DNA of 64,000 bases, from assembly GCF_003987315.1 (NCBI RefSeq), contig NZ_PIPI01000004.1, positions 1 through 64,000 on the forward strand, read 5' to 3'. Positions 1 through 64,000 of the stretch are shown here, piece after piece. Under the pieces are notes generated by a model that did not search any database, was not told the DNA's origin, and saw only the letters and a list, made by a program, of their open reading frames with translations. The position numbers and the translations under genes are program-made. This stretch comes from Aliidiomarina haloalkalitolerans (GTDB lineage Bacteria; Pseudomonadota; Gammaproteobacteria; Enterobacterales; Alteromonadaceae). Within the stretch, counting starts at the first letter, position 1. Every line of letters starts with the position of its first letter.

Positions 1-2
1 TT

Positions 3-121
3 CGTCTGGCGGCCATAGCGACGTGGAACCACCTGAATCCATTCCGAACTCAGAAGTGAAACATGTCAGCGCCGATGGTAGTGTGGGGCCTCCCCATGTG
101 AGAGTAGGACACCGCCAGGCA
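3..121 (+). rRNA. rrf: 5S ribosomal RNA
   Basis: The sequence carries the recognisable gammaproteobacterial 5S core (CCGAACTCAGAAGTGAAAC and GGTAGTGTGGGG). Its two ends pair as the terminal helix I, with TCTGGCGG near the start against CCGCCAGG near the end, giving a length of about 119 nt. The rest of the rRNA operon would lie upstream, outside the window. The exact ends are estimated from the helix. Confidence 0.95.
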
Positions 122-131
122 CCTAATACGG

Positions 132-166
132 AAAAGCCCTTCGCTATCATGCGAAGGGCTTTTTTC
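132..166 (+). terminator. Terminator of the rRNA operon
   Basis: AAAAGCCCTTCGC and GCGAAGGGCTTTT form a 13-bp stem around a 5-6 nt loop, followed by a T run. It sits 10 nt after the 5S gene and closes the rRNA operon. Confidence 0.93.
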
Positions 167-189
167 GTTTGGGCGCTGTAACCATCAGA

Positions 190-639
190 TCAATGTTCGC
201 ACTCACCAATATCCTCGTTCCAAATATCGGGTCGCTGCTCGATAAACTGTGCCATTAGCTTGATACATTCTGGATCGCGGAGTTCGATGACATTCACACC
301 GGCTTCGCGTAGCCAATCTAAATGGCCTGGAAAGTTGACTGCTTCACCAACAACAACGGTACCGATATTGAATTGACGAATAAGCCCCGAACAATACCAA
401 CAGGGCGCAAGAGTCGTAACTAGAATTTTGTCACGGTAATTGGTTTGCCGACCTGCTTTGCGAAAAGCATCGGTTTCACCATGGATTGAAGGGTCATCTT
501 CTTGTACGCGGCGATTTCGCCCTTCACCAAGCAACTTACCTTCAGCATCAAATAACGCTGCGCCAACGGGTACACCACCTTCTTTTGCGCCAATTTCGGC
601 TTGTTTACGAGCGACGCTAAGCAGCTGATCATAATTCAT
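190..639 (-). CDS. Yeast-type cytosine/nucleoside deaminase
   Basis: A 149-residue zinc deaminase of the CDA fold, predicted to hydrolyse cytosine (or a related base) to uracil and ammonia in the cytoplasm. HGE (His53, Glu55) gives one zinc ligand and the proton shuttle, and PCWYC (Cys80, Cys83) gives the other two ligands. The N-terminal KEGGVPVG, the GEAVNF stretch and the C-terminal RPDIWNEDIGE closely recall yeast cytosine deaminase FCY1 rather than E. coli CodA, an unrelated amidohydrolase, or TadA. The ATG at 639 is preferred over an upstream in-frame TTG because AGGGA lies at proper distance. It stands alone, divergent from the TonB receptor and downstream of the rRNA terminator. The substrate could be another amino-pyrimidine or purine base; the family match is strong, the substrate is inferred. 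Confidence 0.85.
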   Translation of the reverse strand: MNYDQLLSVARKQAEIGAKEGGVPVGAALFDAEGKLLGEGRNRRVQEDDPSIHGETDAFRKAGRQTNYRDKILVTTLAPCWYCSGLIRQFNIGTVVVGEAVNFPGHLDWLREAGVNVIELRDPECIKLMAQFIEQRPDIWNEDIGECEH

Positions 640-747
640 GGGCAATCCCTATTGTAAATTTCTTCGTAGCAAACACAGTAACACTTAACAGCAATTAGAC
701 AAATAGCGAGTTCATCTGGGTTTTTGTGCGTTAAATTGTATAGTTTC

Positions 748-777
748 TTGAAACGTTCGCAGTTCGCACTTTATAAG
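748..777 (+). promoter_or_regulatory. Candidate sigma-70 promoter of the TonB receptor
   Basis: TTGAAA and TATAAG, each 5 of 6 to consensus, are separated by 18 bp. Transcription would start near 784, placing the MetJ-like boxes about 25-40 nt downstream. A second possible -10 (TATAAG, 838-843) lies downstream of the boxes; if it is the real one, the operator would cover the -35 region. Confidence 0.5.
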
Positions 778-808
778 ACTTTGGTCTATATAAGATGCTA
801 ATAGTCTT

Positions 809-824
809 GTATGTCTAGACGTCT
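809..824. promoter_or_regulatory. MetJ-like operator (two tandem met boxes)
   Basis: A perfect met box AGACGTCT (817-824) is directly abutted by an 8-mer with a 5 of 8 match (GTATGTCT, 809-816). This matches how MetJ binds: cooperative dimers on tandem 8-bp boxes. The same arrangement, perfect box plus abutting GTCT half-box, lies upstream of metK in this window (55871-55886). It sits 53 bp before the receptor start and could also affect the divergent deaminase. Confidence 0.6.
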
Positions 825-876
825 ATTTGCTAAGTTGTATAAGAAATGAATCATGTCCATCACAAGGGAAAACACT

Positions 877-3279
877 ATGAAAACGAAGTTAATTACTACC
901 GCCATCGCGAGCGCATTGGCGTTGCCCACAGCGGTCGCCTGGGCACAAGATAGTGGCGAATCGGTTGATGTGGCAGCAGAAAGGATTCAAGTGATTGGTT
1001 CACGATTAAGTGTCCGCACAGCAACAGAGGGAAGCGCGCCAGTCGATATTATTACCGGTGAAGATCTTATTGCCGCAGGCTTCACCGAAACAGCAAAAGC
1101 ACTGCAGTATGCAGTCCCAAGTTTTAACTTCCCATCATCGTCAATTACAGACGGATCAGACGCCGTGCGACCTGCGTCATTACGCGGCTTGTCACCTGAT
1201 CACACGCTGGTATTAATTAACGGCAAGCGCCGACATGCCAGCGCCTTGGTTCACTTGAATGGTACGACCGGCCGCGGCAGCTCCAACGTCGACTTAAACG
1301 CAATTCCAATTTCAGCGATAAAACGTATCGAAGTACTGCGTGACGGTGCAGCGGCTCAATATGGTTCTGATGCGATTGCCGGCGTTATCAACATTGTGTT
1401 GAAAGACAATTCAGAGGGTGGAGATCTCAGCTTTAGTGCTGGCCAAACTTATGAAGGTGACGGTGAGCAGTTCAAACTTCATGGTAGTGTTGGCTTCAAT
1501 TTAAATGACCGTGGTGCGTTTGTAATTGCTGCTGAGTATCATGACAAAGCGCGTACAAATCGAGCAGGTCTAGATCCACGTCAACAATATCCATTAATCG
1601 ATGGCCAACCGGATCCACGCGAGCAGACGTTTAATCGTAAAAGCCATCATGTCGGCGATGCCGAATTTGAAAACATCGCAATCTTCTTTAATACCGATTA
1701 CCAGCTCGACAATGGCAGCCTATACGCTTTTGGTGGATTTAGTGAAAGACGCACAAAATCGGGCGCTTTCTATCGCCGAGCTATCGACGATCGAAATCTG
1801 ATCGAAGTTTATCCGGACGGCTTTCTACCTCTACTAAGCCCTGACACCAATGACATATCACTAGCGGCAGGGTATCGTTTCACCGTGAGTGAGTGGGACG
1901 CGGACCTTTCAGTTATCTACGGTGAGTCAGAGTTTAATTATCGGCTCGAGAATTCGCTCAATGCCTCTCTTGGCCCAAGTACGCCAACGGAATTTGACGC
2001 AGGAACCCTTGTACATGACGAGTTGAACGTCACGTTCGAAGTGAGCCGCTTGATTCCGTTCTACAACTACTCTGACCTAGCGGTTGCCTTTGGTGTTAGT
2101 TACCGCGAGAACGGCTATCAGGTTAAAGCTGGCGAACCAGCTTCCTATGAAAATGGCGGATTCGACAATCGCCCAGCGGGCAGCCAAGGTTTTACTGGCT
2201 TCCGCCCAGACTCGGAAGTGAACGAGTCTCGTGACAACACCGGCTTGTACGTTGAGCTGGAAAATATGTTGACCGAAAACTTCCAGTGGGGCGCAGCGCT
2301 TCGCTATGAAGACTATTCTGACTTCGGTAGCAACACCAGTTGGAAATTGTCGGGTCGCTACGAGTTCTCGCCGAACCTAGCCATTCGTGGTGCCACTAAC
2401 ACCGGCTTCCGTGCACCGAGCGTGCAGCAGCTCTATTTCACCAATATCTCGACCCTTTTTGTGAACCGTGATGGTGAGTTGGTTCCTGAACAGTCAGGCA
2501 CGTTTAACAACATCAGCTCGGTAGCACGAGAGCTTGAAATTGGAAACTTGCGTCCTGAAGAATCGCAAAGCTATAGCTTTGGCGTGGTCTGGAATGGTGA
2601 TAACGGCTTGTCTCTTACCGTTGACGCTTATCAAATTGAAATTGATGATCGCATCATTCTTTCAAGTTCACTCATTCCAAGTGATTCGCCAGCGGTTGCT
2701 GACGCTTTAGCGGCAGCAGGGGCAGATAATGCGCGATTCTTTATTAACGCGGTTGATACGACGACGCGGGGGCTTGATATTGTTGTCGCCCAACGTTTCG
2801 ATTTAGGTGCTTACGGCAGCTTGCGAGCGCAAGCTGCTTATGGCTACAACGAAACAAAAGTCGATGCCGTGAACCTACCAAGCATTCTCGATGGTCTCGA
2901 CGATAAGCTATTTGATAACGTTGAGCGGACGCGGATGACACGTTCAGTTCCGCGCAACAGCGCAACCTTATCGATGACACACAGCTACGAGAAATGGACG
3001 AACCATGTCGCCTTTAGCTACTTTGGCGACTATATCTTAGAAAATAACGCAGGTGTGCGCACTAAGTTCAGTGGCAAATGGATTGCCGACGTTTCAACAC
3101 GCTATCAATTTACCGATAACCTAGCGTTTAAGTTTGGCGTCCAGAACTTGTTCGACACATACCCTGATGAACAACTGCCACAGAACCAATTTAACGGCAT
3201 TTTCATTTACCCGAATACGAATGCACCATTTGGTTTTAATGGCGGTTATTACTACGGTGAGATTACTTATCGCTTCTAG
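877..3279 (+). CDS. TonB-dependent outer-membrane receptor
   Basis: An 800-residue TonB-dependent transporter. Residues 1-23 form a signal peptide ending AVAWA before Gln-Asp. A TonB-box-like stretch (ERIQVIGSR) follows, then a plug domain with typical LRGLSPDHTLVLINGKR and VLRDGAAAQYGSDAIAGVINI motifs, and a long 22-strand barrel ending in GEITYRF with a terminal Phe. Start 877 is chosen over 853 because AAGGGA lies just ahead of it and the signal peptide begins there. The ligand cannot be read from sequence. The MetJ-like operator suggests a compound linked to methionine or cobalamin economy, which is inference. It is a single-gene unit with its own terminator. Confidence 0.93.
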   Translation: MKTKLITTAIASALALPTAVAWAQDSGESVDVAAERIQVIGSRLSVRTATEGSAPVDIITGEDLIAAGFTETAKALQYAVPSFNFPSSSITDGSDAVRPASLRGLSPDHTLVLINGKRRHASALVHLNGTTGRGSSNVDLNAIPISAIKRIEVLRDGAAAQYGSDAIAGVINIVLKDNSEGGDLSFSAGQTYEGDGEQFKLHGSVGFNLNDRGAFVIAAEYHDKARTNRAGLDPRQQYPLIDGQPDPREQTFNRKSHHVGDAEFENIAIFFNTDYQLDNGSLYAFGGFSERRTKSGAFYRRAIDDRNLIEVYPDGFLPLLSPDTNDISLAAGYRFTVSEWDADLSVIYGESEFNYRLENSLNASLGPSTPTEFDAGTLVHDELNVTFEVSRLIPFYNYSDLAVAFGVSYRENGYQVKAGEPASYENGGFDNRPAGSQGFTGFRPDSEVNESRDNTGLYVELENMLTENFQWGAALRYEDYSDFGSNTSWKLSGRYEFSPNLAIRGATNTGFRAPSVQQLYFTNISTLFVNRDGELVPEQSGTFNNISSVARELEIGNLRPEESQSYSFGVVWNGDNGLSLTVDAYQIEIDDRIILSSSLIPSDSPAVADALAAAGADNARFFINAVDTTTRGLDIVVAQRFDLGAYGSLRAQAAYGYNETKVDAVNLPSILDGLDDKLFDNVERTRMTRSVPRNSATLSMTHSYEKWTNHVAFSYFGDYILENNAGVRTKFSGKWIADVSTRYQFTDNLAFKFGVQNLFDTYPDEQLPQNQFNGIFIYPNTNAPFGFNGGYYYGEITYRF

Positions 3280-3308
3280 TAGCGGTTAATCATTATTTTA
3301 AGAGACGC

Positions 3309-3343
3309 ACGCCCTCATGCATCTTGTATGAGGGCGTTTTTAT
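3309..3343 (+). terminator. Terminator after the TonB receptor
   Basis: ACGCCCTCAT pairs with ATGAGGGCGT (10 bp, 9-nt loop) and is followed by TTTTTATT. Confidence 0.92.
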
Positions 3344-3428
3344 TAAAAGTTGGTTAAAACCACGAACATCATGGTGTGATTAAGCTGGGTTATTTCGTTT
3401 ATCCTCATAAAAACAACAAGATACATAA

Positions 3429-3457
3429 TTGGCACTGTTTTTGCTTTCTTCTAATAC
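3429..3457 (+). promoter_or_regulatory. Weak promoter candidate for the 97-residue membrane protein
   Basis: TTGGCA (5 of 6) and TAATAC (3 of 6) are separated by 17 bp, about 33 bp ahead of the start codon. The -10 match is poor. Confidence 0.35.
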
Positions 3458-3489
3458 AAACGTCTTAATTGCTGTTCTAGGAGAAAAAC

Positions 3490-3783
3490 ATGCGTACTTT
3501 TCTTATCGCTGTCGCTATTGTGCTTGGTCTTGTTTGGTTTGGTCCAGCGCTAATTACATTGTTGGTCGAAGGCATCCTGCTCTTCTTTGTTCCTCTACTG
3601 GTCGTCGCTGCGGTAGCTGGTGTCGGCTTTTTCATCGGCAGTGTGGTCTTTGGTAGCACTGTGTTGGCATTTTCAATTGCGGCACTCGTGGTGGTTGTGC
3701 TTGGGTTCAGTATTTTCTGGCCTGTCTTACTTCTATTATTAATCGTTTGGCTATTTAGTCGCAGTCGTACCCAAACCTTGTGA
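3490..3783 (+). CDS. Small hydrophobic inner-membrane protein
   Basis: A 97-residue protein made almost entirely of membrane segments: about residues 3-20, 24-46, 50-70 and 72-90. It ends in a basic tail (SRSRTQTL), so the C-terminus probably faces the cytoplasm. TAGGAGAAAAAC supplies a strong ribosome-binding site before the ATG. I do not recognise a named family. It lies 52 bp ahead of the copper-chaperone gene on the same strand, with a hairpin and Fur-like site between them, so partial co-transcription is possible. Coding is supported by the ribosome-binding site, the promoter-like spacing and the sensible membrane topology. Confidence 0.75.
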   Translation: MRTFLIAVAIVLGLVWFGPALITLLVEGILLFFVPLLVVAAVAGVGFFIGSVVFGSTVLAFSIAALVVVVLGFSIFWPVLLLLLIVWLFSRSRTQTL

Positions 3784-3794
3784 AATTAGGTAAA

Positions 3795-3833
3795 GTGTCT
3801 CCATAATAATAATCATTGATTCTTTGGAGACAC
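3795..3833 (+). promoter_or_regulatory. Hairpin covering the copper-chaperone ribosome-binding site
   Basis: GTGTCTCCA (3795-3803) is perfectly complementary to TGGAGACAC (3825-3833). The 21-nt loop is AT-rich. The right arm contains the GGAG Shine-Dalgarno sequence, and the start codon follows two bases later (3836). If the RNA forms this stem, translation start would be masked. The absence of a T run argues against a simple terminator. Confidence 0.5.
3802..3820. promoter_or_regulatory. Fur-box-like site
   Basis: This 19-mer matches the classical Fur consensus (GATAATGATAATCATTATC) at 14 of 19 positions by eye. The left and central parts are good and the right end is degenerate. It lies in the loop of the 3795-3833 hairpin, upstream of the PCu(A)C gene. 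A related metal regulator is possible. Confidence 0.4.
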
Positions 3834-3835
3834 CT

Positions 3836-4297
3836 ATGACCCGTTTATTGACTGCGTTTGGATTAGTAGTTGGTTTAGTTTTCGCTATGCAGCCTGTCAT
3901 GGCATCGGTTGATGCTGAAGAATTTTGGTTGCGTGAAAGTATTCCCGGACAACCGAATGGAGCAGGCTTCGGCAAGCTAGTCAATCATGGTAACGAAGAT
4001 AAAGTCTTGATTGGTGCAAGCATCGCCATCGCCGAAGACGTTGAAATTCATCGTCACGTTCGTGAAGGCGAGCAAATGCGCATGGAAGCCATGGATGCCT
4101 TAATTATCCCTGCAGGTAGTGAAGTTACCTTGCAACCTGGCGGCTACCACCTCATGTTAATGTCTTTGACTAGCCCTCTAAAAGTGGGCGACGTCCACGA
4201 TTTAGTGTTAATCTTCAGCGATGGGGACGTGATTGAACTTAAAGTTCCAGTAAAAGCGCTTGTCAGCGGTTCGCATCGTGGGCATGGTGGACATTGA
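3836..4297 (+). CDS. Periplasmic PCu(A)C copper chaperone
   Basis: A 153-residue secreted protein of the PCu(A)C (DUF461) family, which carries Cu(I) in the periplasm and helps load the CuA centre of cytochrome oxidase or other copper proteins. The signal peptide is residues 1-23 (ends VMA). The family motif H-X10-M-X21-H-X-M is exact: His72, Met83, His105, Met107. A further histidine-rich tail (HRGHGGH) ends the protein. The ATG at 3836 is chosen over an in-frame TTG at 3824 because GGAGA sits 5 nt ahead and the signal peptide starts there. It is followed 23 bp later by an outer-membrane protein gene. The hairpin and Fur-like box suggest metal-responsive control. Function by family is firm; the partner is not shown here. 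Confidence 0.92.
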   Translation: MTRLLTAFGLVVGLVFAMQPVMASVDAEEFWLRESIPGQPNGAGFGKLVNHGNEDKVLIGASIAIAEDVEIHRHVREGEQMRMEAMDALIIPAGSEVTLQPGGYHLMLMSLTSPLKVGDVHDLVLIFSDGDVIELKVPVKALVSGSHRGHGGH

Positions 4298-4320
4298 TAT
4301 AGATACGAAAGGATTTTGTT

Positions 4321-5028
4321 ATGAAGAATTATGTTGTCGCCGGGTTGGCGATGTCGTCTTTTGCTCTGGTTGCTCCAGCAAATGCGGATATAATCAGTAT
4401 TGAAGCAGACGCCCAATACTGGTTTGCAAGTGCCAGTGGTGAGCACCGTGTTGGCGATTTCACCACGGTCGGTAACGACTGGGATAGCGATGGGCAAATG
4501 CGTTTGAGCTTAGCGCTTGAGCACTTTTTACCGTTAATTCCAAATGCAAAAGTTACGAGTCAGTCATTGGAATTTGATGCCGCTCGTGAAGGGCAGTTGG
4601 CTGCTCGTTCTGACCTCGGTCATGAAACATTTACTCTGTACTATGCACCGCTTAATAATGATTTAGTTACCGTACAGTTTGGCGCAAGTTTAATGCGCTT
4701 ACGTGGCTCGATTAATGAGTTAGGTAATGACACTGCAGCAGTCAGCCAAAGTATTTCAGAAGACATTGGCATGGCATATTTACGGGCGTCTGCTGGTCTA
4801 CCGCTAACTGGTTTTTCGATAGTTGGCCAGGGACAATTTTCTGTTGGCAGCGATAATGACGTGTATGACATTGAAGCAGCCATTCGTTACCGTTTTCTAG
4901 AGACTGTGCTCGATGGTCATATCGGCGTTGGTTATCGCGACATGCAAATGCAGCTGAATAAAAACAGTAGTTTTGCGACCGACTATAGCTTTAAAGGTCC
5001 GTTCGTGAATTTAACGGTGCGCTTCTAA
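4321..5028 (+). CDS. Outer-membrane beta-barrel protein, TIGR04219-like
   Basis: A 235-residue protein with a signal peptide (residues 1-22, ends ANA) followed by alternating polar/hydrophobic strands (ADAQYWFASASG, MRLSLALEHFLP, TFTLYYAPLNND). It ends in GPFVNLTVRF, a C-terminal aromatic typical of BAM substrates. Length and strand pattern fit the TIGR04219 family of small outer-membrane barrels; the assignment is from memory of family sequences. The start follows GAAAGGA. It lies 23 bp after the copper chaperone and ends at a strong terminator, so the two genes probably form one unit. Substrate or role is unknown. Confidence 0.8.
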   Translation: MKNYVVAGLAMSSFALVAPANADIISIEADAQYWFASASGEHRVGDFTTVGNDWDSDGQMRLSLALEHFLPLIPNAKVTSQSLEFDAAREGQLAARSDLGHETFTLYYAPLNNDLVTVQFGASLMRLRGSINELGNDTAAVSQSISEDIGMAYLRASAGLPLTGFSIVGQGQFSVGSDNDVYDIEAAIRYRFLETVLDGHIGVGYRDMQMQLNKNSSFATDYSFKGPFVNLTVRF

Positions 5029-5056
5029 GCTCGATCTAAATTTTATCCGCGCTATC

Positions 5057-5100
5057 AAAAAGAATGCCGGTCTGTGTTCAGCACAGTACCGGCATTTTTG
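5057..5100 (+). terminator. Terminator after the outer-membrane protein gene
   Basis: AATGCCGGT pairs with ACCGGCATT, with an inner CTGTG/CACAG stem, followed by TTTTG. The run of A on the left may let it act in both directions. Confidence 0.92.
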
Positions 5101-5136
5101 TTAGCTGTAACTAGCGATGCCACAGCACTTTGAAAC

Positions 5137-5184
5137 AAGAGCACTTAGAAATAAGAGCACTTAGAAATAAGAGCGCCTAGAAAT
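5137..5184. repeat. Three tandem 16-bp repeats at the DUF3299 gene end
   Basis: The unit AAGAGCACTTAGAAAT occurs twice exactly and a third time with two or three changes (AAGAGCGCCTAGAAAT). The third copy holds the stop codon (5177-5179) of the minus-strand DUF3299 gene, so the array looks like successive duplication of the end of that gene. Confidence 0.9.
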
Positions 5185-5659
5185 AAGGCTCCACCGCAGT
5201 TGCTTCAAGTTGGTAACCGACCAGCGCTAGGTCTGAATCTTTATGCTCCACTTTGATCGTACCGGTAACCCAGACTGCATCGTAAGTAACAGGGTATGGC
5301 ACGCCCTCTGGGAAAGTGACGTGAACAATTTGATTCGGTGGCGGCGGTGGCACGTGAATACATGCACCAAAATAAGGCACTAACAAAAACTCGGTCACGC
5401 GGCGATCGTCACCTTCAAGTTGCACCACGTAGCCAGGCAACTTGATTCGTAGACCATCTAGTTCTGGTACAACTGGAGCGTCTAGACTCTGTTGAATCTG
5501 TGCTTCAGGGTTCTGTTCATAAAACATCGGATCACGAACGGGTGGCGCCTTCCAATCGGACGGCTTGAGTTCGTTCCAGTTTAATGTCCGCACATCGGCT
5601 TGAACTTGCGGCACACAGGCAAGGAAAGCGAGTGTTACTAGGGTTAACCAAAACTTCAT
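5177..5659 (-). CDS. Periplasmic DUF3299 protein
   Basis: A 160-residue exported protein of the DUF3299 family. Residues 1-21 form a signal peptide (ends VQA). The FLAC within it only loosely resembles a lipobox, so a lipoprotein is less likely. The mature part begins with a short Trp-containing stretch (LNWNELKPSDWK) and carries the family core LRIKLPGYVVQLEGD and FLLVPYFGACIHVPPPPPN. The molecular role is not established to my knowledge. It is the last gene of the ABC operon, 1 bp after the permease, so it probably works with that transporter in the periplasm. Its 3' end is duplicated in the adjoining tandem array. Confidence 0.85.
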   Translation of the reverse strand: MKFWLTLVTLAFLACVPQVQADVRTLNWNELKPSDWKAPPVRDPMFYEQNPEAQIQQSLDAPVVPELDGLRIKLPGYVVQLEGDDRRVTEFLLVPYFGACIHVPPPPPNQIVHVTFPEGVPYPVTYDAVWVTGTIKVEHKDSDLALVGYQLEATAVEPYF

Positions 5660-5660
5660 G

Positions 5661-7070
5661 TTAGAACCTCATTGATAAGCCGTCGGCGAGCGAATTTCGA
5701 TAGGCTCGCCAGGCCGGAATACAGCTGATGAAGAAGCTAGCAACGAGAACAATACCCATACGTTGCCACTCTTCAGTTGAAATTGCGCCTAAGCTGACGA
5801 CAACTCCAAAACTACTTTGAATCCATGGCGCGAGCACCGCAACCATACCATAAAGCAAAGCAACGCCGACTGCGATACCAACTGCCGTTAATACGACAGC
5901 TTCACTCACCAGTAAGGTGAAAATCGTTTTTGGACCTGCTCCGATAGCTCTTAAGACAGCCATTTCGCGGCGACGTTCACGCAAGCTGGCAAGAAGCGTT
6001 GCTAACATACCGATAAGGCCAGTTAATAATACGAATGCCGAGACAATCGAGAGCGCCGTTTCAAAACCGCTGAGTGTGCGCCAGAGTTCCTGCAGCGTTG
6101 CACCAGGCATAATTGCAGTGAGTGGCTCGTCACGATAGGTGTTGATTTCCCGCTGCATAAAGATAGCGCGCGGACGGCTTTGCAAGCCAACTAAGAATGC
6201 ACTAATGCTCGGAATTGGCGGTTGCACTACATGTTCATGTTCGTGACTTGCATGCTCATGTTCGTGGTTTTGGTGCGAGTGTTCATGTCCGTGATCATGG
6301 TTTTGATGCGTGTGACCGTGCTGATGTTCATGATTATGCTCATCGCTTTGATGCATGTGTCCATGTTCATCATTACCCGCATGACTTTCGTGCTCGTGCT
6401 CATGTTCATGGTCGTGATCATGGTCATGGTCATGGTCACCACCATGCATAATGTCGAGGTCACGTAAGCTGATAAAAATCGCTTGGTCAACAGGGGTACC
6501 AGTTCGAGCTAAAACCCCAGAAATAATCAACGGATGGTCATCATGCTCATGAAAACTAACGCTGCCGGTGCCGTGTGCGACAACTAATTCAGAACCGACT
6601 TGTAAGCCAAGTTGCTGGGCTACTTGAGCACCGACAACAGCCTGTTCGCGGGCAAACGGTTGGCCTTCGACAAATGTGAGGGGTTGTTGTTGTGCAAAAC
6701 GGAAATGCTCAAAATAAGCGGGCTCTGTCGCAATAACGGGAAAGCCTCTGACACTGTCGCCTAAGGCAATGGGCACCGACCATGCGACTTGTGGGTGGTT
6801 CGCAAAACGCTCGTAGGTTTGCCAACTGACATTTGCCGTGGGGTTGCCGATATGAAATACCGAGTACAGCAATAGATTTACCGAGCCACTGCGGGCACCA
6901 ACAATCAGGTCCGTGCCTGAGATCGTATTGGCGAAACCTGCACGGGTTTGCTGACTTACACGTTCGACTCCCAACAACAGCATGACGCTGATGGCAATTG
7001 CAAAAATGGTAAGCAATGCGTTGGTTTTGCGGCTTAGGAGGCTTGCTAATGCTAATCGAAATAGCTTCAT
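5661..7070 (-). CDS. FtsX/MacB-like ABC permease with a histidine-rich periplasmic insert
   Basis: A 469-residue inner-membrane protein with the FtsX/LolC/MacB layout: a membrane segment at about 12-34, a large periplasmic domain, then three membrane segments at about 340-365, 385-415 and 435-455. Between them is the coupling motif RERRREMAVLRAIGA. Residues 209-280 are an acidic, histidine-rich block (30 His in 72 residues, mostly HD, HE, HG and HQ pairs), and a smaller HEHDDH lies at 174-179. Such blocks normally bind Zn, Cu, Ni or Co. The start overlaps the ATPase gene by 4 bp (ATGA), so the two are translationally coupled. The family suggests mechanotransmission or extrusion of a periplasmic substrate rather than classical import. 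A metal-related role is inference. Confidence 0.88.
   Translation of the reverse strand: MKLFRLALASLLSRKTNALLTIFAIAISVMLLLGVERVSQQTRAGFANTISGTDLIVGARSGSVNLLLYSVFHIGNPTANVSWQTYERFANHPQVAWSVPIALGDSVRGFPVIATEPAYFEHFRFAQQQPLTFVEGQPFAREQAVVGAQVAQQLGLQVGSELVVAHGTGSVSFHEHDDHPLIISGVLARTGTPVDQAIFISLRDLDIMHGGDHDHDHDHDHEHEHEHESHAGNDEHGHMHQSDEHNHEHQHGHTHQNHDHGHEHSHQNHEHEHASHEHEHVVQPPIPSISAFLVGLQSRPRAIFMQREINTYRDEPLTAIMPGATLQELWRTLSGFETALSIVSAFVLLTGLIGMLATLLASLRERRREMAVLRAIGAGPKTIFTLLVSEAVVLTAVGIAVGVALLYGMVAVLAPWIQSSFGVVVSLGAISTEEWQRMGIVLVASFFISCIPAWRAYRNSLADGLSMRF
6231..6446 (-). repeat. Low-complexity DNA encoding the histidine-rich block
   Basis: Repeated CATG/CATGTTCATG-type units with drifting codons encode alternating His and acidic or Gly/Gln residues (permease residues 209-280). 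All three minus-strand frames and some plus-strand frames stay open here because of composition. This explains overlapping open frames that I do not regard as genes. The block is probably prone to length change. Confidence 0.85.
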
Positions 7071-7771
7071 GCAGACACTCCTGTTTGATTAATCTCAGTC
7101 AGCTCAATGGTGCGATCAAAGTGATGGCTGAGCGTGGCGTCGTGAGTGACAAAAACAAGGGTAATATTAGCGCTCTGACATTCATCTTGTAGCAACGAAA
7201 GGAAATTGTCGCGCGCATCGGTATCAAGTGCCGAGGTCGGCTCGTCGGCAATAATCAACTCAGGCTTACCAATTAACGCTCGAGCGACAGCAACGCGTTG
7301 CTGTTGTCCGACACTTAAGGTTGCAGCTTGGCGCCGCCACAGTTCTTTAGGGATATTTAGATGCGTGAGCAAGCGTTCACATTCAGCTTCAGGTGAGAGG
7401 TTTTCAGCGGCTAATTTTTGTTTACGAGCAGCAGAAAAGTCACAGGCTAACAATACGTTACGGTAAACACTTAAATACGGCAACAAATTAAATTGCTGGA
7501 AAATGTAACCAATGTGATCGGCTCGAAATTTATCCCGGCGCCGCTGATTTAAGCGGTGGAGCTCAGTGCCGAGAATGGTTAAGGTTCCCGAAGTCGGTTG
7601 GTTAACACCGGCAAGCAAAGACAATAGGGTTGATTTACCGGAGCCACTTGGACCACGCAACAGAATGCGCTCACCCGTTCGAATGGACAGCTCTGGTATC
7701 CGGAGCGTTGGCTGGGATTGAGAGGGCCAGCAGAATTCAATCTGCTGGCCAGCAATGCAAAGTTCAGCCAT
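7067..7771 (-). CDS. LolD/MacB-type ABC transporter ATPase
   Basis: A 234-residue cytoplasmic ATPase that pairs with the downstream permease. The Walker A is GPSGSGKST (40-48), the Q-loop QQFNLLPYLSV follows at about 92, the signature is LSVGQQQR (152-159), the Walker B is LIIADE (172-177) and the switch histidine is His210. Q-loop and signature are of the LolD/MacB/FtsE class. It begins 6 bp after the ppa stop codon, with no room for its own promoter, so it is probably read from the ppa transcript. The 4-bp overlap with the permease shows an operon. The substrate is unknown. Confidence 0.9.
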   Translation of the reverse strand: MAELCIAGQQIEFCWPSQSQPTLRIPELSIRTGERILLRGPSGSGKSTLLSLLAGVNQPTSGTLTILGTELHRLNQRRRDKFRADHIGYIFQQFNLLPYLSVYRNVLLACDFSAARKQKLAAENLSPEAECERLLTHLNIPKELWRRQAATLSVGQQQRVAVARALIGKPELIIADEPTSALDTDARDNFLSLLQDECQSANITLVFVTHDATLSHHFDRTIELTEINQTGVSA

Positions 7772-7777
7772 AGGCGT

Positions 7778-8311
7778 TTACTTGCTTTCTTGGGCGCGAG
7801 CGTAAGAAGTTTCGATTTCAGCTCTGGCAGCTGCTGCGTCGTCCCAACCTTCTACTTTCACCCACTTGCCTTTTTCGAGTTCTTTGTAACGCTCAAAGAA
7901 GTGTGTAATTTGTGCACGTAACAACTCAGGTAAGTCATTCACGTCTTGAATGTGATCATATTCTTTGGTGAGCTTGCTGATTGGCACCGCGACAACTTTG
8001 GCGTCTTCGCCAGACTCATCGCTCATTTTTAATACACCAACAGGGCGGCAACGAATCACTGAGCCCGGCTGCAACGGATAAGGAGTTGGGACCAATACGT
8101 CAACTGGGTCACCGTCTAAAGACAACGTGTCGTTGACGTAGCCGTAGTTGCACGGATAGAACATAGGTGCTGACATGAAACGGTCAACCCATACAGTACC
8201 TGTGTCTTTGTCCACTTCGTACTTGATTGGGTCTGCGTTAGCAGGGATTTCAATGATCACATTGACTTCTTCAGGCAGGTTTTTGCCTGCTGGTACAGCA
8301 TTTAAACTCAT
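7778..8311 (-). CDS. ppa: Inorganic pyrophosphatase
   Basis: A 177-residue family I soluble pyrophosphatase, hydrolysing PPi to two phosphates in the cytoplasm and so pulling biosynthetic reactions forward. The signature DGDPVDVLV (66-74) holds the metal-binding aspartates Asp66, Asp68 and Asp71. Further conserved stretches are [17 protein letters not shown] and the C-terminal [17 protein letters not shown]. Length and ends match the E. coli enzyme. It has a good promoter (8388-8416), and the ABC operon follows after only 6 bp. Confidence 0.97.
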
Positions 8312-8387
8312 GTCAGTTCCTTTTCTTACGTAACTTAATTCATTGACCCAACCGAATAGGGTTAGGATTAAAATTCTGATCGCTCAA

Positions 8388-8416
8388 GTATAACGAAGCT
8401 TTTTGGTGAAACTCAA
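8388..8416 (-). promoter_or_regulatory. Sigma-70 promoter of ppa
   Basis: Read on the minus strand, TTGAGT (8416-8411) and TATACT (8393-8388) are separated by exactly 17 bp, about 77 bp ahead of the ppa start. The -35 matches consensus at 4 of 6 and the -10 at 5 of 6. Confidence 0.65.
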
Positions 8417-8423
8417 AGCAATT

Positions 8424-8480
8424 AGCGCGAAAAATGACAGTTTTGTCCTAAATACAGTCAAAACTTCATATTTTCGCGCT
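8424..8480. other. Long imperfect palindrome between fbp and ppa
   Basis: Positions 8424-8445 pair with 8459-8480 over 21 bp, broken only by two single-base bulges (8438 and 8470), around a 13-nt loop. Arms begin AGCGCGAAAA and end TTTTCGCGCT. Neither strand has a following T run, so it is not a standard terminator. It starts 15 bp after the fbp stop codon and ends 7 bp ahead of the ppa -35 box. Confidence 0.8.
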
Positions 8481-8495
8481 GATTCAACTCATTGG

Positions 8496-9497
8496 TTAAG
8501 CCGTTGGTGCATCTGGACGGTCACATGGAATCGACTTGAAGTAGTCAAGACAGGTGTCGACTTCGTTTCTCGACCCCATAATGACTGAAACCCGCTGATG
8601 GATTTCTGTTGGCTGGAGCGACATGATGCGCTCGTATCCAGTGCTTGCTCGGCCACCTGCTTGCTCAACTAGGAAACTCATTGGGTTTGCTTCGTAGAGT
8701 AAGCGCAATTTGCATGGTTTTTCTGGGTGTTTACAGTCAGCTGGATAGGTAAAGATACCGCCACGACTCAGTACCCGATGAACATCCGAGACCATGGCCG
8801 CGTTCCAACGCATGTTGAAGTTTTTCTTGCGCGGGCCAAGTTCACCACTGAGCAGATCTTGAATGTACTGCTGCATTGGCTTAGTCCAATGGCGTTGATT
8901 CGACATGTTGACGGCAAATTCTTGGGTGTCAGCCGGAATATTCAATTTATCGACAGTTAGTAAGAACTCACCGACTGTGTGGTCGAGCGTAAATACCCGC
9001 ACACCTTGCCCAGTTGTCATGACTAACAATGACGACGGGCCGTACAAAATATAACCAGCAGCAATTTGCTCATCACCGGTTTGCAAGAATAATTCTTTGC
9101 CTTCGGCACAGTGATCTGGTTTTTCCAGAATAGAAAAAATGGTTCCAACAGAACCATTAATATCAATATTCGAGCTACCATCGAGCGGGTCATAAGCGAC
9201 TAAATACTTGGCGTCTGGATTGCCCATGACAACGTCATCTTCTTCTTCCGACGCCACCGCGTGCACCAGATTTGTTTCTAACAGCATGTTTTTGATCAGC
9301 TGATTAGAAACCACATCGAGCTTCTTTTGGGTTTCGCCTTGAATGTTTTCGTCGAGTGTTGAACCGAGCGTACCGGCTAAGCTGCCTTGATGAAGTCGGT
9401 GAGAGATTTCTTTTGCTGCGGTGAGCAGGGTGTTGATCACGGAAATTAGGTGTAAAGGTACGTGATCGTTGTTCAGAACGGGAATCAGGCGTTGCAT
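8496..9497 (-). CDS. fbp: Fructose-1,6-bisphosphatase class 1
   Basis: A 333-residue gluconeogenic enzyme removing the 1-phosphate from fructose 1,6-bisphosphate. Metal- and phosphate-binding residues are visible in SEEED (about 83-87) and [14 protein letters not shown] (103-116). The sugar-binding end of the active site is the stretch [19 protein letters not shown] followed by [12 protein letters not shown]. Length equals the family norm. It is transcribed alone, divergent from mpl, with a 174-bp shared upstream region. In this window it complements fba, tkt and pgk. Confidence 0.97.
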
Positions 9498-9671
9498 GAT
9501 TAGCCTCTGTTGATTTTGCGTTTAGGTCGTTGCCGGAAACGCCCTGTAGTTTACCCGAATTTGTCAGCGGATGCTTCTTTTTTAACGGTATGCTGCAGAT
9601 TTGTAGTGATGATCGAATACGTGCGAGGTGATACAATCGTGAGTTATATCAAAAGGAGTAGGACAGCGGCT

Positions 9672-11060
9672 ATGCATATTCATGTGCTCGGTATTTGCGG
9701 AACCTTTATGGGCGGAATTGCGGCATTAGCGCAAAGCCTTGGACATCGCGTCACTGGCTCGGATAAAAATGTTTATCCACCGATGAGTACCCAGCTCGAA
9801 GCGCTCGGAATCGAATTGTGTAGCGACAGCGATTTAACTCAGCTTGAGCCTGCGCCTGACTTGGTAATTATTGGCAATGCGTTGAGTCGAGGACATCCTT
9901 TGGTTGAGGAAGTGTTAGCGCGGCGCTTGCCGTACACCTCCGGACCGCAATGGTTAGGTGAGCAGATTCTGCGTAACCGGCATGTGCTGGCGGTCGCAGG
10001 AACGCACGGCAAAACCACGACGGCATCGATGTTAGTCTGGATTCTTCAGCAAGCGCAGAAAAATCCAAGCTTTTTAGTGGGCGGTGTTGTGCAGCCGTTC
10101 GGTCAAACGGCGCGACTCACTGATAGTGAATACTTTGTTGTCGAGGCAGATGAGTACGATACCGCCTTTTTTGATAAGCGTTCCAAGTTCTTGCACTACT
10201 ATGCGGACACGCTAGTATTGAATAATCTTGAGTTTGACCATGCCGATATTTTTGCCGATTTAGCTGCCATTCAAAAACAATTTAGTCACTTGTTGCGTAC
10301 TGTACCCCGTGATGGCGCCGTGATGGCGCCGCGACAAGAGCATGCTCTACAAGAAGTGTTAGCTGCTGGCTGTTGGTCGCAGCAAATTTGCGTTGAGCAA
10401 ATTATCTTGCCGAGTGAGTCGTTAGGTAAGAACGGCTGGGAAGTACAACTGCACGACGACGCCGGAACTGGCTTCACGGTATACTGGAATGGTAATGAAC
10501 AAGCGCGCGTGCGCTGGGCATTGCTCGGCAAACACAATGTTGCCAATGGTATGATGGCAATGTTGGCCGCGGCTCAAGTTGGAGTGGATCTCGCGACCTC
10601 CGCACAGGCGTTAGAGCAATTTACCGCGCCGGCAAGACGGCTGCAGTTATGCGGAACCATTCATGGCGTGTCGGTGTACGACGACTTTGCGCATCACCCG
10701 ACCGCTATCGCGACAACCTTACAAGCGATGCGAGCTCGTTTCGGTGACGATGCTCGGATTATTGCGGTGTTCGAGCCGCGGTCAAATACAATGAAAGCGG
10801 GTGTTCATTTGCAGACGCTTGCTGCGTCATTTGCTGACGCAGACGCCGTGTATGCCCTGAATGAATTAAACACCTGGGACTTAGCTGGGCAGTTAAGTGA
10901 GAGCAATGACCATGTTGTGGTTTGTCAGACCGTGGCAGACTTGGCTGCAGCCTTGTTGCAGCGTCCGTCAAGCGAAGAACACTGGGTCATTATGAGTAAT
11001 GGTGGTTTTGGTGGCATTCACCAACTGCTCCTTGACGGGCTTGCAGCTCGACTCGACTAA
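9672..11060 (+). CDS. mpl: UDP-MurNAc:L-Ala-gamma-D-Glu-meso-DAP ligase
   Basis: A 462-residue Mur ligase of the recycling branch. It joins the tripeptide L-Ala-gamma-D-Glu-meso-DAP from old murein to UDP-MurNAc. The N-terminus has the Mpl-type [18 protein letters not shown] in place of the MurC pattern, followed by the ATP loop [11 protein letters not shown] (110-120), [16 protein letters not shown] and [10 protein letters not shown]. The ATG at 9672 is chosen because AGGAG precedes it and the family starts at MHIHVLGI; the open frame runs further upstream. ubiX follows 23 bp later and is probably co-transcribed. Confidence 0.96.
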
Positions 11061-11083
11061 CCTTTAAAAAGCGGAGGCAACAC

Positions 11084-11707
11084 ATGCATAAAAATGAGCG
11101 CATCACAGTCGCCATAACCGGTGCCTCGGGCGCACCCTATGCCTTAAGGTTGCTCGAATGTTTGTTAGCCCAAAAGCAGCAAGTTTATTTGCTTATATCG
11201 AGTGCCGCACGAGTGGTTTTGGCAACCGAAGAAGACTTGAAATTGCCCGGCTCACCATCTGCTATTCAAGAGGTTTTGTGCCAGCGCTTTGGTGTCAGTC
11301 CTGAGCAATTACAGGTTTTCGGCAAGGAAGAGTGGTTTTCACCAGTCGCCTCCGGGTCAGCGGCACCGAAACGCATGGTGGTGGTGCCGTGTTCAACCGG
11401 AACCCTGTCGGCTATTGCCTCGGGTGCCAGTGACAATCTCATTGAACGCGCGGCCGACGTTGTATTGAAAGAGCGTGGGCAACTGATTTTAGTGCCGCGC
11501 GAAACGCCGCTCCACAGTATTCATTTGCAGCATATGCTGACGCTTGCCAACATGGGTGTCGTCATTATGCCAGCGGCACCTGGTTTCTATCATCAACCGA
11601 CGTCCATTCAAGATCTCGTTGATTTTATGGTTGCTCGTATTCTTGACCATTTAGGTTTAGACCAAGACATTATGCCGCGCTGGGGCTACGACTCACGCTC
11701 GAACTAA
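11084..11707 (+). CDS. ubiX: Flavin prenyltransferase UbiX
   Basis: A 207-residue enzyme that attaches a dimethylallyl group to FMN, making the prenylated cofactor needed by the decarboxylase UbiD in ubiquinone synthesis. The flavin-binding motif [14 protein letters not shown] (about 12-25), [29 protein letters not shown] and [11 protein letters not shown] are all characteristic. The length is usual. The start follows GCGGAGG. It lies directly after mpl, an arrangement found in related gammaproteobacteria; ubiD is not in the window. Confidence 0.96.
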
Positions 11708-11725
11708 GTTATTTCGGAGACTGTT

Positions 11726-12667
11726 ATGACGTATGCACTGGAAATCAGTGAATTGCGCAAAACTTATCGTGGTGGTTTTGAAGCATTAAAGGGCTTAGAC
11801 CTGACCGTTAAAGTTGGTGACTTTTACGCCCTGCTAGGACCGAATGGTGCTGGCAAGTCGACGACCATCGGCATTATTTCGTCGTTGGTGAACAAAAGCT
11901 CAGGTACCGTCAAAGTATTTGGCTACGACCTCGACACGCAAATTAACGAAGTGAAACAGCATATTGGCTTGGTGCCGCAGGAATTCAACTTCAATCAGTT
12001 TGAAACCCTGATGCAAATTGTGGTGAATCAGGCTGGTTACTACGGTGTATCGCGAACGTTAGCGAAAGAACGCGCAGAAAAGTACCTCAAGCAGTTAGGT
12101 TTGTGGGACAAACGCAATGAACGTGCACGCAACCTGTCTGGTGGTATGAAGCGTCGGCTAATGATTGCGCGCGCATTGCTGCATGAACCCAAACTATTAA
12201 TTCTCGACGAGCCGACAGCTGGTGTTGATATCGAGCTACGCCGTTCGATGTGGGAGTTTTTAACGCGCATCAACAAAGAAGGCGTGACCATTATTCTGAC
12301 CACACATTATCTTGAAGAAGCGGAAATGCTCTGTCGCAATATCGGAATTATCGACAAAGGCCAAATTATCGAAAATACGACAATGAAGGCTCTTCTCAAT
12401 AAGTTAAATGTCGAAACTTTCGTACTCGATTTAGAGCCGATCACAAAACCGCCGGTCATCGAGTCGGCAACGATGCGCATGATTGATGATCACACCATCG
12501 AAGTAGACGTAGCAAAATCGGCGGGCTTGAACTCAGTCTTTAGTGAACTCTCTGCGCAGAACATAAAAGTCTTGTCGATGCGCAATAAAGCCAACCGTCT
12601 CGAAGAACTGTTCGTCAATTTAGTGGAACAAGGTCGGGAATCTAAGGAGTCTGCTGCCCATGCGTAA
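11726..12667 (+). CDS. yadG: ABC-2 type transporter ATPase, YadG-like
   Basis: A 313-residue ATPase with Walker A GPNGAGKST (38-46), signature LSGGMKRRLMIARAL and Walker B LLILDEPTAGVD. A C-terminal extension of about 80 residues is typical of drug- or polymer-exporting ABC-2 ATPases. It matches the YadG half of the uncharacterised E. coli YadGH pair. The permease gene starts 8 bp before this one ends, so the two are coupled. The substrate is unknown. The symbol rests on resemblance and partner type. Confidence 0.85.
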   Translation: MTYALEISELRKTYRGGFEALKGLDLTVKVGDFYALLGPNGAGKSTTIGIISSLVNKSSGTVKVFGYDLDTQINEVKQHIGLVPQEFNFNQFETLMQIVVNQAGYYGVSRTLAKERAEKYLKQLGLWDKRNERARNLSGGMKRRLMIARALLHEPKLLILDEPTAGVDIELRRSMWEFLTRINKEGVTIILTTHYLEEAEMLCRNIGIIDKGQIIENTTMKALLNKLNVETFVLDLEPITKPPVIESATMRMIDDHTIEVDVAKSAGLNSVFSELSAQNIKVLSMRNKANRLEELFVNLVEQGRESKESAAHA

Positions 12668-13433
12668 CCCTATTTATTTCACAGCGCTAAAAACGATTTG
12701 GATTAAAGAGTGCACTCGTTTTCTGCGGATTTGGGTACAAACGCTGGTCCCGCCAGCCATCACCATGACGCTTTATTTCATTATCTTTGGCAGTCTCATT
12801 GGTTCGCGCATTGGCGAAATGGGTGGTGTCAGTTATATGGAGTTTATTGTCCCGGGCTTAATCATGATGTCGGTGATTACTAACGCCTATTCCAACGTCG
12901 CATCCTCGTTCTTCAGTGCTAAGTTTCAGCGCAATCTTGAGGAAATGTTGGTGGCACCAGTTGCCAACATTACGATCATTTTGGGTTACGTCGGTGGCGG
13001 CGTAGCGCGAGCGCTCTTGGTTGCCATTATTGTCACGTTGGTTTCTGGCTTCTTTGTTCCGCTGCAAATTCAAAGCATTGCCATGATCATTGCGACGGTG
13101 ATTTTGACGGCCACACTCTTTGCGCTTGGTGGCTTATTAAACGCCATGTTCGCCAAGTCATTCGATGACATTTCGATTATTCCAACATTTGTTTTAACAC
13201 CGTTAACCTACTTAGGTGGGGTGTTTTATTCGATTACCTTGTTGCCTAGCTTCTGGCAGGCGGTGTCGCAATTTAATCCGATTATCTACATGGTCAATGG
13301 TTTCCGTTACGGCTTTATTGGGGTTTCGGATATTCAACCCATGGTCGCAATTGCGGTGCTGTTAGTGTTCAACGCAGTGTTCTTCACCTTGGCTTGGTAT
13401 TTACTGAAACGTGGCACTGGGGTGCGAACTTAA
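12660..13433 (+). CDS. yadH: ABC-2 type transporter permease, YadH-like
   Basis: A 257-residue ABC-2 permease with six predicted membrane helices and the family motif LTPLTYLGGVFYSITLLP followed by QFNPIIYMVNGFRYGF. It forms the membrane half of the exporter with the preceding ATPase, overlapping it by 8 bp. The family includes polysaccharide, lipid and drug exporters; nothing here fixes the substrate. The methyltransferase gene follows after 3 bp. Confidence 0.87.
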   Translation: MRNPIYFTALKTIWIKECTRFLRIWVQTLVPPAITMTLYFIIFGSLIGSRIGEMGGVSYMEFIVPGLIMMSVITNAYSNVASSFFSAKFQRNLEEMLVAPVANITIILGYVGGGVARALLVAIIVTLVSGFFVPLQIQSIAMIIATVILTATLFALGGLLNAMFAKSFDDISIIPTFVLTPLTYLGGVFYSITLLPSFWQAVSQFNPIIYMVNGFRYGFIGVSDIQPMVAIAVLLVFNAVFFTLAWYLLKRGTGVRT

Positions 13434-13436
13434 GTC

Positions 13437-14162
13437 ATGCAGCAACAATCGCGTAGTATTACTAGCAACCAAAGCGGTCCGCACGAGGACGTGCCCAGCG
13501 CCGTCGCACGATATTGGCATTCAGATTTTCAAAAGCCGTATGCAGCGCACAGTGAAGCAGCTTTTGCGGAAGTCGACCGACTGCTACAAAACAGTTCAAA
13601 GCCACTCATCTTAGATTCGTGCTGCGGCGTTGGGGAGAGCACCGCCTACTTGGCGGCACGTTATCCTGAAGCTCTGGTTGTCGGCGTAGACAAGTCAGCT
13701 CATCGACTCGGTAAACATGTTGCACATCAGCGGCACGGTGAAACTGGCGAGTATTTGTTAGTACGGGCAGATTTAAACGACTTTTGGCGTTTAGCCCATG
13801 CGGCAGAATGGCCAGTTCAAAAGCACTTTGTTCTTTATCCTAATCCGTGGCCGAAGAAAAAGCATTTGGGGCGACGTTGGCATGGAGCACCGGTATTTCC
13901 AGCTCTAGTGAAGCTTGGTGGCGAGCTGGAAATGCGTAGCAACTGGCAGACTTATCTCGACGAGTTTGCGTTGGCGTTGGCCTGTTTACAAATTCCCGCA
14001 CAGGTTGAAAAATTACCAACAAACTTAGAACCAATCACACCATTTGAGCGTAAGTATCAGGCTTGCGGGCAGGCGCTCTGGCGTTTGCAAAGCGAGCTTA
14101 CTGTGCCAAATCTGTTAGCCGCTGACGAGTTAGCGGCGGTTCGTGCAACCTTGCTTACTTAG
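13437..14162 (+). CDS. TrmB-like SAM-dependent methyltransferase
   Basis: A 241-residue methyltransferase resembling tRNA (guanine-46-N7) methyltransferase TrmB. The SAM-binding loop is LDSCCGVGEST (about 59-69) and the TrmB-type catalytic stretch is YPNPWPKKKHLGRRWHG, followed by LGGELEMRSNWQTYLDEF. The glycine loop uses CCGVG rather than the usual FG.G..G of TrmB, and the N-terminus lacks the usual TrmB opening, so this is probably a paralogue. The reaction on tRNA is inference. It is placed 3 bp after the YadH-like gene and ends 93 bp before panP. Confidence 0.8.
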   Translation: MQQQSRSITSNQSGPHEDVPSAVARYWHSDFQKPYAAHSEAAFAEVDRLLQNSSKPLILDSCCGVGESTAYLAARYPEALVVGVDKSAHRLGKHVAHQRHGETGEYLLVRADLNDFWRLAHAAEWPVQKHFVLYPNPWPKKKHLGRRWHGAPVFPALVKLGGELEMRSNWQTYLDEFALALACLQIPAQVEKLPTNLEPITPFERKYQACGQALWRLQSELTVPNLLAADELAAVRATLLT

Positions 14163-14255
14163 CGACTATATTGTTAGCCACTATACTGAATGTAGCGATA
14201 CAGCCCACAAATGTGCTAGAGTTGCCGGCTCAAAATTTTTAGTCAGGAGAATTGC

Positions 14256-15920
14256 GTGGCGCCCAAAACAACCGCTGAAGTCAGCATGGAGTCGTTGTTC
14301 CGCATCTTTACGGTGCCGGAAGCTCCAGACTCGACATTGGGTCAAATTGAGAAGCATTTGTCAGAGAATCTTGAAGATTTTCTGTCCTCTCATATTGTTG
14401 CGCAAGAACGTCCTTTGCATGAAATCGAACAAGATTTCGCTGACAGTACCATTCCTGAGCAGCCCGAGTTTGTTTCGAGCCATACGGAAACGCTGCTGAA
14501 AAAGCTTGTTGCCCAATCGGTGCACACAGCTTCGCCTCGCTTTATCGGTCACATGACCTCGGCGCTACCCTATTTTTTATTGCCGTTGGCCAAACTCATG
14601 GTCGGCTTGAACCAGAATCTGGTCAAAATCGAAACTTCAAAAGCATTTACGCCGCTTGAGCGTAATGTTTTGGGCATGTTGCATCACTTGGTTTACGGTG
14701 AGAACGAAGCCTTCTATCACCGTTGGATGCATAACGCCGAGTACTCGTTAGGTGCATTCTGTTCAGGTGGCACCATTGCTAATATCTCGGCACTGTGGGT
14801 TGCTCGCAATAATTTGCTGGCGCCACGGAAAGGTTTTGCCGGAGTCGGTGCGGAAGGGTTAGCGGCAGGTTTAAGCCACTACGGTTACAATCGATTAGTT
14901 ATCTTAGTTTCTGAACGTGGTCATTACTCATTGGGTAAAGCTGCCGATGTACTGGGTATCGGCCGTCAGAACATTGTTACCGTCGCCACGGACGAGAACA
15001 ACCGTATTCGAGTGGATGCGTTGCGTAAAGCAGCTGCCGACGTCACCGCCAGCGGTGGCCGCGTACTGGCGATTGTTGGCATTGCTGGTACGACAGAAAC
15101 TGGCCATATCGATCCATTACAAGCCATGGCCGAAATAGCCAAAGAATATCGGGCGCATTTTCACGTCGATGCCGCATGGGGCGGTGCGACTTTAATGTCG
15201 AGCACGCATCGGCCGCTACTTGCTGGCATTGAACTTGCAGACAGTGTCACCATTGACGCGCACAAACAGATGTACGTGCCGATGGGCGCAGGTATGGTTT
15301 TGTTTAAAGACCCAGGCTTAGTGAACGCGATTGAGCATCATGCGGAATACATTATTCGTCGCGGCTCAAAAGACTTAGGTAGCCATACTATGGAAGGTTC
15401 ACGTCCGGGCATGGCTATGTTGGTTTACTCGGCGTTGCATGTCATGGGCCGTCGTGGTTACGAGCTATTAATCGACACCAGTATTAAAAAAGCCAAGTAT
15501 TTTGCTGAACTCATTGACCGCCAAGACGACTTTGAAGTGATTACTCACCCAGAGCTGTGCTTGTTAACCTATCGCTATGTGCCATTTGGGCTGAAAGCAC
15601 AATTGCCGCATGCGAGCCATGAGCAAATCAAGGAAATGACGCCGTTATTGAACACGCTGACACGCTATATTCAGAAAACCCAGCGTGAGAATGGCCGTTC
15701 GTTTGTTTCTCGGACCAAATTAACGCCTGCCCAATACGGCCATGAAGGTAGTGTGGTGTTTCGTACAGTGCTGGCCAATCCGTTGACTACGGAGACAATG
15801 CTGCAGGAAATTATTGCTGAACAACGTGAATTAGCGAGCCATGCGAAGAACCTCATGCAGCAAATAAAAACCACAGCGGAACACTGTGGTTTACTCGTAC
15901 AAGAACCTTCTGCACTTTAA
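14256..15920 (+). CDS. panP: Pyridoxal-dependent aspartate 1-decarboxylase
   Basis: A 554-residue PLP enzyme of the group II decarboxylase fold that makes beta-alanine from aspartate, the role PanD plays elsewhere. Visible are SGGT (170-173) for phosphate binding, HVDAAWGG (303-310) with the PLP aspartate, and DAHKQM with the PLP lysine Lys337. The GTG start at 14256 follows AGGAGA at 5-nt spacing. It faces panC and panB, which use its product and finish pantothenate, supporting the PanP call over glutamate or tyrosine decarboxylase. No pyruvoyl panD is seen next to panCB, where it often lies. Confidence 0.93.
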   Translation: MAPKTTAEVSMESLFRIFTVPEAPDSTLGQIEKHLSENLEDFLSSHIVAQERPLHEIEQDFADSTIPEQPEFVSSHTETLLKKLVAQSVHTASPRFIGHMTSALPYFLLPLAKLMVGLNQNLVKIETSKAFTPLERNVLGMLHHLVYGENEAFYHRWMHNAEYSLGAFCSGGTIANISALWVARNNLLAPRKGFAGVGAEGLAAGLSHYGYNRLVILVSERGHYSLGKAADVLGIGRQNIVTVATDENNRIRVDALRKAAADVTASGGRVLAIVGIAGTTETGHIDPLQAMAEIAKEYRAHFHVDAAWGGATLMSSTHRPLLAGIELADSVTIDAHKQMYVPMGAGMVLFKDPGLVNAIEHHAEYIIRRGSKDLGSHTMEGSRPGMAMLVYSALHVMGRRGYELLIDTSIKKAKYFAELIDRQDDFEVITHPELCLLTYRYVPFGLKAQLPHASHEQIKEMTPLLNTLTRYIQKTQRENGRSFVSRTKLTPAQYGHEGSVVFRTVLANPLTTETMLQEIIAEQRELASHAKNLMQQIKTTAEHCGLLVQEPSAL

Positions 15921-15930
15921 GTCTATAAGT

Positions 15931-15958
15931 AAAAGCCAAAAGCCAAAAGCCAAAAGCC
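15931..15958. repeat. Four tandem 7-bp repeats after panP
   Basis: AAAAGCC is repeated four times exactly, starting 10 bp after the panP stop codon and just ahead of the hairpin shared with panC. Confidence 0.92.
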
Positions 15959-15963
15959 ATGTG

Positions 15964-15995
15964 CACACAGCCCAAACATACATTGGGCTGTGTGT
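15964..15995. terminator. Hairpin between the convergent panP and panC
   Basis: CACACAGCCCAA pairs with TTGGGCTGTGTG (12 bp, 8-nt loop). Its place between two converging genes suits a bidirectional terminator, but neither side has a clear T run. Confidence 0.6.
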
Positions 15996-16005
15996 GACTT
16001 TGCGG

Positions 16006-16854
16006 TTAGCGATTAATTTCGAGGTTGTCGATTAAGCGCGTTTTTCCTAAATACGCGGCGACGAGGACGACAAGTTGCGTGTCTTCTGCACTCGGCGGCG
16101 TTAAGTCCGCTTGGCGGCGGATACTCACGTAATCGGGTGTGAATCCTGCGTCTTTGAGGATACTGCGAGCTTCTTGCTCGATGTTTTGAAAGTCATTACG
16201 CTCGCCTTGCAGAGCATGAGCGACGGCCTGCATAGACCGATACACAGCCGTTGCTTGCTGGCGCTCAGCGGTAGATAAATAACCATTGCGAGAGCTCAAG
16301 GCCAAACCGTCGTCAGCGCGGACGGTATCGATACCATGAATGGTTAACGGTAATGACAGATCTTGGCTCATAAGACGAATGACCATCAATTGCTGATAAT
16401 CTTTCTTACCAAACACCGCATGATCTGGCTGCACCATATTAAATAACTTACAGACAATGGTTGCGACACCACGGAAATGTCCTGGTCGTGACGCGCCACA
16501 CAGAGTGTCGCTAATGCCGGGAACTTCAACATAGGTTTGGTCGCCTAGTCCACGCGGATAAATCATACTAGTGTCTGGCGTGAATACAGCGTCTGCGCCG
16601 GCAGCGGTTAACTTTTCCATATCAGCTGCTAAGGTGCGGGGATATTTATCAAGATCCTCGTTCGCACCAAACTGCATCGGATTGACGTAAATGCTCACAA
16701 TCACTTTGTCGGCAAGTTCGCGAGCAGCAGCAACTAAACGCAGGTGACCTTCGTGCAGGTTGCCCATCGTTGGTACAAATGCGACGCTGGCTTTTGATTC
16801 AGCCCACTGCTGACGCGTACGACGGAGTTGCTCGAGAGTTTCTAGATGTAACAT
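16006..16854 (-). CDS. panC: Pantothenate synthetase
   Basis: A 282-residue enzyme condensing pantoate with beta-alanine using ATP. It has the nucleotidyl-transferase motif PTMGNLHEGHL, the conserved VNPMQFGANEDLDKYPRT, and FGKKDYQQL and LSSRN in the second half of the active site. The ATG at 16854 is preferred to the TTG one codon upstream because AAGGAAG is then at proper spacing. It lies 30 bp after panB on the same strand, forming panB-panC, and faces panP. Confidence 0.97.
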   Translation of the reverse strand: MLHLETLEQLRRTRQQWAESKASVAFVPTMGNLHEGHLRLVAAARELADKVIVSIYVNPMQFGANEDLDKYPRTLAADMEKLTAAGADAVFTPDTSMIYPRGLGDQTYVEVPGISDTLCGASRPGHFRGVATIVCKLFNMVQPDHAVFGKKDYQQLMVIRLMSQDLSLPLTIHGIDTVRADDGLALSSRNGYLSTAERQQATAVYRSMQAVAHALQGERNDFQNIEQEARSILKDAGFTPDYVSIRRQADLTPPSAEDTQLVVLVAAYLGKTRLIDNLEINR

Positions 16855-16884
16855 CAATGCACTTCCTTTTCAGTCGGTCGAAGA

Positions 16885-17679
16885 CTAATCAAAGCAATGT
16901 TCAGGTGCTGGGAATTTACCTTGGTGAACTTCTTCGACATAAGCGCTGACGGCACCCCGCAGGCTGCCTCCTTGAGCCAAAAAGTCCTTGGTGAACTTCG
17001 GTAAATAGTCAGCGTTCATGCCGAGCATGTCATGCATGACTAAGATCTGACCGTCGGTTTCTTTACCGGCACCGATCCCAATGACCGGAATGTTCAATGC
17101 ATCGGAAATGCGTTTACCCACGTGCGTTGGAATACATTCAACCACGAGTAATTGAGCCCCGGCGGCTTCTAATGCCAGGGCGTGATCAACTAATGCTTGG
17201 GCGCTGGCTTCATCGCGACCTTGCACTTTGTAGCCGCCAATCACATTAACAGACTGTGGCAGTAAGCCAATGTGTGCACAAACTGGAATACCCTGGCGAG
17301 TAAGCGCCTGAACGGTTTCGACCAACCAGTCACCACCTTCGAGCTTGACCATATTGGCACCCGCACGCATCAGCTCAGCTGCATTTTCACAGGCAATCAG
17401 CGGTTCGGGATAGGTCATGAACGGCATGTCGGCAATGACAAAGGCGTCACTACTGCCTGCGCGAACACAGCGAGTATGATAGGCCACTTCGTCAATGGTT
17501 ACTGGAACCGTCGAGTCTAACCCTTGTAACACCATTCCGAGAGAATCACCGATTAACAGCACGTCTACACCGCACTCATGAAACAGCTTGGCAAAACTTG
17601 AGTCGTAGGCAGTCAGGGCGGTAATTTTCTCGCCGTTACGTTTTTTCTTTAATAAACCGGCGGTTCGAATGCGACTCAT
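16885..17679 (-). CDS. panB: 3-methyl-2-oxobutanoate hydroxymethyltransferase
   Basis: A 264-residue enzyme that adds a hydroxymethyl group from methylene-tetrahydrofolate to alpha-ketoisovalerate, giving ketopantoate. [24 protein letters not shown] with the Mg-binding Asp, MVKLEGG and [12 protein letters not shown] are the family landmarks, and the length is standard. It precedes panC, and folK lies 84 bp upstream on the same strand, a common neighbourhood. Confidence 0.97.
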
Positions 17680-17763
17680 GACTCACTCCTCTTTGGTGTT
17701 TAACTCTACGTGGGCGATTATTCTGCGTTCACATAGTGATTAGGAAGGGAACATCATAGCAGT

Positions 17764-18249
17764 TTAGATAACTTTGCATAAGCCGTTCAAGGGAATTTGC
17801 GCGGCCGCAGCTGCGGCGCTTTGTCCGCTACTTAAAGTTAAGTCTGGGGCTATTTCAGCTAACGGCACGAGTACAAATTCTCGTTCGAGCATACCGGGGT
17901 GTGGCACCGTTAAGCGCTCGGTTGCAATGGTGTTAGTGCCGTATAACAAGATATCGAGATCTAATGTGCGAGCACCCCAGCGTTGCCTGCGCACCCGACC
18001 AAATTTATTTTCGATATGTTGAAGATAATCAAGGAGCTCTAATGGCGTCAGCGTGGTGGTAAACGTGGCGACTGCATTAATGTAATCAGGCTGATCCTGC
18101 GGACCCATCGGTTTGCTTTGGTAAAATGTCGAGCAAACCCAGTTTGTTAATTGCGGTGATTGGCTTAACTCAGCCACTGCAGCAGTTAATGTTCGCAGTG
18201 GCTGGTCGAGATTTGCGCCTAGTCCGATGTAACAGCGTACGGCCGACAT
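17764..18249 (-). CDS. folK: 2-amino-4-hydroxy-6-hydroxymethyldihydropteridine pyrophosphokinase
   Basis: A 161-residue folate enzyme that transfers pyrophosphate from ATP to hydroxymethyl-dihydropterin. It begins with YIGLGANLDQP and carries the diagnostic RRQRWGARTLDLDILLYG and VPHPGMLEREFVLVPL. The start is set at the ATG 7 bp after the pcnB stop (18249); the open frame continues upstream, but that part is the end of pcnB in another frame. pcnB-folK is a conserved pair. Confidence 0.96.
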   Translation of the reverse strand: MSAVRCYIGLGANLDQPLRTLTAAVAELSQSPQLTNWVCSTFYQSKPMGPQDQPDYINAVATFTTTLTPLELLDYLQHIENKFGRVRRQRWGARTLDLDILLYGTNTIATERLTVPHPGMLEREFVLVPLAEIAPDLTLSSGQSAAAAAAQIPLNGLCKVI

Positions 18250-18256
18250 AGCAGCG

Positions 18257-19783
18257 TTAGTCTTTCTTGGCCGCAGGCTTGCGTCGCCGTGAGCTATTGC
18301 GCCCACGCCGCGGCCGGGACTTTCTGGGCCCAGTTGGTTTTGGCGCAGCTTCCGGTGTCACCTCAGGCGACTGCCGTTGGAAGTCGGTCCAAAACTCGCC
18401 GAGTTGCTTTAACTTCGGATCGTTTTCGATGCGAGCGCGAAGTAATAAGAAATCATAGGCAGCGCGGAACTTAGGATGCGAAAGTAAGCGAATTGCGCGC
18501 TTAGGTTGGGTTTGCTGCAAGCGTAATTGCAATAACCAAATATCGCGCATGGGTAAGCTGAAACGCTTCGGAATCGAAATACTCCGAGACTGTCGGCTTA
18601 ACGCGTCGGCAGCGGCCACCTGATAAGCATCGTACTCCGTTAACCCACTTTCTAAGATAATCTCGTCCGCACGAGCGGCGACCGGATACCAGAGAATCGC
18701 AGCAAACAAGTACGCTGGGTTCACACCTTTGTCTTGATTCAAACGCTCATCGGTATCGACAAATGCTTGGCGGACCATCCGATACTCGAGGCTTTCCGGA
18801 TTCTTTAAAGCACTTTTCAAGACTGGGAAAAGGTATTGGAACAAATTCAGCTCATGTAAATACTCGAAATTGGCCAATGCCCGACGATGCAAGAAAAGCT
18901 TCAAAAACTCTTCAAACAAGCGCGCAGGTGGAATGTTATCGAGTAATCCTGACAGCGGTTTAATTGGCTTACGAGTTGAGTCTTCAATGCGTAAACCGAG
19001 CTTGGTGGCAAAGCGCACCGCACGCAGCATACGCACTGGGTCTTCCCGGTAACGTTGCTCCGGATCACCGATTAACCGTAATTGGCCTTGGTTCAAATCG
19101 GCTAAACCATTGGCATAGTCATAAATGGCAAAGTCGGCAATCGAGTAGTACAGCGCATTGACGGTAAAGTCGCGCCGTTGTGCGTCCTCTTCAATTGAGC
19201 CATAGACGTTGTCACGCAGCAGCATGCCGTGCTCGCTTTGCTTTGAGCGCTGCGTACCGCTTTCTTCATCGTCACTATGGTGGCCTCGGAAGGTCGCAAC
19301 TTCGATAACGTCGCGTCCAAAAACGATGTGCGCCAGACGAAAACGACGACCGATCAGGCGACAATTATTAAATAAGTTTTTGATTTCTTCTGGCTTGGCG
19401 TTGGTGGCAACGTCGAAGTCTTTCGGTTGCAGGCCAAGTAACAGGTCGCGGACACAACCACCGACCAAATAGGCGTCGAAACCAGAATTATGCAGACGAT
19501 AAAGCACTTTTAATGCATTGTCGGAAATGTGCTCACGCGAAATAGGATGCTCTGACCGCGGAATGCGAATCGGCAAAGTCTGCGTGCCTTGTTTTCCTTG
19601 ACGCTTACCAACAGACTTTTTGTTTGCTGCAGGGGCCGTCGGTGGTGCGGTACGTGCATCACTTGCTGCGTTTGACTGTTCTGGCGAATGCTCTGGGGTA
19701 TCACTGCGAGAGGTACGTTTTCGGGAAGGTAGTACTTTCTGCGCAATCCTAGCGAGACGTTTAATAATGGTTGAACTCCTCAT
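18257..19783 (-). CDS. pcnB: Poly(A) polymerase I
   Basis: A 508-residue nucleotidyltransferase that adds poly(A) tails to RNA 3' ends, marking them for decay. The catalytic head has LVGGCVRDLLLGL and KDFDVATNA with the paired aspartates, RRFRLAHIVFGRDVIEVATFRG, and RRDFTVNALYY. The C-terminus is a long basic tail (GPRKSRPRRGRNSSRRRKP) that probably binds RNA. Residues about 20-75 are a polar, basic low-complexity leader of uncertain role. folK follows 7 bp later. Confidence 0.96.
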   Translation of the reverse strand: MRSSTIIKRLARIAQKVLPSRKRTSRSDTPEHSPEQSNAASDARTAPPTAPAANKKSVGKRQGKQGTQTLPIRIPRSEHPISREHISDNALKVLYRLHNSGFDAYLVGGCVRDLLLGLQPKDFDVATNAKPEEIKNLFNNCRLIGRRFRLAHIVFGRDVIEVATFRGHHSDDEESGTQRSKQSEHGMLLRDNVYGSIEEDAQRRDFTVNALYYSIADFAIYDYANGLADLNQGQLRLIGDPEQRYREDPVRMLRAVRFATKLGLRIEDSTRKPIKPLSGLLDNIPPARLFEEFLKLFLHRRALANFEYLHELNLFQYLFPVLKSALKNPESLEYRMVRQAFVDTDERLNQDKGVNPAYLFAAILWYPVAARADEIILESGLTEYDAYQVAAADALSRQSRSISIPKRFSLPMRDIWLLQLRLQQTQPKRAIRLLSHPKFRAAYDFLLLRARIENDPKLKQLGEFWTDFQRQSPEVTPEAAPKPTGPRKSRPRRGRNSSRRRKPAAKKD

Positions 19784-19806
19784 GATCGAATGGCCGCAAT
19801 TTTAAC

Positions 19807-20685
19807 CTACTTTTTATGCTGTCGCCATGCATCTATTGCCCAAGCAAGATATTCCTCGATGTTCGCTGCCTCTGTGCTAGCGGCACCCGGTAGGCCTAAC
19901 GCCTGCGCAGCACTGCGTAAGTTTGCCAATGGTGTTTGTAATGACAATGCTGGGGCGTGATTTTGCTTACTCAATTTCCGGCCGCTAGCGTCGACCACGA
20001 GCGGTAAATGCGCAAGGCGTGGAAGGGGAGCTTGAGTGTCGTCTAAGTGAATATCATTAAACACTTGCCAAAGGGTGAGTTGCCAAGCCGAAGCATGCAG
20101 TAAATCTTCGCCGCGAACGATGTCAGTTATCCCTGCTGCACGGTCGTCACAAACAACTGCCAGTTGATAAGCCCAGAGTTGATCGCGCCGACGTAAAAGA
20201 AAATCTTCAGCGGCTTGTTGTGGGTCGCTGTTGACGAGACCGTGAAAGCGGTCATGAAAACGACAGATAGGGCTGCGGTTGATTAAGCGCACCGCTGTGC
20301 CCTTCGAGCTCAACTGTAAATGCCGGCAATGACCATCGTAATATGTGCCACGGGCTTTAATTTGTGCGCGTGTGCAATGGCAATAATAACAAAGCTGGGC
20401 GGTGTTCAACGTTGAGAGCGCAGCAGCATAACGTTCAGATTGTTGGCTTTGCCATACGACGGAACCGTCCCATTCGAGACCATGGGCTTCAAGCTGTTTT
20501 AAGATGGTATCGGCGGCGCCAGGAATTTCGCGAGGAGGATCGATATCGTCGATGCGCACCAACCACTCGCCTTGGTGTGCGCGGGCGTCGAGGTAGCTGC
20601 CTAATGCAGCTACCAAGGAGCCGGCATGCAGCGGACCAGAAGGGCTCGGGGCAAAACGCCCACGGTAGCGTTCAGGTTGCTGCAT
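19807..20685 (-). CDS. gluQ: Glutamyl-Q tRNA(Asp) synthetase
   Basis: A 292-residue truncated glutamyl-tRNA synthetase that attaches glutamate to queuosine in tRNA(Asp). It has the class I motif APSPSGPLHAGSLVAAL, a zinc site built from CYYCHC and a later GHCRH, and the second signature GRKLSKQNHA. The anticodon-binding domain is absent, as expected for this family. It lies 6 bp after dksA, the usual order. queA and tgt at the window end make the queuosine it modifies. Confidence 0.96.
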   Translation of the reverse strand: MQQPERYRGRFAPSPSGPLHAGSLVAALGSYLDARAHQGEWLVRIDDIDPPREIPGAADTILKQLEAHGLEWDGSVVWQSQQSERYAAALSTLNTAQLCYYCHCTRAQIKARGTYYDGHCRHLQLSSKGTAVRLINRSPICRFHDRFHGLVNSDPQQAAEDFLLRRRDQLWAYQLAVVCDDRAAGITDIVRGEDLLHASAWQLTLWQVFNDIHLDDTQAPLPRLAHLPLVVDASGRKLSKQNHAPALSLQTPLANLRSAAQALGLPGAASTEAANIEEYLAWAIDAWRQHKK

Positions 20686-20691
20686 AGACCA

Positions 20692-21147
20692 TTAATGGCC
20701 TTTCATTTGCTTTTCGCGAATTTCCGCAAGACTCTTACAGTCGATACACAGGTCGGCAGTCGGCCGTGCTTCAAGGCGACGAATACCGATCTCAATACCG
20801 CAAGATTCACAGTAACCGAAGTCATTGCGCTCAATCAGTTCGAGAGTTTTCTCGATCTTTTTGATGAGCTTGCGTTCACGATCACGAGTTCGCAATTCAA
20901 TTGCGAACTCTTCTTCTTGGGCTGCACGATCAACTGGATCGGCATAGTTTGATGCTTCTTCCTTTAAGTGACCAACCGTACGGTCAACTTCTTCGCGTAA
21001 CTGTGCACGCCATGCTTCAAGAATACGTTTGAAATGAGCGCGTTGCTCCTCATTCATGTACTCTTCGCCATCCTTCTCCTGGTATGGCGCCAATTCGGCC
21101 ATTGCCAGGACGCCGTGCGCTTTTCTTTCCTTAGTCGCATCAGTCAT
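20692..21147 (-). CDS. dksA: RNA polymerase-binding transcription factor DksA
   Basis: A 151-residue coiled-coil factor that enters the RNA polymerase secondary channel and works with ppGpp. The coiled-coil tip carries DPVD (Asp70 and Asp73, the functional acidic pair), and the zinc finger is formed by Cys113, Cys116, Cys134 and Cys137. The ATG at 21147 follows GGAGGATAG at good spacing; longer upstream starts have no support. The length equals E. coli DksA. gluQ follows in the same operon. Confidence 0.97.
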
Positions 21148-21221
21148 ATTTTCTATCCTCCAGCAGGCAATTCTATTGAATTCACCAGCGTTCAATTAGC
21201 CTACCTAACAAAAAAGATGGG

Positions 21222-21252
21222 TATGTATACCAGATTGCCCCTATGGGCGCAA
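21222..21252 (-). promoter_or_regulatory. Candidate extended -10 promoter of dksA, overlapped by an inverted repeat
   Basis: On the minus strand TTGCGC (3 of 6), a 17-bp spacer and TGGTATACA (extended -10) precede dksA by about 75 bp. Positions 21234-21253 form a near-perfect inverted repeat, ATTGC and GCAAT flanking CCC and GGG, covering the -35 box and most of the spacer. Confidence 0.5.
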
Positions 21253-21321
21253 TTTTAACCGACTAATCACTCTTCACCCAGAGAAAAGTGATTGATTAAC
21301 TGCATTATTTTCCTCGTTACT

Positions 21322-22047
21322 TCAGGAATGTGCGTTCCTAAAATGGGTCGCCTGTAGCGAGATTTCAAGCTCAGAGATCGAAAAAAACAAAGGTAGTATC
21401 TCGACGCCGGCGTGTTTCGCTTGTTCTGCCAGCTCGGCGTAGGTCGCGTCAATATGTACTGCCGACGTAACCGAATGGATCTGTGAATGCAGCACAGCAT
21501 AAACCAAGACGGCACGCTGGCCCGCTGCAACCATACTGGTCAAAGCCTGCAGGTGTTTGTGCCCGCGAGTTGAAACTGCATCAGGAAAGAAACCGTTATG
21601 GGTTGTTGACTGAGTTTCATCGCATAAGGTCACCGATTTCACTTCGACATAGGCGTTCGGTAGCTTTGCATGGTCGCTGAGCAAGAGATCAACTCGGCTG
21701 CCTTCAGCATACTTTACTTCGCGTTGAATTTTGTTATAGCCCGCCAATTCAGCGACTTGACTCCGTTGGATAGCTTCAGTGACGAGTTCGTTCGCACGTG
21801 CAGTGTTGACGCAAATCCAAGCGTTTTCAGCTGTTCGGGTGAGTTCCCACGTATGCGGGTATTTGCGTTTCGGATTATCGCTCGTACTAAACCAAACTTC
21901 GCTGCCGGGTTCAGCACAACCCGTCATTGCTCCGGTGTTTGGGCAATGAATTGTGATATGATCACCGTTACTTAATTCAATATCGGCTAAGAACCTTTTG
22001 TAGCGACGAAGTAAAACGCCGCGTTGCAATGGTGGATTAAATTGCAT
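21322..22047 (-). CDS. sfsA: SfsA family DNA-binding/nuclease-like protein
   Basis: A 241-residue member of the SfsA family, named after E. coli sugar fermentation stimulation protein A. The N-terminal OB-like half contains CPNTGAMTGCAEPGSEVW, and the C-terminal half resembles PD-(D/E)XK nucleases (YVEVKSVTL, FPDAVSTRGHKHLQ). The physiological role remains unclear. Length is near the family norm. It lies upstream of dksA on the same strand, separated by 174 bp containing the dksA promoter. Confidence 0.93.
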   Translation of the reverse strand: MQFNPPLQRGVLLRRYKRFLADIELSNGDHITIHCPNTGAMTGCAEPGSEVWFSTSDNPKRKYPHTWELTRTAENAWICVNTARANELVTEAIQRSQVAELAGYNKIQREVKYAEGSRVDLLLSDHAKLPNAYVEVKSVTLCDETQSTTHNGFFPDAVSTRGHKHLQALTSMVAAGQRAVLVYAVLHSQIHSVTSAVHIDATYAELAEQAKHAGVEILPLFFSISELEISLQATHFRNAHS

Positions 22048-22123
22048 CGGGGTCTAGTTTTCCCTTAAATTGAATAGGTTTCTTTATTCTTCTCAGCCGG
22101 CAACATACGTGGAGATCAAACTT

Positions 22124-23416
22124 ATGTCCAGTGCAGTACAAGTTCGTTTTACGCAAACTCCAGCCCCAGCGCAATACAAGGGCAATAGTCAGTGCTACTT
22201 GACCGATGCAGGCATGCACATTGTCCTCATGGAGCAAGAAGAGTTGTTGTTGCGCAGTATTCAAAAAGCCGGACGTAAACTCGACCAGCTCGGGATTACT
22301 GCAATAGAGCCGGCGGGTGACGGTTGGACACGGGATCGCCAATGGGCTCTTAGCCAAGGTTTTACCGACACAAAAAATACCAACACGGTGGTGTTTCAGG
22401 GTGAAAGCAAGGCAGAACTCGAGCAAATTAATGAGGTTGTGCGCTGGAGCCGCGAACTGATTAACCTGCCATCTTCAGAAATTTATCCGGAGTCGCTGTG
22501 TGAACGTGTCATTGAAAAGTTACAACAGGCAGCGCCAAACCACATTCAAGCGCGGGTTGTCGCAGGTGACCAATTATTAGCGGAAGAACGCTTTGGTATT
22601 CACACGGTTGGCCGTGCCAGTAAGCGTGCACCGGCATTACTCGAACTAGACTTTAATCCGACCGGCGATGCTAACGCAGCAGTCGATTTCGCCTTAATAG
22701 GTAAGGGCATTACTTTCGATACCGGTGGTTACAGTATCAAGAGCAACGAAGGCATGGTCGCAATGAAATGCGATATGGGCGGAGCTGCAACTGTCGCAGG
22801 CGCTTTATTGCTCGCTATTCGGCAAGGTTTGAATAAGCGCGTCAGTTTACTACTGTGTTGCGCCGAGAATATGATCGACGGCACAGCTTATAAAAATGGC
22901 GATATTATCACCTACAAGAATGGCACAAGGGTCGAGATTGTGAACACCGATGCTGAAGGCCGGATTGTCCTTGCTGACGGTCTCTTGCGTGCTGGCGAAT
23001 TAGGTGCGAAACGGATTATCGATGCGGCGACCCTTACGGGTGCTGCGCAAGTTGCGGTTGGTACCGAGTATAACGCACTGTTTGCGGTCGATGACGATTT
23101 TGCGACTGCAGCGCTGCAAGCAGCAAAAGCAACCGCTGAACCACTCTGGCGTTTGCCACTCGCTCATTGGCATCAAGAAAACTGTCCGTCTGCTTTTGCC
23201 GACACGGCGAATAGTAAACCAATTAAAGGTGGTGGCTCAGGTGGCGCGAGCAATGCATCTGGCTTCTTGTTACGTTTTGCGCCGAATAAAGGTCAAGGTT
23301 GGGTGCATTTCGATCTCGCCGGTGCCTACCAAAACAATGCAAACGGTTTATGGGCTGCTGGCGCGACCGGCTTAGGTATTCGCAATATTGCAGCATTACT
23401 GACGTCGGCGGGCTAG
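22124..23416 (+). CDS. pepB: PepB-like leucyl aminopeptidase family protein
   Basis: A 430-residue M17 metallopeptidase releasing N-terminal residues from peptides in the cytoplasm. The binuclear metal and catalytic motifs are GKGITFDTGGYSIKS, MKCDMGGAA and NTDAEGRIVLADGL, and AATLTGAA completes the site. The short N-terminal domain and total length fit PepB (about 427 residues) rather than PepA (about 500). The ATG at 22124 is chosen because GGAGATC precedes it; the frame extends 54 nt upstream into the sfsA promoter area. hrpB follows closely. Confidence 0.9.
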   Translation: MSSAVQVRFTQTPAPAQYKGNSQCYLTDAGMHIVLMEQEELLLRSIQKAGRKLDQLGITAIEPAGDGWTRDRQWALSQGFTDTKNTNTVVFQGESKAELEQINEVVRWSRELINLPSSEIYPESLCERVIEKLQQAAPNHIQARVVAGDQLLAEERFGIHTVGRASKRAPALLELDFNPTGDANAAVDFALIGKGITFDTGGYSIKSNEGMVAMKCDMGGAATVAGALLLAIRQGLNKRVSLLLCCAENMIDGTAYKNGDIITYKNGTRVEIVNTDAEGRIVLADGLLRAGELGAKRIIDAATLTGAAQVAVGTEYNALFAVDDDFATAALQAAKATAEPLWRLPLAHWHQENCPSAFADTANSKPIKGGGSGGASNASGFLLRFAPNKGQGWVHFDLAGAYQNNANGLWAAGATGLGIRNIAALLTSAG

Positions 23417-23432
23417 TTCGCCGTTCGACGAA

Positions 23433-26018
23433 TTGTACGTCGAGCATCTAGGTAAGCGGTCACCTGTGAAAAAAATCTTAGCGGCAGTCGCTACTGCGCT
23501 GCGACAAGCAGTGGTGGTTCTACAAGCCCCTCCGGGGGCTGGTAAATCGACGGTTTTACCACTCTACTTATTGCAGCACGGATCTTTGCAAGGTGACGCA
23601 GTTGCAGGTTCCAAGCAAATTATTTTGGTGCAGCCACGTCGTGTGGCTGCATTGAATATTGCCCATTATCTTGCCGAGCAACTCGGTGAAAAAGTTGGTG
23701 AACAAGTCGGCTACTGGGTCCGCCAAGAACGGCAAGTCAGTGCCAAAACTCGGCTGCTGATTGTCACCGATGGCATGTTTACCCGCATGATTCAGGCTGA
23801 CCCTGAATTGAGCACAGTCGCTACCGTTATTTTTGACGAATTTCATGAGCGTAATTTACACGCCGACCTTGGTTTAGCGCTGGCGCTCGAAACCAAAGAG
23901 CTGCGTCCAGACCTTCAACTCCTGATTATGTCGGCCACTTTGCCAGCCGAAAGCCTACGCACCTGGCTTGAGCAGCATGGTCAGCGAGCACAAAGTTTTG
24001 TCAGCGAAGGGCGTCAATTCCCTATCCAAATTCAGTATCGACCTCCTGTGCGCTTACAGGATTGGCAGCAAGCTTTGTTGCCAGCCGTTCGTGAGGGCTT
24101 ACAACTCGCCCAACACGGCGTACTGGTTTTTTTACCCGGGCAGCGTGAAATTCGGCGTTTGGCCCGTGAACTCGCCAATGAACCAGCGATTACAGTGATG
24201 CCTTTTTATGGCAGCTTGCCGCTAAAAGAGCAGCGTCGGGTATTGCAGCCATTACCGAAAGAGCAGCACCAGCAAGGTGTGCGTAAAGTGGTCTTAGCCA
24301 CGAACATCGCAGAAACCAGTGTCACGATCCCAGATATTGATGTGGTGATTGATAGCGGGCGTGAGCGACAAGCGCGCTATTATCCGCGTTATGGTATGAC
24401 ACAGCTAGCGACTCGATTGATCTCTCAGGCTGCGGCAGCGCAACGAGCTGGGCGGGCTGGCCGGGTGCAAGCAGGGCATTGCCTCCGTTTATGGTCAGAG
24501 TCGCTACAGCAGGGACTTGCTCCATACAGCAGCCCCGCATTGGAAACGGAAGATTTAAGTAGCCTCGTGCTTGAGATTGCGGCTTGGGGTAGCCAGCCCG
24601 AGCAATTACTTTGGTTTAGCGCACCCCCTAAAAGCGCGCTGCAAGCAGCAGTTGAAAAATTACAAAGTGCGGAGCTACTCGACGACAAGCAGCATTTAAC
24701 CGCGTTTGGTAAACAAGTGCAGGGTTGGGGAACCGACTTAGTCGCAGCAACTCTGTTGGCTTATGGGCAGCAGCAACAGCGTGACGATTTCGCCAACGCT
24801 GCAGCTCTGTTAGCTGCTTATGTAGAAGAAGCTCACCATGATCAAGAGCCAGACCTTCTTACTAGGCTGCAGTACTTGTTGGCTGCAAGTAAGCACTCAC
24901 ACAACCCGGTCGAACAACGAGTGCTAACGCGTTATCGTCATTGGTGTCGGCAATTATCGACTCAACCGCAAACGCAATTGGCCGATAAGCAGGTTGTCGC
25001 CGAACTTATGTTAGCGGCACTGCCACTGCGTTTAGCGAAACTGCAGGGTGGCAAGCAGTCGAGTGCTCGCAAGGATAATGATGGTCGTTATCTTCTCGCC
25101 AGTGGCAATGCTGCCCAATTTCCAACGCAGCAACAATCGTCACAATGGCTTTTGGTGACTAACTTGAGCCTACAAGAAGGCACCGCGGAGGCGACAATAT
25201 GGCAGGCGTTGGCACTCGACGAGCCGTTTATGGAGCGCTGGTTAGCCCAGCATGCCAAGCCACGGCTGGGCTGGCAATGGCAAGGTAAGCAAGGCAAGTT
25301 GCTGGAAGTGGAAGAATATTGGGTTGGGCAACTTTTGATTCGTCGGCGGGAAACTGGCCGAGTACCGGAACAGTCACTGCGCACGCAAGCATTGCTAGCA
25401 CTAATCCGGGAACGCGAAAGCGAACTTTTTGCCGACGCTAAAACCCAACAGTGGTTGGCGCGAATTCGGGTCGTTGCTGACTTCCTCGGCTTAGAAGCGA
25501 ACGCATGGCTTACGGAAAATTTACTTGCAGATCTTGAGCACTGGGCAACACCCTATGTCACACTATTGGCTTCGCGCGCAGAAGCCTTAGCTTGGCACCC
25601 ATTGCCAGCGCTAAAAGAGCAACTGAGCTACGCACAGCAGCAACAGCTTGAAGAACTTATGCCGACGCGTTGGCAAGCACCGAGCGGCCGCTCCCACGCA
25701 GTCACGTATCAGCAGGACGGTAGTGCCTTGATAGCATTGAAACTGCAGGAAGTGTTCGGTACACCGAACTCGCCTGAGTTTGCCAAAGGACGACTAAAAC
25801 CGACTTTTGAGCTATTGTCGCCGGCCGGTCGGCCGTTACATCGAACCAATGATTTAGCGTCATTTTGGCGCGACGCCTATGTGCATGTACGCAAAGAAAT
25901 GCGTGGTCGATACCCGAAGCATCCTTGGCCGGAAGAGCCGTGGGCAGCAACGGCAACACACTTAACTAAGCGGGCTTTTAGTCAGTCCGAAGAACGAAAT
26001 TCACAAGGTAAGCATTAA
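23433..26018 (+). CDS. hrpB: ATP-dependent RNA helicase HrpB
   Basis: An 861-residue DEAH/DExH helicase. Motif I is QAPPGAGKST (31-40), motif Ia QPRRVAA, motif II FDEFHERN (about 133), motif III SATLP, motif V ATNIAETSVTIP and motif VI QRAGRAGR, followed by the long HrpB C-terminal domain. The start is uncertain: TTG at 23433 keeps the usual family N-terminus, whereas GTG at 23466 has a slightly better ribosome site (TAGGTAAG). The cellular role in gammaproteobacteria is ill-defined. It shares one base with mrcB (TAATG), an order seen in many relatives. Confidence 0.93.
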   Translation: MYVEHLGKRSPVKKILAAVATALRQAVVVLQAPPGAGKSTVLPLYLLQHGSLQGDAVAGSKQIILVQPRRVAALNIAHYLAEQLGEKVGEQVGYWVRQERQVSAKTRLLIVTDGMFTRMIQADPELSTVATVIFDEFHERNLHADLGLALALETKELRPDLQLLIMSATLPAESLRTWLEQHGQRAQSFVSEGRQFPIQIQYRPPVRLQDWQQALLPAVREGLQLAQHGVLVFLPGQREIRRLARELANEPAITVMPFYGSLPLKEQRRVLQPLPKEQHQQGVRKVVLATNIAETSVTIPDIDVVIDSGRERQARYYPRYGMTQLATRLISQAAAAQRAGRAGRVQAGHCLRLWSESLQQGLAPYSSPALETEDLSSLVLEIAAWGSQPEQLLWFSAPPKSALQAAVEKLQSAELLDDKQHLTAFGKQVQGWGTDLVAATLLAYGQQQQRDDFANAAALLAAYVEEAHHDQEPDLLTRLQYLLAASKHSHNPVEQRVLTRYRHWCRQLSTQPQTQLADKQVVAELMLAALPLRLAKLQGGKQSSARKDNDGRYLLASGNAAQFPTQQQSSQWLLVTNLSLQEGTAEATIWQALALDEPFMERWLAQHAKPRLGWQWQGKQGKLLEVEEYWVGQLLIRRRETGRVPEQSLRTQALLALIRERESELFADAKTQQWLARIRVVADFLGLEANAWLTENLLADLEHWATPYVTLLASRAEALAWHPLPALKEQLSYAQQQQLEELMPTRWQAPSGRSHAVTYQQDGSALIALKLQEVFGTPNSPEFAKGRLKPTFELLSPAGRPLHRTNDLASFWRDAYVHVRKEMRGRYPKHPWPEEPWAATATHLTKRAFSQSEERNSQGKH

Positions 26019-28300
26019 TGATCAAGAAATTCAGCGGCCTGTTATGGAAATTAGCCTTAATTGCGCTCGTTTGCCTTAGTTTCTATATGATCTACCTCGA
26101 CTCGGTTGTTACCAAGCGTTTCACCGATGCGCGTTATCAAGCACCAGCACTTCTGTATAGTCGAGCATTTGAAGTATCACCAGGCTTAGGTGTGACGAAA
26201 ACGCTTCTGGAGCGTGAGTTAAAGGCGCTTGATTACCGTCCTACCCGTTATGCCCGTAATGTCGGTGAGTATCGCATTCAAGGCCAAGAAATGTTGTTGT
26301 ATCGTCGGGGTTTTGACTTTCCGGATGGTTATGAGCCCGACTTACGGGTGCGCTTGCGCTTTGATGATGAAAACTACCTCGTCGAAATTGAGACTTGGCC
26401 AGAACAGAACTTTATCAATGGCTTGCGCTTGGAACCGCAACTCATTGGTCGCTTCGCTTCCGATAACCAAGAAGAAAGATTGTTGGTGGGCCTTGAGCAG
26501 GTACCACAGCTGTTACAACAAACGCTGTTATTAGTTGAAGATCGTGATTTTTATCATCATTGGGGCGTCAAACCGACCTCAATCATGCGTGCGGCACTGG
26601 CGAATTTGGCTGCCGGCCGCACAGTGCAAGGCGGTAGCACGATAACCCAGCAACTCGTGAAGAACATGTTTTTGAGTCACGAAAAGCGCATGGTTCGCAA
26701 GGTCAACGAAGCGCTCATGGCGCTCATTCTCGACTTTCGCTTTGGCAAGGACGAAATTCTAGAGGCCTACTTCAACGAAGTTTACTTTGGCCAAGATCGC
26801 GGTCACGCGATTCATGGTATTGGCCTTGGTAGTCAGTTCTATTTCGGTAAGCAGCCTGAGCAATTAACGCCTGCAGAAATTGCCATGTTGGTGGGCATGA
26901 TACGTGGCCCGGGTTTGTATAACCCATATCGGCATACTGAGCGCGCAGAAGCGCGTCGCGACTTAGTTCTGCATTTGATGTACGAACACGACTTAATTAA
27001 TCAACCACAACTATTGGCAGGCCTTGAGGCACCGGTCGTCACGCGCGCGAGTGCTCGCCTGATTGCACGTCAGCGCGCTGATTATATTGACTTGGTGCAA
27101 GCGGAGTTGCGTCAGTTAGTGCCGGGACGTCAGTGGCAACAAACCGGCTTGAAGGTATTTACCTACTTCGACCCTTGGTTGCAGAATGACTTAGAAGAAG
27201 CGGTGTATCAGCGCATGGAAGAACTGCCGGATCATGAACTGCAGGCCGCTGCAGTGTTGACCGACTACCATAGCGGTACGGTACGTGCGCTGGTGGGTGG
27301 CCGCGCGCCTGTTTTTGCCGGCTTTAACCGAGCGTTTCAAGCGCGTCGACAAATTGGCTCCTTAATGAAGCCATTGCTGTATACATTAGCGCTTGAAGAT
27401 CCAAACCAGTTTACGCTCGCTTCGATTCTTTACGATGAACCGATGAGTATTACCAATGAACGCGGGGCAGTGTGGCAGCCTCGCAATTTTGACGGTGAGT
27501 TTAAAGGACCTATTTCGCTCTATCAAAGCTGGTTAGACTCACGCAACATTCCGGCGGTAGAAGTGGGTCAGCAGGTCACGCCTGTACGGCTGCGACAACG
27601 CTTACTCGAACTTGGTGTAAAAACCGATATTCGTCCGTATCCAGCATTGGCGCTTGGGACATTAGAAGTTAGTCCGCTCAGTGTGAACGAACTCTACGGC
27701 TATTTAGCGAACTATGGCGAGGGTTACCGGGTGACCTCTATTCATGGTGTGTCGACTCATCGCGGTGATGTTTTATATTTGCAGCAGCGTCGGGTGAATC
27801 AAGGTTTTCAGCCTGAAGCGGCTTATTTAGCGCGGTATGCGGCGCATGGTGTGGTGGAAGTCGGCACGGGTAGAGCGCTAGGCCAGCAAACGAGTCGGCC
27901 ATTAGGCGGTAAAACTGGATCGACCAACGATCTAAGAGATAGTTGGTTTGTATCGTTTGATAATCGTTATTTGCTGACGGTTTGGCTCGGCCGCGATGAT
28001 AATCAACCCACAGGCCTGACTGGTAGTCGCGGTGCATTGCCTGTCGCCCAGCGCTTTTGGCGAAAACAAGATGTTTTCCCCCTCAACTTGGCGCCACCAC
28101 CTGGTGTCGTCATGCGCAGTTGGGATGCTGAAACCGGCGTAGCGGTCGCGCCTGGCTGCCCGAATGCACGGGTTCTCCCAGGTATTGCAAGTGAACAACC
28201 GATCACGACCTGTGGCGATGGTAACGAACTGAACAACAAGGAAACCGAAGAGGAAAAAGAGCGTGGCTTCTGGCGGCGCATCTTCAATCGCGGTAATTGA
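26018..28300 (+). CDS. mrcB: Penicillin-binding protein 1B
   Basis: A 760-residue bifunctional murein synthase: a short cytoplasmic tail, a membrane anchor (about 7-28), a UB2H-like regulatory region (about 60-140), and a GT51 glycosyltransferase with catalytic Glu in LLVEDRDFYHHWG and GGSTITQQLVKN. The transpeptidase follows, with Ser448 in SLMK and a KTGST box. The UB2H-like part suggests activation by a LpoB-type lipoprotein, which is inference. It starts at the last base of hrpB and ends in front of a strong terminator. Confidence 0.96.
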   Translation: MIKKFSGLLWKLALIALVCLSFYMIYLDSVVTKRFTDARYQAPALLYSRAFEVSPGLGVTKTLLERELKALDYRPTRYARNVGEYRIQGQEMLLYRRGFDFPDGYEPDLRVRLRFDDENYLVEIETWPEQNFINGLRLEPQLIGRFASDNQEERLLVGLEQVPQLLQQTLLLVEDRDFYHHWGVKPTSIMRAALANLAAGRTVQGGSTITQQLVKNMFLSHEKRMVRKVNEALMALILDFRFGKDEILEAYFNEVYFGQDRGHAIHGIGLGSQFYFGKQPEQLTPAEIAMLVGMIRGPGLYNPYRHTERAEARRDLVLHLMYEHDLINQPQLLAGLEAPVVTRASARLIARQRADYIDLVQAELRQLVPGRQWQQTGLKVFTYFDPWLQNDLEEAVYQRMEELPDHELQAAAVLTDYHSGTVRALVGGRAPVFAGFNRAFQARRQIGSLMKPLLYTLALEDPNQFTLASILYDEPMSITNERGAVWQPRNFDGEFKGPISLYQSWLDSRNIPAVEVGQQVTPVRLRQRLLELGVKTDIRPYPALALGTLEVSPLSVNELYGYLANYGEGYRVTSIHGVSTHRGDVLYLQQRRVNQGFQPEAAYLARYAAHGVVEVGTGRALGQQTSRPLGGKTGSTNDLRDSWFVSFDNRYLLTVWLGRDDNQPTGLTGSRGALPVAQRFWRKQDVFPLNLAPPPGVVMRSWDAETGVAVAPGCPNARVLPGIASEQPITTCGDGNELNNKETEEEKERGFWRRIFNRGN

Positions 28301-28322
28301 CCAAAGACATGGTTTCAGTGAT

Positions 28323-28365
28323 AAAAAACCCCCAGAACAGTGTTCACGTTCTGGGGGTTTTGTTT
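28323..28365. terminator. Bidirectional terminator between mrcB and maeA
   Basis: AAAACCCCCAGAAC pairs with GTTCTGGGGGTTTT (14 bp, 9-nt loop), with A and T runs on the two sides, serving both converging genes. Its right end touches the maeA stop codon. Confidence 0.95.
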
Positions 28366-30058
28366 AAATGCTGACGCGTTTATATTGACGATATTCTGCG
28401 CGCCAGAAGTTAGCGTTAATGCGTTGTCGAAAGGTCTCGTCATCCAGTTCGAGTGCATGACCTTGTTGCTGCGCAACTTTGCCAACGGCAAACGCAATTT
28501 CTTTGCTTAACTTCGCAATTTCGGTAATTGCTGGTAGCAAGTGGTTAGACTCGCCGCGGACCTGAGGCGAGTGTTCTGCCAATGTGCGACTCGCAGCCAT
28601 GAGCATTTCTTCAGTAATTCGATTCGCTTTGACTGCGATGACACCAAGGCCGATGCCTGGGAAAATATAACTGTTATTACATTGTGCGATGGGAAAGGTT
28701 TTACCTTCGTACTGAACCGGTGCAAACGGGCTACCCGTTGCAATGATCGCTCTACCCTCGGTCCAGCGAATCACATCAGCTGGCGCTGCTTCAACACGAC
28801 GAGACGGGTTCGACAGCGGGAAGATAATCGGTTCCGGGGTATACTGTTGCATGGCACGGACAACTTGCTCGGTAAATAGTCCAGGCTGACCGGAAACACC
28901 AATTAAAACCGTTGGCTGAGCACAATGCATGACGTCTAGCAGCGACGGGAAGTCACCACTAAATTGCCAGTTACTGACCACGCTTTGCGGTTGAACAAGC
29001 TCTTCTTGGAAATCACGTAAGCCTTCCATGCCCTCGCACAAGAGCCCAAAGCGATCGACCATGAAAATCTTCGCTTTCGCTTCGGCACGACTTAAGCCTT
29101 CAGCACACATATGCGAGATAATGTGTTCGGCAATACCACACCCCGCAGAGCCTGAACCCACAAAGACAATTTTCTGGTCAGAAAGAACCTGCCCTTTGGC
29201 TTTACAAGCGGCCAATAACGAGCCCGCAGTCACAGCAGCAGTACCTTGAATGTCGTCGTTAAAACAGCACACTTCGTTTTGATAGCGACGAAGAATAGGC
29301 ATGGCAGTTTGTTGCGCAAAGTCTTCAAACTGGATCATGGCATTGGGCCAGCGCCGTTTCACGGCTTTCATAAACTTATCGATGAAAGCGTCGTATTCGT
29401 CACCGGTAATGCGTTTGTGTCGAGCGCCCATGTACATCGGGTCATTTAACAATTTTTCGTTGTTGGTGCCGACGTCGAGCATGACGGGTAGCGTGTAAGC
29501 GGGGCTAATACCACCGCAGGCGGTATACAAAGAGAGCTTACCGATAGGAATACCCATGCCACCAATGCCTTGGTCACCCAAACCGAGAATCCGCTCGCCA
29601 TCGGTGACTACGATAACTTTGACGTTGCGTTTTGTGGCGTTACGCAAAATATCGTCCATTTGCTCGCGTTCAGCGTAGGAGATAAATAAACCGCGAGAGC
29701 TGCGATAAATATCAGAAAATTTCTCGCAGGCGTCACCGACCGTTGGGGTATAAATAATCGGCATCATTTCTTCAAGATGGGACGCGACTAGGCGATGAAA
29801 CATGGTTTCATTATTGTCTTGAATAGCGCGTAAATAGATATGCTTATTTAGCGGTGTGTCAAAGCTTTGATACTGCATGTAAGCCCGACTCACTTGCTCT
29901 TCGATGGTTTCATAACGCGGGGGTAATAGCCCGGTTAGATTAAAGGCAATCCGTTCCTCACGAGTAAAAGCACTTCCTTTATTTAATAAAGGGGTCTCTA
30001 AAAGCGACGGCCCCGCGTGCGGGATATATAAAGGACCCTGATCTTCGTGTTGACTCAT
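28364..30058 (-). CDS. maeA: NAD-dependent malic enzyme
   Basis: A 564-residue enzyme converting malate to pyruvate and CO2 with reduction of NAD. Malate and metal binding are seen in [28 protein letters not shown] and [10 protein letters not shown]; the dinucleotide fold has [15 protein letters not shown]. The length matches the SfcA/MaeA class rather than the larger MaeB. The ATG at 30058 is preferred to an in-frame GTG five codons upstream because family members begin near MSQHEDQ. It is probably a single gene, preceded by the hemL terminator. Confidence 0.95.
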
Positions 30059-30094
30059 GCGTACTCCAACCACTCAATAAAATACATTCACGAT

Positions 30095-30142
30095 AAAAAA
30101 AACTGCCAGCCGGATAGTGTAGCACTTTCCTGGGCTGGCAGT
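30095..30142 (-). terminator. Terminator after hemL
   Basis: On the minus strand, ACTGCCAGCC and its complement GGCTGGCAGT (10 bp) enclose a 21-nt loop and are followed by eight T residues. Confidence 0.85.
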
Positions 30143-30161
30143 GATTAGACCGCAATAACTT

Positions 30162-31448
30162 TTAGCGTTTGAGCATGGCAAAAGCGTGCTCTGCGACCTG
30201 CAGAGTTTCTTCAATATCACTAACAGTGTGAGCAAGTGACATGAAACCCGCTTCGTATGCGCTTGGTGCGAGGTAAACGCCACGGCGCAGCATTTCATGA
30301 TAAAACGTGCGGAAATGTTCCATATTACAATGAGTTGCCTGTTCGTAAGTGCTAACTTTCTTGTCTTCGGTGAAGAAGAACCCGAACATGCCTCCCGCCT
30401 GACTTGTCGTAAATGGAATGCCTTTGGCGTCTGCAATTTCCTGCAAACCTGTGGTTAACTCGGTGACGAGCGACTCTAGTTGTGTGTATAAGCTTTGGTC
30501 ATGCAATAAATTTAAGGCCGCTAAACCTGCCGCCATTGCGACCGGGTTACCTGAGAGGGTACCCGCTTGATAAACCGGACCAACCGGGGCGATGTAATCC
30601 ATGATTTCACGTTTACCACCAAATGCGCCAACTGGCATGCCGCCGCCAATGACTTTACCTAAACAAGTTAGGTCAGGTGTAACATTGAAAAACTCTTGAG
30701 CACCACCGCGACTTACACGGAAGCCAGTCATGACTTCATCGAAAATCAAAACACTGTTGTATTCATCGCAAATCGACCGCAAGCCTTCGAGGAATCCCGG
30801 CTCAGGTAAAATACAGTTCATATTGCCAGCGACTGGCTCAACAATAATACAAGCGATTTGGTCACCCAAGTCAGCAAACACTTGGCGCACTTCATCGAGG
30901 TTATTGTAGCTCACGGTCAATGTATGTTTGGCGAAGTCCTCTGGAATACCCGGTGAGTTCGGCACGCCGAGAGTCAGTGCTCCAGAACCTGCCTTGACCA
31001 ATAGTGAATCAGCGTGGCCATGGTAACAGCCTTCGAATTTTAGAATCTTGTCACGGCCGGTGTAGCCGCGCGCCAAGCGAATGGCACTCATGGTCGCTTC
31101 TGTACCCGAGTTGACCATGCGCACTTTCTGCATCGAAGGTACCATCGAGATGACCTTCTCAGCCATGGTGATTTCAATCGCAGTCGGCGTGCCAAAGCTG
31201 AGGCCGCGCTCGGCTGCTTCAATCGCCGCGTCACGAATTTCCGGGTGATTATGCCCTAAGATCATGGGCCCCCATGAACCAATGTAGTCGATATAACGAT
31301 TGCCATCGACATCAAAAAGGTATGCACCTTGCGCACGCTCAATAAACAGTGGAGTGCCGCCAACGCCTTTAAATGCACGGACTGGAGAGTTAACACCACC
31401 AGGGATAAATTCTTGTGCTTTCTTAAATAAATCTTCAGAACGAGACAT
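30162..31448 (-). CDS. hemL: Glutamate-1-semialdehyde 2,1-aminomutase
   Basis: A 428-residue PLP enzyme of the C5 haem pathway, making 5-aminolevulinate from glutamate semialdehyde. Typical stretches are [18 protein letters not shown] at the N-terminus, [29 protein letters not shown] and the PLP lysine in [16 protein letters not shown]. The length is standard. It follows pyrB by 14 bp on the same strand, so it may be co-transcribed with pyrB; hemJ, another haem gene, lies just beyond pyrB. Confidence 0.97.
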
Positions 31449-31462
31449 ACGTCATAACCTCT

Positions 31463-32479
31463 TTAACTACTGGCTTTATCGCTATACCAAATGACATCGG
31501 TGTCATAGCGGCTAACGAGATGTTCAACCCCAAGAGTCGCTGCAAAGAGAGCCATGCGAATTAAGACTCCATTGTCAGCTTGGCGGAAAATAGCCAAGTT
31601 AGGGTTTTGGTTTAAATCATTATCAAGCTCATTTGCTTCCGCGCGTGAGTCGCGCGGCAATGGATGCATAATGACGGTATTGGGCTTGTAATGCCGAGTA
31701 TAAATTTCATTATTCAAGCGGAAGCGTCCGCGGTATTGCTCGGCTTCTTCCAAACTATTAAAACGCTCTTGCTGAATTCGAGTTTGGTAAACAATATCCG
31801 CGTCGAGTGAGCCACTCAGCTCTGCTGTAACGGTTACCCGGTGCCCAGCGTTTGTTAGCGCATCACAAATATATTGCGGCATGGCTAATTCCGGTGGGGA
31901 AATAAATGTCAGGCGAATATTCTTGTACATGCAAAGTAGCTTCGACAATGAATGTACGGTACGACCATATTTGAGATCACCGAGCATGCAAATATGCATC
32001 CCATCGATTTGACGGCCATGATGATCGAGTTCTTTCTCGATGGTGTACAAGTCGAGTAATGCTTGCGTGGGGTGCTCATTGGCGCCATCGCCACCGTTGA
32101 TGACGGGTACCCGGCTGCCCTCAGCAAATTCGGCTACTGAGCCGGCTTTTGGGTGGCGCATCGCGATAATATCGCTGTAACTGGATAGGACTCGAGCTGT
32201 GTCGAACAGGGATTCACCTTTGGCGAGAGCCGAACTTTCCATCCCGGTAGTTTCGCGGACTTCGCCGCCGAGTAGATTGAACGCCGTACCGAAGCTGACG
32301 CGGGTGCGAGTCGAGGGCTCAAAGAAGAGGTTGCCAAGAATCGCACCGTCTAATACGCGAGTGCGTTTGCGTCGGTGTGCATATGGTTCCATTTGATCAG
32401 CAATACGGAAGACATGTTCAATTGCCTCGCGGTTGAACTGATCGACGGACAGGATATTGGCACCAGTAAATTTCATCAT
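31463..32479 (-). CDS. pyrB: Aspartate carbamoyltransferase, catalytic chain
   Basis: A 338-residue enzyme of pyrimidine synthesis joining carbamoyl phosphate to aspartate. FFEPSTRTRVSFGTAF holds the carbamoyl phosphate site and HPLPRDSRAEANELDN the aspartate loop. Start is placed at MMKFTGANI (32479 or the next codon); a longer open frame adds 14 residues with no family support. No regulatory chain pyrI follows; hemL is next. A C-terminal extension of about 25 residues (RYDTDVIWYSDKASS) goes beyond E. coli PyrB. Confidence 0.95.
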   Translation of the reverse strand: MMKFTGANILSVDQFNREAIEHVFRIADQMEPYAHRRKRTRVLDGAILGNLFFEPSTRTRVSFGTAFNLLGGEVRETTGMESSALAKGESLFDTARVLSSYSDIIAMRHPKAGSVAEFAEGSRVPVINGGDGANEHPTQALLDLYTIEKELDHHGRQIDGMHICMLGDLKYGRTVHSLSKLLCMYKNIRLTFISPPELAMPQYICDALTNAGHRVTVTAELSGSLDADIVYQTRIQQERFNSLEEAEQYRGRFRLNNEIYTRHYKPNTVIMHPLPRDSRAEANELDNDLNQNPNLAIFRQADNGVLIRMALFAATLGVEHLVSRYDTDVIWYSDKASS

Positions 32480-32558
32480 GAATGCGAGTTCCAACGTGGG
32501 TGGCTGTTGGCCGCCTAGCATACCAGAAAGGGCGGCTAGGCACAGCCTAAGAACGAGT

Positions 32559-32996
32559 TTACGGTTTCAAAACTGCCAAAATAATGATCGCGAACAATAA
32601 GATAACCGGCATCTCATTGAACCAGCGAAACCACCGGCCTGATCGACTGACACGATCTTCTTTAAACTGCTTGAGTAACTTAAAGCAATACAGATGGTAA
32701 ATGACCAAGATAATCACCAGAATAAGCTTCCAATGCATCCAGGTGCTAAATTTAAACCACACAGCCCCGTAGAGGTAAATCAGACCAATACCAAAAAATA
32801 TGGTTAAAAACATGAAGGGCGTCACAAAATACAGTAATCTTCGCTCCATGATTTTAAGTTGCGCATGGACTTTGGGCTCAACTGACTCGGCATGGTAAAC
32901 AAACAGGCGCGGTAAATAGAAAATACCAGCAAACCATGCGACCATAAAAATCAGGTGTAATGCTTTGAACCATTGTACCCAAAGAAACTCGTTCAT
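32559..32996 (-). CDS. hemJ: HemJ-type protoporphyrinogen IX oxidase
   Basis: A 145-residue four-helix membrane protein of the HemJ family, which oxidises protoporphyrinogen IX late in haem synthesis and replaces HemG or HemY. The N-terminal KALHLIFMVAWFAGIFYLPR with its conserved His, and the later MHWKLILVIILVIYH and RWFRWFNEMP, are family landmarks. Membrane segments lie near 10-28, 55-75, 85-103 and 125-142. It is upstream of pyrB-hemL on the same strand, separated by 79 bp. The homology call is firm; the gene could also be described as a UPF0093 protein. Confidence 0.9.
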   Translation of the reverse strand: MNEFLWVQWFKALHLIFMVAWFAGIFYLPRLFVYHAESVEPKVHAQLKIMERRLLYFVTPFMFLTIFFGIGLIYLYGAVWFKFSTWMHWKLILVIILVIYHLYCFKLLKQFKEDRVSRSGRWFRWFNEMPVILLFAIIILAVLKP

Positions 32997-33081
32997 TGTG
33001 AACCTCAGTGAAATAGGAAATTAACATGCCGAATGTAGCACAAGTTCGAAGTGCTCAACAGCTGCAAACGCGAGGTGCTTT

Positions 33082-33804
33082 GTGCAATATTTAAACTTGC
33101 TTTTTCGCGACAAGAAAAGCACGGGTATTACCATTGCCGTTGTACTCTTGCTGTTATCGATTGGTTACGGTATCGGCATCGGCCGTGGCATTTATTTAGA
33201 GCAGAATTACCGCTTGCTGTCGCAACAAAAAAGTGATTTTCAACGACAAGTTTACCAACTTGAATACCGCAACAATATACTGACGGTAGAGCTTGATGTT
33301 GAACGTGCAGCCAATCGTTCGTTACAACAAGAGCTGCGCTTAGCGCAGGACAACATGGTGCAAACGCGTCGGGAGCTAGCATTTTATCAACGAGTGGTTT
33401 CGCCAGAGCTTGACGCTGAAGGCATGACCATTGACTCGGTCTTAGTGCGACAACTGCCCGGTAGTGACAGTTATTATTTCCGCGTCATTTTATTGCATAC
33501 AGTGCGTACACAAGAGTTGGTTCGTGGGCGTTTAGAAGTCTTCGTTCGCGGTCACGTTGACGGTGAGCGGCGAGAGTTGAACCTTGCTCAGTTAGCGGCA
33601 GCCGAAGCAGGCGAGGAGCGTGATCACATTAGTTTTGCGTTGAACTATTTCTCTCTGCAAGAAGGCACGTGGACTTTTCCTGGGGAATTTACGCCTGAGT
33701 CGATGCTGGTTCGCGTGACGTCTAACTCGGGCCAACAAACGGAGCGCATTTACCCTTGGTCTGAGTTACTTCGCCTCGGTGAAGAAATCAGCGACGAGAG
33801 TTGA
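33082..33804 (+). CDS. Membrane-anchored coiled-coil protein, DUF6776-like
   Basis: A 240-residue protein: cytoplasmic N-terminus of about 15 residues, one membrane segment (about 16-38, VVLLLLSIGYGIGIG), a coiled coil (about 45-105, rich in Gln, Glu and Arg) and a globular extracytoplasmic domain that looks beta-rich (SYYFRVILLHTV, RLEVFVRGHVDGE). It resembles DUF6776 proteins from marine gammaproteobacteria. The GTG start follows GAGGTG. The function is unknown; the layout suggests an envelope scaffold or partner-binding protein. It is divergent from hemJ and precedes erpA by 72 bp. Confidence 0.78.
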   Translation: MQYLNLLFRDKKSTGITIAVVLLLLSIGYGIGIGRGIYLEQNYRLLSQQKSDFQRQVYQLEYRNNILTVELDVERAANRSLQQELRLAQDNMVQTRRELAFYQRVVSPELDAEGMTIDSVLVRQLPGSDSYYFRVILLHTVRTQELVRGRLEVFVRGHVDGERRELNLAQLAAAEAGEERDHISFALNYFSLQEGTWTFPGEFTPESMLVRVTSNSGQQTERIYPWSELLRLGEEISDES

Positions 33805-33876
33805 TCAATAGATGCGCATCAGCGACAATATATACCCTAATTGTTGTAGTAAGATATTTGTAGTGGAGCGACCGCA

Positions 33877-34224
33877 ATGAGTGCTGTTGAACAGGCAATG
33901 CCAATCGAGTTTTCTGAAGCAGCTGCTATCCGAGTGCGGACTTTAATCGCCGAAGAAGAAAACCCTGCGTTAAAATTGCGGGTGTTTGTGACCGGCGGGG
34001 GCTGCTCAGGATTCCAGTATGGCTTTACCTTCGATGAGAAGGTAAACGCAGGCGACATGGAAATTGAAAAAGAAGGCGTCACGCTTGTCGTTGACCCTAT
34101 GAGCCTACAGTACTTAGTTGGCGGCGTTGTTGACTATGAAGAAGGCCTGCAAGGCGCGCGCTTTTTTGTGAACAATCCGAATGCAACGACTACTTGTGGG
34201 TGTGGCTCGTCTTTTTCGGTATAA
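33877..34224 (+). CDS. erpA: Iron-sulfur cluster insertion protein ErpA
   Basis: A 115-residue A-type carrier that delivers 4Fe-4S clusters to apoproteins. The three ligand cysteines are Cys43 (GGGCSGF), Cys107 and Cys109 ([12 protein letters not shown]). The length equals that of E. coli ErpA. The start follows GTGGAGCG. It probably has its own promoter in the AT-rich stretch at 33825-33860 and ends at a strong terminator. Confidence 0.97.
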
Positions 34225-34295
34225 GCCGAAATTTTTGCAGCCGAACTTGTATAGAATTGTTGCAATTTCGTACAGCTGCTAACTCCTGTAAAACA

Positions 34296-34328
34296 AGGCT
34301 CTCATCGATGGTGAGAGCCTTTTTTTAT
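34296..34328 (+). terminator. Terminator after erpA
   Basis: AGGCTCTCA pairs with TGAGAGCCT (9 bp, 7-nt loop), followed by eight T residues. Confidence 0.95.
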
Positions 34329-34484
34329 TAATTTTGATATAGTTCCGCATAACAAAGTTATTGAATTTTAACAATTTTAGTACATAAAAGTACTTGCCAT
34401 TCAGTCGTTGACGAGAAAAAATGACCGCAGTCGAGACAAGTGTACAACTGCTCGGCTGTGAATATTTCCTAGCAAAGGCTTTAT

Positions 34485-34889
34485 ATGAACCGTTGGTTAG
34501 CATTAAGTAGCGCAGTATTGTTGCTTACGGGTGGAACATCTGTAGTTGTAAGTAAACAAAGCTATGCCCAGGGCGAAGACCTTGCGCGCGAGATTTGTTT
34601 CTTAGTGAGTGCTGACGATCGCCGAGAGTTTCAAGCCGTTCTCTCCCGCTACAACCTGCGTATCAATAACCTTTATTCTTCTGTGCGTTGCAATGGCTAT
34701 AACCTGCTTCAGTTTGCAGTCACTGCTGAGGCCACCGAAGTCGGTTCGCTGCTCGCTCGCAGTTTGCCTTCACGAATGATTCTCGAACGTGACCATCACG
34801 GCAGAACTATTTTTGAGTGGGCGGAAACAACCGGTTACGACACATCCTCTGTCATTCAAGCGTTGCGTCAGCGCGTTCCTAGCATTTAA
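34485..34889 (+). CDS. Secreted hypothetical protein, possibly DUF3718
   Basis: A 134-residue exported protein: signal peptide about 1-29 (ends SYAQ), then a mature domain of about 100 residues with two cysteines (REICFLV and SVRCNGYNLLQFA), which could form a disulfide in the periplasm. The C..., N-L and CNG pattern recalls DUF3718 proteins, but I am not certain. It has an AAAGG site before the ATG and lies between the erpA terminator and pepQ. The mature domain is polar and helical, ending in SVIQALRQRV. The function is unknown. Confidence 0.7.
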   Translation: MNRWLALSSAVLLLTGGTSVVVSKQSYAQGEDLAREICFLVSADDRREFQAVLSRYNLRINNLYSSVRCNGYNLLQFAVTAEATEVGSLLARSLPSRMILERDHHGRTIFEWAETTGYDTSSVIQALRQRVPSI

Positions 34890-35015
34890 CCTTCGACTCA
34901 GCTTTGCTACACTGTCAGCCTTCTTGCTTTGCGTGACATGATGCAAAGTCTTTCTAGCTATATGGCACAGACTCGCGTGAATTAACCAAGCTGTGCTGTC
35001 GTGATGAGGGGATGT

Positions 35016-36320
35016 ATGAGCCATTACTTGCAACATTTAGAGCATGTCAAAGGTCGTTTCGACCATGCCTTACAAGGTTCCGACTTTGACGCTGTATTGA
35101 TTGCGGCGGGTCAACCAGCAGTTGCATTTCTCGATGACAATGCTTATCCGTACCGCGTAAACCCGTTGTTCAAATACTGGCTCCCAATTACCGCCAGCCC
35201 GAAAAGTTTTATTTATTATCGTTCTGGTGAAAAACCACGGTTATTTTTGTATCAGGCGCGGGACTTCTGGCATTCAACGCCAAAATTACCACCAGGTGAA
35301 TGGCAAGAAGGATTCGACGTTACCTTAATTGATAATGTTGAAACTGTAGTCCAAGCCCTAGGTAAGCAAGTTAGCAACACCGCTTTTCTTGGCGAAGTGC
35401 ATGCACCTATTGATAGTTGGGGCTTGGCTGCACTTAACCCAGAGTCGATGATTCATTCGATCCATTTCCATCGGGCCATTAAAACCGAATGGGAACTACA
35501 GAATATGCGCAAAGCAAACGTGCTTGCGGCCCGCGGTCATAATGCTGCCCGCGACGCATTCTATGCAGGCAAGTCAGAGCTTGAAATTCACGCTGCTTAT
35601 TTAGCTGCGATGAAATGCCGCGAAACCGAAACCCCGTATAACAGCATTATTGCACTGAACCAAAACGGTGCAATTTTGCACTATGACGTGTACGACGCCG
35701 ACGCACCGGCAGAGCACCGGTCATTTTTGATTGATGCTGGCGCCTACTACAACGGCTATTGCGCCGATATCACGCGTTCTTATGCTGCCAAAGATGGTTT
35801 CTATGGCGACCTCGTTGCCGCTGTTGACGCTGCCGAATTAGCAATTATCAAGAAAGTGAAACCAGGTGTTTCCTATTACGACTTGCATGTCGAAATGCAT
35901 CGAATGATTGCGCAAATTTTGGCTGACTTTGGCTTCTTCAAAGTCAACGCCGAAACCATCTTCGAGCGCGGTTATACGCGACCGTTCTTCCCGCATGGTT
36001 TGGGACATTATATTGGTTTGCAAGTGCATGACGTGGGTGGTTATTTGAAGTCCGACGATGGCACAAGCTACGAGCGTGACGCAACGCATCCATTCTTGCG
36101 GTTACGTCGTGAACTCGAAGCGGGTCAAGTGTTCACCATTGAGCCAGGTATTTACGTGATTGATCAATTGCTGGAAGAGTTTGACGGCAACGAAGACTTT
36201 AACTGGCAACGTATCGCTGAACTACGTCCGTATGGCGGTGTTCGTATCGAAGACAGTGTGGTCGTGACTGCTGATGGTTACGAGAATATTACCCGCGATG
36301 CGTTCGCCAGTTTAAGCTAA
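35016..36320 (+). CDS. pepQ: Xaa-Pro dipeptidase
   Basis: A 434-residue M24 metallopeptidase splitting dipeptides with C-terminal proline. The two metal ions are bound by Asp in FLIDAGAYYNGYCADITRSY, His in FPHGLGHYIGLQVHD, Glu in FTIEPGIY and Glu in GGVRIEDSVVV. The ATG at 35016 is used because AGGGGAT precedes it. The length matches PepQ of relatives, some of which also hydrolyse organophosphates. It is a single gene, converging with anmK across a repeat-rich 93-bp gap. Confidence 0.95.
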   Translation: MSHYLQHLEHVKGRFDHALQGSDFDAVLIAAGQPAVAFLDDNAYPYRVNPLFKYWLPITASPKSFIYYRSGEKPRLFLYQARDFWHSTPKLPPGEWQEGFDVTLIDNVETVVQALGKQVSNTAFLGEVHAPIDSWGLAALNPESMIHSIHFHRAIKTEWELQNMRKANVLAARGHNAARDAFYAGKSELEIHAAYLAAMKCRETETPYNSIIALNQNGAILHYDVYDADAPAEHRSFLIDAGAYYNGYCADITRSYAAKDGFYGDLVAAVDAAELAIIKKVKPGVSYYDLHVEMHRMIAQILADFGFFKVNAETIFERGYTRPFFPHGLGHYIGLQVHDVGGYLKSDDGTSYERDATHPFLRLRRELEAGQVFTIEPGIYVIDQLLEEFDGNEDFNWQRIAELRPYGGVRIEDSVVVTADGYENITRDAFASLS

Positions 36321-36341
36321 AGGCAGGTCGAGTGTTCTTAC

Positions 36342-36383
36342 TTAACTGAGCTTAAATTAACTGAGCTTGTTAGCTTGAGTTAA
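36342..36383. repeat. 15-bp tandem repeat and hairpin after pepQ
   Basis: TTAACTGAGCTT occurs at 36342 and again at 36357 (15-bp period). The second copy and the following AGCTTGAGTTAA form an imperfect inverted repeat that could fold into a hairpin (TTAACT/AGTTAA and AGCT/AGCT), possibly the pepQ terminator. Confidence 0.75.
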
Positions 36384-36425
36384 CTTTACTAGGCGACCTT
36401 TACTAGGCGACCTTCACTTAGACAG
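36384..36425. repeat. 14-bp tandem repeats at the anmK 3' end
   Basis: CTTTACTAGGCGAC occurs twice exactly (36384-36397, 36398-36411) and is followed by a degenerate third copy (CTTCACTTAGACAG). That third copy contains the anmK stop codon and last codons, so the array appears to derive from the gene end. Confidence 0.9.
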
Positions 36426-37562
36426 GTAGTACGCCCCAAGAATGGAAGGTCTTGAAGCCCCCGTCACTGCACGCAGATCGGGGGCTTTTTTATGCACGTG
36501 GCTCCACGCCAACCAAGCAAATAAAGCGCCTTCCACCCAATCAGGATGAATACCAAGCGCTGCAGTTGTTTGCCAGTTCGCTGCCGGTAACGCGAGGGCA
36601 CAGCGTTCTAACAAATAACGATTGTGAGCACCGCCACCGCAAACGTAAATATCAATCGCTGCGTTCTCGTCAGAGCATGGGGCAGGGCATGCTTGCTGAA
36701 TTCCCTCAATCATAGTCCGAACAGTTAACTCAACCAGGGTTGCTTGGACGTCTGCCGGCGGCAATGGCTCAAAGCGCTCAAGCGAGCGATGTAACCACTG
36801 TGGTGTGAAATACTCACGCCCGGTGCTTTTCGGTGCTGGCCGACGAAAATAGGAGTCGTTCAGCAGCAAGTTAAGCAAATCATCATTGATTCGACCGGAC
36901 GCAGCCCAGTGGCCGTGCAAGTCGTAATGCTGTTGGTGATGACGGTAGATCCAATAGTCGAGCAATGTGTTGCCGGGACCGGTGTCAAAGCCCAGCGGTG
37001 CCGACTTCGCATCTGCCGGTAGATAAGTGACATTAGCAATGCCGCCGATGTTAACGACCACACGGTCGTGTTCGGCGCTGGTGAATACTTGTTGATGGAA
37101 CGCTGGCGCAAGCGGGGCGCCTTCGCCGCCGAGCGCAATATCCTTTTGCCGAAATTGAGCGACGACATCGATGCCTGTACTTGCAGCAAGGGTGTGCGGA
37201 CACCCAAGCTGTAATGAGAAGCCTGGCGCTTTGTCTGGGTGATGTCGAACCGTTTGACCATGACTGCCAATCGCTCTGATGTCTTCCGGTTGCAGCTGCT
37301 CTTGCTCAAGAAGTGCTTGTACACCCGCGGCAGCAACCGTTGCGAATAAGCGATCTGCAGTACCATAGCGCACTAATTCGTCGTGACCTGGAGTACATAG
37401 TGTTTGACATAAATTGCGGAGATCATCGGGCAACGGCCAACTCATGGCCGCGCGATGACTAATGGTGCCCGCAGGATCGATTGCGGTAAGAACCAAATCA
37501 AGCCCATCGAGACTCGTACCCGAGAGAATGCCGATGTACAGTTCGTGCGCTGAATTGGCCAC
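36414..37562 (-). CDS. anmK: Anhydro-N-acetylmuramic acid kinase
   Basis: A 382-residue kinase that opens and phosphorylates 1,6-anhydro-MurNAc from turned-over murein, giving MurNAc 6-phosphate. The ATP and sugar motifs GILSGTSLDGLDLVL, IGSHGQTVRHHP, VVNIGGIANVTYLP and GFDTGPGNTLLD are characteristic. The GTG start lies 3 bp after the mepM stop. It is next to the endopeptidase MepM, and the window also holds AmgK, MurU and Mpl, the rest of a murein-recycling set. Confidence 0.96.
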   Translation of the reverse strand: MANSAHELYIGILSGTSLDGLDLVLTAIDPAGTISHRAAMSWPLPDDLRNLCQTLCTPGHDELVRYGTADRLFATVAAAGVQALLEQEQLQPEDIRAIGSHGQTVRHHPDKAPGFSLQLGCPHTLAASTGIDVVAQFRQKDIALGGEGAPLAPAFHQQVFTSAEHDRVVVNIGGIANVTYLPADAKSAPLGFDTGPGNTLLDYWIYRHHQQHYDLHGHWAASGRINDDLLNLLLNDSYFRRPAPKSTGREYFTPQWLHRSLERFEPLPPADVQATLVELTVRTMIEGIQQACPAPCSDENAAIDIYVCGGGAHNRYLLERCALALPAANWQTTAALGIHPDWVEGALFAWLAWSHVHKKAPDLRAVTGASRPSILGAYYLSK

Positions 37563-37565
37563 AAT

Positions 37566-38870
37566 TTACTCGGCGTAAGCGAGATAGAAACGTTTACGAC
37601 CGTCAATCATCGCCATGCGCTCTTCAACAATTAGGTTAAAGACAGGCATTTCTTCTTTCGCCAAAGACGGTGCTTCTGGCAAATTGACAGTACGTGGATT
37701 GCGGTGCGTGCCGTCGACGAGAAACTCATAATGCAAGTGCGGTCCGGTGACACGCCCAGTTGCGCCGACTTGGCCAATGACTTGGCCTTGACGTACGCGG
37801 TCGCCCTGACGAACAGAACGGCGATGCAAGTGCAGGTATTTGGTCATGTAACGCTCACCGTGTTGAATGAAAATATAGTGACCGTTGAGGTTGTTGTAAC
37901 CACTTTCGACGACACGACCATCACCCGAAGCCATAACTGGGGTGCCGACCGGTGCGGCGTAATCAATACCACGATGCGGCGCCACTCGACCCGTGACGGG
38001 GTGCAAGCGGCGAGGGTTAAACTCTGAAGATACACGGTTAAAGGCAACCGGTGCACGCAAGAAAGACTTCCGCAAGCTGCGGCCTTTTTCGGTGTAATAG
38101 CTACCATTTTCATGGAGCACCGCAGTAAAGCGTTCACCTTGGTTAATGAATTCGGCCGCAACGATTTGACCTGTGCCGACATAATGTCCATCAATAAAAC
38201 GCTGCTCAAAGAGCACGCTAAATTGGTCGCCACGACGAATGTCGAGGGCAAAGTCGACGTCCCAGCCGAATAGTTCAGCTAAGCTCATAATTTGACCTTG
38301 CGTTAGACCGGCTTGTACACCTGCATTCCAGAAGTTACTGGTAATCTCTGCATGGGCGAACGCTAAACGAATATCCGTTGCTTTCGCTTCGCGGTGACTA
38401 CTATAGCCACCCTCTTCGTTGCGCTCAAAAACCAAGGTTTCAATTTGGCTAAGACGATAATGCAGGGCTTCCAGCTCGTTATCGTCATTTTTGGCAAAAC
38501 GCAGCACTACACCGGGGTGAATTCGGCGAAGAACGTTGGCATCGGAAGCTTGGGTAAGATCGTGAAGTTGACGTGCAGAAAAACCAAGACGCTGAAAAAT
38601 GATGGCCATGCTGTCACCCGATCGAACTTCATATTCGACCCAAGTAAAGTCTGGCTCTTCGATTTCTAATGTTTCGGCGGCTTCGAGGTGTAAATCGAGA
38701 CTATAGCGCACGCCCGGCTCGAGGGGCTCGGCAACAGACATATCGCGCGACGCGCTAGCTTTTTCCGACGGCCATACCATCAGTACCAATAATAGGATAC
38801 CGACGCATAGTATGATCACTTGGTGACGCCTAGGTAGTTTTTCTAATAATTGTTGAACCGGCTTGACCAT
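37566..38870 (-). CDS. mepM: Murein DD-endopeptidase, M23 family (MepM-like)
   Basis: A 434-residue envelope protein that cuts peptide crosslinks to allow wall growth. It has an N-terminal membrane anchor (about 18-34), an OapA/LysM-like region (about 78-130: YEVRSGDSMAIIFQRLGF), a middle domain, and a C-terminal M23 zinc peptidase with HRGIDYAAPVGTPV and GPHLHYEF. The ATG at 38870 (after AGAGGT) is preferred to an upstream GTG at 38888. The layout matches E. coli MepM/YebA. anmK follows 3 bp later. It is divergent from tyrS, again as in many relatives. Confidence 0.94.
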   Translation of the reverse strand: MVKPVQQLLEKLPRRHQVIILCVGILLLVLMVWPSEKASASRDMSVAEPLEPGVRYSLDLHLEAAETLEIEEPDFTWVEYEVRSGDSMAIIFQRLGFSARQLHDLTQASDANVLRRIHPGVVLRFAKNDDNELEALHYRLSQIETLVFERNEEGGYSSHREAKATDIRLAFAHAEITSNFWNAGVQAGLTQGQIMSLAELFGWDVDFALDIRRGDQFSVLFEQRFIDGHYVGTGQIVAAEFINQGERFTAVLHENGSYYTEKGRSLRKSFLRAPVAFNRVSSEFNPRRLHPVTGRVAPHRGIDYAAPVGTPVMASGDGRVVESGYNNLNGHYIFIQHGERYMTKYLHLHRRSVRQGDRVRQGQVIGQVGATGRVTGPHLHYEFLVDGTHRNPRTVNLPEAPSLAKEEMPVFNLIVEERMAMIDGRKRFYLAYAE

Positions 38871-39025
38871 GTGTTTGAACCTCTGCACTACTTGAACTCT
38901 ACTATCTTAGCATTTTTTGCGTCGATGCACATTTTTACGCGCAAACCTTTACTCAACGCTTAAAAGCCTTGTACGAATCAAGTAGAATGCAAAATCGCAA
39001 AAAAGTTTCAGCGTTTGGAGTAAAG

Positions 39026-40225
39026 ATGAGTAAATCAGTGCACGAAGCCTTCGAGTTAATCACTCGTGGCGTTGACGAAGTTCTTGTTGAACAAGAACTT
39101 AAGGATAAGCTTGAAGAAGGCAAGCAGCTGACTGTAAAGGCCGGTTTTGACCCAACAGCGCCTGATTTACATTTAGGGCATACTGTTTTAATCAACAAAC
39201 TACGGATCTTCCAAGATCTTGGCCATAAAGTTGTTTTCTTGATCGGTGACTTTACCGGCATGATTGGTGACCCCACGGGTAAGAATGTCACCCGCAAGCC
39301 ACTCAGTCGTGAAGACGTCCTTGCTAATGCTGAAACCTACAAAGAGCAAGTATTCAAGATTCTCGACCCCGAGCGCACGGAAGTTCGTTTCAACAGCGAA
39401 TGGATGGAGCAGTTAGGCGCGGCAGGCATGATCAAACTTGCCTCACGGCAAACGGTCGCGCGGATGTTAGAGCGTGATGACTTCAAAAAACGCTACCAAG
39501 GCGGTCAGCCGATTGCCATTCATGAGTTTATTTACCCTCTCGTGCAAGGCTGGGACTCGGTGGAGTTGCGTGCAGACATTGAAATGGGTGGAACCGACCA
39601 GCGCTTTAACTTACTGATGGGGCGTGAGTTGCAAAAAGAAGAAGGGCAGCGTCCGCAGACGGTGATTACCGTGCCATTATTAGAAGGTTTGGACGGTATT
39701 CAGAAAATGTCGAAGTCATTGGGTAATTACGTTGGTATTACCGACGCCCCAAATGATATGTTCGGCAAAATCATGTCGGTGTCTGACGACCTCATGTGGA
39801 AGTACTTTGATTTGTTGAGCTTCCGGCCAACGGAAGAGCTTAATGCATTAAAAGCGGAAGTTGCCGCTGGCGCTAACCCGCGTGATGCGAAAGTTCAGTT
39901 AGCAAAAGAATTGATTGCGCGCTTCCACAGCGCTGCAGACGCTGACGCTGCCGAGCAAGATTTTATTCAACGCTTTCAAAAGAACGCGATTCCAGATGAC
40001 ATGCCCGAGTTAACGCTAGAGCTGCCGGAAGATCAGCGCGGCTTAGCGAATGTGTTGAAAGAAGCCGGATTGGTGGCTTCAACATCGGAAGCGATGCGTA
40101 TGGTGAAACAAAATGCGGTACGCATTGATGGTGACCGAGTTGAAGATGCGCGCATAACCTGTGAATTGGGCACAGCGGTTTATCAAGTGGGTAAACGTAA
40201 ATTTGCCCGGATTACATTAGCTTAA
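39026..40225 (+). CDS. tyrS: Tyrosyl-tRNA synthetase
   Basis: A 399-residue class I synthetase charging tRNA(Tyr). The HIGH motif is HLGH in [10 protein letters not shown], and the second motif is KMSKS ([13 protein letters not shown]) rather than the KFGKT of E. coli TyrS. This places it in the shorter TyrZ-like group. A C-terminal S4 domain runs from about 335 ([21 protein letters not shown]). The ATG at 39026 follows TTTGGAG. The terminator runs into the end of apaH. Confidence 0.97.
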
Positions 40226-40298
40226 TGTTCATGCACTGCTTGTACGGCGCTAGCGAAACGTCGGTATAAAACAGGCTGAAAACTCTAACGTTTGACAG

Positions 40299-40336
40299 AA
40301 ATTAGCGTATCCATCCGGGTACGCTAATTTTTTTTT
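40299..40336 (+). terminator. tyrS terminator overlapping the end of apaH
   Basis: AAATTAGCGTA pairs with TACGCTAATTT (11 bp, 10-nt loop) and is followed by T residues. The stem contains the apaH stop codon (40302-40304) and its last codons, so one stretch serves as terminator on one strand and coding sequence on the other. Confidence 0.92.
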
Positions 40337-41114
40337 GCTGTTCGCAGTCCCACAAAGTTAAACGCTCACCCCAAACACAACCGGTATCTAATGCTAACAC
40401 CTGAGGATGCTCCGCATTGCCTTGTAGACTTGCCCAATGACCAAATGCCAATTGCCACGGTGCAATGGTTAAGTCTTCGTACCACGGTTTTAATCCGTGT
40501 TGAAGTGCTGACTCTAAGGGCTCTTTGTGTGCGAGGTCAATGCGGCCGTCGCTTTGCAAATAACGCATGCGGGTACAGACGTTAATAATACAGCGCAAAC
40601 GCTCAAAGCCACTTAAATCATCAGACCAAGAAGCTGGTTCGTTGCCGTACATTTGCTCAAGCAGCTGAACGTACTGGCGACTTTGCAAATAAAGCTCTAC
40701 CTCTTGGGCATATTCGGCGGCTTGGTCAATACGCCAATCAGGGTGAATACCTGCGTGCACCATGGCTATACAGTTCGCAGCATCGGCAATAAATAAAGGC
40801 TGTTTACGTAACCAGTCGATCCAGTAGTCGCGGTCGGCTGAGCGGGCAATCTCGTGGGTCTTATCTTTTGGATTAATGGGTTTAACTTCGGTAAAGACAG
40901 CCAACGCATGTAAGTCATGATTACCGAGCACACAGCGAAATGACGTGCCAAGTTCAGCTAGAAACTCAAGCGTGGCTTGTGCTTCCGGCCCACGACCAAT
41001 GAGGTCACCGACCGCCCATAGTTCATCGGCACGAGGACAAAACCCGACCTTGTCGAGCAATTGTTGTAGGGGTTGCAAACAACCATGGATGTCGCCAACG
41101 ATATAGCGAGCCAT
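40302..41114 (-). CDS. apaH: Symmetrical diadenosine tetraphosphatase
   Basis: A 270-residue metallophosphatase splitting Ap4A into two ADP; it also removes Np4 caps from RNA. The metal-binding signature is intact: GDIHGCLQPLQQLL near the start, GDLIGRGPEA, and LGNHDLHALAV. The length matches E. coli ApaH. It is the last gene of the lptD-surA-pdxA-rsmA-apaG-apaH operon, 33 bp after apaG. Its final codons lie within the tyrS terminator. Confidence 0.97.
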   Translation of the reverse strand: MARYIVGDIHGCLQPLQQLLDKVGFCPRADELWAVGDLIGRGPEAQATLEFLAELGTSFRCVLGNHDLHALAVFTEVKPINPKDKTHEIARSADRDYWIDWLRKQPLFIADAANCIAMVHAGIHPDWRIDQAAEYAQEVELYLQSRQYVQLLEQMYGNEPASWSDDLSGFERLRCIINVCTRMRYLQSDGRIDLAHKEPLESALQHGLKPWYEDLTIAPWQLAFGHWASLQGNAEHPQVLALDTGCVWGERLTLWDCEQQKKISVPGWIR

Positions 41115-41147
41115 ATGTCCTCGTTCATTCCTTAAAGCGATAGGCTT

Positions 41148-41522
41148 CTAGTGCAAGATATTCGGTTTCGCTAAGGTGAATACTGGGATATCTAAGTCCC
41201 AATGTTCCCCATTAGGATTAACCATGCCATAACTACCTTGCATATGGCCAATTGGCGTGCGTAAAACAGTGCCGCTCGTGTAGGTAAAGGTTTTACCGGG
41301 TTGTATCGTTGGTTGTTTACCGACGACCCCTTCACCGATGACCTCAGTGGTTTTGCCATCAGCGTCGGTAATTTCCCATTTGCGACTTAAGAGTTGCACG
41401 GGCTCTGCACCATTATTCTTAATCGTAATGGTGTACGAAAATACAAATTGTTTTTGACCGGGCTCCGACTGATTTGGTAAATACTCAGTCGCGACGGTTA
41501 CGTCGACAAGGTAAGACTTCAT
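41148..41522 (-). CDS. apaG: ApaG protein
   Basis: A 124-residue single-domain protein of the ApaG/DUF525 family with a fibronectin type III-like fold ([39 protein letters not shown]). The biochemical role is unsettled; it is linked genetically to magnesium/cobalt resistance and to ApaH. It overlaps rsmA by 4 bp, showing coupled translation. Confidence 0.96.
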
Positions 41523-42331
41523 AACGTACGATTATTCTCTGTAATCCAGTTTGCCATGTTGACAAAATCAGCCACGCTGAGCGTTTCAGGTCGAGCCGCT
41601 GGGTCGATACCCAATGATTCTAGCTCTTCTGCACTCATTAGTTTTTTCATATTGTTGCGCAAGGTCTTCCGCCGTTGATGGAAGGCCATATGGCAGACAT
41701 GATTTAGTGTTGCACGGTCTTTAACTGGCCAAGGTGATTCGGCATAAGGTAATAGACGCACGACAGCTGAATCGACTTTAGGTGCTGGGTCAAACGCTTC
41801 TGGTGGCACTTCAAGCACGGGCACGACTTCACAGGCTTGCTGAATCATAACAGTCAGTCGCCCAAATGCCTTACTTCCAGGTTCGGCGGCCATGCGCTCA
41901 ATCACTTCTTTCTGCAACATGAAATGCATATCGCTAATGGTATTAACGTGACTCAATAAATGGAAGATCAGCGGCGTTGAAATGTTATAAGGTAAATTGC
42001 CGAAAACCCGCAGCGGTGTGCCGAGGCTTGCAGCGAGATCAGCAAAATTAAACTTGAGCGCATCGGCACGATGGACCGTTAATTTACCGGCAAATTCGGC
42101 AGACTTTTCTAAACGATTAGCGAGATCGCGGTCGAGTTCGACGACATGTAAGTGGCCACTACGTTGCACGACTGGGCGTGTTAGGGCGGCTAAGCCAGGA
42201 CCGATTTCCAGTAATGGCTGGCCAGGTTCCGGTGCAATAGCGTCAACAATGGCATCAATGACCATTTCGTCTTGCAGAAAGTTTTGGCCAAAACGTTTAC
42301 GGGCGCGGTGACCGTCGAGAGCTTTACTCAT
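41519..42331 (-). CDS. rsmA: 16S rRNA (adenine1518/1519-N6)-dimethyltransferase
   Basis: A 270-residue enzyme (KsgA) that dimethylates two adjacent adenines near the 3' end of 16S rRNA. It begins with [11 protein letters not shown], has the SAM loop [11 protein letters not shown] and the catalytic [15 protein letters not shown]. The start at 42331 is set by the family N-terminus; the frame runs on upstream inside pdxA without meaning. It overlaps pdxA by 8 bp and apaG by 4 bp. Confidence 0.97.
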
Positions 42332-43343
42332 GAATTTGCGAGTGTCCTGTTTTCTGTTGCTGGTGGCGCGCGGCCATATGAATTGCCTGTTCGAGTGCAA
42401 TTTTAAAACTGCCACTGTCACCTTGACCCGTACCGGCAAGGTCCAATGCGGTACCGTGATCCACGGATGTGCGGACAAAAGGTAACCCAAGCGTAATGTT
42501 CACAGCCGCGCCAAAACCTTTGTATTTTAGCACGGGTAAGCCTTGGTCGTGATACATAGCGAGCACGACATCTGCGTTCTCGAGGTACTTTGGCTGAAAA
42601 ATAGTGTCAGCTGGTAGTGGCTCGGAAAGTTGATAGCCGTACTCTTGTCTAAGTTGCTTGAGAGTGGGGGCAATCACATCAATTTCTTCGTAGCCAAGGT
42701 GGCCGCCTTCACCAGCATGGGGATTCAAGCCGCACACTAGTATCCGCGGTTGTGGAATAGCAAATTTTTCCACTAAGTCGCGATGCAAAATATGAATAAC
42801 TTGCTGTAATCGCTCTGCGGTAATTGCTTTCGAAACATAAGCAAGAGGAATATGGGTGGTGACCAAGGCAACTCGTAACCCCTGAGTTGCGAGCATCATC
42901 ACTACATCTTTGCGGTTTGCCTGCAGTGCAAAATATTCGGTATGGCCACTAAAAGCGATGCCTGACTGATTAATAATGCCTTTATGCACGGGCCCCGTCA
43001 CGATTGCCGCGAACTCGCCCGACAAATTTCCAGCGCTGGCGCGGCGCAATGTTTCCACGACATAAGGACCATTCTGCTCATTAAGCTGTCCCGCTTGCAC
43101 GGGAGCGGCGAGCGGAATGTCACAGACAACCACGTGACCAGCGCGATGAGGTTGTGGTGCAGCACTTTCATCATAGTCGTGCAAGGTGATGGCGATGCCT
43201 AGTTCCTTTGCGCGCGCGGATAACAGAGCTTTGCTCGCACAAACAACAAGCTCAGCAGGCCAATCCTGCTGAGCTAATTGTAAGAGAAGGTCTGGGCCAA
43301 TTCCGGCAGGTTCGCCCGGAGTAACCGCAATACGTAAAGTCAT
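42324..43343 (-). CDS. pdxA: 4-hydroxythreonine-4-phosphate dehydrogenase
   Basis: A 339-residue NAD enzyme of pyridoxal phosphate synthesis, acting after Epd and PdxB. The metal-binding histidines are in [21 protein letters not shown] and [16 protein letters not shown], with the N-terminal [12 protein letters not shown] typical of the family. It is 6 bp after surA and overlaps rsmA. epd at 58014 in this window provides an earlier step of the same pathway. Confidence 0.97.
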
Positions 43344-43349
43344 TTGCGT

Positions 43350-44633
43350 TTAGTCGCGGAACTCAATGAATGCATTGGCACGAATTTCTTGCAGCCAAAC
43401 ATCTAATTCCTCGGCAAATTTCCGACGATACAGCAGCTGCTGAGCTTGCTCGACGAAGCGTTGCTCAGTCACGTCTTGCTGACGGCGCTCAAGTACTTCA
43501 ACGATATGCCAGCCGTGGGTGGTGCGGAACGGTTCAGAAATTTGGTTCAGAGGTAAACTGCGCACACGGTCACGGAATTCTGGCACATAAACGTCTGGAA
43601 CTGCCCATTCTAGCTCACCATTACGAGTTGCTGAGCGAGTGTCAGCGGAATGCTCTTGGGCAAGTTCACCAAAGCTCTTGTCGCCAGCGATAATTTGTTC
43701 ACGGAAATCACGCAGCATTTGTTGTGCACGGTTGTCCGATAAAATCACCGAAGGACGAATAAGAATGTGACGGGCACGGACTTCTTCGAGTGTGGCTTGC
43801 TCAACGCCGCGCATATCGGTCACTTTCAAAATATGAAAGCCAATACCGCTGCGCAAAGGACCTACCACATCACCGGTCGTTGTGCCTTGCAGAGCGTTAG
43901 CAAACAAAGTTGGCATGGCATTTAATGGACTCCAGCCCATGTCTCCGCCCTCAAGCGCATTCGCAGCACTTGAACTAGTAATTGCTAACTGGGCAAAGTC
44001 ATCACCCTGCTCGGTAAGCTCTAGAACGCGCTGAGCACGCGAACGGGCCCCAGCTTCATCGTCATTACCTTGTTCATCTTGCATACCAATGAGAATGTGA
44101 GAGACGCGATATTCAGTGCTTTGTGTGCCTTGTTCTTTAATTAAATTAGTGACTAATTCAATTTCTTGCGGACTGATGTAAATACGACGCTGAATAGCAG
44201 AACCTTGCACCTCGCTCATGACGATCTGGTTACGAATTTCTTCGCGATATTCCGCCCAAGATGCACCACTTGATTCAATCTGTTGGCGCATTGCTTCAAC
44301 TGGCATGTTGTTCTCGGAAGCAATTTGAGCAATTGCTTGGTCGAGGTAAGCATCGTTCACGCGGATACCCATGCGGTCAGCCATTTGCATTTGCAGCTTT
44401 TGCAAAATTAAACGCTCAGCAGCCTGAGTGCGAAGCGCTGTTTCCGAAGGCATGGGTGTATTGTTCTGTTGGATTTCACGGCGAGCAGAAGCAATCAAGC
44501 TTTCTAATTCACTCTCCAAGATGACTCGCTCATCAACAATGATAGCGACGCGATCCACCAAGGTTTCTGCGGTTGCGACGGCACTCGCCCAAATGGCAAC
44601 GACACCAAAAACTAAGGCTGTTATTTTTCTCAT
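43350..44633 (-). CDS. surA: Periplasmic chaperone and prolyl isomerase SurA
   Basis: A 427-residue periplasmic folding factor for outer-membrane proteins. The signal peptide is residues 1-22 (ends VATA). A chaperone N-domain is followed by two parvulin domains (YRVSHILIGMQDEQGND and VRARHILIRPSVILSD) and a short C-terminal strand region. It lies 10 bp after lptD, whose product depends on SurA for folding. Confidence 0.97.
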   Translation of the reverse strand: MRKITALVFGVVAIWASAVATAETLVDRVAIIVDERVILESELESLIASARREIQQNNTPMPSETALRTQAAERLILQKLQMQMADRMGIRVNDAYLDQAIAQIASENNMPVEAMRQQIESSGASWAEYREEIRNQIVMSEVQGSAIQRRIYISPQEIELVTNLIKEQGTQSTEYRVSHILIGMQDEQGNDDEAGARSRAQRVLELTEQGDDFAQLAITSSSAANALEGGDMGWSPLNAMPTLFANALQGTTTGDVVGPLRSGIGFHILKVTDMRGVEQATLEEVRARHILIRPSVILSDNRAQQMLRDFREQIIAGDKSFGELAQEHSADTRSATRNGELEWAVPDVYVPEFRDRVRSLPLNQISEPFRTTHGWHIVEVLERRQQDVTEQRFVEQAQQLLYRRKFAEELDVWLQEIRANAFIEFRD

Positions 44634-44643
44634 AGAACTTCCG

Positions 44644-47079
44644 TTAATTACTTAAATAAAATGGTCGACGATATCCAAAGATACCTTGTTGTAATAAATT
44701 CATGATGCCTGAACTTGCCGCGTTGCTGAGTCCAGTTAAACTGAACTGCAAACTGACGCCATTATCAAACTCTGCAGGTGGCAACGGCTCATCACTAAAG
44801 TTCAGATCGTAATTACGATTGACTCGGCGATAAGCGCTAATTTGTATCGACCAACAGCAGCTGTCATATTGCAGACCAAATAATGCGTCCATAGTTCGAT
44901 TTGTTCGTAAATCTTGGTACCAATGAGTTGCAAATGCCCAATCGCGATTTAGTCGCCATGAAGCAACCATACCAATTTGCTCCACTTCCTCGGTGGTACC
45001 GACAAGGCCTTGAACGCGTCGATGATTCAACTGTATCAAGTTCCCTGCGTCTTTACGATACTCAAGTGCCGCTCGACTTTTGCGAACAATACTTAAATCG
45101 GTATCGTATTGAACGGCCGAACTAGCAAACCAGCGCTCAGAAATACGAAAGTCGAGTTCTGCGGCTAGTTCAGAGTTACTTGCTGTGATGCGACTGGTTT
45201 CGTCAAATAACTGCGTTTGGCTTTCGTCTAAATAAATAATTTGGCCAAGACTTAAACGTAAAAGTTCATCGGCGTAGTCGTTAAAAAAGCTTGTGGTTGC
45301 ACCAAATGTCACCTGATGCGCATCAGCGATGCGATCGAGGCCGGTAAAACGACGCGGACGGAACAAACTGTAGTAATCGTCTTGCATGAGAATCGTGTCG
45401 TAAATACCAATGTTGGTTTGGTCACGATAAGGCACATACAAATACTGCAGTTGTGGTGTCAGAGTTTGGTAACCCAAACTATTGGTGAACGGACGCTCAA
45501 GATGAATACGCCCATGCCAACGAACTTGCGGAATTGCTCGTGTGACGCTTGCGTCCCGTTGCTCGTCTGCAAATTGATCATAGTGTGTGACCAAGTAACT
45601 CAAATCCGCTTGCCAGTCCCAGGCCGGCCGAATAACTTCGTAACGTAAAGTTGGCTCAGCATGCACTCGAGTTGCAGTATCACTGCCATTTAAAGGGTTT
45701 CGGAAATGAGTCACTTCGGAAAACCATTTCAGCTCAAAACCTAAATCAAGCGGTTGTTCATGCCAAGCAGAAAAACGCGGCATAGTGCGATAGGGTGCGC
45801 GATATGGCCCAAGCATTTGAAAGTCTTCGACCTGGATTTGTATGCGAGTTAGACCCGCTTGATAGTCTAATTGTCCGCGACGATATAAATGAGGGTCGGC
45901 GCGGTTTATAAATGTGCTGCCAAAATCATTGATGTAGGCGGTATCACTCACCTGCGCATAATCTAAGTAACCACTCCAGCGCTCGTTCAGCCGAGACTGT
46001 TGTTCGACTCGCCAAAGTGAGCGGCTATTGTCGTTATTACTGCGGCGATCTTTGTGCAAGTAATTGGCTTCAACGGTCCCTGCATGGCTATCCGTTAAAT
46101 AGCGGAATTCGGCCATGCCCATCACACCACGGTCAGTCATCAACCTTGGGGTTAACGTGAGGTCGTAGTTTTCGGCAAGATTAAAATAGTAAGGCACTTC
46201 AAGTTCAACACCATTGCGTGCCGAGCTGCGAATGGTCGGATATAAGAGTCCTGACTTGCGCTCGTCAGTTAACGGAAAGCTAAACCGTGGAATATACAGC
46301 ACCGGCACATTGAATAAGCGGAATTGTGCGTGATGAGCGGTACCCCAACTGTCGTTTTCATTGATTTCAATGTTGCGAGCAGCGATTTGCCAAGCTGGAC
46401 GATCACCTGGACAAGTTGTGAAGGTCCCGTCGTGCAGCATGACTTGCCGTTCACCTTCGGCCGTGCGGATATCGATTTGCCCCGCAACACCGTGGGCAGA
46501 ACGCTCAATTAGTAAGTATTCACTATCAATAATTGAAGCACTTTGCGAAAAACTGTCTGCTTGGATATCAGACGCTCGCACGGCAATGTAATCGTCGCTA
46601 AAAAGGAGACCACCGTCAGCCCGCAACTCACCAGTGACATTGTCAAAAGCGGCATTACCGGTTAAGAGTCGTTGGCGACCTTGCAGTAGCACCACGTTGC
46701 CTCGAAACTGCGCAAAACGATCAGCGTCGAGCTGGGTATGGTCGGCACGTACGAGTAAATCTTCGAGGCTTAATTCACGACCTTGTAGCAACTCATCCGC
46801 ACTTGGGATTTGATCAAGCCACTGCGGCGACACTTGGCAGCTCGCGAGAGCCGTTGACGGCGCTTGTGCGGGTTGTGACAAGGTTTGCGGACTCGTTTGT
46901 TGAGCCGTTGCTGGCATGACGGCAAACGCCATCGTCATCGAGGCCGCGAGCACCATGAATACTGAACGACATGGTCGCGACAAAACGAAGGCGCGGGAAG
47001 CGGGAAGCGCGGAATGCGTCGCATGCTCATTGAGCAGGCAACGTCTCTGATTCAGCATCAATTTCTGCTGTTCATTCAT
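44644..47079 (-). CDS. lptD: LPS-assembly protein LptD
   Basis: An 811-residue outer-membrane protein that, with LptE, inserts lipopolysaccharide in the outer leaflet. An OstA/LptA-like jellyroll (about 100-240) precedes a 26-strand barrel. The four disulfide cysteines have counterparts: Cys81 (ALASCQVSP), the Cys in FTTCPGDRPAW, and the pair in DSCCWSIQ. The N-terminus is unusual: about 40 polar residues (MNEQQKLMLNQRR...) precede the signal-like RSVFMVLAASMTMAFAV. A later start, such as Met42 or Met8, is possible, and no clear ribosome site marks the ATG at 47079. It heads the operon. Confidence 0.95.
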   Translation of the reverse strand: MNEQQKLMLNQRRCLLNEHATHSALPASRAFVLSRPCRSVFMVLAASMTMAFAVMPATAQQTSPQTLSQPAQAPSTALASCQVSPQWLDQIPSADELLQGRELSLEDLLVRADHTQLDADRFAQFRGNVVLLQGRQRLLTGNAAFDNVTGELRADGGLLFSDDYIAVRASDIQADSFSQSASIIDSEYLLIERSAHGVAGQIDIRTAEGERQVMLHDGTFTTCPGDRPAWQIAARNIEINENDSWGTAHHAQFRLFNVPVLYIPRFSFPLTDERKSGLLYPTIRSSARNGVELEVPYYFNLAENYDLTLTPRLMTDRGVMGMAEFRYLTDSHAGTVEANYLHKDRRSNNDNSRSLWRVEQQSRLNERWSGYLDYAQVSDTAYINDFGSTFINRADPHLYRRGQLDYQAGLTRIQIQVEDFQMLGPYRAPYRTMPRFSAWHEQPLDLGFELKWFSEVTHFRNPLNGSDTATRVHAEPTLRYEVIRPAWDWQADLSYLVTHYDQFADEQRDASVTRAIPQVRWHGRIHLERPFTNSLGYQTLTPQLQYLYVPYRDQTNIGIYDTILMQDDYYSLFRPRRFTGLDRIADAHQVTFGATTSFFNDYADELLRLSLGQIIYLDESQTQLFDETSRITASNSELAAELDFRISERWFASSAVQYDTDLSIVRKSRAALEYRKDAGNLIQLNHRRVQGLVGTTEEVEQIGMVASWRLNRDWAFATHWYQDLRTNRTMDALFGLQYDSCCWSIQISAYRRVNRNYDLNFSDEPLPPAEFDNGVSLQFSLTGLSNAASSGIMNLLQQGIFGYRRPFYLSN

Positions 47080-47199
47080 GAAAGCTTAACTATTGTTGTT
47101 TGATTTGGCATCGTAAGCATTATGATAAAGCAATTTCCTTTGCGCGGCTATTTGCTAATATGCTCATCGCAGTTAAAAAGTTAAATAAATGAGGTTTCA

Positions 47200-48270
47200 G
47201 TGGATCAACGTTTGCGTCTGTTACAACCCTGGTTGCAAAGTCAAGTGAGCGAGCTCGCTCCGAAATCCAGTTTTGTTGTCGAGTCACTTGCGGGTGATGC
47301 GAGTTTTCGACGCTATTTTCGGGTCGTCCTGCATTCTCCCAGCCAGTCGCAACAGCCGGACAGTCTGGTGCTAGTTGACGCGCCACCGCCAGAGTCGCTC
47401 GAGCCATTTGTCTCGCTTGCTATTGCTTATCAAGAACAGGGTGTGCGCACACCGAAAATTCTGGCCACCGATGCAAAACTTGGCGTGATGCTTTTGGAAG
47501 ACTTCGGCAACCGATTGTTCGCGGATAATCTTTCAATGGCAACGGCACTACCGCGTTATCAAACTGCGATTGAACTGCTGCCTCAGATCATGGCGGTAAA
47601 ACAACATCGCCAGGGGGCGATTCCGGATTATGACCGCGCCTTATTACAGCGCGAAAATAGCCTGTTTACCGACTGGTTATTGCAGGAACATTTAGGCCTC
47701 GAGTTGTCAGCCGCAGAGCAAGCGCTTTGGCAGCAGGTAAACGAATTGCTTATTGAGAACGCATTAGCGCAGCCACAGCTTGGTGTTCATCGCGATTACC
47801 ACTCGCGCAACCTCATGCTACTGGCTGAGCCGCTACAAGGTGGACGTGATTTAGGCGTGATTGATTTCCAAGACGCGGTACGCGGCCCCATTACTTATGA
47901 TCTTGTCTCCCTCCTGCGTGATTGCTATGTCGTTTGGCCGCGAGATTGGGTGTTGGCGCGCGTTGAAGAGGCGTATGCGCTATTGCAATCAGAAGGCCTC
48001 ATTGACGGAGTGAGCTGGCAACAGTTTCTCCGTTGGTTTGATTTGATGGGCTTACAGCGCCATACCAAAGCCAGCGGAATTTTCGCACGTCTTTACCATC
48101 GGGATGGCAAGGCAGGTTACTTGGCCGATGTCCCGCGCACCGTGCAGTATCTTGTTGACGTATCCGCTGATTATCCGGAATTAGCGGACTACCATGACTG
48201 GCTAAAAGCACGCATTCAACCGGCCATTGCGGCTAAGGCTGCGAAAACGGAGCATCAGGAAAGCGTATGA
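47200..48270 (+). CDS. amgK: N-acetylmuramate/N-acetylglucosamine kinase AmgK
   Basis: A 356-residue kinase of the aminoglycoside phosphotransferase fold that phosphorylates MurNAc at the anomeric carbon. Key stretches are AGDASFRRYFRV (ATP loop), LLEDFGNRLF, the catalytic loop GVHRDYHSRNLML and metal-binding VIDFQDAVRGP. The GTG start follows GAGG. It overlaps murU by 4 bp, the pairing known from Pseudomonas. The pair lies divergent from lptD, also as in Pseudomonas. Together they allow MurNAc to re-enter UDP-MurNAc directly, avoiding MurA and so the fosfomycin target. Confidence 0.93.
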   Translation: MDQRLRLLQPWLQSQVSELAPKSSFVVESLAGDASFRRYFRVVLHSPSQSQQPDSLVLVDAPPPESLEPFVSLAIAYQEQGVRTPKILATDAKLGVMLLEDFGNRLFADNLSMATALPRYQTAIELLPQIMAVKQHRQGAIPDYDRALLQRENSLFTDWLLQEHLGLELSAAEQALWQQVNELLIENALAQPQLGVHRDYHSRNLMLLAEPLQGGRDLGVIDFQDAVRGPITYDLVSLLRDCYVVWPRDWVLARVEEAYALLQSEGLIDGVSWQQFLRWFDLMGLQRHTKASGIFARLYHRDGKAGYLADVPRTVQYLVDVSADYPELADYHDWLKARIQPAIAAKAAKTEHQESV

Positions 48271-49010
48271 AGGTTTCTGCCTGCACAGCAATGATCCTTG
48301 CCGCAGGCCGCGGCGAACGCATGCGACCGCTAACAGACAGTCAGCCAAAACCACTTTTGTCCGTGGCGGGCAAACCGTTAATTGTTTGGCACCTTGAAAA
48401 GCTTGCCGCAATTGGCGTGACCGATGTGGTGATTAACACGGCTTGGCTGCCGGAGGTGTTGGTCGAACGTTTGCGGGACGGTGCCGATTGGGGACTGACG
48501 ATTCATTGGAGTCACGAACCAGCCGGCGGTTTGGAAACCGCCGGCGGGGTTTTGCAGGCCTTACCGCTGTTAGGAAAAGATCCTTTCTATCTGGTGAATG
48601 GCGATGTGTTTAGTGATTACGATTACGCTAATTTACCGACGGAACTCAATGACAAACTGGGTCATTTAGTTCTGGTGAATAACCCAGAGCACAATCCGCT
48701 CGGCGACTTTTGTCTTGATTCGAGCCGCCAAGTCACGCCCAGAGTAGGGAGCAAACCTGGTTTGACCTTCAGTGGTTTGAGTGTGTTACATCCGCAGCTA
48801 TTTGAACCTTGGTTGAGCTACTCCGGAAAACGCTTGCCGCTGCGCGAAGTGTTTTTGCCTGAGTTAGCACGTGGTGGTTTAGTCGGTGAACACTATGCAG
48901 GGTTATGGACTGACGTTGGCACCCCAGAACGTTTGCAGCAACTGAATCAGTTGCTCGAAGCGAATTCTGCCGGTAGTTCAAACTCGAGCGCCGCACCCGT
49001 GCGCGGGTGA
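48267..49010 (+). CDS. murU: N-acetylmuramate-1-phosphate uridylyltransferase MurU
   Basis: A 247-residue nucleotidyltransferase making UDP-MurNAc from MurNAc 1-phosphate and UTP. The N-terminal ILAAGRGERMRPLTDSQPKPLL is the nucleotide-binding signature, followed by VNGDVFSDYDY with the metal-binding Asp. WTDVGTPERLQQLNQ closes the fold. The C-terminal tail of about 20 residues (LLEANSAGSSNSSAAPVRG) is polar and lies opposite the end of rluA, overlapping it by 64 bp. The tail is probably not needed for catalysis. Confidence 0.92.
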   Translation: MKVSACTAMILAAGRGERMRPLTDSQPKPLLSVAGKPLIVWHLEKLAAIGVTDVVINTAWLPEVLVERLRDGADWGLTIHWSHEPAGGLETAGGVLQALPLLGKDPFYLVNGDVFSDYDYANLPTELNDKLGHLVLVNNPEHNPLGDFCLDSSRQVTPRVGSKPGLTFSGLSVLHPQLFEPWLSYSGKRLPLREVFLPELARGGLVGEHYAGLWTDVGTPERLQQLNQLLEANSAGSSNSSAAPVRG

Positions 49011-49606
49011 CGGAAGGCAATCCACTCTGCGTGTAGCAATAAGCGTGGCTGTTGTTTGCAATCCTCGCAGCCATAGAGGCGATCGCCAATGATTGCATGC
49101 CCGAGTTGCTGCATGTGAACCCGCAATTGGTGCGAACGACCGGTGACAGGGTAGAGCAGAACTTCAGTGCTTGTTGCATTCACCGCAACGCGTTCAAACT
49201 TGGTTAGAGCAGCCTTACCGTGCTCATAACAGACCATTTGCTTCGGCCGGTTCGGCCAGTCACAGCGCAAGGGTAATTCAACCGTTCCTGATTCACTTTC
49301 TAACACCCCGTGCAGCCGCGCGCGATAACGTTTTTGTACTTGCCGTTCTTGAAACTGCCGTCCTAACTGGCCCTGACTAAATTTGTCCAGCGCCATAATA
49401 ATTAAGCCAGACGTCGCCATGTCTAATCGATGCACAATCAGTGCAGTTGGCAAAACCGCTTGCACGCGTTTTTCCAAGCTGTCTTTGTGTTCTGGAGCCT
49501 TACCTGGAACCGTCAAAAGCCCAGCGGGTTTATTCAGCACAATGACATGCTCGTCACGATACACAATCGATAACCAAGGGGTTTGGGGCGGGTTATAAAC
49601 AAACAT
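48947..49606 (-). CDS. rluA: RluA-family pseudouridine synthase
   Basis: A 219-residue enzyme converting uridine to pseudouridine in RNA; size and sequence fit RluA, which acts on 23S rRNA and several tRNAs. Motifs are DEHVIVLNKPAGLLTVPG, the catalytic Asp in IVHRLDMATSGLIIMAL, LYPVTGRSHQLRVHM and IIGDRLYG. No S4 domain is present, as expected for RluA. The 3' end overlaps murU on the opposite strand by 64 bp. Confidence 0.9.
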   Translation of the reverse strand: MFVYNPPQTPWLSIVYRDEHVIVLNKPAGLLTVPGKAPEHKDSLEKRVQAVLPTALIVHRLDMATSGLIIMALDKFSQGQLGRQFQERQVQKRYRARLHGVLESESGTVELPLRCDWPNRPKQMVCYEHGKAALTKFERVAVNATSTEVLLYPVTGRSHQLRVHMQQLGHAIIGDRLYGCEDCKQQPRLLLHAEWIAFRHPRTGAALEFELPAEFASSN

Positions 49607-49769
49607 AAAAGCCTAATAAGAGTTTCTTGACGAATTTTGTGACGGATGGTCAGAGCTGCGAAATGTTACCAGAAATCACTACCTTTTGAATTTTTTTTAT
49701 GGAATTCATCACAGCGTCATTTTCTTGCGCTATGCTCAAAAGACAACAACAAAAAATCAGAGGTGGGCT

Positions 49770-51167
49770 ATGCCTGAATCGATTCAGAATGAAGACCCCA
49801 AGTTCTATATTCTCGACACCAACATCCTCTTGCATGAACCGCTTGCCTTTTTAAACTTTCAAGAACATAACGTTGTCATTCCCATGGTCGTCCTTGAAGA
49901 ACTCGACCATATCAAAGACCGCCAGAAAGACGTCAGTCGCGACGCCCGGGTGGCAATTCGTTCGCTCGAAGAAGCACTGCATGAAGCAACTCCAGAGCAA
50001 ATTATCGACGGAGTGCCGCTGACGCGGATTTCAGGTGAACACCAAGCTGTGGGGCACTTGTCGATTTTCCCCGATTTTCAGTTACGTCAGGCAGAATCTG
50101 CGTTGGCGTTGAATGAAAATGATCATCGGATTATTCAAACAGCGCTGCAATTACAAAAAGACAAAGCACCGGCGAAAGTGGTGTTAGTCACGAAAGACAT
50201 CAACATGCGCTTAAAGGCCAAAGGCGCAGGTGTTAAATGCGTTGAAGACTATCGTACGGACCAATTAATTGATGATATTCGCTTATTGTCAAAAGGCTTT
50301 TATCAGTTTGAGGGTAACTTTTGGGACAGTGTTGGCGAGGTCAAAACCGAGCAAGATGGTCGCGACATTTATCATTTTATTGCTCGCGACTTGTTCCCAA
50401 CGGTTTACCCGAACGAATACTTGCTAGATGAAACGGACCACTTTTGCGCTCGCGTTGAAAGTTTCACCGACAGCCATGTGAAAATTTTAGACTTAGGCCG
50501 CGAGCGGCTCATGGGTATTCGAGCATGGGGAATTAGTCCAAAGAATATCTATCAAGCGATGGGTATGCACGCCTTGCTTGACCCAAGCCAAGACTTAATC
50601 ATTTTAACGGGCCCCGCAGGATGCGGTAAAACATTACTTGCACTTGCCACAGCACTTGAACAAGTGGTCGAAAAGGGCATGTACGAGAAAATTATCGTGA
50701 CTCGCAATACACCGGAAATAGCCGAATCGATTGGCTTTTTACCGGGTACCGAAGAGGAGAAAATGGCGCCTTGGCTTGCTGCGATTACTGACTCATTAGA
50801 AGTATTGCACAAACATGATGAGCACATGGATGCGAGTCTTGAGTTCACCATGAAAAAAGCCAATATTCAGTTTAAGTCGCTGAACTTCATGCGCGGTCGG
50901 AGTATTCAGAATGCTGTGGTGATTCTTGACGAAGCGCAGAATTTAACGGCGAGTCAGCTCAAAACTATCATCACTCGCTGCGGTGCTGGAACGAAAATTA
51001 TTTGCTCCGGTAACTTGGCTCAAATTGACAGCTATTACTTAACCGCTGTGACGTCCGGCTTAACCTTTATTGTTGAGCGCTTTAAAAATTACTATGGCAG
51101 CTCGACCATGAACCTCAACGGCGTTGTGCGTTCGAGTTTGGCACAGTATGCGGAAGAAAACTTATAA
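49770..51167 (+). CDS. PIN-PhoH family ATPase/ribonuclease
   Basis: A 465-residue fusion of a PIN nuclease domain (about 10-150: YILDTNILLHEPLAF, acidic residues near VVLEELDHIK and LNENDHRIIQTAL) with a PhoH-type ATPase (Walker A GPAGCGKTLLA, Walker B AVVILDEAQNLTA). Proteins of this layout, called PhoH2 or YlaK-like, unwind and cleave RNA in studied cases. The ATG at 49770 is chosen because GAGGTGG precedes it; the open frame starts 84 nt earlier. It is a single gene, converging with ruvX across a small repeat. Confidence 0.92.
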   Translation: MPESIQNEDPKFYILDTNILLHEPLAFLNFQEHNVVIPMVVLEELDHIKDRQKDVSRDARVAIRSLEEALHEATPEQIIDGVPLTRISGEHQAVGHLSIFPDFQLRQAESALALNENDHRIIQTALQLQKDKAPAKVVLVTKDINMRLKAKGAGVKCVEDYRTDQLIDDIRLLSKGFYQFEGNFWDSVGEVKTEQDGRDIYHFIARDLFPTVYPNEYLLDETDHFCARVESFTDSHVKILDLGRERLMGIRAWGISPKNIYQAMGMHALLDPSQDLIILTGPAGCGKTLLALATALEQVVEKGMYEKIIVTRNTPEIAESIGFLPGTEEEKMAPWLAAITDSLEVLHKHDEHMDASLEFTMKKANIQFKSLNFMRGRSIQNAVVILDEAQNLTASQLKTIITRCGAGTKIICSGNLAQIDSYYLTAVTSGLTFIVERFKNYYGSSTMNLNGVVRSSLAQYAEENL

Positions 51168-51168
51168 T

Positions 51169-51196
51169 CAGCTACAGGTAGGCAGCTACAGGGCTG
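51169..51196. repeat. 14-bp direct repeat at the ruvX 3' end
   Basis: CAGCTACAGG recurs at 51169 and 51183 (14-bp period). The second copy carries the ruvX stop codon (51186-51188), so the pattern again looks like duplication of a gene end. Confidence 0.75.
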
Positions 51197-51602
51197 CATG
51201 GTGGGCAAAATAATCTTCTAAAATCACACAGGCCGCGGCGCTATCGACGCGGCCTTTTTGCAGTTCACGGAAGCCACCTCGGGCAAACAACTCTTCACGG
51301 ACACTGACCGTGGTTAGCCGCTCATCTTGCAGAAAGATTTGTACGCCAAAGCGACCGTGAAGTCGATTCGCAAACTTTCTTGCGCGTGCTGTAAGTGGTT
51401 GCTCGGTGCCATCCATATTCAGTGGTAGACCGACGACACAAAGCGCCGGCTGCCATTCTTGGATCAGCTTTTCAACTTGCGCCCACTGCGGCACGCCATC
51501 GTTGGCTTTCAAAGCTGGCAACGGCGAAGCGGTACCGGTTAACGCAGTACCGACGGCGACGCCAATGCTTTTCGTGCCGTAATCAAAGCCAAGAATACTC
51601 AT
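51186..51602 (-). CDS. ruvX: Holliday junction resolvase-like protein / pre-16S rRNA nuclease
   Basis: A 138-residue YqgF/RuvX protein with an RNase H-like fold. It is implicated in 16S rRNA 5'-end maturation and also in resolvase-like activity. The catalytic Asp is in [14 protein letters not shown], a Glu in [10 protein letters not shown] and the last acidic site in [15 protein letters not shown]. It is last in the rsmE-gshB-yqgE-ruvX cluster, 17 bp after yqgE. Confidence 0.95.
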
Positions 51603-51619
51603 GGATTGCTACCTATCGA

Positions 51620-52204
51620 CTATGCGTGTCCGGCTTCACTGGAGAGCTGATTAATATCGAAACCTAAACGCTCAGCAGCTTTTTCCCATCGCTGTGCAGT
51701 GGGGGTATGGAACAACAAATCAGCGTCAGCAGGAATGGTTAACCACGAGTTGTCGGCAATTTCCTCTTCGAGTTGGCCAGCGTCCCAACCTGCGTATCCC
51801 AGGGTGAGCAAAAAATGTTGCGGCGCTCGGTCTGAGCCAAGCGACTCAAGGATATCGCGAGATGTAGTAATCATAATCTCGTCGCTTAACTGCAAACTAC
51901 TGCGCCAGCCTTCTTGTGGTGGGTGTAAAACAAAACCGCGGTCGGTGGCGACAGGGCCGCCGGTGAGAACATGGATATCTTCGAGCGAACGGGTCGTCGT
52001 GACTTCCACTTCAATTTGTTCAAGCAAGCTCGCGACGGTAAGGCCGACCGGTTGGTTAATCACTAAACCCATCGCGCCTTCTTCGTTGTGCTCACAGACA
52101 TAGGTGACCGTGTGGTGAAAAAACGGATCATTTAAGCCAGGCATGGCAATTAAAAAATGATTCTGCAGGCTATGAAACGGTGCTTTTTTCGGGGTGTCTG
52201 ACAT
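51620..52204 (-). CDS. yqgE: YqgE/AlgH family protein (UPF0301)
   Basis: A 194-residue protein of the YqgE/AlgH family, of unsettled function. Conserved segments are LQNHFLIAMPGLNDPFFHHTVTYVCEH, GAMGLVINQP and VLTGGPVATDRGFVLH. The ATG at 52204 has GGAG at 5-nt spacing; the frame begins two codons earlier with GTG. It lies 11 bp after gshB. Confidence 0.94.
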   Translation of the reverse strand: MSDTPKKAPFHSLQNHFLIAMPGLNDPFFHHTVTYVCEHNEEGAMGLVINQPVGLTVASLLEQIEVEVTTTRSLEDIHVLTGGPVATDRGFVLHPPQEGWRSSLQLSDEIMITTSRDILESLGSDRAPQHFLLTLGYAGWDAGQLEEEIADNSWLTIPADADLLFHTPTAQRWEKAAERLGFDINQLSSEAGHA

Positions 52205-52215
52205 ATCCACTCCTT

Positions 52216-53175
52216 TTATGAACGTGATGCTGAGGGTAAATCAGCGATGACAGCATCAAATAATTGACCTGCAATATTAATTTGATATGCGTTTTCAATT
52301 TCGCGCATACACGTCGGGCTAGTGACATTGATTTCGGTGATACGATCGCCAATCACATCAAGCCCAACAAGGTATAAACCTTTCTCTTTTAAAACTGGCC
52401 CAATGGTGCGAGCCAGTTCCAAGTCACTTTCGCTCAATGGCTGTGGACGGCCACTACCACCGGCTGCCAAGTTGCCTCGCGTTTCACCCGCAGACGGTAT
52501 CCGTGCGAGTGAATAGGGCACCGGCTCGCCGTTGATAATTAAAATGCGCTTGTCGCCGTCTTTAATGGCCGGCAAATATTCCTGCACCATAGCGAAACGT
52601 TTGCCATGGTTAGTCAGTGTTTCGATGATGACACCAAGGTTTGAGCCTTGCTCGTCAACCCGAAAAATAGACGCACCACCCATACCGTCGAGCGGTTTCA
52701 ATATAATGTCTTGATGCTTTTGGTGAAACTCACGAATCTGTTTGGTACTGCGTGTTACAAGCGTCGCTGGGATCAAGTCTGGGAACCACGCGGTGAATAG
52801 CTTCTCACTGCAGTCGCGCAGACTTTGCGGACGATTTACCACTAAGGCACCGTCACGTGCGGCTAAGTCTAAGATATGGGTTGCGTAAACAAACTCAATA
52901 TCAAATGGTGGATCCTTGCGCATGAAAATGACATCGAGATCGCCCATGTTGACGATTTCGTCGGCGCCTAATTGGAAATAGTTTTCGCTACGATCCCAGA
53001 CCTGCAACGGACGAACGCGTGCTTTCGCCGTGCCTTGGTCAATAAACATGTCGGCTAGCTCAAGATAAAGTAACTCATAGCCACGAGCTTGCGCTTCAAG
53101 CGCAATACGGAAACTGGTGTCTTTGTAAGTGGTAATGGACGCAATTGGGTCCATGACGATAGCAACACGGATCAT
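52216..53175 (-). CDS. gshB: Glutathione synthetase
   Basis: A 319-residue ATP-grasp ligase that adds glycine to gamma-glutamylcysteine. The ATP-binding core has DIILKPLDGMGGASIFRV, VQEYLPAIKDGDKRILIINGEPV and GLDVIGDRITEINVTSPTC, where the acidic and Asn residues bind metal. It is 9 bp after rsmE and 11 bp before yqgE. Confidence 0.97.
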   Translation of the reverse strand: MIRVAIVMDPIASITTYKDTSFRIALEAQARGYELLYLELADMFIDQGTAKARVRPLQVWDRSENYFQLGADEIVNMGDLDVIFMRKDPPFDIEFVYATHILDLAARDGALVVNRPQSLRDCSEKLFTAWFPDLIPATLVTRSTKQIREFHQKHQDIILKPLDGMGGASIFRVDEQGSNLGVIIETLTNHGKRFAMVQEYLPAIKDGDKRILIINGEPVPYSLARIPSAGETRGNLAAGGSGRPQPLSESDLELARTIGPVLKEKGLYLVGLDVIGDRITEINVTSPTCMREIENAYQINIAGQLFDAVIADLPSASRS

Positions 53176-53184
53176 GTCGGACTC

Positions 53185-53913
53185 CTAACCTAAATCGCCA
53201 AAATGGCATTGTAACGCAGTTATGGCTGCAAGTGCTGCAGTTTCGGTGCGTAAAATCCGCGGCCCAAGCTGAACCGGGTGGCAACCTGCGGCGGCAGTGG
53301 CTAACACCTCTTGCTCCGAAAAGCCGCCCTCGGGGCCAATCAGGAGATGGTATTCATTGGCCTCAGCTAAACCGGAGAATGGCGTTTTGACATGTGGATC
53401 GAGAGTGACGGTGATACCGTTACGCTCGGCAGCAAGCCAATCGGTGAGCTTCATCGCTGGGAGTACTTTCGGAACAAAGTTTCGTCCTGACTGTTCGCAT
53501 GCTGAGATAACGATTTTTTGCCATTGTTCCTGCTTTTTTTCTAACCGGTCACCGCTAAGTTTCACATTACAGCGCTTGGTAAACAGGGGCGTAATTTCAT
53601 GCACACCGAGTTCTACCGATTTTTGTAAAACGAAATCCATGCGGTCGCCTTTACTGATACCTTGGGCGAGATGGATTTTTAGGTCTGATTCGACATTGGC
53701 CTCGCGCTCAGCGGTGATTTTGACGTCGACACTCTTTTTGCTGACCGCAGTAATTTCAGCGGTATAAGCACGATTGTCGCCGTTAAACAGCTCGATGGTC
53801 GCACCAACGGGTAAACGCAACACACGGCTCGCATGATGACTGGCTTCATCGCTCAGTTGGAAGACACCATTGAGCGCAAAGGTTTGAGTTTGATAGAACC
53901 GAGGAATACGCAT
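53185..53913 (-). CDS. rsmE: 16S rRNA (uridine1498-N3)-methyltransferase
   Basis: A 242-residue SPOUT methyltransferase with an N-terminal PUA-like domain (SDEASHHASRVLRLPVGATI). The knotted SAM site is LLIGPEGGFSEQEV and LGPRILRTETAALAAI. The length matches E. coli RsmE. It heads the rsmE-gshB-yqgE-ruvX unit. The upstream 143 bp contain an array of four 12-bp repeats beginning 26 bp before the start. Confidence 0.96.
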   Translation of the reverse strand: MRIPRFYQTQTFALNGVFQLSDEASHHASRVLRLPVGATIELFNGDNRAYTAEITAVSKKSVDVKITAEREANVESDLKIHLAQGISKGDRMDFVLQKSVELGVHEITPLFTKRCNVKLSGDRLEKKQEQWQKIVISACEQSGRNFVPKVLPAMKLTDWLAAERNGITVTLDPHVKTPFSGLAEANEYHLLIGPEGGFSEQEVLATAAAGCHPVQLGPRILRTETAALAAITALQCHFGDLG

Positions 53914-53938
53914 ACAGATCCTTGCTGCTGAAACGTCG

Positions 53939-53986
53939 AGACGTTCGTCAAGACGTTCGTCAAGACATTCGTCAAGACATTCGTTA
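53939..53986. repeat. Four tandem 12-bp repeats upstream of rsmE
   Basis: The unit AGACGTTCGTCA occurs twice, then twice as AGACATTCGTCA or a near copy, all in a 12-bp period. The array lies between the rsmE start and the end of the preceding membrane-protein gene. The unit itself is a partial palindrome (GACG/CGTC). Confidence 0.9.
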
Positions 53987-54056
53987 AAACGTCATGTTAC
54001 CGCTCCAACGTAACAGCGGCAAGGCCTCTAGTATGCCTGCATGCTAGCTCAATTTC

Positions 54057-54509
54057 TTAATTGCGCTTGCGACGAATGCTTTCGACGTTGGTGGCAATCG
54101 ATAACAATAGAATCATTGACTCTTTCATTAACGAGATAAAGATAACTGAGAAATAGAGCACAACGGTCGCAGCGAGTGCAGTAGCGAAGGCTTCCATGAT
54201 GCCATAGATGAAAATGCCACCGAGGAATCCAAACACCACGAAAATGCCGCCGCCAACCCACCAAAGCAGAATGACACCATCCCAGGCACGACGAAACCAG
54301 TCGAGAACTGGAAACTCGGTGGTTTTTGTCGAATCAGATTCATTGCGGGTTTCTTCATGGAGTTCGGCTAATCGCGCCATAGCACCTAACCAAATTCTTA
54401 ATGGAATTGTGAATAATCGTAAAATAACTAAGATCAGCGCTTGGATGAGTGCCGGTCCAAGTTGCTGTTTGACACTAATGCCGGGAATCATATTTTTATC
54501 GTCGCTCAT
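54057..54509 (-). CDS. Hypothetical inner-membrane protein
   Basis: A 150-residue protein with three predicted membrane segments: about 22-42 (ALIQALILVILRLFTIPLRIWL), 82-105 (VILLWWVGGGIFVVFGFLGG) and 107-135. A polar acidic loop (ELHEETRNESDSTKTTEF) lies between the first two, and a basic end (ESIRRKRN) follows. The ATG at 54509 follows GAGG at 5-nt spacing. I do not recognise the family. It is flanked by the rsmE operon and the metK terminator on the same strand and may be a single gene. Confidence 0.72.
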   Translation of the reverse strand: MSDDKNMIPGISVKQQLGPALIQALILVILRLFTIPLRIWLGAMARLAELHEETRNESDSTKTTEFPVLDWFRRAWDGVILLWWVGGGIFVVFGFLGGIFIYGIMEAFATALAATVVLYFSVIFISLMKESMILLLSIATNVESIRRKRN

Positions 54510-54604
54510 AGCTTGCCTCATCACTTTTAAAGTACTGACAAATAATTGTTTTTATCTCATTGAGCTTAGCCGACAACGATCAGGTTGGCAATTTTTCAAC
54601 GCCA

Positions 54605-54639
54605 ATAAAAAAGCCGCCAGAGCAAGACTCAAGCGGCTT
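54605..54639 (-). terminator. Terminator after metK
   Basis: On the minus strand AAGCCGC and GCGGCTT (7 bp, 15-nt loop) are followed by TTTTTTATT. Confidence 0.85.
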
Positions 54640-54660
54640 CAATTTTATCTGGGGCGAGCG

Positions 54661-55803
54661 TTACAGAGAGGCTAAAATAGCGTCTACTTTATCGGTTCGC
54701 TCCCACGGGAACTCTTCGCGACCGAAGTGGCCATACGCTGCAGTCGGCAGGTAAATTGGGCGCTCGAGGTCAAGCATTTTTAAAATTCCGTAAGGACGCA
54801 AATCAAAGTGCTCGCGCACTAAACGAATGAGTGTTTCCTCGTCGTATTTGCTGGTACCAAAGGTTTCGATACTAATGGATGTCGGCTCAGCAACACCAAT
54901 TGCATACGAAACTTGCAGCTCTAAACGCTCCGCTAAACCAGCGGCAACTAAGTTCTTGGCGACATAACGCGCTGCATAAGCGGCACTACGATCAACTTTC
55001 GATGGATCCTTGCCCGAAAACGCACCACCGCCGTGACGAGCCATTCCGCCATAGGTATCGACGATAATCTTACGACCCGTTAAACCACAGTCACCCATTG
55101 GCCCACCGATAACAAAGCGACCGGTTGGGTTGATATGGATTTTGGTTTCTTTGGTTAGCCACTCAGCCGGTAATACAGGCTGAATGATGTGTTCAAGCAC
55201 GCCGTCACGTAATTCTTGCAAGCTGACTTCCGGAGCATGTTGGGTGGAAAGCACGATGGCATCGATACCGACTGGTTTGCCATTGTCGTAAACGAAGGTG
55301 AGCTGGCTTTTCGCGTCAGGACGCAACCAGTCCAAACCAGCTTTACGCACTTCTGCTTGTCTTTGCACGAGGCGGTGCGAATACATAATTGGTGCAGGCA
55401 TGAGCTCTGCGGTTTCATTGGTGGCATAACCAAACATTAAACCCTGGTCGCCGGCGCCTTGATCTTCTGGACGCTCACGGTCAACGCCTTGATTAATGTC
55501 AGGAGACTGCTTACCAATTGCGTTTAATACTGCACAACTGTCAGCGTCGAAGCCCATGTCTGAGTGGACATAGCCGATTTTACGCACGGTGTCGCGAGTG
55601 AGTTCTTCAATATCAACCCACGCATTGGTGTTGATTTCACCGCCAACTAAAACCATGCCGGTTTTGACAAAAGTTTCGCAAGCCACACGGGCTTTTGGGT
55701 CTTGAGCGAGAATCGCATCAAGCACGGCATCAGAGATTTGATCCGCAATTTTATCAGGATGACCTTCTGACACAGATTCAGAAGTAAATACGTGACGAGC
55801 CAT
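54661..55803 (-). CDS. metK: S-adenosylmethionine synthetase
   Basis: A 380-residue enzyme making S-adenosylmethionine from methionine and ATP. Family signatures are [30 protein letters not shown] and [19 protein letters not shown]. Length and ends are standard. The gene is preceded by MetJ-type boxes (55871-55886), consistent with repression when SAM is plentiful, and is divergent from tkt. Confidence 0.98.
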
Positions 55804-55870
55804 AGTAATTCCAAAGCTAAGACTTAAAGTGGGAGTATGGTAGCCGATTGATGAATAAAAATCTACATTT

Positions 55871-55886
55871 AGACGTCTATCTGTCT
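55871..55886. promoter_or_regulatory. MetJ operator of metK
   Basis: A perfect met box AGACGTCT (55871-55878) abuts ATCTGTCT (55879-55886, 5 of 8), in the tandem 8-bp phase MetJ needs. It lies 68 bp ahead of the metK start. metK is a known MetJ target in gammaproteobacteria, which supports the call. Confidence 0.8.
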
Positions 55887-56006
55887 AAATGAAACAAATT
55901 CTCAACGTTTCCAATTTGCGTGAATCGCTCGAATGATGGACAATACGCGCGCTAAGTGGTGTACGCTGTGCGCCTTCATATTGATCAATACAGTCAGGAG
56001 TTTCCG

Positions 56007-57998
56007 ATGTCAGATCGTCGCTATTTTGCCAATGCGATTCGTGCGTTAAGTATGGATGCAGTACAACAGGCCAAGTCTGGTCACCCTGGAGCCCCGATGG
56101 GCATGGCAGATATCGCAGAGGTGTTATGGCGGGATCATATGTCACATAACCCCCAGAACCCAAACTGGGCTGACCGTGACCGCTTTGTTTTGTCAAATGG
56201 TCATGGCTCAATGTTGATTTACTCACTGTTACATCTAACCGGCTATGACGTCAGCATCGACGACCTTAAACAGTTCCGTCAATTGCATTCGAAAACCCCG
56301 GGTCACCCAGAGTATGGCTACACGCCAGGCGTTGAAACGACCACCGGACCACTTGGCCAAGGTATTTCAAATGCGGTTGGGATGGCGATTGCTGAAAAAG
56401 CACTTGCGGCGCAGTTCAACCAACCACAATTCCCGATTGTTGATCACTACACTTATACCTTCCTTGGTGACGGCTGTTTGATGGAAGGTATTTCCCATGA
56501 AGTCTGTTCATTAGCCGGCACGTTGGGGCTTGGCAAATTGATTGCATTTTACGACGACAACGGCATTTCAATTGATGGTGAAGTGGAAGGTTGGTTTACC
56601 GACGACACCGTCAAGCGCTTCGAGAGTTATGGCTGGCAGGTTATTGCCGATGTCGATGGTCATGACAGTGACGCGATTGAGCAAGCCATTGCGGCAGCGA
56701 AAGCTGACAGCACGCGCCCAACATTAATTTGCTGTAAAACAATTATTGGCTTCGGCGCACCAAACAAGCAGGGTACTGAAAGCTGTCACGGCGCCCCATT
56801 AGGTGACGATGAAATCGCCAAGACTCGCGAAGCATTAGGCTGGAACCACGCTGCGTTTGAAGTGCCAGAAGACGTATACGCTGCGTGGGACGCCAAAGAG
56901 AAGGGCGCTGCTGTCGAAGCGAAGTGGAATGAATTGTTCGCCGCGTATAGTCAAGCACACCCAGAATTAGCGGCAGAGTTTAGTCGCCGGATGGCCGGTG
57001 AGTTGCCAGCAGACTGGAACGAAACGGTCACCGCTTATGTTGAAAAACTGCAAGCGAACCCAGAAAAAGTTGCGACCCGTAAGGCGTCACAAAATGCCTT
57101 GAACGCACTTGGTCCGGTTTTACCAGAACTAATGGGCGGCTCAGCAGACTTAGCTGGCTCGAATTTAACCATTTGGAAAGACTCACAGCCTTTGACGGCT
57201 GCAGATGCAAGCGGTAACTATATTTATTACGGCGTGCGTGAATTTGGTATGTCTGCCATTATGAATGGTATTCAGTTGCATGGTGGTTTCCGTCCGTATG
57301 GCGCAACCTTCCTAATGTTCATGGAATACGCTCGCAACGCAGTGCGCATGGCTGCGCTAATGAAGCAGCCTGTCATTCATGTCTATACCCACGATTCGAT
57401 TGGTCTTGGTGAAGACGGTCCAACCCATCAACCGGTTGAGCAATTAGCCAATTTGCGCTTAACGCCGAACTGCCAAACATGGCGTCCGTGTGACCAAGTT
57501 GAGTCGGCAATTGCTTGGCAAGCTGCGGTAGAACGCACTGACGGTCCAACCTGCTTAATTTTCACGCGCCAAGGTGTACCGCAAATGGCACGCGACGCTC
57601 AGCAACTCGCTGACGTGCGTAAAGGTGCTTATGTTTTGAAAGACTTTGCGGAACAGCCTGAATTGATTCTGATTGCGACAGGTTCGGAAGTTGAATTAGC
57701 CATGCAAGCGGCGGAGCAGCTGACTGCAAATGGGGAGAAAGTGCGGGTGGTCTCAATGCCATCAACCTGCGTATTCGACCAACAAGATAAAGCCTACCGT
57801 GATAGCGTTTTACCACCGCAGGTTCGTCGCCGTGTCGCCATTGAAGCGGGTATTGCTGGCTTTTGGCACAAGTATACCGGCTTTGACGGTGCAGTCGTCG
57901 GTATGACCAGCTTTGGTGAGTCGGCTCCGGCGGAAGAATTATTCCGTCATTTTGGCTTCACTGTTGAAAACGTGGTGAAAGTCGCTCAATCGCTTTAA
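56007..57998 (+). CDS. tkt: Transketolase
   Basis: A 663-residue thiamine diphosphate enzyme of the pentose phosphate pathway. [36 protein letters not shown] (thiamine site) and [16 protein letters not shown] are typical. The ATG at 56007 follows CAGGAG. It supplies erythrose 4-phosphate, the substrate of Epd encoded immediately downstream (15 bp), and leads a tkt-epd-pgk-fba series. Confidence 0.97.
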
Positions 57999-58013
57999 AT
58001 GAAAGGAAGTGAA

Positions 58014-59054
58014 ATGGTTCCAACTGGACAGCCGCAGCAAGCAAAGATTCGCGTTGCGATAAATGGCTTCGGGCGTATTGGCAGAAGTATTGCGCGAGCC
58101 TGGATCGAGTCTGGTTGGGATCAGCGCATTGAGATTGTTGCTATCAACGAGTTAGCAAGTACGTCGGCCATGGCGCACTTGCTGCAATACGACTCGACTC
58201 ATGGTCGCTTTGCGGCGCACGTGAGTGACAAAAATGACACCTTGTTGATCAACCAACATGCAGTTCAAGTGTTACATCGGCGGGATTTGAATGACCTACC
58301 GTGGCGTGAACTCAACATTGACGTTGTGCTGGAATGTACCGGTGTATTTTCCAGCAGAGCAGAAGGCCAAGCTCATTTGACGGCAGGCGCGCGGCGGGTG
58401 CTATTTTCCCACCCGGCTTCGCCAGATGTCGACTTCACGCTCATTCAAGGCATCAATAATAGTGACCTGAGCGCCAGCGATCGAATTATTTCCAATGGCT
58501 CCTGCACCACAAACTGTATTGTGCCGGTGATTAAAGCGCTCGACGATGCTTTCGGCGTCGACAGCGGAACCATTACAACCATTCATTCGGCAATGAATGA
58601 TCAGCAAGTGATCGACGCCTATCATGATAACCTGCGGTTATCGCGTGCAGCCTCGCAATCAATTATTCCTGTGGATACGCGATTGGCTCGAGGTATTGAA
58701 CGTATTTTGCCGAAATTTGCCGGTCGCTTTGAGGCGATTGCAGTGCGCGTACCAACCACCAACGTTACGGCGATGGACTTAAGTGTGACGTTGCAAACTG
58801 AAGTGGACATTGCCACTGTAAATACTGCTCTGCGTCATGCGGCTCAGCGAGATCTTGCCGGCATTCTTGGATATACTGAATTACCTTTGGTGTCGTCTGA
58901 TTTTAATCATGACGCCCGATCAAGTATCATTGACGGTACGCAGACACGCGTGAGCCATAAGCAACTTGTCAAAGTATTGTGCTGGTGTGACAACGAGTGG
59001 GGCTTTGCCAATCGAATGCTCGAGTCAGCTGCGACGTTAGCCGGATTAGACTAA
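58014..59054 (+). CDS. epd: D-erythrose-4-phosphate dehydrogenase
   Basis: A 346-residue enzyme of the GAPDH fold that oxidises erythrose 4-phosphate, the first step toward pyridoxal phosphate. [15 protein letters not shown] binds NAD and the catalytic Cys is in [26 protein letters not shown] and the ending [13 protein letters not shown] match Epd better than glycolytic GAPDH. The ATG at 58014 (after GGAAG) is preferred to 57999, which adds five residues. It is followed by pgk. Confidence 0.93.
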
Positions 59055-59088
59055 ACTGCTTTCAATGCATTTTTGCAAGGACTAAGAA

Positions 59089-60267
59089 ATGACTGTGAAG
59101 TACATGAGTGATATGGATTTACGCGGTAAGCGCGTGTTAATCCGTGAAGACCTAAACGTGCCGGTACAAGATGGCAAAGTGACCTCCGATGCGCGCCTAA
59201 AGGCAGCATTACCGACGCTGCAAAGTGCACTTGAACAGGGCGCTAAAGTCATGGTCATGTCGCATTTAGGTCGTCCTGAAGAAGGTGTTTATGACGCTGA
59301 ATATTCGTTAGCGCCAGTCGTTAAATACTTGGCCTCGGCACTCGACTTTCCGGTTCGCCTCGAAAGTAATTATTTGGACGGCGTTGAAGTTGCTGGCGGT
59401 GAGCTTGTGGTGTTCGAAAACGTTCGCTTCAATGTGGGTGAAAAGAAAAACGACCCAGTTTTAGCGAAAAAAATGGCCGCATTGTGTGACGTGTTTGTGA
59501 TGGACGCCTTTGGTACCGCGCACCGTGCACAAGCGTCAACGTACGGCGTTGCCCAATATGCACCGATCGCATGTGCAGGTCCTTTGTTAGCCGCTGAACT
59601 CGATGCCTTGGGCAAAGCGCTGCAGAACCCTAAGCGCCCGTTAGTGGCGATTGTCGGTGGCTCGAAAGTTTCGACCAAGCTGATGGTATTGAACTCGCTC
59701 GTGCGTAAAGTCGACCAACTGATTGTTGGTGGTGGCATTGCCAATACGTTTATTGCAGCTGCAGGACATAATGTTGCACGCTCGCTGTACGAAGCGGATT
59801 TAGTCAAAGATGCAGCGCGTTTAGCTGAGTCAGCGAAGACTCGCGGTGCAGAAATCCCATTACCGACGGATGTCATTGTTGGTGACAAATTTGGTGCTGA
59901 CGCAACGGCCACCGTCAAAGCGGTTACTGAAGTGAACGGTGATGATCAGATTTTTGATATCGGCCCAGACACAGCAGAACAATTAGCGAAAATGCTCGAA
60001 AATGCCGGCACAATCGTTTGGAACGGTCCCGTTGGCGTGTTTGAATTTGAGCAATTTAGTCAGGGTACAGAAGTGCTGGCGCGCGCCATTGCCCGTAGTC
60101 CTGCGTTCTCGATTGCGGGTGGTGGTGACACCCTTGCAGCGATTGACAAATATGGTATTGCCGACGAAATTTCCTATATTTCGACGGGTGGTGGTGCGTT
60201 CTTAGAATTCTTGGAAGGCAAAAAATTACCGGCCGTTGCAATTTTAGAAGCTCGCGGCAGCGAATAA
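59089..60267 (+). CDS. pgk: Phosphoglycerate kinase
   Basis: A 392-residue glycolytic/gluconeogenic enzyme transferring phosphate between 1,3-bisphosphoglycerate and ADP. Landmarks are [23 protein letters not shown], the adenine-site [10 protein letters not shown] and GGGDTLAAI near the end. The start follows CAAGGA. It lies 34 bp after epd and 52 bp before fba. Confidence 0.98.
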
Positions 60268-60319
60268 ATTATAAATCTCGCGTTAGCGAATCAATTAAAA
60301 GTATAAAGGAGCCTCGCAA

Positions 60320-61384
60320 ATGGCATTGATTTCAATGAGACAAATGCTCGACCACGCTGCTGAATTCGGCTACGGCGTGCCAGCATTTAACGTAAATAAC
60401 TTAGAGCAAATGCGTGCCATCATGATGGCTGCAGATGACACTGATAGCCCGGTAATCGTGCAGGCGTCAGCCGGTGCTCGTAAGTATGCTGGTGCCCCTT
60501 TCTTGCGCCACTTAATTTTAGCGGCTATCGAAGAGTTTCCGCATATCCCGGTTGTTATGCATCAGGACCACGGCACCTCGCCAGCAATATGCCAGCGCTC
60601 CATTCAATTGGGTTTTAGCTCGGTGATGATGGACGGTTCATTGCGTGAAGACGGCAAGACGCCAGCAGATTATGACTACAACGTTGATGTGACTCGCCGT
60701 GTGGTAGAAATGGCGCACGCCTGTGGTGTCTCGGTTGAGGGCGAACTTGGTGTTTTAGGTTCGTTAGAAACCGGTCAAGCAGGGGAAGAAGACGGAGTTG
60801 GCGCAGAAGGGACCCTGACTCACGATCAACTTCTGACTGATCCAGAAGAAGCGGCACATTTCGTCAAAGAAACCCAAGTTGACGCTCTTGCGATCGCTTG
60901 TGGAACTTCACACGGTGCATACAAGTTTACCCGTCCACCAACAGGCGACATCTTAGCAATCGAGCGGATTAAAGAAATTCACGCGCGTATTCCAAACACT
61001 CACTTGGTCATGCACGGTAGCTCGTCTGTGCCACAAGACTGGTTGGCAATCATCAATGAATTTGGCGGCGAGATTCCAGAAACTTATGGTGTTCCAGTTG
61101 AGCAAATTCAGGAAGGCATCCGCCACGGTGTTCGCAAAGTAAACATCGATACCGATTTGCGCTTAGCGTCAACCGGAGCGATTCGCCGTTATTTAGCGAA
61201 GAATAAAGCTGAGTTCGATCCGCGTAAATATTTAGCTGAATCAACGAAAGCAATGTACGACATTTGTAAAGCGCGTTATGAAGCCTTCGGTACCGCGGGC
61301 AATGCGAGCAAGATCAAGCCGATTTCTCTCGAAGAAATGTTCATCAAATACGAAAAAGGCTTGCTGACTGCGACGGTTAAATAA
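60320..61384 (+). CDS. fba: Class II fructose-bisphosphate aldolase
   Basis: A 354-residue zinc-dependent aldolase joining or splitting fructose 1,6-bisphosphate. The zinc-site histidine and catalytic Asp are in [11 protein letters not shown], further ligands in [22 protein letters not shown] and [10 protein letters not shown], and the phosphate site in [11 protein letters not shown]. The start follows AAAGGAG. It ends the tkt-epd-pgk-fba series at a strong terminator. Confidence 0.97.
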
Positions 61385-61403
61385 GTCGCACATTCGCTGA
61401 TCA

Positions 61404-61439
61404 CCACCACTGGTTTTGTAAAACTGGTGGTGGCTTTTT
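61404..61439 (+). terminator. Terminator after fba
   Basis: CCACCAC pairs with GTGGTGG, continued by two G-U pairs and GTTTT/AAAAC, followed by a T run (CTTTTTC). Confidence 0.92.
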
Positions 61440-61568
61440 CATCTATAGGGTACGAATTGAGCCTTGTTTCCGTTAAAATAGCGGCAATAGGGTTGCACTT
61501 CACACCAAATTAAAATCCTCAGATCACCGCAATGGGTCTGATAATGTTTTAAAAGACAAGGAGTTAGC

Positions 61569-62354
61569 GTGCGCTTAAAACTACTTAGCTTAGCCTTGAT
61601 CGGTTTCTCCGGGACAGCGATGTCATCAACGTTTATGTTCGATGATATTCAAGATATGGACCCAGCTGCGCAAGACGGTAAATGGCGTGCTAGCGCCGAA
61701 GTGGGTGTGTTAATCCGCTCGGGTAACACTGACTCGCGCTCGTGGAAAGGTAAGCTCGACCTTGAACGCGATACCTTGAACTGGCGTCAACGTGCCGTCA
61801 TGGACTATTACCGTCAAGAGCGTAAAACTCATGAAGGCACTTCAGTGGTTGACGCCGACCGCCTGTTTTTGTCGGCCCAAGGTAACCGCAAGTTTGCTTC
61901 GTCTTCGCATTCTTCAGTGTTTATCTACGGTTCGTACGAAGACGACGCATTGAATAGTTTCGAATATCAGTCAACCATCGCGGCCGGTTACGGTACTCGT
62001 TATGTCTTTAACGACAATATGTATACCGACTTTGAAGTGGGTCCGGGTTATTCATTCGATAAACGTCGCGACACGGGTGAAACTGACGGCGACATGATTG
62101 TTCGTATGGCAGCAAACTATCAGTGGACGATTAGTGAAACGGCTCGTTTTACCCAGTTGATTTCGACTGAAATTGGTGACGACAATACGCGTTCGCGCGC
62201 TGTTGGCGCATTAACCGCGAATATTAACTCTCGTTTAGCGATGCGTTTGTCTTTGACTCTTACGCATAACTCAACGGTGTATGAGCAAGCTGACGGCCGT
62301 ATTCCGGACAAACTGGATACAGAAACTGCGGTAACCTTGGTGTACACCTTCTAA
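61569..62354 (+). CDS. DUF481 outer-membrane protein (YdiY-like)
   Basis: A 261-residue barrel of the DUF481 family, sometimes called salt-induced outer-membrane protein. A short signal peptide (about 1-19) is followed by WRASAEVGVLIRSGNTDSRSW, the family opening, and alternating strands ending in TAVTLVYTF with C-terminal Phe. The GTG start has AAGGAG at 5-nt spacing. Function is unknown. It stands between the fba terminator and queA. Confidence 0.88.
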   Translation: MRLKLLSLALIGFSGTAMSSTFMFDDIQDMDPAAQDGKWRASAEVGVLIRSGNTDSRSWKGKLDLERDTLNWRQRAVMDYYRQERKTHEGTSVVDADRLFLSAQGNRKFASSSHSSVFIYGSYEDDALNSFEYQSTIAAGYGTRYVFNDNMYTDFEVGPGYSFDKRRDTGETDGDMIVRMAANYQWTISETARFTQLISTEIGDDNTRSRAVGALTANINSRLAMRLSLTLTHNSTVYEQADGRIPDKLDTETAVTLVYTF

Positions 62355-62415
62355 CGACGAACAGCACCATTGCTCTTCGTTTGACGGTTGACGCCACAGC
62401 GTGTAGATGAATCTT

Positions 62416-62434
62416 CGCGGCCACATTGGCCGCG
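62416..62434 (+). terminator. GC-rich hairpin between the DUF481 gene and queA
   Basis: CGCGGCCA and TGGCCGCG (8 bp, 3-nt loop) are followed by the weakly T-rich TTGAGTTTATT. It may be the terminator of the barrel gene or a leader structure for queA. Confidence 0.5.
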
Positions 62435-62453
62435 TTGAGTTTATTGGAGTGAC

Positions 62454-63512
62454 ATGAACAAGTCTGATTTTTACTTTGAGTTGCCTGACCACCTCATTGC
62501 GCACTACCCTCAACCTGATCGCAGTGCCAGCCGATTGCTCACGCTCTCAGGCCCAACTGGTGAAGTGAATCATCGCCAGTTCCGCGACCTCCCTGACTTA
62601 TTAGAAGCGGGCGACTTATTAGTTTTTAACGACACGCGAGTGATTCCGGCGCGGATGCTGGGCCAAAAAGTGTCGGGTGGAAAAATAGAAGTGTTGGTGG
62701 AACGGATTCTTGATGACCATCGCGTACTTGCTCATGTGCGAGCGAATCGTGCCCCCAAAGCAGGTACTAAGTTGCTTTTAGAAGAAGCTGTGGCAGCCGA
62801 GATCGGTGAGCGCAGCGACGCATTATTCGAAGTGCATTTTGACCCAGCAAAAACCGTGCTGGAATGGCTTGATGCATATGGTCACATGCCGTTACCTCCC
62901 TACATTGAGCGACCTGATGAAGCCAGTGACCGTGAGCGTTATCAAACAGTGTATGGCAAAAAGCCGGGAGCTGTTGCAGCGCCAACCGCTGGACTGCATT
63001 TTGATGAAACCATTATGCAGCGTTTGCAGGAAAAAGGCGTGAACACTGCCTACGTGACATTGCATGTGGGAGCTGGCACGTTTCAACCGGTGCGCACCGA
63101 TGACATTCGCGAGCACAAAATGCACAGCGAATACGCAGAAGTACCGGCGCACGTTGTCGAAACAATTCGAGCAACCAAGGCAGCAGGCAAGCGCGTTGTT
63201 GCAGTGGGCACAACGTCAGTCCGTTCCTTAGAATCTGCAGCGAAAGCAAACGGCGGCGAAATTGGTGAGTTCGCTGCCGAAACCGACATATTTATCTTTC
63301 CAGGTTATGAGTTTAAGGTTATCGACGCCATGGTGACGAACTTTCACCTACCCGAGTCGACCTTAATTATGTTAATTTCCGCCTTCGCTGGCAAAGAGCA
63401 GGTTATGGGCGCTTACCAAGCTGCCATCGACCACGAATATCGCTTTTTCAGTTACGGTGATGCGATGTTTATCACCCGCAATGACCGCGCGCCAGAGCAG
63501 GCGTCGGCGTAA
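62454..63512 (+). CDS. queA: S-adenosylmethionine:tRNA ribosyltransferase-isomerase
   Basis: A 352-residue enzyme that moves the ribose of SAM onto preQ1 in tRNA, giving epoxyqueuosine. [45 protein letters not shown] and [18 protein letters not shown] are family signatures. The start follows TGGAGTGAC. tgt follows 18 bp later, as is usual; gluQ at 19807 acts on the finished base. Confidence 0.98.

Positions 63513-64000
<488 letters not shown>

Follow-up and report, generated by a model that had tools for sequence, protein, structure and literature searches.

The MetJ regulon of gammaproteobacteria, as described in the available portions of two papers (PMC3228920, PMC4239095), resembles that of the genus Aliidiomarina in having the MetJ protein, tandem 8-bp met boxes with the same motif, and core-type targets in common (metK, metY, metL, metT and msrA). 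In those same portions, no TonB-dependent receptor other than BtuB is named among the MetJ targets, whereas Aliidiomarina has two receptors, neither of them BtuB, that are preceded by met boxes. The first of these is encoded in the initial 64,000 nucleotides of contig NZ_PIPI01000004.1 of Aliidiomarina haloalkalitolerans, hereafter the window, and is the subject of the present analysis.

The candidate operator and its surroundings

The receptor gene (877..3279, plus strand) encodes a TonB-dependent receptor of 800 amino acids, in which both the plug (PF07715) and the beta-barrel (PF00593) domains score over their cut-offs. An alternative in-frame ATG is found at position 853; the start at 877 was preferred on account of the N-termini of the orthologues (MK...) and of a Shine-Dalgarno-like run, AAGGGAA, at 864-870. 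Upstream of the gene lies a two-box candidate MetJ operator, GTATGTCT-AGACGTCT (809-824, plus strand), made of a perfect met box, AGACGTCT (817..824, plus strand), and an abutting weak box, GTATGTCT (809..816, plus strand). The feature by which members of the regulon are recognized, a run of at least two abutting met boxes of 8 bp ahead of the gene, is therefore present, with one box perfect and the other weak. An earlier note on this DNA had described a perfect box plus an abutting half-box in the same geometry as in front of metK, and this is what is seen. The metK operator, AGACGTCTATCTGTCT (55871..55886, minus strand), precedes the gene for methionine adenosyltransferase (54661..55803, minus strand; TIGR01034, 636.8 bits against a cut-off of 309.4). 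Compared with a tandem pair of consensus boxes, each of the two operators agrees at 13 of 16 bases; in the orientation of the respective gene, the weak box comes first and the perfect one lies closer to the gene. Fifty-two bases separate the end of the perfect box (824) from the likely ATG of the receptor (877).

A sigma-70 consensus scan detected no promoter, and the promoter proposed here is therefore derived from the alignment of the regions upstream of the genus orthologues. In this alignment, read by eye, most rows seem to keep a −35 of the TTG type and a TA-rich −10; in the A. haloalkalitolerans sequence the putative motifs are TTGTAT (807..812, plus strand) and TAAGTT (831..836, plus strand). 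The 18-bp spacer between them would be mostly taken up by the operator, which sits within the spacer both in this genome (G000) and in a second genome of the genus, G005. With such a layout, SAM-bound MetJ would cover the spacer and block transcription of the receptor gene. When SAM drops, the receptor would be made along with metK, metY, metL and the methionine permease MetT.

The intergenic region is common to the receptor gene and to a divergent gene of the deaminase family (PF00383; 190..645, minus strand), and a similar minus-strand ORF occurs in G005, so that the operator could serve the deaminase gene rather than the receptor. We consider this extremely unlikely: the start of the deaminase gene is about 165 bp away from the site, that of the receptor gene only 52 bp, the site falls inside the apparent receptor promoter, and a site is also found in genome G007, where the upstream ORF is a different one. 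The deaminase-family gene stands between a 5S rRNA gene and the receptor gene in G000; in G003, G006 and G001 there is no minus-strand ORF of at least 80 amino acids in its place.

Strength and distribution of the site

The perfect 8-mer is by itself little proof of an operator: it occurs twice in the 64 kb, in the receptor and metK operators only, against an expectation of 0.56 copies, and two or more copies turned up in 14 of 100 shuffles of the window. A genome-wide count of 16-mers with at most three mismatches gave no excess (4 places, versus 7 for a reversed control pattern). Unlike these counts, a trained matrix does set the receptor site apart. The matrix, 24 bp wide, was trained on 37 genus sites, none from the A. 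haloalkalitolerans genome and none from TonB receptors, which precede metY, metK, msrA, metT, hom, metB, cysG or an SsuA-type gene and were picked among places with no more than three mismatches to the consensus. When scored with their own family left out, these sites range from 11.5 to 30.8. Within the window, the metK operator, which is also the best-scoring candidate of the genome, scores 29.2, the receptor site 19.1 and the next independent place 5.7. Chance sites scoring like the receptor's amount to 0.24 per 2.68 Mb by calculation and to 0.23 in a first-order simulation.

The earlier note had proposed that the site be ranked genome-wide with a MetJ weight matrix. An Infernal model built from the 37 training sites, which scored 150 of the 215 first-look candidates of the genome, placed the receptor site fifth (13.3 bits, E 0.24; the matches considered at E <= 1 are the best 8 of 9, both strands included). 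The four sites ahead of it belong to canonical-type MetJ targets, namely, from rank 1 to rank 4, metK, metT (C23:140480), the metJ/metL intergenic region (C27:63516) and metY (C1:763600). The receptor site is a weak example of its kind; among the 84 distinct places scoring at least 18 in the fetched DNA of the genus, it is the second weakest.

A close orthologue of the receptor (at least 73% identity) was found in 13 of 17 genus genomes, G002, G008, G009 and G010 being those without one. The orthologue of G011 is cut by a contig end, which leaves 12 with readable upstream DNA. Three of these are preceded by a site (G000, 19.1; G005, 20.8; G007, 24.8); the other nine have none, their best score being 1.1. 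As to conservation upstream of orthologues, on which the earlier note had made its proposal depend, two further orthologues carry sites, one of them in another lineage and at another position, and nine do not; conservation is not general.

The site is common to G000 and G005. Their intergenic regions are 66% identical, and the longest identical run, of 19 bp, lies over the operator (column-shuffle P 0.02). In G007, a site is found 12 bp before the ATG, not at the position of the G000 site. A tree of the receptors groups G000 and G005 with five boxless rows at 97/97, apart from G007; the forks around the G007 branch have 83-90% bootstrap. Since G007 falls elsewhere in the tree and has a stronger site at another position, two gains would explain this most simply. 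A single gain with several later losses is a possible alternative, as the forks around G007 are not strongly supported. The G007 site provides a useful check on the finding, for it was not used in choosing it.

A chance origin, by drift, of a weak two-box match without effect would account for several of these observations, including the nine orthologues of twelve without a site, the position of the receptor site at the low end of the scores, the E of 0.24 per genome and the lack of an excess in the mismatch count. It would fit less well with an operator placed in the putative promoter spacer, retained in G005 despite the divergence of the intergenic region, and met again in G007 independently of the choice of the finding; moreover, matrices with permuted columns reached 19.1 in any of the 12 upstream regions in only 3 of 2000 trials. 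We regard a chance match as quite unlikely and the operator at the receptor promoter as probably functional, by our own estimate.

Beyond the close orthologues, 80 homologue loci were collected, of which 69 were scored, 11 having been dropped because no ORF lay over the match; two of the 69 are genus members already counted. The sole candidate site among the 69 was in Rheinheimera, at 16.9, the next best score being 6.5. Sixteen further receptors (L046-L061) yielded only the Rheinheimera locus L052, at 16.9, which is the same site as L242, and the rest scored 7.1 or less. Inspection by eye of the neighbourhoods of 8 of the 80 loci revealed no consistent partner gene. In Rheinheimera sp. 1928-s, the receptor homologue is preceded, at a distance of about 1.8 kb and with one intervening gene, by an ORF for a PLP enzyme of Cys/Met metabolism (L224:1067-2230).

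MetJ and other met-boxed genes of the genus

The reading of the site as an operator calls for a metJ gene in the genome, as the earlier note had pointed out. One is present (PF01340, 178.6 bits; 1/1 genome), and metJ is found in all 17 genomes of the genus. The A. haloalkalitolerans protein aligns with E. coli MetJ (1cma) with an E value of 1.9e-45, and its KKITVSIP segment, which presumably holds the DNA-contacting strand, is identical. We infer that MetJ binds the receptor operator and represses the gene.

The 84 places scoring at least 18 are a census of fetched sites and not of genes, since loci were mostly fetched for having sites and only part of the Infernal hits was fetched; 69 of them precede the core genes metK, metY, metT, metL, metJ, msrA, hom or metB, and four precede sulfur-type genes (two lie before a single cysJ gene, the others before cysG or an SsuA-type gene). 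The remaining ones lie before TonB receptors (6), M14 carboxypeptidases (2), thioesterases (2) and an unnamed gene (1). Family models back the assignment of metK, metY, hom, the SsuA-type gene, the M14 peptidase, the thioesterase and the PF03553 antiporter called metT, the last being named after the NhaC-family MetT in the available portion of PMC3228920. The metL of G000 is an aspartate-kinase-type ORF scoring under the family cut-off, and the names msrA, metB, cysG and cysJ were read from the sequence, with no family call behind them.

Several of these places concern genes of other kinds. In G007, met boxes precede a cysJ-like (L104:1369) and a cysG-like (L104:5727) gene, so that sulfate assimilation may be under MetJ control in this species. 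Met boxes are also present before an M14 zinc carboxypeptidase gene in G010 (L106:3027) and before its homologue in G004 (L175:2460), as well as between a 4HBT thioesterase gene and a divergent small gene (L180:2675 and L177:2521, in G007 and G009; also L189, in G010). A met box of G015 (L114:2711) scores 31.5 and is located some 220-230 bp before a 709-aa ORF with no assigned family.

The second met-boxed TonB receptor is a different protein, of 871 amino acids, which is preceded by the highest-ranking met-box site in each of G004, G009 and G010 (L095:3495, L096:8349 and L097:7648). Its operator matches the consensus at 15 of 16 bases, scores 32.7-33.6 with the matrix and holds Infernal rank 1 in each genome. 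At E <= 1e-150, the protein was found only in these three genomes out of 32 searched, and it forms a separate clade on a long branch of the receptor tree. The BtuB model retrieved 19 other TonB receptors of the genus, and none of the 19 is preceded by a site (best score 1.7).

The earlier note had seen in the receptor a candidate member of the methionine/SAM regulon. The metJ gene, the fifth rank of the site and the two orthologue sites speak for this assignment, and the nine orthologues of twelve without a site speak against it; we propose the receptor as a new, lineage-specific candidate member of the known MetJ regulon. More tentatively, MetJ might have repeatedly captured TonB receptors in Aliidiomarina, resulting in SAM-controlled, energy-driven import of a methionine source through the outer membrane. 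The captures would then probably consist of two gains on the 800-aa receptor and one on the 871-aa receptor.

The cargo of the receptor and known systems

An AlphaFold model of the receptor computed from a 74-row alignment reached a pLDDT of 86.8, versus only 56.9 with a 13-row alignment. The best Foldseek matches of the 74-row model are known TonB receptors of several ligands, and the model names no cargo. In addition, 21 NCBIfam models match the receptor and none reaches its cut-off. The operator might be real and the cargo something other than a methionine source, a siderophore, haem or another ligand, the receptor having been drawn into the regulon for a different reason such as iron or sulfur demand during SAM shortage. 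Among solved folds and sequence profiles, siderophore receptors (PirA, PfeA, Cir) and BtuB do come nearest, and no gene seen in the neighbourhood of the receptor names a ligand. The siderophore-receptor sequence matches, however, lie mainly in the plug, a domain common to TonB receptors, and the met-boxed places of the genus precede core methionine-type genes in 69 of 84 cases and sulfur-type genes in 4 more, which makes a cargo unrelated to methionine somewhat unlikely in our judgement.

Cobalamin had been one of the ligands suggested by the earlier note. In the available portion of PMC3228920, btuB is reported to have met boxes in 48 of the 165 species having the gene, and BtuB is among the nearest folds of the present receptor. 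A cobalamin receptor under MetJ, like btuB of other gammaproteobacteria, appears very unlikely all the same. The MetH activation domain (PF02965) is found in none of the 17 genus genomes. The BtuB model TIGR01779 gives the receptor a score of 96.6, which does not reach the equivalog cut-off of 599.7, and gives a higher score, 259.9, also below the cut-off, to a separate BtuB-like receptor of the same genome (G000:C1:3456-5195), which has no met box upstream. Finally, no cobalamin riboswitch was detected in the window at the Rfam gathering threshold. With no MetH and with another BtuB-like receptor devoid of a met box, cobalamin is a poor guess; it was set aside on the MetH result, the BtuB profile, the separate BtuB-like receptor and the riboswitch search. 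What is left of the suggestion is methionine or another sulfur source, and it is this class of ligand that we infer.

PF02574 is likewise found in none of the 17 genomes, and the MetE-type family PF01717 only in G007 (1/17). Hence, 16 of 17 genomes are without all three methionine-synthase families searched, and met-boxed metY- and metL-type genes are present. That some relatives also appear to have this or another receptor under the repressor suggests that such receptors help to gather a methionine source, in a group mostly devoid of the usual methionine-finishing enzymes. According to the available portion of PMC3228920, Idiomarina lacks metE, metH and metF yet grows without methionine; methionine uptake need not, therefore, be essential. 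As the regulon includes a MetT-type permease, the most economical assumption is that the receptor serves as its partner at the outer membrane for a methionine source. The most likely cargo of the receptor, be it free methionine, a peptide containing methionine or some other organosulfur compound, would then cross the outer membrane to be used by MetT and peptidases. We thus favor, at roughly even chances, the explanation that MetJ has a genuine, lineage-specific operator at this site and that the receptor imports a methionine source under MetJ-SAM repression.

Marine bacteria have many TonB receptors, most of them with no known cargo. For the receptor studied here, the operator link to a SAM-sensing repressor points to a definite class of substrates that can be tested, and is relevant to the question of how Idiomarina and its relatives obtain methionine though the known methionine synthases are missing. 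If correct, our proposal would add to the methionine regulon a non-cobalamin TonB system, of a kind not found in the available portions of the literature searched; none of the literature matches listed names a non-BtuB TonB receptor under MetJ. What the Aliidiomarina receptor has in common with MetJ-controlled btuB is to be an outer-membrane TonB receptor with met boxes. It differs in that its site is near the ATG, no riboswitch was found, its score is far below the BtuB cut-off and its host genus is without MetH. Another likeness is with the HutC and HypR amino-acid regulons, for which, in the available portion of PMC5343134, the ligand class of an anonymous TonB receptor is deduced from the regulator; in Aliidiomarina, the regulator is MetJ and the implied nutrient would be methionine or sulfur.
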